A stretch of DNA of 45,175 bases from assembly GCA_002753395.1 (NCBI GenBank), contig PEAB01000022.1, positions 1-45,175 on the forward strand, written 5' to 3'. Each line of letters begins with the position of its first letter. The first letter of the stretch is position 1. The position numbers and the translations under genes were made by a program. Source of the DNA: Nitrospirae bacterium MYbinv3. GTDB taxonomy: Bacteria; Nitrospirota; Thermodesulfovibrionia; Thermodesulfovibrionales; Magnetobacteriaceae. This document shows positions 1 to 45,175 of the stretch, piece after piece. Below the pieces are notes generated by a model that was not told the DNA's origin, made no database searches, and worked only from the letters and a program-made list of their open reading frames with translations.

Positions 1-175
1 TCTTTATTTTAGATTGAAACTGTAAAGCTCAGACATATTTTTAGGGAGAATGCTGCGTAGTTTTCTCTTGCTCTCAATCCATACAGTCACCCCTTTGCCA
101 ATTTAACCCCATAAATATATATCTCCACTCTTCAATGAGAATTACTGGACTGTAGGAATATGAATAGTTATTGTG

Positions 176-181
176 TATAAT
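176..181 (+). promoter_or_regulatory. possible -10 box upstream of ribD
   Basis: A perfect TATAAT lies 46 bp upstream of the chosen ribD start. No good -35 hexamer is visible at the usual distance (TGTAGG at 151-156 is 19 bp away and poor). The first 200 bases otherwise hold no open frame that I can support. Confidence 0.3.
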
Positions 182-227
182 ATAGGTTAAGCGTGACAAT
201 GAATTAGTGTTAAGGGAGATAGACTAC

Positions 228-1298
228 TTGAGCATAGAGACAAACGAGCATTGGATGAAGAGGTGCCTGGCACTTGCTAGGAGGGCGCGGGGGCAGACGA
301 GTCCTAATCCTATGGTTGGGGCGCTCTTGTACAAGGATGACAATGTAATAGCCGTGGACTACCACAAGAAGGCTGGAACACCACACGCTGAGCCACTCGT
401 ACTGAAAAAGGCAGGGGAGGCGGCAAGAGACGCAACGCTGTTTGTGAACCTTGAACCGTGCTGTCACAGAGATAAACGTACGCCCCCGTGCACAGACGCC
501 ATAATCGAGGCGGGCGTCAAAAGGGTCGTTATCGCTATGGAGGACCCAAACCCTGCGGTGTCGGGTAAAGGGATAGAGGTGCTCAATAGTGCTGGCATTG
601 CTACTGAGGTAGGTATCCTTAAAGAGCAGGCGATGAGACTCAACGAGGCGTACATAAAATACATAACCACACGCTCACCATTTGTCATAATGAAGGTGGC
701 CATGACGCTTGATGGCAAGATAGCCACCCCCAATGGCGAGTCAAAATGGATAACCTGTGGGACATCCAGGAATCTGGTACACCGGCTCAGGGCAAGCGTT
801 GATGGCGTGCTCTCTGCCATTGGGACGGTTAAGGCAGACAACCCAAAGTTCTCCACCGATATAGAGGGCCTGCGCAACCCCATGCGCATTATCATAGATC
901 CGGAATTAGCAATCCCAGAAGGATCCAACGTCCTAAAGACACCTCCTGTGACATACATCGTTACCAAAAAGAACAATACCTACAATATTGACGGCCTTAA
1001 ATACATCTACTACGACGGAGAGATAGACCTTAAATGGTTGATGATGGAGTTAGGCAAGGTCGGCATTACGTCAGTTATGATAGATGGTGGGGCCTCCCTT
1101 ACCGGTCATGCCATAGAGGAGGGTATTGTGGATAAAGTGATGGTTTTCGTAGCCCCGAAGATTATTGGGGGCAAGGGTTCGTTCTCACCGGTTCAAAGCA
1201 AGACGTTCAGGTCAGTGAATGATCCCTACGGTATTGTCAATATGACCGTCAGGAGTATCGGTTGCGACATTTTAATAGAAGGTTACATAGGTCGATGA
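228..1298 (+). CDS. ribD: RibD: bifunctional diaminohydroxyphosphoribosylaminopyrimidine deaminase / aminouracil-phosphate reductase
   Basis: Cytosolic riboflavin biosynthesis enzyme that deaminates and then reduces the pyrimidine intermediate made from GTP. The N-terminal half is a zinc cytidine-deaminase fold with TSPNPMVGA, the catalytic PHAE, and the zinc cysteines in EPCCH and RTPPC. The C-terminal half begins near SPFVIMKVAMTLDGKIA and carries the RibD reductase motifs, ending with IDGGASLTG and APKIIGG. Length is about the family norm (roughly 360 residues). I chose the TTG at 228 because AAGGGAG at 212-218 sits 9 bp ahead of it; a GTG at 207 in the same frame would place that Shine-Dalgarno inside the gene. 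The stop overlaps the next start as ATGA, so the glycosyltransferase is translationally coupled. No other rib gene is visible in the window. Confidence 0.93.
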   Translation: MSIETNEHWMKRCLALARRARGQTSPNPMVGALLYKDDNVIAVDYHKKAGTPHAEPLVLKKAGEAARDATLFVNLEPCCHRDKRTPPCTDAIIEAGVKRVVIAMEDPNPAVSGKGIEVLNSAGIATEVGILKEQAMRLNEAYIKYITTRSPFVIMKVAMTLDGKIATPNGESKWITCGTSRNLVHRLRASVDGVLSAIGTVKADNPKFSTDIEGLRNPMRIIIDPELAIPEGSNVLKTPPVTYIVTKKNNTYNIDGLKYIYYDGEIDLKWLMMELGKVGITSVMIDGGASLTGHAIEEGIVDKVMVFVAPKIIGGKGSFSPVQSKTFRSVNDPYGIVNMTVRSIGCDILIEGYIGR

Positions 1299-2422
1299 AG
1301 ATAGGAATAAACGCCTCTTTTCTCAACAACAAACCAACGGGGGTAGGGGTCTTTACACAGGAGGTAATGAAGGGGCTGTGCAACCTGGATAAAGACACAA
1401 CAGTGTTTTCCTCGATACAGGTTGAGGGCGTCAATGAGGCACAGATGCAGCTTACACCTACCCACATCAGGGGTTCGTTGAACGTGGTCAATAACATCGG
1501 CAGGGCAGTGTTTGACAATGCCCTCCTGCGTTATAGGCTAAAGGCAGCGGCTGTGGAGGTGCTTTTCTGTCCCATCATGGAGTTTCCCTTGACCTACGTG
1601 CTACCAACGGTCGTTATGGTGCATGACCTTCATCCGCTGTACTTTCCAGAGCAGTTTGGGCTTGCAGGCAAGTACTTTAAGTTTTCCCTGGGGATGCTAA
1701 AACGTCTCAGATACAGGGTCGTAACGGAATCGAACTTCGTCAAGGCAGAGGTCGTAAAGACTGCCGGCCTGCAAGAGGAACTAATTGATGTCATCACCCT
1801 CGGTTATGATCCAGAGTTTTTTAAACCGCGGGGCATTGAGCAGCAGGAAGGCTTTTTAAGGAAGCACGACCTAAAAGCCCCCTTTATCCTTTTTGTTGGT
1901 TCACTGTTTCCGTACAAGAATGTTTCTACACTCATAGATGCCTTTCTTTTAATTAAAAACCGTGTGCCGCACACGCTTGTTATCATTGGGAAGCAGGATC
2001 TTGCCGCCAAGCCTCTTATCAAGGACAAACGGATTGTGTATAAGAGTTATGTGGAACGACAGGACATCCCGTATTTTTATTCATACGCTGATATGCTTGT
2101 ACATCCTTCTTTGTTTGAGGGGTTTGGTCTAAACATATTAGAGGCGATGGCCTGTGGCACACCCGTTATATCCTCAAATGGCGGGTCTTTGCCAGAGGTC
2201 GTTGGCGATGCAGGTCTGCTCTTTAATCCTAAAGAGGTAACAACACTGGCAACCCTCATGTTGAAGCTTATAAGAAACCAAGAACTGCGTCAATCTCTGA
2301 TCAACAGGGGGCTCAAACACGTAAAGAAGTTCACATGGGACAAGGCTGCCATAGGTATATACAACGCATGTAAAAAATGCCTTGACGATTCAAGAAGGGA
2401 GAAAGAGGGGGGGCGGAGGTAG
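1295..2422 (+). CDS. GT4-like glycosyltransferase (family 1 domain)
   Basis: Retaining GT-B glycosyltransferase, probably adding a sugar from a nucleotide-sugar donor to a surface glycan. The N-terminus MKIGINASFLNNKPTGVGVF is the glycine-rich acceptor-domain opening typical of mannosyl/rhamnosyl-type GT4 enzymes. The C-terminal domain has FVGSLFPYKN, then the donor-binding segment PSLFEGFGLNILEAMACGTP with the conserved EGFG..ILEAMA pattern, and SNGGSLPEVVGDAGLLF. The start ATG at 1295 overlaps the ribD stop by 4 nt (ATGA); an upstream in-frame start at 1262 would lie deep inside ribD and is unlikely. Donor and acceptor cannot be told from sequence. Confidence 0.9.
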   Translation: MKIGINASFLNNKPTGVGVFTQEVMKGLCNLDKDTTVFSSIQVEGVNEAQMQLTPTHIRGSLNVVNNIGRAVFDNALLRYRLKAAAVEVLFCPIMEFPLTYVLPTVVMVHDLHPLYFPEQFGLAGKYFKFSLGMLKRLRYRVVTESNFVKAEVVKTAGLQEELIDVITLGYDPEFFKPRGIEQQEGFLRKHDLKAPFILFVGSLFPYKNVSTLIDAFLLIKNRVPHTLVIIGKQDLAAKPLIKDKRIVYKSYVERQDIPYFYSYADMLVHPSLFEGFGLNILEAMACGTPVISSNGGSLPEVVGDAGLLFNPKEVTTLATLMLKLIRNQELRQSLINRGLKHVKKFTWDKAAIGIYNACKKCLDDSRREKEGGRR

Positions 2423-2479
2423 ATCAAGATGTTACCTGCGTGCACATACCGCTCAAACAGATATGAAGACATTATTAAT

Positions 2480-2633
2480 GTATCCTCTTATAAAAGCATG
2501 GTAAATTTCTCTTTATTGTTTCAAGACATGGATTCCCGCTTTCGCTGGAATGACAGCAATCGCCGTTTTCCAAGTGTGTCATTCCTGCGTAAGCAGGAAT
2601 CCAGAAAGTGCAAAACTATAGTAAAGAAGATAC
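2480..2633. repeat. Family B TIR element (GTATCYTCTTTA...), 154 bp
   Basis: Left end GTATCCTCTTATAAAAGCAT and right end ...GTAAAGAAGATAC are inverted. The core is a large imperfect hairpin built from GGATTCCCGC...GGAATGACA and TGTCATTCCTGC...GCAGGAATCC. Related copies lie at 15802-15990 and 29733-29921 (both 189 bp), so this one is internally shortened. It fills the gap between the two glycosyltransferases and ends only 16 bp before the second start codon. Confidence 0.8.
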
Positions 2634-2649
2634 CTAATTAATTGAAACG

Positions 2650-3798
2650 GTGAAGATACTACATCTACTATACGAAAGCAAAGGCGATTACTTTGGCATT
2701 GGGGGGGTGGGGATTCGAGCTTACGAAATATATGGGCGTTTACGTCAGCGCCATGATATTACCTTGTTGTGCAGGAGTTATCCGGGGGCAGTAGATGGGT
2801 TGATTGAGGGATTGAGGCATATATTTGTAGGGGCACAGTCTAAGAATTTTCTGAAGGCACTCCTGTCCTATGCCTATCATGCCTCTTTATATGTCAGGAG
2901 ACATGGTAGGGAGTATGATGTCATCGTAGAGGAGTTCTCACCGGCGGTGCCTATGTTTTTAGGTTCCTACAGAGACAGACCCCTGGTGCTTCAGGTTCAA
3001 GGCCATACAGGTAAACAGTATTTCGATAAGTACAGTATGTTTTATGCAGCCCCTCTCTATCTAATGGAGAAGTACAGGGTCATTGCCTACAGGAACGTGA
3101 TATTCGTCTCTGAGGCGGCAAAGGCCAGGTACAGGCTCAAAAATAACTGTAACGCAACAGTCATATCCAATGGCATATCGGAGAGTCTATTGGAGGATGC
3201 CCCGGAGTGCTGCAACTTAAGCACCAGCCATCAACCCCCATATATACTTTACCTTGGCCGTATAGACATTCATCATAAGGGACTTGATGTTTTACTAGGC
3301 GGGTATGAGGGGTTATGCAGTGTATTTCCTGAAATAGGACTCATTATAGCGGGGAACGGACGTGATATGGGCAAGCTTACGTCCATGCTTAAGGATCTGC
3401 CTGATACAGTGCGCAACAATATCCAATGCACCGGGTGGGTTGATGGACAGAGGAAGGCTGCTCTGTTAAAAGACGCACTTTTCGTTGTAGCCCCCTCAAG
3501 GTATGAGACGCAAAACATTGTGGTATTGGAGGCATTGGCCTGTGGTAAAGCCGTCGTTGTAAGCGGTATACCGGAGTTACAATACGCAGTCAATTGTGGA
3601 GCAGGACTGTCCTTTGTATCTGAAAACACCAGGGCGTTGACTGCAGCTATGCAGCAGCTTATAACTGAAGGGCGGTCAAAAGGGCTGATTGAAGAGATGG
3701 GCGTCAAGGGCAGACAGTGGGTAAGTGATTACACGTGGGACAGGGTGGCTTCTGCTTATGAAAAGTACTTACACGACTCTGTACAACTTAGTTTATAA
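2650..3798 (+). CDS. GT4-like glycosyltransferase
   Basis: A second GT-B glycosyltransferase, sharing the fold but not close sequence with the one upstream. The N-terminus MKILHLLYESKGDYFGIGGV and the GVGIRAYEI segment form the acceptor side. The donor side has LYLGRIDIHHKGLDVLL, IIAGNGRD and PSRYETQNIVVLEALACGKAVV, with E..N.V.LEA.ACG in the nucleotide-sugar site. The start is GTG at 2650, placed by homology to the usual MKI start; no Shine-Dalgarno is obvious, perhaps because a repeat element ends just upstream. With its neighbour it probably contributes to extracellular polysaccharide or lipopolysaccharide synthesis, but the acceptor is unknown. Confidence 0.88.
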   Translation: MKILHLLYESKGDYFGIGGVGIRAYEIYGRLRQRHDITLLCRSYPGAVDGLIEGLRHIFVGAQSKNFLKALLSYAYHASLYVRRHGREYDVIVEEFSPAVPMFLGSYRDRPLVLQVQGHTGKQYFDKYSMFYAAPLYLMEKYRVIAYRNVIFVSEAAKARYRLKNNCNATVISNGISESLLEDAPECCNLSTSHQPPYILYLGRIDIHHKGLDVLLGGYEGLCSVFPEIGLIIAGNGRDMGKLTSMLKDLPDTVRNNIQCTGWVDGQRKAALLKDALFVVAPSRYETQNIVVLEALACGKAVVVSGIPELQYAVNCGAGLSFVSENTRALTAAMQQLITEGRSKGLIEEMGVKGRQWVSDYTWDRVASAYEKYLHDSVQLSL

Positions 3799-3825
3799 GA
3801 ATGGTATAGAAGATACCCCAGCACA

Positions 3826-4539
3826 TCAGTGAGATGCTGGTAGAAACGCCCTTAGAATGACAATCATGACAGCTATCTGTCCTATCCAAAAGAGGAACAT
3901 CCACTTGGTGAGATCTGCTTTGATCTCAGACAACTTCTTATCCAATTTGGCTGCTTCAGAAGATATACGTTCATTAACCTTGCTTATTTCAGATGTGATA
4001 TGCTCATTGATCTTGGAGACTTCAGATGTAATGCGCTCATTGATCTTGGAGACTTCAGATGTGATACGTTCGTTGACCTTTGAGACCTCGGAAGATATAC
4101 GTTCATTGACTCTTCCTTCAAGCGCTATTAGCTCAGCTTTTATTGTAGCTTCAAGATCCACAACCTTGCCTTCAAGGGCAGTTAATTCAGCCTTTACCTC
4201 TGTTAGTTCAGACTTAACCGTTGTTAAATCGCTTTTAACTGTTGTTAGGTCAGACTTTACCGTTGTTAAATCGCTTTTTACCGTTGTTGATTCGGTATTT
4301 AACTTACCTTCAAGTATAGTTAATTCGTTCTTTATTGCTGCTAATTCACTCTTTATCTTGCCTTCTAAAACAATCATATCGGCTTTTAATGAGCCTTCCA
4401 GAGCCATTAAGTCAGACTTAGATACCGCTTCCGACCTTGCTCGCTCAACCACATCATCAATTGCGTCGATAATAGCCACTGTACCCTCTTCGCCAAGCTT
4501 GTCTTTGAGCAGGTTATAGAGTTCAATCGTCTTAGCCAT
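3826..4539 (-). CDS. coiled-coil protein with C-terminal membrane anchor (DUF1640-like)
   Basis: A 237-residue protein of unknown function. It opens with a short helical head (MAKTIELYNLLKDKLGEEG) and continues as a long coiled coil built from internal repeats: four TTVKSDL/TTVKSEL heptads, then about six copies of an 11-residue unit like INERITSEVSK. It ends with one hydrophobic helix (WMFLFWIGQIAVMIVILRAF) that should anchor it in the inner membrane. The layout resembles DUF1640/CCDC90-type proteins. The ATG at 4539 was chosen because the 39 residues readable upstream run into a repeat element (4598-4718). The DNA repeats suggest the coiled-coil length changes by recombination. No partner is evident. 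Confidence 0.8.
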   Translation of the reverse strand: MAKTIELYNLLKDKLGEEGTVAIIDAIDDVVERARSEAVSKSDLMALEGSLKADMIVLEGKIKSELAAIKNELTILEGKLNTESTTVKSDLTTVKSDLTTVKSDLTTVKSELTEVKAELTALEGKVVDLEATIKAELIALEGRVNERISSEVSKVNERITSEVSKINERITSEVSKINEHITSEISKVNERISSEAAKLDKKLSEIKADLTKWMFLFWIGQIAVMIVILRAFLPASH

Positions 4540-4597
4540 CTTTGCATTATACACCAACAAAGGGTAAAATTCAAGTGTCAAGTTATCAGTTATCAAG

Positions 4598-4718
4598 AGG
4601 CGCATAAGAAACTTATGGGTCGTCCTGTCATTGCCGTGCTCGACACGGCAATCCACAAGCTAATAGATTCCTGCTTTCGCAGGAATGACATAATTTCCCA
4701 TGTTTTTCTTATGCGCCC
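4598..4718. mobile_element. Family A TIR element with 9-bp target duplication
   Basis: The ends AGGCGCATAAG (4598-4608) and CTTATGCGCCC (4708-4718) are inverted. Perfect 9-bp direct repeats GTTATCAAG flank it at 4589-4597 and 4719-4727. The 121-bp interior holds two hairpins (TGCCGTGCTCGACACGGCA and ATTCCTGC..GCAGGAAT) instead of the GC-rich core of the other two copies at 20759 and 29502. It has no coding capacity, so it would need a transposase in trans. The flanking stretch to 4967 shows no gene; a piece resembling the GC-rich core (ggggtcaagggagg...) lies at 4938-4960. Confidence 0.88.
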
Positions 4719-4967
4719 GTTATCAAGGCAGCTGTTCTCTCTGAAAATTAATGTAACTTATTGATATATAAGCAATATACTATAATAACACCGCGAGAAT
4801 TATTTTTCATACACACAGTAATATCCTTATAAAAAAACATTCTGCAAATTCAGTGAGAATTGCTGTTACAAGGCCCATAAGAAACGCACATAAAAATCGC
4901 AAAGGCGGTAAAACGTGGAAACTTAGATTCTTTACGGGGTCAAGGGAGGTACCCCTAGGCATTCTCC

Positions 4968-5669
4968 CTATCGCCTGATCTCCCTGCCGGCCATAGCGCC
5001 GTCTATCATATAATAGATCTTGTTACCCTTATGGGCTAAGAGCGTGTTGTGTGTGACGATCACAAACGTCGTTGACTTCTTGGCATTTATCTCGTGGATG
5101 AGGTCTATAAGGGCCTCTCCCGTCCTCATATCCAGATTGCCGGTTGGCTCATCCGCTAACACCACAAGCGGATCCATAATCAGCGCCCTTGCCACGGCCA
5201 CACGCTGCTGCTCACCGCCTGAAAGCTCTCCAGGCGTGTGCTTAAGCCTCTTCTCTAACCCAAGCTCCTTCAACAGATCAACCGCCCGATCCATGACCTC
5301 ATCCCTGCCAAGACCGCCTATAAGGCCAGGCATCATCACGTTCTCCAGCGCACTAAACTCCGCCAAAAGATGATGAAACTGAAAGACAAACCCTATCGTC
5401 TTATTCCTGAAAGCCGCAAGCTCCCGCTTGTTGAGCTTAAAGATGTCAACACCCTCATACAGCACCGTCCCTGATGTCGGCCTGTCTAACGCCCCAAGAC
5501 AGTGTAAAAACGTACTCTTACCCACACCAGATGACCCCATGATAGAGATGACCTCGCCCCTTTCAATGGTCACGTTCAATCCCATCAGGACAGGTATCTC
5601 ACCGGCCTTCGTAACATAGGACTTCTGAAGGTCAATTGTCCTGATCAGCTCGTTTACTGTCTCTTGCAT
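4968..5669 (-). CDS. lolD: LolD: lipoprotein-releasing ABC transporter ATPase
   Basis: Cytoplasmic ATPase of the LolCDE complex, which powers extraction of outer-membrane lipoproteins from the inner membrane. It has Walker A GSSGVGKS, a Q-loop (FVFQFHHLL), the ABC signature LSGGEQQR, Walker B VVLADEP and the switch histidine in VIVTHN. FQFHHLL.EF.A.ENV is typical of LolD. The 233-residue length is normal. The start overlaps the end of the 118-aa gene by 38 nt, and the gene is last in an operon with lysS and lolC/E. The MacB-type ATPases are the only close alternative; the adjacent LolC/E-type permease favours LolD. Confidence 0.93.
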   Translation of the reverse strand: MQETVNELIRTIDLQKSYVTKAGEIPVLMGLNVTIERGEVISIMGSSGVGKSTFLHCLGALDRPTSGTVLYEGVDIFKLNKRELAAFRNKTIGFVFQFHHLLAEFSALENVMMPGLIGGLGRDEVMDRAVDLLKELGLEKRLKHTPGELSGGEQQRVAVARALIMDPLVVLADEPTGNLDMRTGEALIDLIHEINAKKSTTFVIVTHNTLLAHKGNKIYYMIDGAMAGREIRR

Positions 5670-5988
5670 ATTTGTCTTTCCTGTCGTTTATGTCTTTCTT
5701 TACAATCTTTTCCTTATCTTCATCCTTGTCCTTGCTGCCCAAGAATCTGTGATAGACATTCTTGGCCTGCTGGTATAGAGCATCTAAAGAGTCCTTCTTT
5801 GCCCTTAGCTCGTCTGCCTTCTCGGCTGCTGTCTCACTGATCTGTTTGACCCTCTGGCCGGTCTCCTGCACCTTCTCCCCAAGCCACAGAAACTTATCTC
5901 CCCCATAATACAGAGAAATAACAACATACGTTATGACCAGTAATATTACCGTGCTTATTGCTTGTCTTATAAACCTGAACACAAACAT
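5632..5988 (-). CDS. small membrane protein, single TM and coiled coil, inside the lol operon
   Basis: A 118-residue protein I do not recognise. An N-terminal hydrophobic helix (roughly residues 10-27) is followed by a helical, charged segment with KVQETGQRVKQISETAAEKA and ELRAKKDSLDALYQQAKNVY, and a very polar Lys/Asp-rich tail. It begins 3 nt after the permease stop and its 3' end overlaps lolD by 38 nt, so it is translated as part of the lipoprotein-export operon. A role as an accessory or assembly factor of the transporter is inference from position only. The long overlap and the low-complexity tail could also reflect a shifted original stop. Confidence 0.75.
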   Translation of the reverse strand: MFVFRFIRQAISTVILLVITYVVISLYYGGDKFLWLGEKVQETGQRVKQISETAAEKADELRAKKDSLDALYQQAKNVYHRFLGSKDKDEDKEKIVKKDINDRKDKYARDSKRADQDN

Positions 5989-5991
5989 CGT

Positions 5992-7215
5992 CTACTCAAA
6001 CCGCAGCGGCTCTATAGGATTAACAATGGCCGCCTGATAAGCCGGATAGATGGTAGACAGGAAACTAATGATTATGGCGGAGATCGAAACAAGCATAAAG
6101 TCTGAGACGTTGACCTTAACAGGCAGGCGGCTTAGGTAGTATACATCAGATGGCAGCTTTATCATCTCATACGTGTCAAGCAGATAACACGTGATAGAGC
6201 CTCCAGCCAGCCCTAAGCACGTCCCTATAAGGCCGACGATAAACCCCTGTAACATAAAGATATACATGATGCCGGCGTTTGTGGCGCCCATAGCCTTTAG
6301 GATTGCTATGTCCCGCTCCTTTTCAATAACGTTCATGATAAGCGTTGAGACAATATTAAATGCGGCAACAAGCACAATAAGTGTCAAGATGACAAACATG
6401 GCCAGCTTCTCTAACTTCAAGGCGGAGAAGAGGTTCTTGTTCATCTGCATCCAATCTCTTACGCTGTATGAAAAGCCAAATAATTCATTTATACGTTTTC
6501 TGATGTCCTGAGCCTGATAGATATCCTTCACCCTTACCACTATGCCGCTGACAGAGTTATAGAGTCCAAAGAAGAGTTGTGCAGATTCTATGGAGGTAAT
6601 TACAAGACTTGAGTCGTACTCGTACATGCCGACCTCAAAGATGGCCACAACCTTGAACTTTTCAGTCTTTGGGAGCATCCCCAACGGCCCTATATCACCC
6701 ACTGGCGATATGATGTTGATCTCATCATTGATCGTTACACCAAGGTTTCCGGCTAGCTCCCTGCCTATAATTATCTCTTTGCCAACGTCCGTAAGGTTCT
6801 CAAATCTACCCTCTTTTATGAATGAGTAGATGCCTGTTATGGCCTTTTCCCTGTCTGGTAATATCCCCCTTAAAAGAACACCCTGTGCCTTCCTGTCCTT
6901 TGCAGCCATGACCTGACCAAGCACAAAGGGGGCTGCGGAGTCAACACCAGATAGCTTCTTTATATCATCTGTGAGTAAACGCTGGTTGTAAATCCTTCCT
7001 CCTTGGTTTGCTACGATGACGTGCGCATTAACGCCTAGTATCTTCTTCTGAAGGTCGGCGTGAAAGCCGCTCATCACGGCAAGGACGATGATAAGAGCCA
7101 TAACCCCCACTGCCACCCCCCCTATAGATATGACGGTGTTAAACGATATGCTCTTATGCCGCTTCCTCGACTTGAGATAGCGAAAGGCGATTATGAACGG
7201 ATATGTATGCCTCAT
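5992..7215 (-). CDS. LolC/LolE-type lipoprotein-releasing permease
   Basis: Inner-membrane permease of the lipoprotein-releasing ABC transporter. The N-terminus (YPFIIAFRYLKSRKRHKSIS) leads into the first membrane helix (VAVGVMALIIVLAVMSGF). A large periplasmic domain (about residues 50-265) follows, then three C-terminal helices with the FtsX/MacB motif EKERDIAILKAMGAT and the closing PIEPLRFE. Length (407 residues) is typical. Only one permease gene is present, which suggests a homodimeric LolF-like arrangement rather than separate LolC and LolE; that is inference. The start overlaps the lysS stop by 4 nt. Confidence 0.92.
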   Translation of the reverse strand: MRHTYPFIIAFRYLKSRKRHKSISFNTVISIGGVAVGVMALIIVLAVMSGFHADLQKKILGVNAHVIVANQGGRIYNQRLLTDDIKKLSGVDSAAPFVLGQVMAAKDRKAQGVLLRGILPDREKAITGIYSFIKEGRFENLTDVGKEIIIGRELAGNLGVTINDEINIISPVGDIGPLGMLPKTEKFKVVAIFEVGMYEYDSSLVITSIESAQLFFGLYNSVSGIVVRVKDIYQAQDIRKRINELFGFSYSVRDWMQMNKNLFSALKLEKLAMFVILTLIVLVAAFNIVSTLIMNVIEKERDIAILKAMGATNAGIMYIFMLQGFIVGLIGTCLGLAGGSITCYLLDTYEMIKLPSDVYYLSRLPVKVNVSDFMLVSISAIIISFLSTIYPAYQAAIVNPIEPLRFE

Positions 7216-8717
7216 TGCTGCGGCTTTAACTGTGGAAATAGTATAACGTCTCTGATGGACTGGGAGTTTGTAAGGAGCATGACAAACCTGTCAATCCCTA
7301 TGCCCTCACCGGCTGTGGGGGGCATGGCAAACTCAAGCGCCCTGAGGAAGTCCTCATCCATAACGTGCGCCTCCTCATCCCCCTTCTGTCTGTCTATAAG
7401 CTGGTCGTTAAACCTGCCGCGCTGATCGATGGGGTCGTTTAGCTCAGAAAAGGCGTTGGCCATCTCCCGCGCAGTGATAAACAACTCAAACCTGTCGGTT
7501 AGGGCAGGATTGTCCTTCTTTCTCTTAGCCAGCGGGGATAGCTCAACAGGGTAGTCTATGATAAACGTAGGCTGTATGAGCTTAGGCTCTATGCGTTCCT
7601 TAAACACCTCGTCGAGGGCCATTGCATAAGAGGCACCCTTGGGTATGTCAATCCCGTTGGTTTTTGCCCAACCGGCCACAGCCTCCGTGTCCTTTAAGTT
7701 CTCCTGAGAAAGCCCCGCATCCATAAAACTGTCAAGGAAGGATACACGTCTCCAGGGCGGTGTGAGGTCAATGTCGTGCTCGCCGTACTTGAACTTTAAC
7801 GTGCCGATGGCCTGCATTGCCACGTAGCACAAGAGCTCCTCGGTAAATGACATGAGGAAGTTGTAATCCTTATAGGCTATGTAGAACTCTATCATGGTAA
7901 ACTCGGGGTTGTGTTTTGTGGAGATCCCCTCGTTTCTGAAGTTGCGGTTGATCTCAAAGACCCTCTCATATCCGCCGACGATCAGGCGTTTCAGGTAGAG
8001 TTCGGGCGCTATTCTCAGGTACAGTTCCATGCCTAGGGTGTTGTGGAAGGTTTTAAAGGGTTTGGCCGCGGCGCCTCCGGGGATGGGGTGCATCATAGGG
8101 GTTTCGACCTCTATAAACCCATGTCTTTCAAAGAAGTCGCGAAACGCCTTTATGATCTTGCTGCGGCTGGCAAATGTCGTCCTGACCTCGGGGTTGACGA
8201 TCAGGTCTAGGTAGCGCTGCCGGTAGCGCAGCTCAACGTCCTTGAGGCCATGCCACTTCTCTGGCAGGGGGCGGAGCGCCTTGGCTAATATCTTGAAGTC
8301 GTTGACCTCGATGGTAAGCTCTCCTGTGCGTGTCTTAAACATCCTGCCGTTTACACCAATAATATCGCCGATGTCCAGCTTTTTGAGGATCGGAAACTTG
8401 TCCTTGAGGATGTCTCTTGCCAGGTATATCTGTATCCTCTTATCAGAGGAGTCCTGTATATGTGCGAATGAGGCCTTGCCAAAATTGCGGTAGGCTACGA
8501 CGCGTCCTGCAACGGAGGCAGGTATGATGGTCTCTTCTAATTTTGTGTTGTCAACGTCTGCGTACTTTTCTATGAGATCTGCGGCGTGGTCGGCTGCCTG
8601 AAAATCCTGATCGTAGGGGTCAAGTCCCATGTCGCGCAGTTCTTTTAGCTTTTTCTTTCTCTGCTCAATTAGCTCATTTACCTCTTGAGTCTTATCTTCT
8701 TCAGAATGCTCAGTCAT
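7212..8717 (-). CDS. lysS: LysS: class II lysyl-tRNA synthetase
   Basis: Charges tRNA-Lys in the cytosol. The N-terminal OB-fold anticodon-binding domain includes VAGRVVAYRNFGKASFAHIQD. The class II catalytic core shows motif 1 (FFERHGFIEVETPMMHPIPG), motif 2 (FEINRNFRNEGISTKHNPEF) and motif 3 (GEGIGIDRFVMLLT). At 501 residues it matches bacterial LysS. The ATG at 8717 is preceded by AAGGGGG, though at a longish distance. It heads the operon that continues with the lipoprotein-release genes, an arrangement also known in other bacteria. Confidence 0.97.
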   Translation of the reverse strand: MTEHSEEDKTQEVNELIEQRKKKLKELRDMGLDPYDQDFQAADHAADLIEKYADVDNTKLEETIIPASVAGRVVAYRNFGKASFAHIQDSSDKRIQIYLARDILKDKFPILKKLDIGDIIGVNGRMFKTRTGELTIEVNDFKILAKALRPLPEKWHGLKDVELRYRQRYLDLIVNPEVRTTFASRSKIIKAFRDFFERHGFIEVETPMMHPIPGGAAAKPFKTFHNTLGMELYLRIAPELYLKRLIVGGYERVFEINRNFRNEGISTKHNPEFTMIEFYIAYKDYNFLMSFTEELLCYVAMQAIGTLKFKYGEHDIDLTPPWRRVSFLDSFMDAGLSQENLKDTEAVAGWAKTNGIDIPKGASYAMALDEVFKERIEPKLIQPTFIIDYPVELSPLAKRKKDNPALTDRFELFITAREMANAFSELNDPIDQRGRFNDQLIDRQKGDEEAHVMDEDFLRALEFAMPPTAGEGIGIDRFVMLLTNSQSIRDVILFPQLKPQQ

Positions 8718-8855
8718 TAATGCCCAAAACCCCCTTCAAATCGATTTAATATTTTGTAAGATTATGATGAATATTAATTCTTTTTATCTATATGTTTCTT
8801 ATATCCAAATCCCGCACCAAAACCACCTGCAAACACAATCAGTATCTTTAGGATA

Positions 8856-9242
8856 TCAACCAGAAGCTCTTTGTAGGGCAATGAAAAAAACAATCAAAAA
8901 TGCTAAAAAGATTATTAAATAACTTAAATAAAACCATCTATTAGAGGTTATAAATTTGTAATGGTTTTCATCGCTTTTAAGCGAATATTCTATTAACTTA
9001 TCAATATGTCCTGGTGTTACCTTTTCAACAATCGGATCAGCAAATTGCCTTACTCTTGAGCTGTGCAAAGCATAAAACTCCTTTCGTACAAGTTCAGGAG
9101 CTTCTTTTACTATTTCATCAAACTCACGTTCAGCAACACTATCTTTTCCTGAAGAATCAGTACCTTCAGTATTTCTCGCTATTTCTTTACCCTCTTTAGC
9201 TTTTTGCTCGGCAGTAGGTTCATTATTTTCTAAATCCGCCAC
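8856..9242 (-). CDS. small membrane protein, probably frameshifted near the 3' end (DUF2335-like)
   Basis: As it stands, 128 residues: an acidic polar head, a helical middle (EFDEIVKEAPELVRKEFYAL), the segment TPGHIDKLIEYSLKSDENHY, and a hydrophobic helix (YLSYLIIFLAFLIVFFIAL). Head, amphipathic stretch and C-terminal membrane region resemble DUF2335-type proteins. It ends abruptly after the helix. A run of seven A (8884-8890 on the given strand) lies in that helix. Reading with one base fewer extends the protein through KELLVDILKILIVFAGGFGA and GFGYKK to a stop at 8774-8776, a sensible second hydrophobic segment. So a one-base indel, sequencing error or slippage is likely. It follows the 71-aa gene by 2 nt. 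Confidence 0.7.
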   Translation of the reverse strand: MADLENNEPTAEQKAKEGKEIARNTEGTDSSGKDSVAEREFDEIVKEAPELVRKEFYALHSSRVRQFADPIVEKVTPGHIDKLIEYSLKSDENHYKFITSNRWFYLSYLIIFLAFLIVFFIALQRASG

Positions 9243-9244
9243 GT

Positions 9245-9460
9245 TTATTTATTAAACATACGATTTAGCGATCCATAAAGCATATTACTCCACTCATTTG
9301 CTCTTTCTACAAGTATTTGTTCAACATAGCGGCTAGTTGTATCTGTCAATATTGAATTTACCAATGTTTGGTAGTCATCTTCCGCCAGCCGATTCCCTTC
9401 TTTTAGCTTCTGTGAATGCTTTATAGTTTTATTTATTTGCAATGGCGAATCTGCTAACAT
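9245..9460 (-). CDS. small hypothetical protein, first gene of a two-gene unit
   Basis: A 71-residue soluble, helical protein (LKEGNRLAEDDYQTLVNSIL, then YVEQILVERANEWSNMLYGS) that I do not recognise. An AGAGAG Shine-Dalgarno lies just ahead of the ATG at 9460. The stop is 2 nt before the start of the DUF2335-like gene, so the two are co-transcribed. An 8-bp-arm palindrome (9494-9512) upstream could be an operator. The layout (two small genes, upstream palindrome) recalls autoregulated pairs, but there is no recognisable toxin or antitoxin motif. Confidence 0.6.
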   Translation of the reverse strand: MLADSPLQINKTIKHSQKLKEGNRLAEDDYQTLVNSILTDTTSRYVEQILVERANEWSNMLYGSLNRMFNK

Positions 9461-9493
9461 GGTAATCTCTCTGTGCTGCTCATAAACTTATTT

Positions 9494-9512
9494 ACGATGT
9501 AAAATACATCGT
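9494..9512. promoter_or_regulatory. palindrome ACGATGTA-AAA-TACATCGT, possible operator
   Basis: Perfect 8-bp arms around a 3-bp spacer, 34-52 bp upstream of the 71-aa gene on the minus strand, where a dimeric repressor could bind. No T-run follows, so it is not a terminator on either strand. Confidence 0.45.
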
Positions 9513-9564
9513 TATGTTTCAATTAACCGTCTCTTCTACTTAATTTTAACGTACCAAGATATTT

Positions 9565-9593
9565 TTGTCAACACGTTGAAATTAGGTTATAAT
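9565..9593 (+). promoter_or_regulatory. sigma70-type promoter P1 for the AAA+/radical-SAM/FHA unit
   Basis: TTGTCA (9565-9570), a 17-bp spacer and a perfect TATAAT (9588-9593), pointing toward the AAA+ gene. Confidence 0.6.
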
Positions 9594-9594
9594 G

Positions 9595-9624
9595 TTGACA
9601 CATGGTATTGACTTGTTTTAGAAT
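9595..9624 (+). promoter_or_regulatory. sigma70-type promoter P2 for the same unit
   Basis: A perfect TTGACA (9595-9600), an 18-bp spacer and TAGAAT (9619-9624), immediately downstream of P1. Tandem promoters suggest substantial or dual control of the operon that follows. Confidence 0.55.
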
Positions 9625-9669
9625 GCTAAACGGACGAGGAATATAGATGACACGCTATATAAATGGGGT

Positions 9670-9750
9670 CAAGGGGGCTTGCCCTCTTGCGAGGGGATCT
9701 GAGGGGCAGGTGCGACCTGCAGCGACAAGGGGGCGGTGCGCCCCCCTTCT
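9670..9750 (+). repeat. GC-rich core module forming the 5' leader of the AAA+ gene
   Basis: This stretch starts ggggtcaagggggcttgccc and ends cccccttct directly before the ATG at 9751. It is the same GC-rich module found inside the TIR elements at 20759, 25906, 29502, 34027 and 43175, but no TIRs are visible here. It can fold into strong hairpins (e.g. GGTGCGACCTGC, GGGGGCGGTGCGCCCCCC) next to the start codon, which could dampen translation. Confidence 0.65.
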
Positions 9751-11406
9751 ATGAAACCGCAGTTCATGCCAAAGTGGGCCAGAGAGATCGTCAGATTTAT
9801 GTCCGTTAAACCGCAGTTCATGCTCTGGGGGAACGTCTACGACGTCTATCCGATGCAACTCAAGGACGGCGCCATCACTACCCTCAAGATCACAGACTAC
9901 CTCAAGACCCTCCTCAAGGAAAACGACTACAGCCTGATCCTCGCCTACGAACCCCTCTACGGCCTCAAACTCCTCGACGGCGACCCAGAGACATTAAAAA
10001 AAACCACCAAAGAACAGATAAAACCCGACACGCCCCTCATCGCCACACCTGTCAGGATGGCCGAACTTGCAGAACTCCTGACCACATCAAAAGAGGCCAG
10101 CAGCGCCATCATCCTGAACTTTGCCTCAAGGATTGCCGACATAGCGCCAACAGACATGCAGGAGTTCTTCTACCGGATGTTCAGACTGGCACACAGGTCA
10201 ATACCAATAATGACGGGGTCGCCGCCATCTCCACGGTTCAACCTCGTCATCTGGCTGCTGGATAAGGAAAACGACGTACCAGCCTGGTACACCATCGACA
10301 ACGCCCGCATAAGACTCCTGAACATCCCAAAACCCGACTACTTCCTGAGAAAAAACGTCATAGACACCCTGGCCAAGGCCATAGACGGTTTCAAGGACAC
10401 TGAAGAACAAAAAAAACAGGAGGGTCTGTCCCTTTTCATAGACCAAACGAACGGCCTCTTTGCCTCTGAGATCGTATCTATCGTGTCGCTGGCAAGACGA
10501 CAGAAGATACACTTCACACAGATAAGCGACGCCATCAAGGCCTACAAACTCGGCATAGTAGAAAACCCGTGGTCAAGGCTCGACATGCTAAAGATAGCCG
10601 ACTCAGACAAACTCCTGATCAAGCGGGTCAAGGGACAGACGGATGCCGTGCTCCGCTCCTCAGACATCATCAGGCGCGCCGTGTTCAACCTCTCCGGCTG
10701 TCAGTACTCCAAACACTCACAGCGGCCCAAGGGGGTGCTCTTCTTTGCCGGACCCACGGGTGTTGGCAAAACAGAACTGGCCAAGTCCATCACCGAGCTT
10801 ATCTTTGGCACCGAGACCAGCTACCTGCGCTTTGACATGAGCGAATACGCACAGGAGCACTCAGATCAACGCCTCGTTGGCTCACCGCCTGGATACGTCG
10901 GCTACGATGTCGGCGGGCAGCTAACAAACGCTATTAAAAACAACCCCTTCTGCGTCATACTATTTGACGAAATCGAAAAGGCACACCCCAAAATATTAGA
11001 CATATTCCTGCAAATACTAGACGACGGCAGACTCACCTCCGGCAGGGGCGAGACGGTGTACTTCTCCGAGAGTCTGATCATCTTTACCAGTAACTTGGGC
11101 GTCTACAAACGCGGCCCCAACGGTCAGCGCCTCCAGCGGGTGACTCAGGAGATGCCCTACGACACCATAAACACCCAGATACGGCAGGCCATAGAGGACT
11201 TCTTCAAGTACACCATCGGACGGCCTGAGATACTCAACCGGATAGGGGAGAACATAGTCGTGTTTGATTTTATAAGGCCAGAGGCAGCCTCCTTGATCCT
11301 TAAAAAGATGCTCCAAAACGTCCTGGATAAGATAAGGGACTCCTACAGCATAGACGTTACACTGACGGAGGTGAGGAGGAGGCATACAACAGGCTCGTTG
11401 AGATAA
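9751..11406 (+). CDS. Clp/HSP100-type AAA+ ATPase with degenerate N-terminal AAA-like domain; 3' frameshift
   Basis: ATP-driven unfoldase-like protein. Residues 1-300 look like a degenerate AAA-type domain without a visible Walker A (VKPQFMLWGNVYDVYP, ASSAIILNFASRI). Residues 330-550 are a Clp D2-type module: Walker A GPTGVGKT (about 334-341), FDMSEYAQEHS, pore loop GYVGYDVGG, Walker B VILFDEIEKAHP, sensor IIFTSNLG and arginine-finger region GRPEILNRI. The frame closes early at 11406. The expected D2 small domain continues in the -1 frame to 11594, so a one-base deletion (or error) lies near 11365-11372. The start is uncertain: ATG 9751 abuts a repeat, and GTG 9736 and ATG 9766 are alternatives. 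It leads a unit with a radical-SAM and an FHA protein. Confidence 0.85.
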   Translation: MKPQFMPKWAREIVRFMSVKPQFMLWGNVYDVYPMQLKDGAITTLKITDYLKTLLKENDYSLILAYEPLYGLKLLDGDPETLKKTTKEQIKPDTPLIATPVRMAELAELLTTSKEASSAIILNFASRIADIAPTDMQEFFYRMFRLAHRSIPIMTGSPPSPRFNLVIWLLDKENDVPAWYTIDNARIRLLNIPKPDYFLRKNVIDTLAKAIDGFKDTEEQKKQEGLSLFIDQTNGLFASEIVSIVSLARRQKIHFTQISDAIKAYKLGIVENPWSRLDMLKIADSDKLLIKRVKGQTDAVLRSSDIIRRAVFNLSGCQYSKHSQRPKGVLFFAGPTGVGKTELAKSITELIFGTETSYLRFDMSEYAQEHSDQRLVGSPPGYVGYDVGGQLTNAIKNNPFCVILFDEIEKAHPKILDIFLQILDDGRLTSGRGETVYFSESLIIFTSNLGVYKRGPNGQRLQRVTQEMPYDTINTQIRQAIEDFFKYTIGRPEILNRIGENIVVFDFIRPEAASLILKKMLQNVLDKIRDSYSIDVTLTEVRRRHTTGSLR

Positions 11407-11594
11407 CCTGCACCAACCTGTCGATGGGCGGACGGGGGATCGGAAACAAGCTGGAGGCGGCCTTTATAAACCCGTTTTCGAGGTCGCTGTTTGAGATTCA
11501 GGGCAGATCGGAAACCAGCCTAAAGATAATAGACATCACTCAGGAAGGACAATCATGGAGACTAACGATAGACAGGCAATCTTTGTCAATCTGA
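11370..11594 (+). pseudogene. displaced C-terminal end of the AAA+ ATPase (-1 frame)
   Basis: In the frame one base back from the ATPase the sequence reads EEEAYNRLVEITCTNLSMGG, RGIGNKLEAAFINPFSRSLF and onward to a stop at 11592-11594. GGRGIGNKLEAAFINP is the typical end of Clp-type D2 small domains in this family. It overlaps the next gene's start by 40 nt. Joining the two frames restores a protein of about 610 residues. Confidence 0.75.
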
Positions 11595-12175
11595 TCCACT
11601 ATCCCGTGTATGCGCTGGGCGTGGGGGCACGTGTGGGGATCTGGTTTCAGGGCTGTTCCATCAGGTGCAAGGGCTGTCTGTCGAGGCACACGTGGCAGAT
11701 GGAGGACGGACTCAAGATGGACGTAGATAGCGTTATGGGCGAGATTCTCAAGCACAAGGATGCCAAACCCGACGGGATAACCATATCAGGTGGAGAACCG
11801 TTTGACCAGCCGGATGCCTTGTATCCGCTGCTTGTGAAGATAAGAGAGGCCGGCTTTACGGATATCATGCTCTACAGCGGTTATCTGTTTGACGACCTTA
11901 TGGCCAGGTACGAATACATTGTAGGGCTTATAGACGTGTTGATTGACGGCCGGTTTATGCAGGGGATTGAGACCGACTTTGTGTGGAAGGGGTCAGCCAA
12001 TCAGAACGCCCACGTAATCACGCATGACGCCCTCTTGCGCATCAGGTATAATGCCTATCTAAAGAGGAGGGCAGAGCGGAAGAAGCTCCAGATCGTTGAA
12101 ACGCAGCGCGGGATATACGTAATAGGCATCCCGCGGCAGACAGATACGGAGGCGATAAGGCTTGTTATGTGTTAA
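11555..12175 (+). CDS. radical SAM protein, NrdG/activase-like
   Basis: A 206-residue protein with the minimal radical-SAM core of glycyl-radical-enzyme activases and related 4Fe-4S proteins. The cluster motif is CSIRCKGC (CX3CX2C) preceded by GIWFQG; the SAM-binding motif ISGGEPFDQP and the strand MLYSGYLFDDL follow. NrdG-type proteins normally activate a glycyl radical enzyme, but none is encoded nearby. Here it sits between the AAA+ ATPase and an FHA protein, overlapping the ATPase's restored 3' end by 40 nt and the FHA gene by 14 nt. AGGAAGGA precedes the ATG at a good distance. The substrate is unknown; modification of a protein handled by the ATPase is speculation. Confidence 0.85.
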   Translation: METNDRQAIFVNLIHYPVYALGVGARVGIWFQGCSIRCKGCLSRHTWQMEDGLKMDVDSVMGEILKHKDAKPDGITISGGEPFDQPDALYPLLVKIREAGFTDIMLYSGYLFDDLMARYEYIVGLIDVLIDGRFMQGIETDFVWKGSANQNAHVITHDALLRIRYNAYLKRRAERKKLQIVETQRGIYVIGIPRQTDTEAIRLVMC

Positions 12176-12602
12176 GGTATGTCCAACGTGCAAGACCAGG
12201 AACGACCCCGTCGAGGTCATGTGCACGTTCTGTCTAGGCGACATCTCCGGTGCGGCCGTTGAGGAGGAGCAGGCCACCCCACGGGAGACGGAGGCCGCTG
12301 CACAAGAGGAGAAGGCTGTCTTGACGCTTAGGGCAACTGACGGCAGGCTCATAATCGTCCGTGATGGCGACGTTGTTGGCCGCATGGCCGTTGGTGCGGA
12401 TGTCATAGAGGCGTACAAGACGGTATCCAGGCGGCATGTCAGGTTTACGCATGAGGGTGGTCTCTGGTACGTCGAAGACCTCAATACGACCAACGAAACC
12501 TACATAGACGATGTACGTCTGCCAACAGCCAAGAAGATCCAACTCAACAGCAATCAGAAACTAACCCTATCATCCGCCCTAGAGCTTACAGTGCTAATCT
12601 AG
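12162..12602 (+). CDS. zinc-ribbon plus FHA domain protein
   Basis: A 146-residue protein. An N-terminal zinc ribbon (CPTC and CTFC, spaced 14 residues) is followed by an acidic linker of about 35 residues and a C-terminal forkhead-associated domain: GRMAVGAD, then SRRHVRF with the phosphothreonine-binding SRRH, and EDLNTTNETYID with the conserved N.T. FHA domains bind phosphothreonine, so a Ser/Thr kinase is expected elsewhere; none is in the window. The TTG at 12162 was chosen because GGAGG (12149-12153) lies 8 bp ahead and the zinc ribbon follows at once. It overlaps the radical-SAM gene by 14 nt. Confidence 0.85.
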   Translation: MLCVKVCPTCKTRNDPVEVMCTFCLGDISGAAVEEEQATPRETEAAAQEEKAVLTLRATDGRLIIVRDGDVVGRMAVGADVIEAYKTVSRRHVRFTHEGGLWYVEDLNTTNETYIDDVRLPTAKKIQLNSNQKLTLSSALELTVLI

Positions 12603-12698
12603 TGAGAGAGCTAAGCAAAGAGAAAGAGAGAGAAAGAATGGAGGTCTTTGCCTACTGACGCAGGGGTTCGCAACCCCCTCCATATTCATTTTCAAAGC

Positions 12699-12717
12699 CT
12701 TAAGTCAGCAGCATTTA
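12699..12717. repeat. solo degenerate end of family C element
   Basis: CTTAAGTCAGCAGCATTTA differs by a few bases from the family C end CTTAAGTCAACAGCATTA. No partner end is obvious. Nothing else is supported in the 213-bp gap between the FHA and YkgJ-like genes beyond a purine-rich stretch at 12605-12640. Confidence 0.5.
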
Positions 12718-12815
12718 GGCAGCGCCTCCCCTTCTTCCTTTCTTCTGTGCAGTATTATTTAGCAGGCCGCTTATGTTAGAATCCTTGTATCATTACAAAT
12801 AAAGGAGTAAGAGCT

Positions 12816-13487
12816 ATGGAAATCGTAACTCCATTTGAGCAGCAGGATGAGTGCATCAGATGCGGGCAATGCTGTAGGAGAGGCAGTGCCACCCTGCACG
12901 TTGCTGACGCTAACTTGATCATAGAGGGGGCGATCAGCTACAGCGACCTCTTCACTATCAGAGAGGGGGAGCTGGTCTACAACAACCTTGACGACGAGTT
13001 CATTACCATCGATTACGAACTAATAAAGATAAGCGAAATAAAAGGGGCTCGAACCTGTTCGCTCTTTATAGAGGACGGAAACGCCTGCTCAATATATGAA
13101 AATCGGCCTATCCAGTGCAGGGCATACGAGTGCTGGAACACCGAGGGGTTTATAGACACCTTCAATGAAGAAAAACTCACACGTGAACATCTTTTAGCGG
13201 GCAACAGCGTCCTATTAGACGTAATCAGGGCACACGAGGAACGATGCTCTTATGCCAGGTTAGCAGAGTACGTTGGCATGATACGTGAGGGAAAAGACAT
13301 GGTGCAGGAGGTCTTTGACGCCCTAAGCTATGACGAGGCCTTAAGACCGCTTTTGACGGAGAAATTAGGCGTTGCCCCCGAATTCATGCCACTTATACTC
13401 GGACGACCGCTTAGAGATACAATCATAATGTTCGGCTATAAGGTGGAAAAAGATCAGGAAGGCAACAACTGCCTGCTAGTCCTGTAG
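12816..13487 (+). CDS. YkgJ-family CxxCxxCC cysteine-cluster protein
   Basis: A 223-residue protein of the YkgJ/UPF0153 family (putative zinc/iron-chelating domain). The N-terminal signature CIRCGQCCRRG gives the CxxCxxCC cluster; later cysteines in ARTCSLFIEDGNACSIYENR and PIQCRAYECW complete the usual metal-site pattern. The family's biochemical role is not settled. AAGGAG lies 8 bp before the ATG. It is 9 bp upstream of the FAD oxidoreductase and probably co-transcribed with it, which would fit an electron-transfer partnership (inference). Confidence 0.88.
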   Translation: MEIVTPFEQQDECIRCGQCCRRGSATLHVADANLIIEGAISYSDLFTIREGELVYNNLDDEFITIDYELIKISEIKGARTCSLFIEDGNACSIYENRPIQCRAYECWNTEGFIDTFNEEKLTREHLLAGNSVLLDVIRAHEERCSYARLAEYVGMIREGKDMVQEVFDALSYDEALRPLLTEKLGVAPEFMPLILGRPLRDTIIMFGYKVEKDQEGNNCLLVL

Positions 13488-13496
13488 ATTGATGCT

Positions 13497-14723
13497 ATGG
13501 AAGTTAAACCAAAGATTGTAATAGTAGGAGGCGGGATTGCTGGCGTATCTGCTGCTGAAGCCGCCAGAAAGGCCTCAGCCAAGGCCAAGATAATCATGTT
13601 ATCAAAGGAGCCTTACCTGCCATATTATCGAATAAACCTAACGCGCTATCTTGCCGGAGAGGTCACCAATAACGAACTCGAAATCCACCCTGAAAGCTGG
13701 TATAAAGGAAGAGACATCGATCTTTCATTAGGTACAGAGTTGAGCTCTATAGATCTAGCAAGTAAAGCCCTTGTAATGCGTGATGGTAAGAGTCAGACCT
13801 ACGATAAACTGATCTTAACCCTTGGTTCTTACGCATATGTGCCCCCAATAGCGGGGATTGACAAGCCAAACGTCATAGTGCTTCGCACAAGAGACGACGC
13901 CGATTGTTTGCTCAATAACTGCCAGCGGGCGTCACGTTTTGTATGTATCGGCGGGGGCCTGTTGGGACTTGAAACAGCCGGAGCACTCTCCAGACGAGGG
14001 ATGGAGGTAGCGTTGTTGGAAGGATTTAACTGGCTTCTTCCACGGCAGCTCAACCGAAAAGCCAGCGCTATCTTGGAACGGCACATAACCAAAGAGGGGT
14101 TTACTATCCACAAAGGCGTCAAGACCAAGGAAATTGTCGGAGACGAGAACTCTACCAGCGTTCTCCTAGACAACGGTAACACAATTGCGGCAGACATGAT
14201 CATCGTTACAACTGGGATACGCTCAAACATAGACCTTGCCCGTGCAGCAGGTCTATCGGTAAACAATGGTATAATTGTGGATAACACCTTGAAGACCTCG
14301 CACCCTGATGTCTATGCAGCAGGAGACGTTGCAGAACACAAGGGTATAATATATGGAACCTGGGGTTCGTCTATGACCCAAGGGACTACAGCCGGAATGA
14401 ATGCAGCAGGACAACACGTTGAGTTCACGGGGATCCCTCGTTCCAACATGCTAAAAGTGCTCGGATATGACATGTTTAGCATCGGAGAGATAGATCCAGC
14501 AATTGGCAGCGATGAGGTTATAGATGGCGAGATGGATGGGAATTATTATTACTTCTTGTTGCGTGGTAATCACCTGATAGGGGCAATCCTCCTTGGAGAT
14601 ATAAGGCCGTCAGTAGTAGTCAGAAAAACCTTAGAAAAGCAAGTAGACTGCTCTGAAGTCTTAAAGGCAAAAAAGGGGGTGCTAGAGGTTCTTAGTTTTT
14701 TTAAGGATGCAGTTAAGCGCTAA
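13497..14723 (+). CDS. FAD/NAD(P)-dependent pyridine nucleotide-disulfide oxidoreductase (NirB-/rubredoxin-reductase-like)
   Basis: A 408-residue flavoprotein. It has an FAD-binding Rossmann motif at the start (IVIVGGGIAGVSAAEAAR), the PYYRINLTRYLAG segment typical of the NirB/NasD flavin module, and a second dinucleotide fold (FVCIGGGLLGLETAGALSRR) for NAD(P)H. The second FAD motif is TSHPDVYAAGDVAEH. It lacks the iron-sulfur and siroheme domains of a full nitrite reductase. So it likely passes electrons from NAD(P)H to a small iron protein such as a rubredoxin; the partner is unknown, though the upstream cysteine-cluster protein is a candidate. Confidence 0.9.
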   Translation: MEVKPKIVIVGGGIAGVSAAEAARKASAKAKIIMLSKEPYLPYYRINLTRYLAGEVTNNELEIHPESWYKGRDIDLSLGTELSSIDLASKALVMRDGKSQTYDKLILTLGSYAYVPPIAGIDKPNVIVLRTRDDADCLLNNCQRASRFVCIGGGLLGLETAGALSRRGMEVALLEGFNWLLPRQLNRKASAILERHITKEGFTIHKGVKTKEIVGDENSTSVLLDNGNTIAADMIIVTTGIRSNIDLARAAGLSVNNGIIVDNTLKTSHPDVYAAGDVAEHKGIIYGTWGSSMTQGTTAGMNAAGQHVEFTGIPRSNMLKVLGYDMFSIGEIDPAIGSDEVIDGEMDGNYYYFLLRGNHLIGAILLGDIRPSVVVRKTLEKQVDCSEVLKAKKGVLEVLSFFKDAVKR

Positions 14724-14763
14724 GACTCTCACTTCTATTGTATATTAAGACATTGAGGTGTTT

Positions 14764-15594
14764 ATGATACATCAGACGTATGACGTGTTACTTAAGGACA
14801 TTATCAAGGATGTACCACCAAAGTTTCTAAAGATGCTTACAGGTTATGAAACCGGAAGGTTTCTGGATATACAGCTCCCTGACGTACAGGTAAGGCAGCC
14901 AGACTTGTTGGTTGAGGTCGAGGATGGCAATATCGTGCACATAGAGATACAATCAACCGATGATAAGTCTATAACGGGGCGCATGTATGAGTATAGTGCA
15001 CTAATCAATAAGCAGTTTAACAAATTGCCAAAGCAGACGCTGTTATACATCGGCGATAAAGAGATAGCGACGGTAAATAGAATAAGCAGCGAGGATGTGA
15101 ATTATTCCTACAGGGTTATTGATATTAAGGAAATCGACTGTTGCGTGTTGTTACAAAGCGATAAACCTGAGGACTTTATACTTGCTATATTATGTAAGAC
15201 AGACGATGTCGATGGTACGATAAAAACGATTGTGAAAAGGCTTTCAGTCATGTCTCCAAAGGATGCGAAAGACTATTGCTTAAAGCTGTTGTATCTGTCT
15301 AATTTAAAAAAGTTGTATAATAAAGTTAAATGGGAGGTAGATAACATGCCAATAACATTTGACATAAGAGAGAGTGAGATGTTTTTAGATGGTAAGCGTG
15401 AGGGGATACTTGAGGGTAGGCTTGAGGGGATAGAAATGTTGCTTGAGATTAAATATGCCTCTAAAGGCCTTGAGCTTATGGATATGATCAGAAACATCGA
15501 TGATTTAGATAAGCTAAATGAGTTAAAGGTTTTAATTAAGAGGTCTGATACAGCAGATGAGCTAAGAGCGATGCTTGTTGAGATGCTTAAATGA
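14764..15594 (+). CDS. Rpn-family recombination-promoting nuclease / PD-(D/E)XK transposase-like protein
   Basis: A protein of about 276 residues of the Rpn (YhgA-like, DUF4351-associated) group. The N-terminal half has a PD-(D/E)XK nuclease core: QPDLLVEVEDG then HIEIQS, i.e. PD...E.Q, followed by GRMYEYSALINKQF. The C-terminal part is charged and helical, with REGILEGRLEGIEMLLEIKY characteristic of these proteins. Family members promote RecA-independent recombination as DNA endonucleases. I chose ATG 14764 because TTGAGG precedes it by about 5 bp; GTG 14758 is an in-frame alternative. The protein may be mobile and is followed by repeat DNA. Confidence 0.85.
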   Translation: MIHQTYDVLLKDIIKDVPPKFLKMLTGYETGRFLDIQLPDVQVRQPDLLVEVEDGNIVHIEIQSTDDKSITGRMYEYSALINKQFNKLPKQTLLYIGDKEIATVNRISSEDVNYSYRVIDIKEIDCCVLLQSDKPEDFILAILCKTDDVDGTIKTIVKRLSVMSPKDAKDYCLKLLYLSNLKKLYNKVKWEVDNMPITFDIRESEMFLDGKREGILEGRLEGIEMLLEIKYASKGLELMDMIRNIDDLDKLNELKVLIKRSDTADELRAMLVEMLK

Positions 15595-15712
15595 TCCACC
15601 CGTCGCACTTTTTACGCGGACGTGGGGGCAGAGTGGGACTCTCAGCGCTGCTGTTTTTATGTATCACACGCAATTTGAAGCAGCTATGAGCGCCTACTCA
15701 TAACGCTTTTAT

Positions 15713-16068
15713 GAGGTCATATTCAATATGGCTGCAATAAAAAATGTCTGAACCACGATTTAACGGATTAAGGGATTACCAAGATTAATTAAAGTCTTTT
15801 TGTATCCTCTTTAAAAAGCATGGTAAAAATTTTTATGGTTTCAAGACTATGGATTCCCACTTTCGTGGGAATGACAGTAATGGCCGTTTTCCAAATATGT
15901 CATTCTACAGCCTGTCCCTGGCTTGAACAGGGGTAAACAGGAATCCAGAAAGCGTAAAAGCATAGTTACCATGAAATATAAAGAAGATACGTCTTTTTCC
16001 TGTATATCCTATAATCTGTGTAATCCTAGTTCAGACGATCCCCATGTTTACTTAAGTCTGACATTGCC
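15713..16068. repeat. Family D element, interrupted by a family B element
   Basis: The left part (about 15713-15801) carries GCAATAAAAAATGTCTGAAC and ACGATTTAACGGATTAAG. The right part (15991-16068) carries GTGTAATCCTAGTTCAGACG and ends GACATTGCC. The uninterrupted copy at 19207-19380 has the same order. Its right end overlaps and encodes the C-terminus of the CrtI-like gene. The 15595-15712 gap before it shows no gene. Confidence 0.75.
15802..15990. mobile_element. Family B TIR element (189 bp) with 8-bp target duplication
   Basis: The ends GTATCCTCTTTAAAAAGCAT and ...TTCTTTATATTTCATGG (read from the right end) are inverted. Perfect 8-bp repeats GTCTTTTT flank it at 15794-15801 and 15991-15998. 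The core is the TGTCATTC/GGAATCC hairpin plus CCCTGGCTTGAACAGGGG. It sits inside a family D copy. Confidence 0.88.
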
Positions 16069-17582
16069 AAATTAAAGATACGTTTTTTGAATGACCATCC
16101 ACTATGGCCGGTGTCGTCCCTTATAAGCAGCTCTGAGGCGATTACTGACGATATGCAGATATTTGGCAGGCCGCTTCCTGGATGGGTGCCGCCCCCTACT
16201 ATATAACAATTAGACAGTTCCTCTGAACTGTTGTGAGGTCTGAAATAAAACATCTGGTTCAAATCATGGCTAAGGTTAAACACGGCTCCATTGTATACGT
16301 TGAAACCCCTTTCCCAATCATGGGGTGTTACTGTTTTTTCAACTTCTATATGGTCTTCTATGTCAGTCAGTTCAGTGTTCTTGCGAATAAAGGCCAATAC
16401 CTGTGCTCTAAAATCTTGCTTTATGTTCTCCCAGTTTACCGATGCCTTGTTGTTGGGTACAGGCACGAGTATATAAATAGACGACTTTCCCTCTGGCGCT
16501 AACGTATTGTCGCTGACAACCGGATTGTGAATGTATACAAGGGATGTAGATGAGGGGCTCTTGGTCATTGATATCTCATCCATGTGCGCCTTAAAATCGT
16601 CCCCAAAGACCAAGTTGTGATGCGGTATGTCGTATCTCTTATTGACGCCGAGATATAACATGAAGGTAGAACATGAGTATTGGCGTTTCTGTAAGTCGCT
16701 GTCCGTGTATTTTCTTCTACCGCTTATGAGATTGGACATGGCATAAGCAAAATCCGCATTTATAACGACATAGTCTGAAGCAATCGTGTCACCGTTGTCT
16801 AGCAGAACACCGGCTGCTGTCTTGTTCTTATGTAAGATCTGCCTTACGGGTGAGGATGTGTGGATTGTCCCGCCATACTCCTCAATAACCTTGGCCATCG
16901 CCATCGTCAGTTGACTTAGTCCCCCGATCACATGGTGGATACCCCATTTGTGCTCTATGTAGGAGATCAGGGTATAGGCAGAGGGTGCACGCCACGGCGA
17001 CATCCCTATATATTTTGTCTGAAATGACATCGCTAATATCATCTTCTCATCATCAAAATAACCTTCCAATCTGCTCCGTAGGGTGCTAAGTATGTCCATT
17101 TGCGGCAGGGCCTCTATAAAATGGGGTCTTAAGAAGTCATGCAGGCTGTTGTATGGCACCTTGAAACAACGCTCTATGCGCCTGTATCTGTATTGCTCAA
17201 GCTGCCGGAATCTCAGGTAGTTATCAACCTCAGCAGGGAACAGTCTCTTTATCTCTGCTATCGTCTTATCCACATCCGTGGAAGGGAAGAACTCCGTACC
17301 GTCGTCAAACTTTAACCGATACAATGGGTCAAGTGCCTTTATCTCTACGTAATCTCGTATATTTTTACCGGCCAGTGCAAAAAGCTCCTCCATAAACTCA
17401 GGGAGCATCAAAAACGTTGGCCCAATATCGAAGGTGTAATCGTCAATGATAAGCCTTCCGGTTCTACCTCCGACACGCCCTGCCTTTTCATAAACGGTTA
17501 CGTCATAGCCCTTATACAACAATAACATAGCAGAGGCCAACCCCCCCGGACCAGCCCCTACTACCACAACTTTCTTCTTCAT
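16026..17582 (-). CDS. CrtI-type FAD desaturase / phytoene dehydrogenase-like
   Basis: A 518-residue flavoprotein of the phytoene desaturase family. The N-terminal dinucleotide motif is VVVVGAGPGGLASAMLLLYK followed by KAGRVGGRTGRL. A central membrane-associating substrate region includes DIGPTFLMLP. The C-terminal signature YIVGGGTHPGSGLPN is the CrtI-type second FAD motif. Substrate may be a carotenoid precursor, but no phytoene synthase or other crt gene is in view, so another polyene or a related oxidation remains possible. It starts 3 nt after the peroxiredoxin-like gene. The last 15 or so residues, ending DLSKHGDRLN, are encoded by a dispersed repeat, so the native C-terminus was probably replaced. 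Confidence 0.9.
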   Translation of the reverse strand: MKKKVVVVGAGPGGLASAMLLLYKGYDVTVYEKAGRVGGRTGRLIIDDYTFDIGPTFLMLPEFMEELFALAGKNIRDYVEIKALDPLYRLKFDDGTEFFPSTDVDKTIAEIKRLFPAEVDNYLRFRQLEQYRYRRIERCFKVPYNSLHDFLRPHFIEALPQMDILSTLRSRLEGYFDDEKMILAMSFQTKYIGMSPWRAPSAYTLISYIEHKWGIHHVIGGLSQLTMAMAKVIEEYGGTIHTSSPVRQILHKNKTAAGVLLDNGDTIASDYVVINADFAYAMSNLISGRRKYTDSDLQKRQYSCSTFMLYLGVNKRYDIPHHNLVFGDDFKAHMDEISMTKSPSSTSLVYIHNPVVSDNTLAPEGKSSIYILVPVPNNKASVNWENIKQDFRAQVLAFIRKNTELTDIEDHIEVEKTVTPHDWERGFNVYNGAVFNLSHDLNQMFYFRPHNSSEELSNCYIVGGGTHPGSGLPNICISSVIASELLIRDDTGHSGWSFKKRIFNLAMSDLSKHGDRLN

Positions 17583-17585
17583 ATA

Positions 17586-18137
17586 CTAAGCCCCCTTAGT
17601 AAAGATACGAGATGCCTCCTGTAGGAGTTCAACTGCGGAAGGATAGTCAGCAATATCCCTTGAATAGTGTGCATATCTCACAACTGAATCCTTATCAATT
17701 ATAAACACGCCGGATAATTGAGACACGTCCCCAACAGGCACTCCCGGTATATGTCCCTTTCCTAATGCCCTTAAACCACTGATGAAAACCTTTGGCGATA
17801 CAATATCGGTTATCCCTGCCTTTAAGAGTCCATAGGCCTTGTACAGAGATTTATGCGGATCGCATATTATTTTAAAGGGGAGGTTGTAACTGCTGCGAAA
17901 CGACTCAGCCTGCTTGGGGGTGCCCATGCCTACCAGTATCACCTTTGTACCAAGTGAGTCGAACTGTCCTTTTTCTCTGTGCAACTGCACAGCCTGCTCT
18001 CTGCAAAACGGTCATCCAAAGTGTCGTAAAAAAACAAGCGCTATGTTGTCCTCTTTCCAGAGTTCGCTCAATAGTACCTCGCTGCCATCTGAAAGAAGAA
18101 CCCTTGCATCCGCTGCTGCGTCACTATGCTTTAACAT
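17586..18137 (-). CDS. peroxiredoxin-like (AhpC/TSA, PRX-like2) protein, candidate selenoprotein with in-frame TGA
   Basis: Read from ATG 18137 (AGGGGG just upstream) to the stop at 17586, the gene encodes 183 residues with one in-frame TGA at codon 42 (18014-18012). The surrounding residues are VFLRHFG-U-PFCREQAVQL. In this thioredoxin-fold family the motif is normally GCPFCR, so the TGA stands exactly at the first redox cysteine, giving a U-x-x-C pair (U42, C45). A hairpin with bacterial SECIS geometry follows 19 nt later. Downstream the protein continues with family features (VILVGMGTPKQAESF, GVFIIDKDSVVRYAHYSRDI). It likely reduces peroxides or disulfides in the cytosol. It overlaps no gene and is 3 nt from the desaturase, its operon partner. 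A nonsense mutation is the alternative; intact downstream coding and the hairpin argue against it. Confidence 0.85.
17977..17992 (-). promoter_or_regulatory. bacterial SECIS-like hairpin
   Basis: In the mRNA, CUGUGC-AGUU-GCACAG forms a perfect 6-bp stem with a 4-nt loop. The stem starts 19 nt after the UGA, and the loop carries a G followed by U at positions 2-3, matching the known bacterial SECIS pattern (short apical loop with an early G, located roughly 16-37 nt from the UGA). It lies within the coding sequence, as expected for SelB-dependent recoding. Confidence 0.7.
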
Positions 18138-18201
18138 ATAGAACCCCCTTCATTTTACATCTATTATAGCCTGAATCTATACTAAATGACACAAAAAAAA
18201 T

Positions 18202-18302
18202 GGTAGTCCTGCACAAGCAGTGGTGACATTAAGCTTAACACCCTCCCCAACCCCTCCCATCAAGGGAGGGGAATTGAATATCACTACCTCTGCAGGACTA
18301 CC
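18202..18302. repeat. Family E element (GGTAGTCCTGCA ends), uninterrupted
   Basis: The ends GGTAGTCCTGCACAAGCAGT and ...CTCTGCAGGACTACC are inverted over about 101 bp, with CCCTCCCCAACCCCTCCCAT and AAGGGAGGGG inside. It is the empty-site version of the copy at 25848-26087, where a family C element has inserted. No clear target duplication flanks it. Confidence 0.75.
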
Positions 18303-18440
18303 AGGGATTATCTGAACAAAGATTAAACGGATGGAAGGATTTGCAGGATATATATTCATAGTCTTGATACATTTTATTTGTTTTGTTACCTAAATCCTGT
18401 CAATCCCTTAATCCGTTAAATCATGGTTCAGACAGTTTTT
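18303..18440. repeat. Family D element, degenerate copy
   Basis: Begins AGGGATTATCTGAACAAAGA and ends with ATCCGTTAAATCATGGTTCA GACA, matching family D in inverted order but with outer ends eroded. From here to the Rieske promoter (18441-18611) I see no gene. Confidence 0.65.
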
Positions 18441-18611
18441 TCAAATGCGATTGCCCTGTGTTGCAGCAATTCTCAATGAATTTGCCGAATGGCTTTTTAC
18501 AACAGTTTTGCTGTGGGTATAAAATGTTTGTTTCGTAATGATCGTACAACAGATTGCTTAGATATCAATAGGTTATATGTGTTTTAAGTGAGAACCTCTG
18601 CCTGTGTTGCA

Positions 18612-18641
18612 TTGACATTGATGGCGGCAGGATGTTTTAAT
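18612..18641 (+). promoter_or_regulatory. sigma70-type promoter for the Rieske gene
   Basis: A perfect TTGACA (18612-18617), an 18-bp spacer and TTTAAT (18636-18641), 70 bp upstream of the ATG. Confidence 0.5.
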
Positions 18642-18710
18642 ACGCTATTGTAAAATCACATATTGAAGGCTTATCCAGATTAGATAAAATATTGGGGAGG
18701 TGTAGAGGTT

Positions 18711-19049
18711 ATGAAACAGATCGGATTTGATTTTCTCAATAGCAATGAGATGGCGGAGATCGAGGTAGAGGGCAAAAGCGTGCTCATAGCAAACATTAAC
18801 GGCACCTATTATGCCGTAGGCAATAGATGTCCACATTTGATGTGCAAACTTCATAAGGGGCAGCTTGAGGGTACGACTGTCAAGTGTCCATGCCACGGAA
18901 GCACCTTTGACGTTACAAATGGCAAGCTCATAAAATGGTTGAATTCCATATCCAATGACCTTGTAAAGATCTTAAGGTTTATCGGTTGGGCAAGGGATCT
19001 GGCAGTGTATACATGTACAAAAGATGGTCAAAACATAATTATTAAGTAA
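18711..19049 (+). CDS. Rieske [2Fe-2S] ferredoxin-like protein
   Basis: A 112-residue soluble Rieske protein. Cluster ligands are C40-P-H42 and C59-P-C-H62 (CPHLM..., CPCHGSTFD), with the usual glycine-containing loop. There is no N-terminal membrane helix, so it is a small ferredoxin type as found with dioxygenases or assimilatory nitrite reductases, not the bc1 subunit. The C-terminus (FIGWARDLAVYTCTKDGQNI) is slightly unusual. GGGAGGTGTAGAGG precedes the ATG. It stands alone with its own promoter, so the electron partner is unknown. Confidence 0.88.
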   Translation: MKQIGFDFLNSNEMAEIEVEGKSVLIANINGTYYAVGNRCPHLMCKLHKGQLEGTTVKCPCHGSTFDVTNGKLIKWLNSISNDLVKILRFIGWARDLAVYTCTKDGQNIIIK

Positions 19050-19058
19050 CTACTATAG

Positions 19059-19194
19059 TTTTGCACTTTCTGGATTCCTGCTTTCGCGGGAATGACATAG
19101 AGGGGCTAAATGTGCCATTTCTTGTCATTCCCGCGTAAGCGGGAATCTATTTTCAAGAGCTGCATAAAATGCTGGTTTATAAAAAAGTGCAAAA
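19059..19194. repeat. Family F element (TTTTGCACTTT ends)
   Basis: The inverted ends TTTTGCACTTT (19059-19069) and AAAGTGCAAAA (19184-19194) enclose two hairpins of the GGATTCCTGCTTTCGCGGG / TGTCATTCCCGCGTAAGCGG type. It serves as the empty-site reference for the copy at 43120. No target duplication is visible. Confidence 0.75.
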
Positions 19195-19206
19195 GTATTG
19201 TAATTA

Positions 19207-19380
19207 GACAATGTCATATTCCAAATCTCTGCAATAAAGATGTCCGAACCACGATTTAACGGATTAAGGGATTGTCAGGATTATGTTAAAAAAGGCTTTC
19301 TGTCTTTATTCCTGTAAATCCTTTAATCAGTGTAATCCTAGTTCAGACAATCCCTACATGTACTTAAATCTGACATTGTC
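19207..19380. repeat. Family D element, complete copy (174 bp)
   Basis: The ends GACAATGTC (19207-19215) and GACATTGTC (19372-19380) are inverted. Inside, GTCCGAACCACGATTTAACG and ...GTGTAATCCTAGTTCAGAC form a second, imperfect inverted pair. This is the reference copy for the interrupted or gene-embedded versions elsewhere. Confidence 0.8.
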
Positions 19381-19398
19381 AAGGTAAAGTGAGACTTG

Positions 19399-20565
19399 TT
19401 ACACAGCTCTGAGTGAGTCAACGATGTTCATTCTTGCTGCCTTTAGGGCTGGCAGCACCCCTGCTGTTAGGCCCATAAATAGGGAGAAGGCAAGACTATA
19501 GACTGATATGCTGAGGTTCATATCAAAGGAAAAGGCCAGCTCGGAAAACGTCTGCCAGTTCATCGTTGATACCGTAAAGAGCTGTAAGAACGAGGCCAAC
19601 AATAACCCCAACCCCCCTCCAACTCCTCCTAAAAACAACGACTCCGCTATGAAAGCCATAAGTATGGTTGTACGCTGGAACCCTAATGCCCTTAGTGTTC
19701 CGACCTCCGCTGTACGTGTGGCACAGGCGGTGTACATCGTTATCATTGCCCCGATGACCGCCCCTATGGAAAATATCAAAGTCAGCGATAGACCCAAGAT
19801 AGTAAGAAACTTGGCCATCATCTCTGACTGCTCTTCGTAGTATTTGTTTTCTCGCTTGACATCCACCTTCAAGCGTGGATCGTCTTTAATCCTGTTGCTA
19901 ATCGACTCAAAAGAGCCGCTGTCCCTCAGCTTGAAGATTATCGAGGAGTATGAGTTTCTCCTAAACGACTGCATAAGTACATCTGCATCCCCCCATATCT
20001 CCGAACTAAACCCCCTGTTACCGGCGTCAAAGACCCCTACGATTATCCAGTCCCTCATGGCTAAGTGCAGCCGCTGCCCCAGCGATACCCCATTAAATCT
20101 CTCCTCAATGCTCTTACCAACAATGATCTCTGTAGAACCCGCACGAGGCAGTCTGCCCTGAACGAGCCTGACATCGGTTCTTAACGCAAAAGACTTTGCA
20201 TTGACCCCCCTTATCACAACATTTGAGGGTTTATTGCTAATGCGCTTGTCAAGACTTATCAGAACGACAAGCTCCTTTGCAATAAGCTGGACGCCGTCGA
20301 CATCAAGGGCGGCGTTGGCATGACCTTCGATGATGGCTGCATCTGCGCGCTCCATGCTGCTTTGCACCTCAACACCAGCCGATTTCCTTAACACAACAAC
20401 GTTGTCATATGCCCCTGTGGTTACGAGGGTCTTGCGCAGCCCGTCTGAGAGCATCAGCACCGCTGCAAAGACAAACACCACAAGGGCCATCCCCAGCGAC
20501 GTAAGAGTTGTCGTAAGCCTCCGCCTCAGAATATTTCTGATGGAATACTGTAAGAGAAGTCCCAT
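19399..20565 (-). CDS. FtsX/MacB-type ABC transporter permease
   Basis: A 388-residue permease: an N-terminal helix after QYSIRNILRRRLTTTLTSLG, a periplasmic MacB-like domain of about 200 residues, and three C-terminal helices with RTAEVGTLRALGFQ and the closing PALKAARMNIVDSLRAV. Such proteins export peptides or lipoproteins or transmit force across the membrane. No ATPase or second permease gene lies next to it, unlike most family operons. ATG 20565 gives the usual N-terminus; ATG 20592 adds nine residues. The gene is flanked by family D repeats on both sides. Confidence 0.87.
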   Translation of the reverse strand: MGLLLQYSIRNILRRRLTTTLTSLGMALVVFVFAAVLMLSDGLRKTLVTTGAYDNVVVLRKSAGVEVQSSMERADAAIIEGHANAALDVDGVQLIAKELVVLISLDKRISNKPSNVVIRGVNAKSFALRTDVRLVQGRLPRAGSTEIIVGKSIEERFNGVSLGQRLHLAMRDWIIVGVFDAGNRGFSSEIWGDADVLMQSFRRNSYSSIIFKLRDSGSFESISNRIKDDPRLKVDVKRENKYYEEQSEMMAKFLTILGLSLTLIFSIGAVIGAMITMYTACATRTAEVGTLRALGFQRTTILMAFIAESLFLGGVGGGLGLLLASFLQLFTVSTMNWQTFSELAFSFDMNLSISVYSLAFSLFMGLTAGVLPALKAARMNIVDSLRAV

Positions 20566-20628
20566 GTTTTCTACTATTATAGCGTATAGCATAGATTAAC
20601 TCAATTTATATATTACGTGATACAAAAA

Positions 20629-20912
20629 TCAGATTATAGTAAACATAGGGATTGTCTGAACTAGGATTACACAGATTAAACGATTAACAGGAAAGAGATT
20701 TTAATTAATCCGTTAAATCGTGGTTCAGACAATCTTATGCACCCATATAGAAATAGAAGGGTGCATAAGAATTTCATGGGGGGACAATAAAATTAATGGG
20801 GTCAAGGGGACTGGTCCCCTTGTGGGTGGGTCTGAGGGAGGGCAAAGCCCTCCATTCTATTCAAAAATCCCCATGACTTTCTTATGCACCCGAAATAGAA
20901 TATGACATTGTC
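20629..20912. repeat. Family D element, interrupted by a family A element
   Basis: From about 20629 it reads ATAGGGATTGTCTGAACTAG to ...AAATCGTGGTTCAGACAAT. It resumes after the insertion with TATGACATTGTC (to 20912). A solo family A end (CTTATGCACCC) lies at about 20734-20744, suggesting an earlier event. The outer left end is degenerate. Confidence 0.7.
20759..20891. mobile_element. Family A TIR element (133 bp) with 9-bp target duplication
   Basis: The ends GGGTGCATAAG and CTTATGCACCC are perfect inverts. GAAATAGAA is duplicated exactly at 20750-20758 and 20892-20900. The interior is the GC-rich core (ggggtcaaggggactggtcc ... gggcaaagccctcc). Size and core match the copy at 29502-29634. 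Confidence 0.92.
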
Positions 20913-20966
20913 AAATTAATGAAGTAGTTGTATACTATATAATTGGCAGAAGGGCTATGCTATATT

Positions 20967-23900
20967 ATGACCAATGAAAGCAATTTAGAAAATAATTCAA
21001 CCACTATCCAACTCAATCACCAACTTATAAGTTGGTATAAAACTACTTCAGAAATTACGTCTGTTCTTGTCTTTCTAACTGGTCTGAGCGTACTTACGGG
21101 ATGGATTTTTGATATACAAACCTTTAAAAGCATCTATCCTGGTATGGTCTCAATGAAGGCTAATACAGCGTTAGCCTTTGTCTTGATCGGGATAACCCTG
21201 TGGCTTTTGCAAACAAAGAGGATTAATCGATTGACAACCCTGATTGCTAAAACATGTGCCTTGACGGTTATCATTATCGGCGCTCTTACACTGTTTGAAT
21301 ATCTTTTAAATGTGGAACTCAACATTGATCAATTGTTGTTCAAGGATGAGCTATTGGCAGTTATGACGTCGCATCCAGGCAGGATGTCTCCAAATACGGC
21401 AATAAATTTTGTGTTAATCGGTGCTGCCCTGTTTTTAGTGGATGCGGAGATGAGCAGAGGTCTCCGGCCTGCCCAGTTACTCATGCTCATTGAAGGACTT
21501 ATTTCTTTTGTATCTGTAGCGGGTTATATCTATAGTCTCTCAATCTTCTACTCTATATCCTATTATACGGCGATGTCGTTTCACTCATCATTGTCGTTCA
21601 TATTGGTTTTTATAGGTATACTTTTTGCCCGTCCTGACAAAGGCATTATGGCTATCTTTGTTAGCAACTCTATAGGCGGTATGATAGTTCGCCGGTTATT
21701 GCCTCTTGTCATTGCTGTTCCAATGCTTACAGATATCCTGTTCAACTTAGGTATATATGCTGGTTTTTACGACTCGACTTTTGCCTCTGCAGTCCATGAA
21801 ATAATATTGACAGTATTATTAATCGGCATGATCCTCTCAATATCCAAGCTGTTGAATAAAGCTGAATCTAACCGTATGAAGGCGGAGGAGGCGACAAAAA
21901 GCGTAGCCCGCTTTCCTGATGAAAATCCTTATCCAGTACTGCGGATATCGAAAGACTATAAGCTGTTATACGCAAACAGATCGAGTCAACCAATGGTACC
22001 ATTGTTGTGTGATGTTGATAAGGAATGTACACTGTCCCCTATGAACGATTGGTATGGAGCAATTACAGAGACGTTAAATAGTGGCATTAGAAGAGTTGTT
22101 GAGATCTCCGTTGGTAAAGAATATTTTTATTTCACTATATGTCCTATATTAGATATGGGTTATGTAAACGTGTACGGTTATAATATAACGAAGTTGAAGA
22201 AGGTGGAAGGATCCCTTCGAATTAGTGAAAATAATTATAAGGCCTTAATGGAACATGCCTCAGACGGAATAACGATAGCTGATACGGAAGGCAACTATAT
22301 AGACGTTAACACCAAGGCATGTCAAATGTTGGGTTACCTTAAGGAAGACTTCTTGAGGCTTAACATTAGAGACGTCGTACACCCTGAGGATTTATCAAAA
22401 ATCCCTTTACGTTTAAGTGAACTGAGAGACGGATTAACGATTTTGGCAGAAAGGAGACTGCTCCGCAAAGATGGATCTTTTATCTACTCTGAGATAAGCG
22501 CCAAGATGCTTCCTGATGGGCGATTTCAGGCAATAATAAGAGATATTACACAGCGCAGGAAGGATGAGGAAAGGCTCAGGTTGTTTTCACAGGCGATTGA
22601 AGAGGCGATGGATGGAGTAAATATTGTTGACTTGCAGGGCAATATCTTATATGTTAACAAGGCGTTTCAGGATGTCACGGGATATTCTCCACAGGAAAGC
22701 CTTGGTATGCCTGTCTGCAGCTTTGATGCAGACCAAGATATCGCTCAAAAAGTAATAATGCCAGCGATAATGGAAACCGGCCGATGGTGTGGTGAGCTTA
22801 TGGCAAAACACAAAAACGGCAGGGTTTACCCTATCTGGTTAAGCGCTTCTCAGGTTAAAAACGAAGCAGAGCAGCCCATAGCAATGCTTGGTGTCTTTAG
22901 AGACTTAACGTCAGTCAAAGAGATACAAGAGGCACAGCAAAGTAGTGAGGAAACCTTGCGCGCCCTTATGGATGCAATAACTGAATCAGTTTTTTTAATG
23001 GATGTTAACGGCACAGTTTTAACTATCAATACTACCGGAGCACGCCGTGTGGGTAAGCTGCCAAACGATATCATAGGAAAGAATATCTACGATTTTATTC
23101 CATCAGACGTCTCAGAACGTAGAAAACAGTTTGTCTCTGCATGTATAACGAATAAGACGCCTATAAATTATGAAGATATTCGCAATGAGCGTAATTATAT
23201 ACATAATGTCTACCCTGTCTTTGGTGTAGATGGAAACGTAAATAAGTTAGCTATCTTTACTATTGATATCACAGAACGAAAAAAGGCTATAGACGACTTA
23301 AAAGAATCTGAAGAAAAATTCAAGTCCCTTGCGGACAAGTCACCTAACATGATTTATATACATAAAAAGGGAAGATTTGTGTATGTAAATGACAACTGTT
23401 TAGATACAATGCAATATACAAAAGAAGAGTTATTTTCGCCAGATTTTCATTTCTTGAAATTTATATCACCGGATGTTATTGATACACTCATGGTTGGTTA
23501 TACGAGACGTTTGGAGGGTGAAAACACTGCTCCATTTGAGACTACTCTCATAACAAAACAAGGGAAAACGATCGACGCCATTATCACAACCAAGATCATA
23601 ACCTATGAAGGAGAGCAAGCTATCATGGGAATCGTTACCGATATTACCGAGTACAAGAAGTCGGAAAATGCTCTACAAAGATCCCTTAAGGAAAAGGAGC
23701 TGCTTCTGAAAGAGATACATCATCGAGTCAAGAATAATCTTCAGGTAATCTCAAGTCTGATTGGGCTCCAAGTGGAATACATGGGAAATACAGCATGTAA
23801 GGATATGCTTATGGAAAGCCAAAACAGGATAAGATCAATTGCCTTGGTTCATGATAAGCTCTATCGCACAGACGGTCTTGCAGAGATAGATTTAAAGGGA

Positions 23901-24305
23901 TATGTGATGAATCTTGCCAATGATCTCTTTTTGTCTTTTGGGTGTGATACCAGTAAAATCATCTTATTATTAGATATAGATAGTATCTATATAGGGATTG
24001 ATATTGCAATACCGTGTGGTCTCATAATTAACGAACTATTTTCTAACATATTAAAGCACGCCTTTCCTGACAAGAGGGGTGGCGAGATCAAGATATCTAT
24101 ACACCTGTTAGACAAGGACAAGATTGAATTGAGATTGAGTGATAACGGCATAGGTATCCCTGAGAATATAGACATTAAGAAATCTGAGTCATTAGGGCTG
24201 CATATTGTATACACACTGGTAAGGCAGCTTAGAGGAACTATTGAGTTAAACATAGAAAGAGGGACAAAAATTATCATCAAATTTAGAAAGAGCAATGTAT
24301 ACTAA
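20967..24305 (+). CDS. membrane-bound multi-PAS histidine kinase (HisKA_2 type)
   Basis: A sensor kinase of about 1112 residues. Six to eight hydrophobic helices form an N-terminal sensor region (about residues 25-300). Then come at least four PAS domains, including NYKALMEHASDGITIADTEG and EAMDGVNIVDLQGN. The dimerisation box is EIHHRVKNNLQVISSLI (H918/H919), typical of HisKA_2/HWE-related kinases, and the ATPase domain has NELFSNILKHAF and DNGIGIPENI. ATG 20967 is preferred; TTG 20943 is in frame and AGAAGGG sits between them, so the start is unsure. The REC-GGDEF gene 180 bp downstream is the probable phosphate acceptor. Confidence 0.9.
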   Translation: MTNESNLENNSTTIQLNHQLISWYKTTSEITSVLVFLTGLSVLTGWIFDIQTFKSIYPGMVSMKANTALAFVLIGITLWLLQTKRINRLTTLIAKTCALTVIIIGALTLFEYLLNVELNIDQLLFKDELLAVMTSHPGRMSPNTAINFVLIGAALFLVDAEMSRGLRPAQLLMLIEGLISFVSVAGYIYSLSIFYSISYYTAMSFHSSLSFILVFIGILFARPDKGIMAIFVSNSIGGMIVRRLLPLVIAVPMLTDILFNLGIYAGFYDSTFASAVHEIILTVLLIGMILSISKLLNKAESNRMKAEEATKSVARFPDENPYPVLRISKDYKLLYANRSSQPMVPLLCDVDKECTLSPMNDWYGAITETLNSGIRRVVEISVGKEYFYFTICPILDMGYVNVYGYNITKLKKVEGSLRISENNYKALMEHASDGITIADTEGNYIDVNTKACQMLGYLKEDFLRLNIRDVVHPEDLSKIPLRLSELRDGLTILAERRLLRKDGSFIYSEISAKMLPDGRFQAIIRDITQRRKDEERLRLFSQAIEEAMDGVNIVDLQGNILYVNKAFQDVTGYSPQESLGMPVCSFDADQDIAQKVIMPAIMETGRWCGELMAKHKNGRVYPIWLSASQVKNEAEQPIAMLGVFRDLTSVKEIQEAQQSSEETLRALMDAITESVFLMDVNGTVLTINTTGARRVGKLPNDIIGKNIYDFIPSDVSERRKQFVSACITNKTPINYEDIRNERNYIHNVYPVFGVDGNVNKLAIFTIDITERKKAIDDLKESEEKFKSLADKSPNMIYIHKKGRFVYVNDNCLDTMQYTKEELFSPDFHFLKFISPDVIDTLMVGYTRRLEGENTAPFETTLITKQGKTIDAIITTKIITYEGEQAIMGIVTDITEYKKSENALQRSLKEKELLLKEIHHRVKNNLQVISSLIGLQVEYMGNTACKDMLMESQNRIRSIALVHDKLYRTDGLAEIDLKGYVMNLANDLFLSFGCDTSKIILLLDIDSIYIGIDIAIPCGLIINELFSNILKHAFPDKRGGEIKISIHLLDKDKIELRLSDNGIGIPENIDIKKSESLGLHIVYTLVRQLRGTIELNIERGTKIIIKFRKSNVY

Positions 24306-24362
24306 ACTAAATGGAGTTTGCAAAAAGATTTTGACCTTGACATCCAATAACATGAAAATCTC

Positions 24363-24382
24363 ATTCCTGCGAAAGCAGGAAT
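24363..24382. repeat. hairpin ATTCCTGC-GAAA-GCAGGAAT
   Basis: A perfect 8-bp stem with a GAAA tetraloop in the gap between kinase and regulator, of the same class as the hairpins inside families A, B and F. It has no T-run, so it is more likely a stray repeat core than a terminator. It could still modulate read-through. Confidence 0.5.
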
Positions 24383-24483
24383 CCATGTCTTTAAACTATA
24401 AACTGAAAGTCGTAATTTGGTGCGCTCCAGTAGTATAATAGAACTTGAGCATCGAGTGGATAGATTGAAAGGCAAGGTGGATT

Positions 24484-25800
24484 ATGGCTAAAGCGAGAAT
24501 AATGATCGTAGAGGACGAGGGATTAACGGGGGCATATATACAAAAAACCCTGGAAGGCTTAGGATATACTGTTACGTCACTGGAATTTTCGGCTGAAGAG
24601 GCAATTGAGAAGGCAGGGATTGATAGACCTGACTTAATCCTGATGGACATAAAGCTGCAGGGAGAGATGGATGGCATTGAGGCGGCTTTTGAGATACGCA
24701 GAGGCTATGATATTCCGGTTGTATATCTTACAGCCCACTCAGATGAGGCCATGTTAGAACGGGCTAAGATAACCGAACCCTTCGGTTACGTCATAAAACC
24801 TTTTGAAAGCAGAGAGCTTTATTCAAATATTGAGATGGCGTTATATAAACACTCCATTGAAAAAAAGCTCAAGGCCCTGGCTCATTATGACACATTAACC
24901 GGCCTGCCAAATAGAACCCTGTTTTATGATCGCTTCAGACAAGCCCTCAAACAGGCAAAACGTAATCAAAAGGTTATTGCTTTGTTGGCCCTAGATTTAG
25001 ACGGCTTTAAGTGTATTAACGATGACTTGGGACACGACGTTGGTGACCTGGTTTTAAAAGAAGTTGCCCAGCGTTTATATCTCTGCATAAGAGAGACAGA
25101 CACGGTGGCACGCTTTGGCGGAGACGAGTTCACGATAATCTATACAAACCTCAAAGACCCTTCAGATGTCAATCCGCTTGCCTCAAAGATAATTATAGCG
25201 ATAGGGAGACCATTTCAGTTTGGGGACTCGCATTGTTCTTTGGGCGTTAGCATTGGGATCAGTTTTTATCCATCAGACGGTGAAAACGTAGAATCACTTC
25301 TAAAAAAAGCGGATGTCGCCATGTATCGCGCCAAAGAAAATGGTAAAAACAACTTCCAGTATTTTAACAATATAAGTGCAGAAAACAAATGTTATTTAAA
25401 TGTCGTCATTGAACTAGCCATTATGTTTGTTGTAAATCAGAAAGGGGTATGGGACCATAATACGTGGATTGAGTTTCTAATGGGGTTGAAAAGGAATGGC
25501 GTTTCTTTGTCTAACATGATGGAAACACACATTGGTTTTTTGCTTGAGGTACTAAAGCAGCTCTATTGTCTATCAACACCGTTAAACGCCGATATTGAAG
25601 GCACTCTGTTTAATATTTGTGCAAAAATCACAACCTTATTGACAGAAAATAATTGTATTTGGTCAAGCAGTCAAAGGGAGGCCTTATTGCATGATATTGA
25701 GGTTGACGGCATTCTGTTGACCGAAAAGAAGATACACGTAATTGGCAAGATACTTGAAGCGGTAAAGTCGCTTTATATTATTATCAGTTTAAAATCTTGA
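24484..25800 (+). CDS. response regulator with GGDEF diguanylate cyclase domain and a C-terminal extension
   Basis: A 438-residue regulator. The receiver domain has the acidic pair in IVEDEG, the phosphorylation site D55 (LILMDIKLQG), T in VVYLTAHS and K in YVIKPFE. The GGDEF domain (about 130-295) begins AHYDTLTGLPNRTLFYDRF, has the active site RFGGDEF (about 210-216) and an inhibitory RxxD (RETD) five residues before it. So it should make c-di-GMP under feedback control. The last 140 residues (from about NKCYLNVVIELAIMF) are helical and I do not recognise them. It is probably driven by the kinase just upstream. Confidence 0.92.
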   Translation: MAKARIMIVEDEGLTGAYIQKTLEGLGYTVTSLEFSAEEAIEKAGIDRPDLILMDIKLQGEMDGIEAAFEIRRGYDIPVVYLTAHSDEAMLERAKITEPFGYVIKPFESRELYSNIEMALYKHSIEKKLKALAHYDTLTGLPNRTLFYDRFRQALKQAKRNQKVIALLALDLDGFKCINDDLGHDVGDLVLKEVAQRLYLCIRETDTVARFGGDEFTIIYTNLKDPSDVNPLASKIIIAIGRPFQFGDSHCSLGVSIGISFYPSDGENVESLLKKADVAMYRAKENGKNNFQYFNNISAENKCYLNVVIELAIMFVVNQKGVWDHNTWIEFLMGLKRNGVSLSNMMETHIGFLLEVLKQLYCLSTPLNADIEGTLFNICAKITTLLTENNCIWSSSQREALLHDIEVDGILLTEKKIHVIGKILEAVKSLYIIISLKS

Positions 25801-25814
25801 CATAGTTAAAATAA

Positions 25815-25847
25815 GTATCCTCTTTAAAAAGCATGGTAAAAATTTTA
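25815..25847. repeat. Family B left end, truncated by family E
   Basis: GTATCCTCTTTAAAAAGCAT followed by GGTAAAAATTTTA is identical to the start of the 15802 copy, then stops where the family E element begins. The right end of this copy is not found. Confidence 0.65.
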
Positions 25848-26087
25848 GTAGTCCTGCAGAGGTAGTGATATTCAATCCCCCTCCCTTGATGGGAGGGGCT
25901 AGGGGTAATGCTGTTGACTTAAGACTATGAAAATGAATAGGGTGGGCTTTGCCCTCCCTAGACCCACCCACAAGGGGACCAGTCCCCTTGACCCCGTAAA
26001 TGTCAGGCATGATTGCTTAAGTCAACAGCATTAGGGGCTAGGGAAGGGTGTTAAGTTTACTGTCACCACTACTTGTGCAGGACTACC
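25848..26087. repeat. Family E element interrupted by a family C element
   Basis: GTAGTCCTGCAGAGGTAGTG at the left and CACTACTTGTGCAGGACTAC at the right match the reverse complement of the uninterrupted copy (18202-18302) base for base over most of their length. The interruption at 25906-26033 occupies the CTAGGGG/TTGGGG position. Confidence 0.82.
25906..26033. mobile_element. Family C TIR element (128 bp) with about 10-bp target duplication
   Basis: TAATGCTGTTGACTTAAG and CTTAAGTCAACAGCATTA are perfect 18-bp inverts. GGGGCTAGGG occurs at 25895-25904 and 26034-26043, one base off the left end. The core is the GC-rich module in reverse orientation. Confidence 0.85.
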
Positions 26088-26146
26088 AAATAATCCCTCT
26101 CATCTTATAGCGGGATGTGAAAAGAGACAAGAGATAGGATAAGGAT

Positions 26147-27202
26147 ATGTTTAGGAATATAAGAATAGATAACTTTAAAGTTATAAACCACATTGAGATA
26201 GGCGATTTCAAGCGTATTAATCTGTTTGTTGGTAAGAACAATTGCGGCAAAAGCACTGTCCTTGAAGCTCTTTATCTTCTTTCAGCTCCACATGATGCTC
26301 AAAGGTTATTTGATATAAATGAGCAGCGATGCCTGACTGTTACAGACGACACTGTATGGTCGTTATTTTTCCACAATTTGGATGATAGTTCAAGCATTGA
26401 GCTTTCAGGGGAATTATTATCGTTGTCACAGATAAGAACATTGAAATATAGTCGTCCAGAGACAATACTGAGCGGAAAGAGGATATCTAAAAATACTTTA
26501 GAGCGAATCTTTGAGTTAAGGGCAGGTCGTATTTATGAAAAACGAGTGACTTATATCCATTATGAACAACAAGAGATACGTGAAGAAGAGTTACCTCAAC
26601 CTACAATGCCTAAGAAAATTGTTCATCCATATAAAGAGCAACTGTATAGCCGTTTTTGTTCTTCTGATAATGCCTTAGAATCAATCATTAGTGTTTTTAA
26701 TAGGATTCAAGTAAAAAAACATACGGGTAGATTGATAAAGGTGATGAAAAAAATCGAACCATCTATTGAAAGCATAGTAAATGTAGGAAGCTCTATCTAC
26801 TGTGATGCGGGTTTCAATAGCTTGATACCTCTAAATATGATGGGAGATGGTATTATAAGGCTTTTTTCCATTATATCAACGATATGTGATGCACACAATG
26901 AAATAGGTGGAGGTGGAATTGTTTTAATCGACGAGGTAGAAAAGGGTCTCCACTACTCGGTATTGGATGAATTATGGGATGCCATATATGAGGCTGCAAC
27001 AGAGTTTGACGTTCAAGTGTTTGCTACCACACACTCTATGGAGTGTATAAGGGCATTGGCTGAATTTTATCGATCAAAAAGCACAGAAAGTGATGAGATA
27101 AGGATGTATAGGCTCGAGCAATACAATGGAAAATACGATGCTGTTGACTTCAACAGTGAATTAATTATAGCTACACTTGATAGTAATTGGGAAGTACGAT
27201 AA
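26147..27202 (+). CDS. AAA15/OLD-type ATPase of a two-gene ATPase-TOPRIM pair
   Basis: A 351-residue ABC/SMC-like ATPase. It starts with the RecF/OLD-type FRNIRIDNFKVINHIEIGDF, has Walker A GKNNCGKST (29-37), a long variable insertion (about 60-200), Walker B IVLIDEVEKGLH (about 257-268) and the switch ATTHSMECI. AAGGAT lies just before the ATG. The next gene encodes a TOPRIM protein and its chosen start lies 2 bp beyond this stop. This pairing is that of PARIS-like (AriA/AriB) and related anti-phage systems, where the ATPase holds the TOPRIM effector until a trigger appears. The function here is inferred from that architecture; 351 residues is rather short for AriA. Confidence 0.87.
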   Translation: MFRNIRIDNFKVINHIEIGDFKRINLFVGKNNCGKSTVLEALYLLSAPHDAQRLFDINEQRCLTVTDDTVWSLFFHNLDDSSSIELSGELLSLSQIRTLKYSRPETILSGKRISKNTLERIFELRAGRIYEKRVTYIHYEQQEIREEELPQPTMPKKIVHPYKEQLYSRFCSSDNALESIISVFNRIQVKKHTGRLIKVMKKIEPSIESIVNVGSSIYCDAGFNSLIPLNMMGDGIIRLFSIISTICDAHNEIGGGGIVLIDEVEKGLHYSVLDELWDAIYEAATEFDVQVFATTHSMECIRALAEFYRSKSTESDEIRMYRLEQYNGKYDAVDFNSELIIATLDSNWEVR

Positions 27203-27204
27203 AA

Positions 27205-27834
27205 TTGGCAGACGCAATTAAGAGTGAAAGAATTTTGGCCGTTGAAGGTAAAGATGAAAAGAACTTCTTTGAAGCTCTTTTGAAATATTTGAATATAGAG
27301 GGATGTGAGATTAGAGATGTAGGTGGAAAATACAAGTTCAAGAAAAATTTAAAAGGTTTGACAAAAACAACTGGTTTTAAAAGATTACGATATATAGCTA
27401 TCATTCGTGATGCTGATGAAAGCGCTGATAGTGCATTTCAAAGCATCGTTAACATTTTGAAAGAATTAAAGCTGCCAACGCCCGCTAAGATGAATCAGTT
27501 TACCACTGCAAGTCCAACAGATGGGATGCCTGCGGTAGGTATTTACATTATGCCTGGCAACTCCGAAACTGGCATGTTAGAGGACTTGTGCCTGAAGACA
27601 GTCTACGATAATCCTGCGTTGAAATGCGTTGAAAGATTCATAGATTGCTGCTCAACGACCTTAAGTGAACAACCAAAGATTGTCGCAAAAGCTAAGGCAC
27701 AGGCGTTTCTTTCTGCCATGCCAGACATTGTTAAATCAGTTGGCGAGGGCGCTGCAAAAGGTTATTGGAATTTTGAATCTGATGTGTTGACCGATTTGAA
27801 AGATTTTCTCCAGAATCTTAAATTGACAATGTAA
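27205..27834 (+). CDS. TOPRIM protein (DUF3226/DUF4435-like), candidate effector
   Basis: A 209-residue TOPRIM-fold protein. Catalytic-type residues are the glutamate in ILAVEGKDEKNFFEALL (E14) and the aspartates in IAIIRDADES (D69, D71), followed by PGNSETGMLEDLC. The fold occurs in nucleases and topoisomerase/primase cores; in PARIS-like systems the partner acts as a nuclease. TTG 27205 is chosen because GGGAAG lies 10 bp upstream; TTG 27187 is in frame and would overlap the ATPase by 16 nt. The stop codon TAA (27832-27834) lies within a family D repeat end (GACAATGTAATATTCC), so the last few residues are repeat-derived. Confidence 0.85.
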   Translation: MADAIKSERILAVEGKDEKNFFEALLKYLNIEGCEIRDVGGKYKFKKNLKGLTKTTGFKRLRYIAIIRDADESADSAFQSIVNILKELKLPTPAKMNQFTTASPTDGMPAVGIYIMPGNSETGMLEDLCLKTVYDNPALKCVERFIDCCSTTLSEQPKIVAKAKAQAFLSAMPDIVKSVGEGAAKGYWNFESDVLTDLKDFLQNLKLTM

Positions 27835-27940
27835 TATTCCATATGGTTGCAATAAAAAATGTCTGAACCACGATTTAACGGATTAAGGGATTACCAAGAT
27901 TGGTTAAAGTCCTTTTCCTGTAAATCCTTTAATCTGTCAT
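27825..27940. repeat. Family D element, right end lost
   Basis: GACAATGTAATATTCCATAT, then AATGTCTGAACCACGATTTA and the AAATCCTTTAATCTG segment follow the family D order and stop at about 27940. Its left end contains the TOPRIM stop codon. It also preserves the empty site for the family B insertion at 15802 (AAAGTCCTTTTCCTG). Confidence 0.7.
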
Positions 27941-27954
27941 TACGACTGTTAGCG

Positions 27955-28629
27955 TTATAGATGGAAGAAACTCCACCAACTGCGTTTGACTTTAGGGCTG
28001 TCTGCCTTACGCAGCAGGAAGCCTCTGATAAAACCAAACGGGTCCCCGCTTATCTCCTTTACGACCACAACGGGCTGCCCCTTTACTACGTCGTCAAACG
28101 CCCTTATCACACTACAGAAGTTGTACTTCATCACAACATCCATGTAAGACATCAACTGGCCTGTCCACTTGTTTGTCCTGAAGAGATGATCGTATATGAG
28201 GATCTCACCGCCTGGCTTCACAACCCGTACTACCTCCGCAAACGCCTTTTGAGGATCGTAAACACAGGTGAGAAAAAGTCCTAAGATTGCCTTATCAAAG
28301 GTATCTGCGGGGAACTCTAACCTCTCTGCGTCCATGATGTTTAGTCTAACGTTTTGCGCATTACCGTTTATGTTCTGTTTCGCACGTGCTATGCCCAACA
28401 TCACCTCACTAATGTCAACACCGTCCACTACTACATCAGAGGGCAGACATGTTATATCGTAACCGCTGCCTACCCCTGGTATAAGAACCCTGTCATCCGG
28501 CTTAAAGCTGCACATATTGATTGCCTTTTTCCTCCAGCTCCTAAGCGGCATCATCATCATCGGATAGAAGAACGGTATAAACGTGTTGAAAGACACCTGT
28601 TTGAATATATTTTTTATAGCGTTATCCAT
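27955..28629 (-). CDS. class I SAM-dependent methyltransferase (UbiE/Methyltransf_11-like)
   Basis: A 224-residue methyltransferase. The SAM-binding core has motif I VLIPGVGSGYDI, an acidic residue in VDGVDIS, motif II DAERLEFPADTFDKAILGLF and motif III VRVVKPGGEILIYDH. The N-terminus (FNTFIPFFYPMMMMPLRSWR) is hydrophobic and may contact a membrane or lipid substrate; phospholipid or quinone methylation is plausible but unproven. I chose ATG 28629; ATG 28665 adds a short hydrophobic extension. It lies alone between repeats and opposes the TOPRIM gene tail-to-tail. Confidence 0.85.
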   Translation of the reverse strand: MDNAIKNIFKQVSFNTFIPFFYPMMMMPLRSWRKKAINMCSFKPDDRVLIPGVGSGYDITCLPSDVVVDGVDISEVMLGIARAKQNINGNAQNVRLNIMDAERLEFPADTFDKAILGLFLTCVYDPQKAFAEVVRVVKPGGEILIYDHLFRTNKWTGQLMSYMDVVMKYNFCSVIRAFDDVVKGQPVVVVKEISGDPFGFIRGFLLRKADSPKVKRSWWSFFHL

Positions 28630-28704
28630 ATATAAGCATAACACAAACATACTACTATTAACCATGTGCTCTTCACGGTGAATTTATTCTGTCTTGAAAA
28701 TTAA

Positions 28705-28790
28705 GTATCTTCTTTATATTTCATGGTAGTTATGTTTTTAACCTTTCTGGATTCCTGCTTACCCCTGTTCAAGCCAGGGGCAGGCTGTGG
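28705..28790. repeat. Family B half element (inverted orientation), truncated
   Basis: GTATCTTCTTTATATTTCAT followed by GGTAGTTATG and the GGATTCCTGC...CCCTGTTCAAGCCAGGGGCA stretch match the right half of the 29733 copy, read in reverse. It ends where the DUF4338 remnant begins. Confidence 0.65.
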
Positions 28791-29052
28791 AGTATTTGAG
28801 TTTTTCATCTGCGGCCTGGAAATGCAAGGCACGAGATAAGTGGATTGGCACAAGGTATTTGGTCATCCGTGATGTTACTGGAGACATTCGTAGATCCTAA
28901 AAGATTCTGTGGAACCATTAATACAGCAGAATCAAAACTCATGTTAAAGGCTGAACAGATGGAATCCTTACCTAAGTTTTTTTCGGAAATCCCTGATCCA
29001 CAAACTCAACTCATACAATTAGTACATGATGAGAACAAATTAGCCGTGGGAG
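28791..29052 (+). pseudogene. decayed DUF4338 / transposase-fusion remnant
   Basis: Two frames carry pieces of one family. From 28793, YLSFSSAAWKCKARDKWIG matches the conserved DUF4338 block. After a deletion of about 50 residues and a frame change, LLETFVDPKRFCGT matches its later block, followed by MESLPKFFSEIPDP, which looks like the start of an ISAs1/H-repeat transposase domain. The 5' end is cut by a family B fragment and the 3' end is lost at the next gene. DUF4338 is known from transposase fusions and Druantia defence loci; this copy is dead. Confidence 0.65.
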
Positions 29053-29055
29053 CAG

Positions 29056-29466
29056 CTACAGCAATCCAGCGTGTCTTAAGGCCTCCTTTAACTCGGGGTC
29101 TTTTTCGGCTTTTTCTTTAATTGCTAATTCCAGCTTATCGGTACGAGCCTCTAGTTCTTTAGTGGTTTTTGTCACAGGCGCCAGTGTTGTTCGCCTGTCC
29201 CATAAGATGAAACCGACAAGAACAAACATGCCGCTAATTGTTACGCTAATCATTACGTATATCAATCCTCTGAGATCGTCGATTATCTGGTTGGTTGCCT
29301 TCAGACCGTCGTCCATCTTTTGGTTGATGGCCTTTAAACCCTCTTCAAGCCTGACTTCAAGGCGAAGCATCCGATCCCTGTCTGCCTGGGTGAATGATGA
29401 ATCAGCAGCATCAATGGCAACCGCCGTGCTAAACAGCAAAGCAACAAATATCATTAAGGTCTTCAT
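29056..29466 (-). CDS. exported coiled-coil protein with a TM segment
   Basis: A 136-residue protein of unknown function. A signal peptide (MKTLMIFVALLFSTAVAIDA) precedes a short periplasmic coiled coil with two similar units (EGLKAINQKMDDGLKATNQI), a membrane helix (about 68-90: LIYVMISVTISGMFVLVGFI) and a charged cytoplasmic helix ending ELKEALRHAGLL. The layout suggests a small oligomeric membrane protein. Nothing in its surroundings (transposase remnant, repeats) explains its job. Confidence 0.75.
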   Translation of the reverse strand: MKTLMIFVALLFSTAVAIDAADSSFTQADRDRMLRLEVRLEEGLKAINQKMDDGLKATNQIIDDLRGLIYVMISVTISGMFVLVGFILWDRRTTLAPVTKTTKELEARTDKLELAIKEKAEKDPELKEALRHAGLL

Positions 29467-29501
29467 TACTAATTATACCATAAAAACTTTAAGAGGAGAA
29501 A

Positions 29502-29634
29502 GGGCGCATAAGAAATTCATGGGTGTTGTCAAAGAAGGGGAGGCTCTGCCTCCCCTCAGGCCCCTTCGCAAGGGGACCAGTCCCCTTGACCCCATTAAAA
29601 AATATCTTTGTTCCCATTAATTTCTCATGCACCC
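29502..29634. mobile_element. Family A TIR element (133 bp) with 9-bp target duplication
   Basis: The ends GGGCGCATAAG and CTCATGCACCC are inverted. GAGGAGAAA is duplicated exactly at 29493-29501 and 29635-29643. The GC-rich core is in the orientation opposite to the 20759 copy. Confidence 0.92.
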
Positions 29635-29732
29635 GAGGAGAAATAACATGTAAGGGCAATTGCAAAATAGATACTAAGGGAATATAACAAGGGTATTGGT
29701 AGAATATTTCAGATATCACTTAACCAATTAAG

Positions 29733-29921
29733 GTATCCTCTTTAAAAAGCTGGGTAAAAATGGTCATGGTTTCAAGACTATGGATTCCCACTTTCGTTGG
29801 AATGACAGTAATGAGCGTTTTCCAAATATGTCATTCCACAACCTGCCCCTGGCTTGAACAGGGATAAGCAGGAATCCAGAAAGCGTAAAAGCATAGTTAC
29901 CATGAAATATAAAGAAGATAC
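29733..29921. repeat. Family B TIR element (189 bp), no target duplication
   Basis: Nearly identical in length and sequence to the copy at 15802-15990. The flanks (CCAATTAAG left, ATGGTTTGT right) do not match, and the right flank is a broken tRNA gene, so a deletion or recombination probably removed one flank. Confidence 0.82.
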
Positions 29922-29989
29922 ATGGTTTGTTTATCCCGCATGACACAAGACCCTGAACCTTGCGTGTCTACCAATTCCACCACTTCGGC
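29922..29989 (-). pseudogene. truncated tRNA-Leu (CAG), 5' half only
   Basis: Read on the minus strand from 29989: acceptor 5' strand GCCGAAG, D-arm GGTGGAATTGGTAGACACGC, anticodon stem CAAGG/TCTTG around the loop TTCAGGG, giving anticodon CAG (leucine). The expected long variable arm, T-arm (GGTTCGAATCC-like) and acceptor 3' strand CTTCGGC are absent; the sequence runs into a family B element at 29921. It should be non-functional. Confidence 0.75.
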
Positions 29990-30052
29990 AACGCTGCAAT
30001 TACGCTGTCTACCTAGTTTTCTAAGGTATCATAAAGTATCAACTTGTGTCTT

Positions 30053-31819
30053 TTATAGCTTCTCAAGTTGGTTTATCATTCCCTCGATGAGTCTGAAACC
30101 GCTTCTCCAGAAGGCTGGGTCTGAGACATCTATCCCGACCTCGTTGAGTATGTGAACGGGACTTTCTGAACCACCGTAGGAGAGTATCTTCAAAAACAGC
30201 GGTTTGAAACTCTCACCTTCTTCCTTATACCGCTGGTACAGGGCAAGAGACAGAAGCTCACCGAAGCAGTAGGCATAGCAGTAAAACGGCGTGTGATATA
30301 TGTGCGGTATGGCCGTCCATTCAAGCTTGAATTCACTGCTGACGTCCACGGAGTCGCCAAACTGGGCTGTGAGGGTTGCCATATAGAGGGCGTTCAGGTC
30401 TATGTCACCTTCCATCAGCAGACGATGGGCCTTTTGCTCGAATATCACGAAATATGCCTGCCTGATGACGGTGGCATACATGTCGTCTATAGCGTTGCTG
30501 AGTATTTCACGCTTTATCTCTCTGTTTGTTTCAGTTGCCAACAGCCTTTCCGTAAGCAGCATCTCTGAGAACACAGAGGCTGTCTCAGCAAGGGGCAGGG
30601 TTGAGTTGTAGGTAAAGACGCTGTGGTGCCCGGCCATAAGGGCGTGTATAGCATGACCCATTTCATGGGCAATGGTGGCAACGTTACGAGGTTCGCCGTT
30701 GTAGTTGATAAGTACCCACGGGGTCAACGTAGGCAGGGCGCTATAACAGAAGGCGCCGCTGCGCTTATTGGTTCGATCTTCTGAATCTACGTGTTGTTGA
30801 TCAAACACCCGGCGGGCTAACGCTCCCATCTGTGGGGAAAACTCGTTAAAGGCATCTAATACCATAGCCACAGCCTCATTATAGGCAATAACCTTCTGTG
30901 GGGTATCGGCAGTTGGTGCGTATATGTCGTAACGCTGCAACCTGGGAATGTTTAACATGCGAGCCTTGTGCTTAAAGTAGCGTTGGAACACGACGGATTC
31001 CACCTCGCACACGGTAAGAAGGATTTCCACCGCCACATCGGGGACGTCGTTACTGAGGTTGCGCACGCTTATGGGAGACTGAAAGTGTCGTAGATGCAGG
31101 TTTTCGTTTGCAAAGTCACGCAGTTTGTATGTATATATCTGTGAAAGCACGCCTTCATCTGCACCGTAGACCCTGAATAATTCCTGATATGCAGACTTAC
31201 GCAGTTGAGGGTTGGGATGGCGCACATAGTTAATGAGTGCATCCTTAGTCAATCTCTTCTTTTCGCCATCCACCTCCAGCACAAATGTATATTTAGCCGT
31301 AATCATATCATACAGGGTAAGGAGAGCATTGGAGCCGTTAACGTCCTTTATATTAATAATCTTCTCTTCTGGTTCGGAAAGCGTATGTTTCATAAAACTA
31401 CGCTGATAACGCAAATAATAGGCCAGTGAGCCGGAGCACTCGATAAGTCTATTGGCCTGAGTCTCATCAAGAGCTCTCCACCAAAGGTTGAAAAATAGTA
31501 TGCGGTTATGCAGAGAGGCCAGCATATCGTCAATGCGCACCATGTAAGACAGGGCGTCTCGATTTTGCGTATCCTCCGAGAACCATAACTGCCCGTAGGA
31601 GCCAAGGCGGTTGGATAAGGCTGCAAACCTCTCCAGGGCATTGATGATCCTCATAAACCCCTCACAACTAAGCCCCGGCTGTAATGTATCACGCAGGGAC
31701 TCTATGTAAGCCGCAGTGTTGTGTATCTCAGTAATAGTCTCTTCCAATTCAGGGCCTTTGCCAGAGGGCAACAGCTCCTTTAATGTCCATCTGGTTTGCA
31801 TATACACCGTATCTGTCAT
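30053..31819 (-). CDS. pepF: PepF: oligoendopeptidase F-type M3 metallopeptidase
   Basis: A 588-residue cytosolic zinc peptidase that degrades short peptides. The active site is HEMGHAIH within ATIAHEMGHAIHALMAGHHS, with the third zinc ligand in PLAETASVFSEML, as in M3B enzymes. The helical N-terminal half (from TRWTLKELLPSGKGPELEET) and the C-terminal HTPFYCYAYCFGELLSLALY segment also fit the PepF/M3 group. GAGG precedes the ATG at 31819. It is a single-gene unit; the 273 bp upstream to nrfH hold no other gene. Confidence 0.93.
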   Translation of the reverse strand: MTDTVYMQTRWTLKELLPSGKGPELEETITEIHNTAAYIESLRDTLQPGLSCEGFMRIINALERFAALSNRLGSYGQLWFSEDTQNRDALSYMVRIDDMLASLHNRILFFNLWWRALDETQANRLIECSGSLAYYLRYQRSFMKHTLSEPEEKIINIKDVNGSNALLTLYDMITAKYTFVLEVDGEKKRLTKDALINYVRHPNPQLRKSAYQELFRVYGADEGVLSQIYTYKLRDFANENLHLRHFQSPISVRNLSNDVPDVAVEILLTVCEVESVVFQRYFKHKARMLNIPRLQRYDIYAPTADTPQKVIAYNEAVAMVLDAFNEFSPQMGALARRVFDQQHVDSEDRTNKRSGAFCYSALPTLTPWVLINYNGEPRNVATIAHEMGHAIHALMAGHHSVFTYNSTLPLAETASVFSEMLLTERLLATETNREIKREILSNAIDDMYATVIRQAYFVIFEQKAHRLLMEGDIDLNALYMATLTAQFGDSVDVSSEFKLEWTAIPHIYHTPFYCYAYCFGELLSLALYQRYKEEGESFKPLFLKILSYGGSESPVHILNEVGIDVSDPAFWRSGFRLIEGMINQLEKL

Positions 31820-32024
31820 TTGTCTGCCTCTTTGGTTTTGATTTTGCTAATATTCTAATCGAATCTGTCTAAAATATCAACCCTCTGAGAAGGATCTGTC
31901 TTTACTTACATTTCATGTATTACTGAAAACGATAATACTTCACAATTGTAGCACATTACAAATATGTAGCATTCTTTATAAGCCTCCTATCTAAAACATA
32001 TTGGTAATTCAAGGGGTTATGATT

Positions 32025-32038
32025 GGCATTGTTCTTGC
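32025..32038 (+). promoter_or_regulatory. sigma54-type (-24/-12) promoter of nrfHA
   Basis: TTGGCATTGTTCTTGC has the diagnostic GG-N10-GC spacing (GG 32025-32026, GC 32037-32038). Transcription would begin near 32050, about 43 bp before nrfH. It implies control by RpoN and an enhancer-binding activator, as known for nrfHA in some Desulfovibrio-type bacteria. Confidence 0.6.
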
Positions 32039-32092
32039 CTTATTATGATTATAGAAGAACTATAGGAATATTGTTAAGAAAGGAGTACAGGA

Positions 32093-32551
32093 ATGAGAAT
32101 TGTACGAAAAAAGCCTTTGGGGTTATCTCACAGGGTAATGTTACTGATTATAACTGCATCAATAATACTCGTACCTCTTGTGCCACTTGCGGTTAAGGGG
32201 GCATTAGTTTACACAAGCAGACCTGAGTTTTGTATAGCGTGTCATATGATGAAGTCAGAGTATAACAACTGGACTCACTCGCCACACAGAAACTGGTCGG
32301 GATGCAGCGACTGTCATGTGCCTCAGCAGAGCTTTGTTACCAAGTCGGCGGGTAAGACAAGGGACGGCATTTACCACAGTTATGCCTACTTGATGGATAA
32401 GGATCCTTTATCGATCAGGATATCAAAGCATGGTGAAGAGACGGTTTTGACAAATTGCATCAGATGTCATCAGCAGATGGTATCTAATATTGTTCACGAT
32501 AAAGACAGAAAATGCTGGGATTGCCATAAAAGCGTTTTTCACGCTTACTGA
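32093..32551 (+). CDS. nrfH: NrfH: tetraheme quinol dehydrogenase subunit of cytochrome c nitrite reductase
   Basis: A 152-residue membrane-anchored NapC/NirT-family cytochrome. One N-terminal helix (about 15-38) is followed by a periplasmic domain with four heme motifs: CIACH (47-51), CSDCH (71-75), CIRCH and CWDCH. It takes electrons from the quinol pool and gives them to NrfA. AAGGAG lies ahead of the ATG, and NrfA follows after 23 bp. The length matches NrfH rather than the larger NapC. Confidence 0.95.
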   Translation: MRIVRKKPLGLSHRVMLLIITASIILVPLVPLAVKGALVYTSRPEFCIACHMMKSEYNNWTHSPHRNWSGCSDCHVPQQSFVTKSAGKTRDGIYHSYAYLMDKDPLSIRISKHGEETVLTNCIRCHQQMVSNIVHDKDRKCWDCHKSVFHAY

Positions 32552-32574
32552 AAAATAAACGATAGGAGTATGTT

Positions 32575-33999
32575 ATGAGAAACAGGATTTACACAGCCGT
32601 AGCAGGGTGTTTCATGGTGTTTTTTTTGTTTATAGCAGGTTGTTCTCAGGAGTCAAAGCCCGCTATGTCATCTATGGTCATCGCCGACGATGAAAAGGAC
32701 CCTGCGGTATGGGGTAGAAAGTATCCAAACCAATACGATAGTTATATGCAAAACGAGCAAAGGAGTACAGGGTTCAGCAAGTACAGGACGGCTGCACAGT
32801 GCAGACTGACGCCTTGGCCGTTTCAGTTCGTCCTTTACGACGGCTGGGGGTTTGGCAAGGAGTATAACGACCCCAACGGCCATACGGAGATGATGAGGGA
32901 TCAGCAAAAAATCGATCCAAGCCGCAAAAAGGCAGGAGGGGTGTGTCTTACCTGTAAAACCCCGTATGCACCAGAATTAAGAGAAAGGCTCAAGATAGAG
33001 TACTTTCAAAGGCCATATGAAGAGGTTTTAAAAGAGATACCCGAAAAGCACAGGCAGATGGGTGTGATATGTGCCGACTGCCATGACCCTGCCACTATGT
33101 CTTTGCGTATAAACAGGATCACTCTTATAGAGAGCCTGAAGGCCATCGGCAAAGACCCTGATAAGTTAACAAGACAGGAACTAAGGAGTCTTGTCTGTGC
33201 ACAGTGTCATGTGGACTACTCGATACCCAAAGACAGCGAAGGTAAGTCATCCGGTCTATTGTTCCCGTGGAAGAACGGTAAATGGGGCGATATCAAGATC
33301 GAACACGTCATACAACAGATAAAGGATGATAATCTCTTGGAGTGGAAGCATAAGATAACAGGCCAGAAGATGGGACATCTTAGGCATCCTGAGTTTGAGT
33401 TATACTCATCGCCTGGCAGTGTTCACTGGGCAGCCGGGGTGGCCTGTGCTGACTGTCACATGCCTTACGAGCGAGTCGGCAGAGAGAAGATCTCCTCCCA
33501 TAGGTGGGACAGCCCTGTTAGAAGAGGGATGAGGGCTTGTACACAGTGCCATCCTCAGGGTGCTGACTGGCTTAAAGAGCAGGTTCTAAACATCCAGGAC
33601 AGGGTAAACCACATGTTTACAAAGGCCGGTTATATAATAGCCCAAGCGGCGCTTATGATAGAGGCGGCTGATAAGCTCCCTGGCGTAGATCAGGGTTTGA
33701 TGAAAAGGGCAAAGGAGCTTTATCAGGAGGCATATTATAGAAACGTGTGGATTGGTGCTGAAAACAGTATGGGGTTTCACAATCCCCCTGAGGCCTTACG
33801 GGTCTTGGGCGATGCCGTAGACTATGGCAGACAGGCTGAGTCATCTGCCAAAGAGGCGATTATAAAGACCGGAGGCAGCCCGCCGGAGCTGGACACGGCC
33901 AAGATAGACCAATATGTAGCTCAGACATATAAGACAACAGACGGTAAGACAGGTTTTAAACCTGACATTCAAAGAAAGGCCGCCCTGTTGGTCCAATAA
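32575..33999 (+). CDS. nrfA: NrfA: pentaheme cytochrome c nitrite reductase (ammonia-forming)
   Basis: Reduces nitrite to ammonium with six electrons in the periplasm. Five heme sites are visible: the catalytic CLTCK (124-128, lysine-ligated) and CADCH (about 166), CAQCH (208), CADCH (291) and CTQCH (322). Active-site context such as SPGSVHWAAGVACADCHMPY is typical. The N-terminus has a lipobox-like FLFIAGC, so the protein is probably a lipoprotein anchored next to NrfH. The 474-residue length is normal. Transcribed with nrfH; amtB downstream handles the product or its analogue. Confidence 0.96.
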   Translation: MRNRIYTAVAGCFMVFFLFIAGCSQESKPAMSSMVIADDEKDPAVWGRKYPNQYDSYMQNEQRSTGFSKYRTAAQCRLTPWPFQFVLYDGWGFGKEYNDPNGHTEMMRDQQKIDPSRKKAGGVCLTCKTPYAPELRERLKIEYFQRPYEEVLKEIPEKHRQMGVICADCHDPATMSLRINRITLIESLKAIGKDPDKLTRQELRSLVCAQCHVDYSIPKDSEGKSSGLLFPWKNGKWGDIKIEHVIQQIKDDNLLEWKHKITGQKMGHLRHPEFELYSSPGSVHWAAGVACADCHMPYERVGREKISSHRWDSPVRRGMRACTQCHPQGADWLKEQVLNIQDRVNHMFTKAGYIIAQAALMIEAADKLPGVDQGLMKRAKELYQEAYYRNVWIGAENSMGFHNPPEALRVLGDAVDYGRQAESSAKEAIIKTGGSPPELDTAKIDQYVAQTYKTTDGKTGFKPDIQRKAALLVQ

Positions 34000-34026
34000 T
34001 ACTGGTATTGTGCTGGGGGGTAGGGG

Positions 34027-34152
34027 TAAAGCTGTTGACCTAAGCAACCACGCCCGACATCTACGGGGTCAAGGGGTCGAGTTCCCTTGTGGGTGGGTCA
34101 AGGGAGGGCAAAGCCCTTCCTTAGTTCATCTTCACTTAAGTCAACAGCATTA
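34027..34152. mobile_element. Family C TIR element (126 bp) between nrfA and amtB
   Basis: TAAAGCTGTTGACCTAAG and CTTAAGTCAACAGCATTA are inverted with three mismatches. The flanks GGGGTAGGGG and GGGTTAGGGG match at 9 of 10 positions. The core matches the 25906 copy in the opposite orientation. It may separate amtB from nrfHA transcription. Confidence 0.8.
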
Positions 34153-34218
34153 GGGTTAGGGGAGGGTTGGGATACATATAGTAACCAAACTTAAAACGAC
34201 TAATGAGAGGTAATTGTT

Positions 34219-35556
34219 ATGAAAAAAGTGATAAGCACGTTATGCCTGATGATAATTATGTCGTGGTTTTCTTCCCTATATCTGGCTTATGGGGAGTCAT
34301 CGGTAAAGATGCAGACTGCGCCAACCCTGAATAAGATAGATTCTGGTAATACTGCCTGGATGTTGACAGCCACAGCCCTTGTTATGCTTATGACACCAGG
34401 GTTATCACTATTTTATGGTGGGATGGTTCGCAGAAAGAACGTACTTGGAACAATTATGCAGGTCTTCGTTATACTTATAACAGTGAGCATTGTGTGGGTA
34501 CTGTGGGGGTACAGCCTTGTATTTGGACCAGACCTTTGGGGCGTCATAGGCGGTCTAGACTGGTTCGGGTTAAATGAGGTGGGACAGGATCCCTCGTATA
34601 TGGCCTCAAGCGTACCTCATTTGATATTTATGATGTTTCAAGGGATGTTCGCCGTTATAGCGCCTGCCCTTTTTACTGGGGCGTTTGCAGAAAGGGTGAA
34701 GTTCTCTGCGCTGATAGTTTTTTCTATACTTTGGGTTACCTTTGTTTACTGCCCGTTGGCACATTGGGTATGGGGCGGGGGATGGATAGGATCTGTAATG
34801 GGCGCCCTCGACTTTGCAGGCGGCACCGTGGTACACATAAGTTCCGGGATAGCCGCAATCACAGCCGTCCTTGTGATTGGGAATCGTACCGGCCACGGTG
34901 TAGTTGGTATGCCGCCTCATAATATGCCTTTGACTGTAATTGGGGCTGCCTTTTTATGGTTTGGCTGGTTTGGTTTTAATGCTGGAAGTGCCCTTTCATC
35001 CAGTGGGCTTGCCTCCTTAGCCTTTGTTACAACCAACACGGCAGCGGGCGCTGGGGCATTAACGTGGCTCATCTTAGAATGGCGGTATACAAGAGTGCCA
35101 ACTATTCTAGGAACATTAAGCGGCGCATTGTCTGGCCTTGTTGCCATAACACCGGGGGCCGGCTTTGTAACCCCTCTTTCTGCAATAATTATCGGCTCGA
35201 TTGCAAGCATCTTCTGTTATATAGCCGTGAGCCTGAAACACAAGCTAAGCTATGATGACTCCTTGGATGTCTTTGGCATACATGGCGTAGGCGGCACCTG
35301 GGGCGCCCTTGCCACAGGCATCTTTGCGTCGTTACACGTAAATCCTGCAGGCAATAACGGTATCTTATATGGTAATCCGCCGCTTATTGCTATTCAATCT
35401 ATTGCTGTCGTAGCGACCTACGTGTTTGTCTTCTTTTCGACTTTTCTTATCCTCAAGATAATTGACTGGAGCATAGGTCTGCGTATAGACGAAGAAGCAG
35501 AACTCCTCGGCCTTGATAAATCGCAACACCAAGAAAAAGGTTATAGCAGACTGTAA
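34219..35556 (+). CDS. amtB: AmtB: ammonium transporter
   Basis: A 445-residue Amt/MEP/Rh-family channel. A cleavable signal peptide (about 1-25) is followed by an N-terminal NTAWMLTATALVMLMTPGLS and 11 membrane helices. These carry family markers such as LSLFYGGMVRRKN, the VHISSGIAAI segment, WFGWFGFNAGSAL and GVHGVGGTWGALATG-like DVFGIHGVGGTWGALATGIF with the pore histidines. No glnK/PII gene adjoins it in this window. GAGAGG precedes the ATG. It lies 219 bp after nrfA, separated by a family C element, so coordinate control is possible but not shown. Confidence 0.96.
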   Translation: MKKVISTLCLMIIMSWFSSLYLAYGESSVKMQTAPTLNKIDSGNTAWMLTATALVMLMTPGLSLFYGGMVRRKNVLGTIMQVFVILITVSIVWVLWGYSLVFGPDLWGVIGGLDWFGLNEVGQDPSYMASSVPHLIFMMFQGMFAVIAPALFTGAFAERVKFSALIVFSILWVTFVYCPLAHWVWGGGWIGSVMGALDFAGGTVVHISSGIAAITAVLVIGNRTGHGVVGMPPHNMPLTVIGAAFLWFGWFGFNAGSALSSSGLASLAFVTTNTAAGAGALTWLILEWRYTRVPTILGTLSGALSGLVAITPGAGFVTPLSAIIIGSIASIFCYIAVSLKHKLSYDDSLDVFGIHGVGGTWGALATGIFASLHVNPAGNNGILYGNPPLIAIQSIAVVATYVFVFFSTFLILKIIDWSIGLRIDEEAELLGLDKSQHQEKGYSRL

Positions 35557-35609
35557 TATTTGAAGAAGGGAGGGTTTAAGGGAGGGGGTTGCTTAAGATG
35601 TAACCCATG

Positions 35610-35627
35610 TTTAAGTCAACAGCATTA
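35610..35627. repeat. solo end of family C element supplying a kinase stop codon
   Basis: TTTAAGTCAACAGCATTA is a family C end with one change. On the minus strand it reads TAATGCTGTTGACTTAAA, encoding the final MLLT-stop of the large kinase. No left partner is preserved in the short gap to amtB. Confidence 0.65.
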
Positions 35628-38600
35628 CCCCCTCAGTATCCCTATCAATGTCTTTAACTGTGGACTGTAGCGTTATTGTGAACTCCACACCGCCATCTAA
35701 ATTTCTAGCTGTTAAGGTTCCACCCATGTTTGTCTCTATAATGGTTTTTGACATGTAAAGCCCTATTCCTGTACCCTCAGATCCCTTTGTGGTATAATAA
35801 GGTTCAAATATCCTATCTATTATATCTTCAGGTATGCCGCCGCCGTTGTCCCTGATTGAAACTGAGATATGCTCTTTGTTTTCATCGTTGGCTATCTCTA
35901 CTTCTATCTTCCCCTCTACCTTATTTCCATTGTTTCTTATTGATATAATAGCATCCTTTGAGTTGTTTAGTATGTTTAGTATCACCTGTTTAAACTCGTT
36001 TGGGTATCCATCTGCCTTTAGTCTTAGGTCATGTTCAGTCTTCACATTAACATTAATGTTGTTTTTGCTAAATATTTGGATGAACATTGTGATTAATTCA
36101 TCTATAGCGTCTTTTACATCAAATTGGACTTTTTGCTTTGATGGCTTGAAAAAGTTCCTAAAGTCATCCATAGTTTTACTCATAAAGCTTACTTGCCCCA
36201 TTGTGATATCAATCGTATGATCTATGTAATCTTCATTAATTTCACCAAACTTATAGGCATCCCTTAAATCTTGTACTGTTACCCCTACCGCATTCAAGGG
36301 CTGTTTCCACTGATGCGCTATTAACCCTATCATCTCTCCCATAGCTGCCATCTTGGATTGTTGTATAAGCATCTGCTCCTGCATCTGGCGTTTTGATGTC
36401 TCCTCGTCTACCATAGACTTAAGATTGTTATTTAAGTCTCTCAGTTCCTCTTCCATCCTTTTGCGTTCAACGGCTAAAGCATATATAGAGGCAAGGCGTT
36501 TTATAATATTCAAATCCTCATTGTTATAATCTCTTTGGGCATTTGCTAAGGCTATTTTACCAATCAGTCTGTCTCCTATCATTGCTGGCACTGCCAGGTA
36601 CCTTGTCAATGGGATATGCTCTGGAGGGATACAACCCTGGTATGCAGGGTGCCCTTGGGGATGGTTTGTATAAAACGCCTCTTTTGTATTTAGCACATGT
36701 CCCCATAGTGCGCTATAGCCATCCTTACCTTTTGGAAAGACCAGTCTCTTACACCTTGTATCCACGTTGCACTGCCCGTCTTTCATAAACGCTGTGATAG
36801 AATGTCCTACGTCATCACCTGTTGTTTTGTCTATCTCTGAGACATACCCATGCAGACTGTTGGTCAATCTCATTGCCTGCCTGTTCACTATAAGGGCTAT
36901 ATCAACGATATCCTTATCAGGCAGCAGTAGAGCCTCAGATACCTCCGATATGGCTGCTTCAAAGTCAAGTTCCCTCTTCATTATCAATTGGGCGTTTTTG
37001 ATATCTGAGATATCGTGTAATATTTCAAACTTGGATGTCGAACCATCGCTGTTTCTTATCGGCGTATCAAATAGCGAATATGTCTTATTGTTCTTATGGG
37101 AACGCCACTCCCACGCGACGCTTTTACCAGAAAACACCTCTTCATTCTTACACCATGAACATTGACCTTCCCCATCATGGAAATACTCATAGCATTTACG
37201 GCCATTTATTTCTCCAAACTCTTCCCTTATTACTCTATTGACAAACTCTATCTTATAGTCTCCGTTTACTATGTATATACCATCTTGCATTGCCTCCATT
37301 ATCCCGTTAAGCTTGTCCCTCTCGATCTTTAGTGTCTCTAATATTTGCTTCTTTTCTGTTATGTCTTCCACTATTGCAAGATGAGATACAGGTTTCTCCT
37401 CACCTATCCACAGAGGAGCGCATGTAAGGGTTACCCATACTACCTTTTTGTCCTTTCTAATATATCGCTTCTCTATCTTAAACATAGATATCTCGCCGCT
37501 AATCAGACGCTTCATGTTGTCCAGGTCTGGTTGTACATCCTCTGGATAGGTTATGTATTGAAATGTAAGACCTAGCAGCTCGTCTTTAGAGTAACCGACA
37601 ATATTACAGTATGTCTCGTTAATCTGGATAAATTTACCCGTGTGCGATGCTATGATGGCAACTCCAAGCGGCGCTTGTTCAAAAATGGTTCTAAACCTGT
37701 ATTCGCTATCTTTTAGTCTCTCTTCAATGCCTTTCCTCTCTATTGCCACCCCGTAGATTAATCCCAAACGGTTGATGACAGACAAATCCATCTCCGTATA
37801 GTCTCTCGTAGAGTTGGCTAATACTATTTGTCCTATGATCTTGTTCTCTATTTTTACTGGTACTACCAGAAAATTCTTAATCTCTATATGCCCATCTGAA
37901 GCACTCCCCTTAAATGATTTGTGCTCTTTGGGTGAGTTTGTGTAAAAACTCTCTCCTGTATGTAAAGAGTACCCCCACATGGCGTTATCTCCATTGGTGT
38001 CTTTGAGATACTTATACCAATTTGCGTTTATACCAGTATTAGTATAGAAGGGGAGACCCTGTCTCCCCTCAGACCCCTCTGCAACCGGACATTCTGTCTC
38101 CGCCATAAGGGTAATAATAGCGACGTTATCACCTGTGTCTTCATCTATCAAAGAGATATACCCGTTCTTACTATCCGTAAGGCTTAACGCTTCCCTATGC
38201 ACTAACCTTGAGATGGCATGTTGATCGTATTTAGGATCAAGCATGGTTCTTGTTACAAGAGCAATTGTTTCTGTGATTTTTTGCTGATATTCAACGCTTG
38301 TGATCATATCATTAAAGGTATGAACAAGTATTTTTAAGTCACCAGAAACATCGATAGGGACACGGATACTTAAGTCACCACTTTTGATGTTATTAGACGC
38401 TTTAATAAGTCCAAGTATAGGCTTTGATATCCTCAGCGCAATAAAGTACGTAATCACTATGAACAAGCACACACCAAATACCATTAACCATACTGCAGCA
38501 ACAATAGTATCCGTTATTGGAGCCATCAACTCTTTCTTGTCAATCTTGACTACCATGCCTATGCCCATCTTTGGCGTGATGAATATATGTCTAAAGACTG

Positions 38601-39507
38601 CCAACACTAATTCACCCCTGTAATCGAGACTCTCAATCATGCCCTCATTGCCACTTGCAGCAAGTTTGGCTGGTGCAGCACTAATCTGATACTCCATTAC
38701 CTTAGCGGACGCTTTAAATTTCAGTGGTGTCAACGTCCTTACACCTCTGTCCACGAGTACCACCTCTGCGGTTTTACCTAACCCCTCGTTAGCAGAAAGG
38801 ACAGGCGTAAGGATGTCTTTAAAATTGGCATGCATGTACAGTTTAAACCTTCTATCTACACAGGGTACATTGGTTTCTAAGCAGGTATTTATAATGCGGG
38901 ATATTACAAAATTAACGTCATTGCTGCTGGTGGATCTTGCTAAACTCAATCCCTCTTGCCCTGACTTAATGCCTTGCTCGTCTATATGGACATGGCTGCC
39001 AACCTCATCCTCTTGGGTTGATACAATGATAGTCCCCGATACTGTATCTGCAATGTATATCTTTTTATAGGTACCATAATAAACAGACTGTATCTCATCT
39101 ATGTATAATGCCAGTTCTCTATAATCCTCATCATTTCTAAGCTTCTCTTTAAGGAGTTGGGGGGTGCTGAACTTAAGTCTATATTCTTGTATCTTGGGAA
39201 GAAGTCTTTCCGGTGTAGTCCTGGCATAAAAGGTTTTGGATATTATCTCTACATCCTCAATACGTTCATCTATCCACACTAACAACAGTTGCTTTTTCAG
39301 ATCTGCAAAGGTTTTCAGGTTGTCCTCAGCCTGGTAGATATTTTTCTTGTAAATGCCCTCAACACCCGTATAAGGTATGCCAAACAGGTATATACATACT
39401 GCGCTAAATATTGTTACTACTATTAATATACCAAAGGCAAGGAAAATCCTTATATTAAACCTGAACTTGAATGTATCCTTGATTTTTAAATGGATGTTTT
39501 TTATCAT
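35611..39507 (-). CDS. giant multi-domain sensor histidine kinase (dCache-HAMP-GAF-PAS-PAS-GAF-HK)
   Basis: A 1298-residue membrane kinase. A first membrane helix (about 18-40) and a large periplasmic dCache-like domain (to about 330) lead to a second helix (about 336-358), HAMP, a GAF-type domain (about 430-600), two PAS domains (FRTIFEQAPLGVAIIASHTG; IMEAMQDGIYIVNGDYKIEF) and a second GAF-type domain (860-1040). The phosphorylation site is GLIAHQWKQPLNAV (H1065), followed by the ATPase domain with DNGGGIPEDI and GTGIGLYMSK. The first GAF carries a repeat-derived insertion and the last residues come from a family C end. It is 9 nt from a solute-binding protein gene and probably co-transcribed. 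No response regulator adjoins it. Confidence 0.93.
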   Translation of the reverse strand: MIKNIHLKIKDTFKFRFNIRIFLAFGILIVVTIFSAVCIYLFGIPYTGVEGIYKKNIYQAEDNLKTFADLKKQLLLVWIDERIEDVEIISKTFYARTTPERLLPKIQEYRLKFSTPQLLKEKLRNDEDYRELALYIDEIQSVYYGTYKKIYIADTVSGTIIVSTQEDEVGSHVHIDEQGIKSGQEGLSLARSTSSNDVNFVISRIINTCLETNVPCVDRRFKLYMHANFKDILTPVLSANEGLGKTAEVVLVDRGVRTLTPLKFKASAKVMEYQISAAPAKLAASGNEGMIESLDYRGELVLAVFRHIFITPKMGIGMVVKIDKKELMAPITDTIVAAVWLMVFGVCLFIVITYFIALRISKPILGLIKASNNIKSGDLSIRVPIDVSGDLKILVHTFNDMITSVEYQQKITETIALVTRTMLDPKYDQHAISRLVHREALSLTDSKNGYISLIDEDTGDNVAIITLMAETECPVAEGSEGRQGLPFYTNTGINANWYKYLKDTNGDNAMWGYSLHTGESFYTNSPKEHKSFKGSASDGHIEIKNFLVVPVKIENKIIGQIVLANSTRDYTEMDLSVINRLGLIYGVAIERKGIEERLKDSEYRFRTIFEQAPLGVAIIASHTGKFIQINETYCNIVGYSKDELLGLTFQYITYPEDVQPDLDNMKRLISGEISMFKIEKRYIRKDKKVVWVTLTCAPLWIGEEKPVSHLAIVEDITEKKQILETLKIERDKLNGIMEAMQDGIYIVNGDYKIEFVNRVIREEFGEINGRKCYEYFHDGEGQCSWCKNEEVFSGKSVAWEWRSHKNNKTYSLFDTPIRNSDGSTSKFEILHDISDIKNAQLIMKRELDFEAAISEVSEALLLPDKDIVDIALIVNRQAMRLTNSLHGYVSEIDKTTGDDVGHSITAFMKDGQCNVDTRCKRLVFPKGKDGYSALWGHVLNTKEAFYTNHPQGHPAYQGCIPPEHIPLTRYLAVPAMIGDRLIGKIALANAQRDYNNEDLNIIKRLASIYALAVERKRMEEELRDLNNNLKSMVDEETSKRQMQEQMLIQQSKMAAMGEMIGLIAHQWKQPLNAVGVTVQDLRDAYKFGEINEDYIDHTIDITMGQVSFMSKTMDDFRNFFKPSKQKVQFDVKDAIDELITMFIQIFSKNNINVNVKTEHDLRLKADGYPNEFKQVILNILNNSKDAIISIRNNGNKVEGKIEVEIANDENKEHISVSIRDNGGGIPEDIIDRIFEPYYTTKGSEGTGIGLYMSKTIIETNMGGTLTARNLDGGVEFTITLQSTVKDIDRDTEGVMLLT
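38041..38090. repeat. in-frame GC-rich core fragment inside a kinase GAF domain
   Basis: On the minus strand it reads GCAGAGGGGTCTGAGGGGAG followed by ACAGGGTCTCCCCTTCTA, matching the core at 29524-29575 (reverse complement). It encodes VAEGSEGRQGLPFYTN, similar to the translated core elsewhere (LVGGSEGGQSPPF). The paralogous GAF domain of the same protein lacks about 16 residues at this point. Confidence 0.7.
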
Positions 39508-39516
39508 AACGCTGTC

Positions 39517-40629
39517 TTACCTGTAGCGGTATTCGTTAAGCCTGTATCTTGCTGGGTTGTTTGCAATTCGTTCAATAATAGATGGCTCAAAGTTCTTATA
39601 AACAGTATTCAACGATGCTGCGGGTGGTATAAATTTTATCGTCTTGAGAAAGTCAAACTCGTCGTGCAGCATACCGTTTTCAGCAAATTCATCCATTGGC
39701 AGACTTGGGTCTGTCTTCATACCAATCAAGTCATTTAAGGCAATTGCAGCTATCTGCTCAGGTGTCAAGGGTGATGTATTCCCGCTGAATGCAGCCTGCT
39801 TATCTAAAGCCCATTTTGCTGCCATTAGCAGGTTATTTTTGTTCCTCCGCAGCCAGTTCAAAGCCCTTATCTCAGAGGCAACTATGGCGTCCACGGCATC
39901 GGGACGTGAGGTATAGAAATCCTTCCTGCAATAAAGATAACCGGAGACAAGCTTGTTGTAGATAACCTCAACACCAGGCAGCGTAATCAAAGCCTCTGTA
40001 ACTGCGGGGTCCCAGGCGGAGAAGGCATCTATCTTGCGAGCCTTAAGCGCATCAGCCATCTCTGTAACATTCAGTTTGACAAGGTGGGCGTCTTTGGGCG
40101 TATTACCGCCTATGGACAGGGCGTTAAGGAGGGCATAGTGGGCGTTTGAGCCAAAGGCATAACCTATCCTGGCACCACGTAAATCTTTTATCCTCATGTG
40201 TTTCCTTGCGACAATTGAGGTGAAACCATACTGCATCAGAGACATTACAACCACCTTATCAGTAGAGGTAGCCACAATAGCAGGCATATCACCTCCTACA
40301 CCCACCTGGAGGTCTCCTCGCAAGAGGAACTCGTTTACATCAGAACCCTTAAAGAATGGAAAGAATCTGATCTCCATACCCATCTTTCTCAGCATGTCAT
40401 AAAGCACGGCATCACGGCTCATGGTCTCTGTGATTATGACTTCTGGCATGGCCATTGGTTGAACGCCAATGTTTATGAAGTTTTCTGCTTTTCCAAATTT
40501 GTATGTCGAGTAAACAGCGGCAGCAGGAGTATCTGATGAGGCATAAGAAAACCCCGATGGGCAGAATGCTCCTGTCAGCAGTGCGATAACTACTGCTATG
40601 ACAATATGTGTGCATTTAGTTAATCTCAT
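39517..40629 (-). CDS. periplasmic solute-binding protein (NMT1/SsuA/TauA type)
   Basis: A 370-residue exported protein of the ABC nitrate/sulfonate/taurine-binding superfamily. The signal peptide (CTHIVIAVVIALLTGAFCPSG) may include a lipobox-like cysteine. Typical segments are FLLRGDLQVGVGGDMPAIVA, DLRGARIGYAFGSNAHYALL and KARKIDAFSAWDPAVTEAL. The ligand could be a nitrogen or sulfur compound, but is not determinable. No permease or ATPase genes are adjacent; instead a sensor kinase follows at 9 nt, so it may act as the ligand-presenting partner of that kinase. ATG 40629 has AGG 8 bp upstream; GTG 40638 is an alternative. Confidence 0.88.
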   Translation of the reverse strand: MRLTKCTHIVIAVVIALLTGAFCPSGFSYASSDTPAAAVYSTYKFGKAENFINIGVQPMAMPEVIITETMSRDAVLYDMLRKMGMEIRFFPFFKGSDVNEFLLRGDLQVGVGGDMPAIVATSTDKVVVMSLMQYGFTSIVARKHMRIKDLRGARIGYAFGSNAHYALLNALSIGGNTPKDAHLVKLNVTEMADALKARKIDAFSAWDPAVTEALITLPGVEVIYNKLVSGYLYCRKDFYTSRPDAVDAIVASEIRALNWLRRNKNNLLMAAKWALDKQAAFSGNTSPLTPEQIAAIALNDLIGMKTDPSLPMDEFAENGMLHDEFDFLKTIKFIPPAASLNTVYKNFEPSIIERIANNPARYRLNEYRYR

Positions 40630-40835
40630 CTGTTGCACCTAATCTTCAGTAAGACATTCCCTATGCACCATCATTTATTGTAACACAAGTACCCTTACTA
40701 TGGCGTTGAGTAACTCTCATAATCTCATGACCTCTCATAATTCTGTCTGTTGTCAAATGAATAATAAACATGTTATCGTTACCAGATATTGATGATATCG
40801 TTGAATAACTAAAACCGCTTCAGCCAAGTGAGGTT

Positions 40836-43067
40836 ATGCCGTTGCTAAAAGCACTCAAGCCAAATGTAAGCCAGTCCCTTATCGGGATCGTTATGGTTAT
40901 CATCGTCTGTATGGGCGTGGTTACAGCGGTGCGGTATCATCAGTATGGGCAGTGGAAGGAGACGCCCGTCAAGTATTTTGTAAACTCAACCCCGATGATG
41001 TCCGCACTGGATGCCTTCTACTGGCTCAGACTGGCTCGTGAATACAAAACCGGAGCTTACTTTCAAGGCGATAACGATAAGCTCAGAAACTACCCCACTG
41101 GATTGCCAAGACCCGAACGTGTTCCCCTCTTGTGTCTGCTTATAGCTAAACTATCCGTGTTTTTTGACGATAACCTCTACGTAACCAGCGTATACCTGAT
41201 CATGTTCCTCTCAGGGTTGTTTCTGATACCCTTTTTGCTTTACTTCTCTAAGAGCGGCTACCCAGCAGCCGGCATAGTGGGCTGCCTTGTGGGAACGTTC
41301 AATAGCGTGTATTTTGCTCGAACCTCTGCTGGCTGGGTCGATACGGACGCTCTCAATCTGTTCTTCCCGTTTCTGACATCTCTATTGATACTCCTTGCAT
41401 GTAACACCAGCCACAAGAAATACACATATCTGTACAGCGCATTGGCAGGACTAACGCTATTTGCTTTTTCGTTTTGGTATACGGCTTGGCACTTTTTTAT
41501 TGCATACCTGATAACGCTCATCTTCTCACTTTCTATCAACAGGGCTGAGGTAAAGACCGTACCTGTTGCAGCGCTTGTATTTCTGCTCTTTTCTGCACCA
41601 GGTGTCTTTGGGGATAAATTACCTGGCGTATCTTTGGGTATAGCAAGCTATAAATACCTGCTTGTCTTGTTTGTGATCGCCAGCGTTATGATCCTTGTCT
41701 TGTCCACCAATATCATAAAAAACAAACGGATGAGATGGATTTCTTTACTGACATTCGTTATCATTATCGCAGCCTTACTCCATCAAACCATCAAGATAGA
41801 CAGGTTTGCCACAACTGATATCATCGCTAACACCAAGAACTTTATATCAAGTTACATCCTTCAAAATCTCTCAAGCGATCAGCCCTCATTAGACCAGCCA
41901 ACAAAGGTAAGCACAGGTGTGGCCTCTGTACCAATACGTGAGGTTATACGAGAGCCGCTCAGAGATATTCTGTCATACATCTTGCATAATCAGGCGCTAA
42001 GCGTCGCTGGTCTTGTGTTGTTCTTTCTGTTTGTGATCCTGCATATAAAACAGGCAGCGCCGTTAGCGCCAGTGGTGTTTGTTGGGCTTATGTCCCTATT
42101 GGGTTCCAACAGGTTCGTCATGTACCTTGCCCCTTTTGCAGGGGTTGGTTTTGGATATGCGTTGACGGTAGGTCTGGCCTACTTGTTTGAAAAGCTGTGC
42201 ATACGGAGACCGTTTGTCAAGGAGTTAGCCGTCTACGCCGTTTCATTTTGCTTTTTCTTGTTGATCCTGACACAGACTGCCTACGACTACATACCGCAGC
42301 CGGCCATCTCGGCGCAGACATACTCGGATTACTTGGATATCAAAAACCGTCTGCCAGCAAACTCTGTTATCCTGTCGTGGTGGGATAACGGTTACATCAT
42401 TGAGGATATAACCGGATTTGCCACGTTTACAGACGGTGGATATCAGAGAACGAATAAGACATACCTGTTATCCCTAGGCATCACGTCCAAGAGTCAGACA
42501 GAGCTTTACAACGTTATAAGCCTATTAAATGGCAACGGCTCACGTGTGACCCCAGAGGCCATATTAAGCGGTCAGACCTCTAACACCGTTATGGATAACG
42601 TCAAAAACGATAGACTCTACCTCCTGTATACAAGAGATCTGATCTTGAAGTTCTCATGGATCTACTCTATCCGCGGTGTTGACCCGACGCGTCACTCTGC
42701 CAAAAACGAACTTGTACTACTACAATTACAGTGTAATACATTCGTAAATAACGTTTATGGCTGCATCAAATACCAGGTTGATATGAATAGAGGTCTCGTC
42801 AACAACACCTTCCCCATCAAGAAGGCCATTTACGTCAGAGGGGGCACTGTCATCAAAGAAGTCGATTATCCAAATAAGAGCGGTCTGTACCTTGAACTGT
42901 TCGTACGGGATATGGACGTCATTGCCCTCTATCTGATGAACGAAGAGGTTTACTCCTCAAATTTCAATCAGATGTACGTACTAGGCAACTATGACAAAAA
43001 CCTATATGAGGAGACATACAACGATTTTCCTGCTGTAAGATTGTTTAAAGTAAAAGGGACTATCTGA
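40836..43067 (+). CDS. STT3/PglB-type oligosaccharyltransferase
   Basis: A 743-residue GT66-type membrane enzyme that would transfer a lipid-linked glycan to protein asparagines in the periplasm. Family marks are the first-loop aspartate in MMSALDAFYWLRLA (D59), the second metal site WVDTDALNLF (D168, D170), about 13 membrane helices to residue 490, and the C-terminal catalytic motif SWWDNGYIIEDITG (WWDNG near 515, a variant of WWDYG). GTGAGG precedes the ATG. No flippase or other pgl gene is nearby. Its stop TGA (43065-43067) lies in a family D repeat, so the last three residues may be repeat-derived. Confidence 0.88.
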   Translation: MPLLKALKPNVSQSLIGIVMVIIVCMGVVTAVRYHQYGQWKETPVKYFVNSTPMMSALDAFYWLRLAREYKTGAYFQGDNDKLRNYPTGLPRPERVPLLCLLIAKLSVFFDDNLYVTSVYLIMFLSGLFLIPFLLYFSKSGYPAAGIVGCLVGTFNSVYFARTSAGWVDTDALNLFFPFLTSLLILLACNTSHKKYTYLYSALAGLTLFAFSFWYTAWHFFIAYLITLIFSLSINRAEVKTVPVAALVFLLFSAPGVFGDKLPGVSLGIASYKYLLVLFVIASVMILVLSTNIIKNKRMRWISLLTFVIIIAALLHQTIKIDRFATTDIIANTKNFISSYILQNLSSDQPSLDQPTKVSTGVASVPIREVIREPLRDILSYILHNQALSVAGLVLFFLFVILHIKQAAPLAPVVFVGLMSLLGSNRFVMYLAPFAGVGFGYALTVGLAYLFEKLCIRRPFVKELAVYAVSFCFFLLILTQTAYDYIPQPAISAQTYSDYLDIKNRLPANSVILSWWDNGYIIEDITGFATFTDGGYQRTNKTYLLSLGITSKSQTELYNVISLLNGNGSRVTPEAILSGQTSNTVMDNVKNDRLYLLYTRDLILKFSWIYSIRGVDPTRHSAKNELVLLQLQCNTFVNNVYGCIKYQVDMNRGLVNNTFPIKKAIYVRGGTVIKEVDYPNKSGLYLELFVRDMDVIALYLMNEEVYSSNFNQMYVLGNYDKNLYEETYNDFPAVRLFKVKGTI

Positions 43068-43119
43068 ACCAGGATTACACGGATTAAAGGATTTACAGGA
43101 AAAAGGTTTTAATCCGTAC

Positions 43120-43360
43120 TTTTGCACTTTTTTATAAACCAGTATTTTATGCAGCTCTTGAAAATAGATTCCCGGTAATAGTTCACCCATATGTATTAAG
43201 AAGGGAGGGCTTTGCCCTCCCTCAGACCCACCCACAAGGGGACCAGCCCCCTTGACCCCATAATATCGCATGTTTAGACACAATGTTTCAAGCGTATACT
43301 GAACTATTACGATTCCCGCTTTCGCGGAAATGACAGTAAATGGCGTATATAGCCCCTATA
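43120..43360. repeat. Family F element fragment, interrupted by family G
   Basis: Up to GATTCCCG at 43174 it matches the reverse complement of the 19059-19194 copy almost exactly (TTTTGCACTTTTTTATAAAC ... CTCTTGAAAATAGATTCCCG). After the insertion it continues with CGCTTTCGCGGAAATGACAG to TAGCCCCTATA. The outer right end is deleted. Confidence 0.78.
43175..43310. mobile_element. Family G TIR element (136 bp) with 8-bp target duplication
   Basis: GTAATAGTTCA (43175-43185) and TGAACTATTAC (43300-43310) are perfect 11-bp inverts. GATTCCCG is duplicated at 43167-43174 and 43311-43318. The core is the GC-rich module. The family F copy at 19059 shows the empty site, with a single GATTCCCG. Confidence 0.92.
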
Positions 43361-43522
43361 GTTTAATTAATCATGGTAATCCCTTAATCTGTTAAATCGT
43401 GGTTCAGTATACTTTTATTGCAACCATATGGAATTGCTAACATTGTCAAACTAATTGACACTGTTGGTGTAAAGGCGGTATTCTACACGAGGAGCATATT
43501 TCAGCCTGGAGGCTTTATATAG

Positions 43523-44956
43523 ATGTTACGTGAGATCTCAAAGATTGCTGAATCGTCTGATACCTTAGAAGAGATATTGGACAAGGTAAACGATTACTGT
43601 AGGAGGACTGTAGACACTTTTCAGACGTTGACTGTCTTTGTTGATCGTGGTTTTCCGACCTTTTGCTACATCAAGGAGAACAAGAAGATACTCTTGAACC
43701 TGACCGTGCCCTGGGAGAGCATTGCCGGTGATTGCATAAGGGAGAAAAAGCAGATCATCACGTATGCCCCGTCCTGTCCACTTTATTATCACTACCCCGC
43801 CGAGAGTACCGGCTTTTACATAGCCCACATCATCGCCAAGCCGTTGAGTTTTCTGAACACGACCTTTGGCTGCATGGAGTTTTTGATGGAGCGGGAGCCG
43901 CGGCAGCCGGATGTAAATCTGTTTCGCGACATAGGGGATTACTTTGCTCCGATAATCTATTTGCAGGAATGGCACTCTATCGAGCGGCGTAAGGCTCATG
44001 CCATAAAGAACAAGGCGTTTTTGGGGGTCTTGACCTTGTTTGACAACGACATAGACGAGCAGGAAAGGCAAACAACCATAAATGAGACCTTTAACGAGAT
44101 CAGCCTCTTGAGTGAAGACTTTTTAAAGCTGACCGGTTTAAAATGTGAGATGAAAAAGAGCAGCGTAAGCGATATCGTCTTCACGGTATCGGAGAAGCTC
44201 AACAAGCTGGCCAAGTTCAACAACGAGGACGTAACTATACGTCATGACTTGACGTCGGGTCTAGAGTTGGTTTGTGATGAGTTTGCGATACGTGAGGAGG
44301 TTCTCTTTAACATCATCAAGAACGTGTGGGAAGAGTGGCAGAGGCACCAGCAGGTAAAGCGGGTGATTGAGTTTAAGACGTACAGTGAGGGGGACTACGC
44401 GGTCATAGAGATCAAGGACAACGCCGGAGGGATACCGGATAAGATAGCGTCACGGTTCTTCTTGCCGTTTGAGAGTTCCAAGGGGAGCGGGCGGGGTGTT
44501 GGGATGAACATAGCCTATCAGGTGATGAAGCGGCACAATGGGGAGATCACGTTTAACACGCGGCCGGGGGACGGGACGACGTTTTACATACGATTGTCGA
44601 TGTTGAGTGAGGATTTGAGGGGGTTTTCGAGGCTTAACGTGGACAAGAAGAACGAGCTTGTCTCATTGGCGTTTGAGGCACATGTAAGCGCGGGCATCTT
44701 GCTGGATATAAGCATGGGGGGGATGTCAGGATTGTTTAAGATGAGCGCCCCTTATCCACAGATATCGAGCAGTGTACTGGTTTTTTTGGAGGCGGGCAAT
44801 GCCGGCAGCATCACGGAGATAAACGGGCTGGTGGCCAGGATAGAGGTGTTGGAGGGCTACAGGGACTCCGAGTACATAAAGGTGGCCGTGAAGTTCACCG
44901 ACGTCCTCGACCTGAAGAAGAAGGAGAGTCTGATGAAGGCCCTGGCTGTGTTGTGA
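43523..44956 (+). CDS. GAF-HATPase-PilZ signalling protein
   Basis: A 477-residue cytosolic protein. An N-terminal GAF-like sensor (about 1-150) is followed by a helical region with a possible phospho-acceptor histidine (RRKAHAIKNKAFLGVL), an ATPase domain with N-box FNIIKNVWEEWQ, G1 DNAGGIPDKI and G2 GSGRGVGMNIA, and a C-terminal PilZ domain. The PilZ part has RGFSR (RxxxR) and DISMGG (DxSxxG), the c-di-GMP binding signature. So a kinase-like ATPase may be regulated by c-di-GMP. The acceptor histidine is less canonical than in HisKA kinases, so it could be an anti-sigma-like or degenerate kinase. GGAGG precedes the ATG. The gene ends at a transposase fragment. Confidence 0.85.
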   Translation: MLREISKIAESSDTLEEILDKVNDYCRRTVDTFQTLTVFVDRGFPTFCYIKENKKILLNLTVPWESIAGDCIREKKQIITYAPSCPLYYHYPAESTGFYIAHIIAKPLSFLNTTFGCMEFLMEREPRQPDVNLFRDIGDYFAPIIYLQEWHSIERRKAHAIKNKAFLGVLTLFDNDIDEQERQTTINETFNEISLLSEDFLKLTGLKCEMKKSSVSDIVFTVSEKLNKLAKFNNEDVTIRHDLTSGLELVCDEFAIREEVLFNIIKNVWEEWQRHQQVKRVIEFKTYSEGDYAVIEIKDNAGGIPDKIASRFFLPFESSKGSGRGVGMNIAYQVMKRHNGEITFNTRPGDGTTFYIRLSMLSEDLRGFSRLNVDKKNELVSLAFEAHVSAGILLDISMGGMSGLFKMSAPYPQISSSVLVFLEAGNAGSITEINGLVARIEVLEGYRDSEYIKVAVKFTDVLDLKKKESLMKALAVL

Positions 44957-45175
44957 TACGCAGAAAAGGAAGGCTCACCCTAGGTTAAATGTAATTGTTG
45001 TCTCTGACAGCCTTCATAGCAAGCAGCCATTTATAGAGCATTTAAAGACTAACGGGATGAGTTGCATATTAGTCTCAAAAGAGGGTGATCATAAACTCAT
45101 GATGGAGTGGGTTAGAGAACAGAGGATGTTAAAAGAGGTTTCACGGTTTGAGGTAAAGGATTTTACAGGCCGGCT
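44957..45175 (+). pseudogene. transposase fragment (DDE type), cut by the window edge
   Basis: In one frame from about 44955, TQKRKAHPRLNVIVVSDSLH, SKQPFIEHLKTNGMSCILVS and KEGDHKLMMEWVREQ read through to the window end without a stop. The pattern (V.D.L.S..PFI..L....M..IL..K..DHK) is that of the catalytic middle of DDE transposases. No start codon or N-terminal part exists upstream, because the frame begins at the end of the PilZ gene, so this is a 5'-truncated copy. Whether it is intact beyond the edge is unknown. Confidence 0.6.

Follow-up and report, generated by a model that had tools for sequence, protein, structure and literature searches.

A TGA-interrupted gene that almost certainly encodes a SelL-related redox selenoprotein, paired with a CrtI-type flavoenzyme gene in a Nitrospirota genome

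In the window, by which we mean the whole stretch of 45,175 nucleotides analyzed here (contig PEAB01000022.1 of Nitrospirae bacterium MYbinv3), a minus-strand reading frame for a redox protein is interrupted by one in-frame TGA at codon 42 and is followed directly by a gene for a CrtI-type flavoenzyme. The locus raises the question of whether this TGA ends translation or is read as selenocysteine, and, in the latter case, of what such a protein would do beside that enzyme. A preliminary description, made from the letters of the window, had proposed a peroxiredoxin-like selenoprotein with a U-x-x-C motif and a SECIS hairpin. The features considered here are the following.

17586 to 18137, minus strand: gene for the predicted selenoprotein, a SelL-related redox protein of 183 aa with selenocysteine at codon 42 in the motif G-U-P-F-C (NF040769, PF00578, PF13911)
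18012 to 18014, minus strand: in-frame TGA, predicted to be read as selenocysteine (TGA in 12/12 family copies, TGC in the homologue from the same order)
18003 to 18005, minus strand: codon TGC for Cys45, the putative resolving cysteine of U-x-x-C (invariant in alignment A1)
17977 to 17992, minus strand: putative SECIS hairpin CUGUGC-AGUU-GCACAG (silent-site conservation, covariation, missing from Cys homologues)
16026 to 17582, minus strand: desaturase-like enzyme of the CrtI family, FAD-dependent and conserved as the operon partner (ORF list, TIGR02734, adjacency)

The frame runs from an ATG at 18137, with the purine-rich GAAGGGGG a few bases 5' of it, to a TAG stop at 17588-17586, and 141 residues separate that stop from the only in-frame TGA (18014-18012), around which the translated site reads R-H-F-G-U-P-F-C. 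The coordinates, the intact frame, and the start signal of the preliminary description were thus recovered, as was its expectation that a gene caller would lose the N-terminus and the active site, since the standard ORF list holds only 17586-17990, a product of 134 aa with a GTG start at 17990. Taken alone, that list is what would be seen if the TGA truly ended translation, or had been misread in sequencing, and nothing more than a pseudogene or the 134-aa fragment 3' of it were present. However, no active site would be left in the fragment, the residues 5' of the TGA are conserved while their codons vary, and every one of the 12 copies, which come from 11 genomes of the family, has its TGA at this codon. 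That conservation rules out an error of sequencing, and a fragment or pseudogene is therefore very improbable. An Rfam search around the gene returned chance matches only.

Upstream of the gene lies one of the two copies that the window holds of a G/C-rich element, CCCCTCCCTTGATGGGAGGGG (18203-18316 and 25878-25898); this copy has inverted TGGTAGTCCTGCA-like ends and resembles a small mobile repeat. Elsewhere in the window, an AAA/Clp-type ATPase gene (9736-11406) appears to be frameshifted near its end, with a plausible C-terminus in another frame past approximately position 11390.

The source genome (G000), which is 96.6% complete, contains the machinery for selenocysteine that the preliminary description had named as the first thing to look for: selA (597.6 bits), selB (378.8 bits against a cut-off of 242), selD (315.8 bits), and a tRNA-SeC with the anticodon TCA. 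Its selD (L010 1501-2445, G000:C114) carries an in-frame TGA of its own at the usual selenocysteine site, KAAGUGSK, and is a selenoprotein gene too. Furthermore, selA was present in the three Vicinamibacteria/Acidobacteria genomes tested (3/3). A frame that stays open through its TGA might also be explained by decoding of UGA as some other amino acid, through near-cognate suppression or a change of code, with no part for selenium. Such decoding is hardly credible in view of this machinery, the cysteine codons that homologues carry at the TGA site, and the covarying hairpin beside it, and a global reassignment is contradicted by the several copies that end in TGA, likely as a true stop overlapping the crtI start. 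The same terminal TGA had given several orthologues a count of two TGA codons, and their reading as UxxU was rejected on this account.

The gene was searched for in 149 genomes, the source genome included, and was detected in 12, namely 11 of the source family, which together hold the 12 copies, and one (G033) from another family of the same order. Cys45 occupies the second motif position in every family copy (12/12), and the G033 homologue has TGC at the selenocysteine site and no hairpin. A wider search added more TGA homologues in Nitrospirota and many in Acidobacteriota, and, as the preliminary description had anticipated, cysteine takes the place of selenocysteine elsewhere, with TGC or TGT at the site in 17 homologues, in which the hairpin signal is missing. 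Two TGA codons in a UxxU arrangement were seen, among the homologues found, only in Acidobacteriota, where L088, L090, and L104 are candidates for a SelL-type diselenide. On a tree of 56 homologues, about ten changes among UxxC, UxxU, and CxxC are required, and well-supported branches force six or seven of these; selenocysteine and cysteine have therefore been exchanged repeatedly. A search of plasmids returned distant relatives only, at less than 30% identity.

The hairpin (CTGTGC-AGTT-GCACAG in the DNA, 17992-17977) begins 19 nt past the TGA and has G as its second loop base, exactly as first described, and both its spacing and this G agree with the bacterial SECIS pattern, in which a hairpin with a G in the apical loop stands just after the UGA (PMC1088965). 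Taken alone, it is only mildly unusual, at about 1%: of the window's 1,695 TGA triplets, 22 are followed by a hairpin with this geometry and a flawless stem of 6 bp or more, and 132 of 20,000 synonymous recodings produce one. The folding energy of the 60-nt hairpin region showed no extra stability over shuffled sequences (z = 0.16). The hairpin is convincing because it is conserved and covaries, not by its geometry alone. It is nearly identical in the 12 family copies, where the sole change in the 6-bp stem is a C-to-T substitution that keeps a G-U pair. Its codons include four invariant residues (Ala, Val, Gln, and Leu), each written with a single codon in 12/12 copies; outside the hairpin, 2 of the 56 invariant residues are restricted in this way, and the average there is 2.9 codons per residue. 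These frozen silent sites show that the RNA is under selection.

Among the wider TGA homologues, the stem recurs in a fixed codon register with other bases, while the AGTT loop that it encloses stays largely constant; examples are GCGGTGC-AGTT-GCACCGC, GTCGCGC-AGTT-GCGCGAC, and TTGCTGC-AGTT-GCAGCAA. Across 37 distinct TGA homologues from Nitrospirota and Acidobacteriota, 76.4% of the stem cells are paired, and double changes occur in all seven pairs (44 double-changed cells). The covariation reaches 0.422, a value attained by none of 500 shuffles (0.223 +/- 0.023); these shuffles ignore relatedness, and the better controls are slid stem partners, which gave at most 0.215, and the 17 Cys homologues, in which the identical test found 43.7% of cells paired and no signal. 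Judged from these comparisons, the hairpin is under selection. About ten Acidobacteriota TGA homologues (L083-L086, L093, L098, L103, L106, L108, and L109) do not fit the common hairpin and may use a different SECIS. The locus thus offers an unusually clear and testable bacterial SECIS, a single hairpin whose stem covaries across two phyla and which is gone where the site is cysteine.

The selenoprotein reading is strongly supported by the machinery, the conservation of the TGA, the Cys homologues, and the selection on the hairpin, and the product of the TGA-interrupted gene is, almost certainly, a complete redox protein whose active site contains selenocysteine. SelB and the selenocysteyl-tRNA with anticodon UCA, steered by the hairpin just past the UGA, would place selenocysteine at codon 42, where translation would otherwise end; this insertion under hairpin control is near-certain, supported as far as sequence alone permits. 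In the AlphaFold model (mean pLDDT of 81, residues 107-135 unreliable, selenocysteine modeled as cysteine), a strand at residues 31-36 is followed by a helix at 43-54, and residue 42 stands right before this helix. Proteins of this fold usually have their catalytic residue there. In a peroxiredoxin/thioredoxin fold of this kind, Sec42 would sit at the helix start and Cys45 one turn further, and the pair would cycle between the selenol/thiol and the selenenylsulfide, a cycle proposed because of the family and the fold. We hold with high confidence that selenocysteine insertion is joined to redox cycling at U-x-x-C in a SelL-related redox selenoprotein. In this way, a gene is recovered that ordinary gene callers truncate, at the cost of its active site.

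The less expected part of the locus, and its most interesting point, is the pairing with crtI. The crtI-like ORF begins at 17582, 3 nt past the selenoprotein stop, as the preliminary description had reported in calling it an unusual operon partner; the adjacency stands, and the oddity does not, as the CrtI-family flavoenzyme gene lies directly 3' of the selenoprotein gene in 12/12 copies. In several of them, the crtI start overlaps the selenoprotein stop, and the outer neighbors differ among the copies while the pair is kept. Among 19 genomes of the family, both genes occur in 11, crtI only in two, the selenoprotein only in none, and neither in six, a co-occurrence with a Fisher p of 0.001 that ignores relatedness. 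The two genomes with a CrtI-like gene and no detected selenoprotein partner are G009 and G011 (L068 and L065); therefore, the flavoenzyme is not strictly dependent on the selenoprotein. No crtI match was found near family members elsewhere (including Acidobacteriota and G033) within the fetched flanks of 1.5 to 4 kb.

The neighbor might be a true carotenoid desaturase, with the selenoprotein protecting carotenoid synthesis, and it does match the phytoene desaturase family TIGR02734 (470.6 bits against a cut-off of 238.1). However, it scores far below every equivalog cut-off for the named carotenoid enzymes, and the phytoene/squalene synthase family SQS_PSY (PF00494) had no match in the source genome or in 20 relatives under a search that was positive in seven control genomes. 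Because no such synthase was found, we rejected a place for crtI in a carotenoid pathway; the flavoenzyme probably differs from an ordinary carotenoid desaturase, and protection of carotenoid synthesis is improbable.

What the selenoprotein would do for its neighbor is thus a separate matter. The role that we favor is that of a putative thiol(selenol)-disulfide oxidoreductase or peroxide reductase working in support of the CrtI-type flavoenzyme encoded in the same two-gene operon; that it serves this orphan enzyme is a guess, reasoned from the operon, which we hold tentatively. The chief rival, with nearly an even chance of being right, is a general peroxide or disulfide reductase that acts directly on neither the flavoenzyme nor its product and whose proximity to crtI reflects shared regulation, for example under oxidative stress. 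Such a general role is consistent with the Bcp/PrxQ peroxiredoxins as best fold matches, with the family members that lack crtI in their flanks, and with the genomes that hold crtI without the selenoprotein; on the other hand, shared regulation leaves to be explained a pair that stays intact despite changing surroundings and stop and start codons that often overlap, suggesting coupled production. A bolder reading, a dedicated two-gene unit in which the selenol protein recycles or regulates an orphan CrtI-type enzyme acting on a substrate other than phytoene, is a doubtful conjecture. If true, it would mean a selenium-dependent modification of lipids or quinones in Nitrospirota of the magnetotactic lineage.

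Literature searches returned nothing relevant on a link between selenoproteins and crtI or on the selenoproteins of magnetotactic Nitrospirota, and this constant pairing, seen in relatives of magnetic bacteria, has apparently not been described. A specific partner enzyme is now tied to a poorly understood selenoprotein family, which gives a clue toward its substrate.

It is important to consider how the protein relates to systems already described. The Pfam AhpC-TSA families PF00578 and PF13911 match it, and the top PDB matches in Foldseek are Bcp/PrxQ and AhpE peroxiredoxins, at a TM of about 0.7 by query length; the fold is common to both, but theirs is a peroxidatic T-x-x-C, whereas here the motif is a thioredoxin-like U-x-x-C, and the classical T-x-x-C (or T-x-x-U) is lacking. 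Sequence-profile matches also take in ResA and prostamide/prostaglandin F synthase, and the match to SELENOU/PRXL2 (PDB 9us9, E = 1e-8) spans most of the protein. This likeness, like that to the prostamide/prostaglandin F synthase included in the group, is distant, and the substrate or activity of PRXL2 should not be assumed for the selenoprotein. The peroxiredoxin-like assignment first proposed is made more precise by NF040769, the SelL-related redox proteins.

SelL proper, from aquatic animals and marine bacteria, has two selenocysteines (UxxU) that form a diselenide. The protein described here has UxxC and is not a SelL in the strict sense, although it shares with SelL, a Prx-like protein (PMC2398784), the selenocysteine at the first motif position. 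Published tables already contain selenoproteins of the type "Prx-like thiol:disulfide oxidoreductase", with UxxC as well as UxxU motifs (PMC13188914, PMC9312934), and the kind is therefore known; our protein and the tabulated ones (e.g., WP_010940744.1) are comparable in PF00578 and in the motif types. The selenoprotein belongs to an already known family, NF040769: with 163.7 bits, it passes the curated cut-off of 120 over its full length (residues 8-174 on positions 3-172 of the 173 in the profile), and it has no feature that speaks against membership. Its UxxC, UxxU, and CxxC homologues all score above the same cut-off. Within this family, the pairing with crtI is, among the loci examined, peculiar to this lineage.
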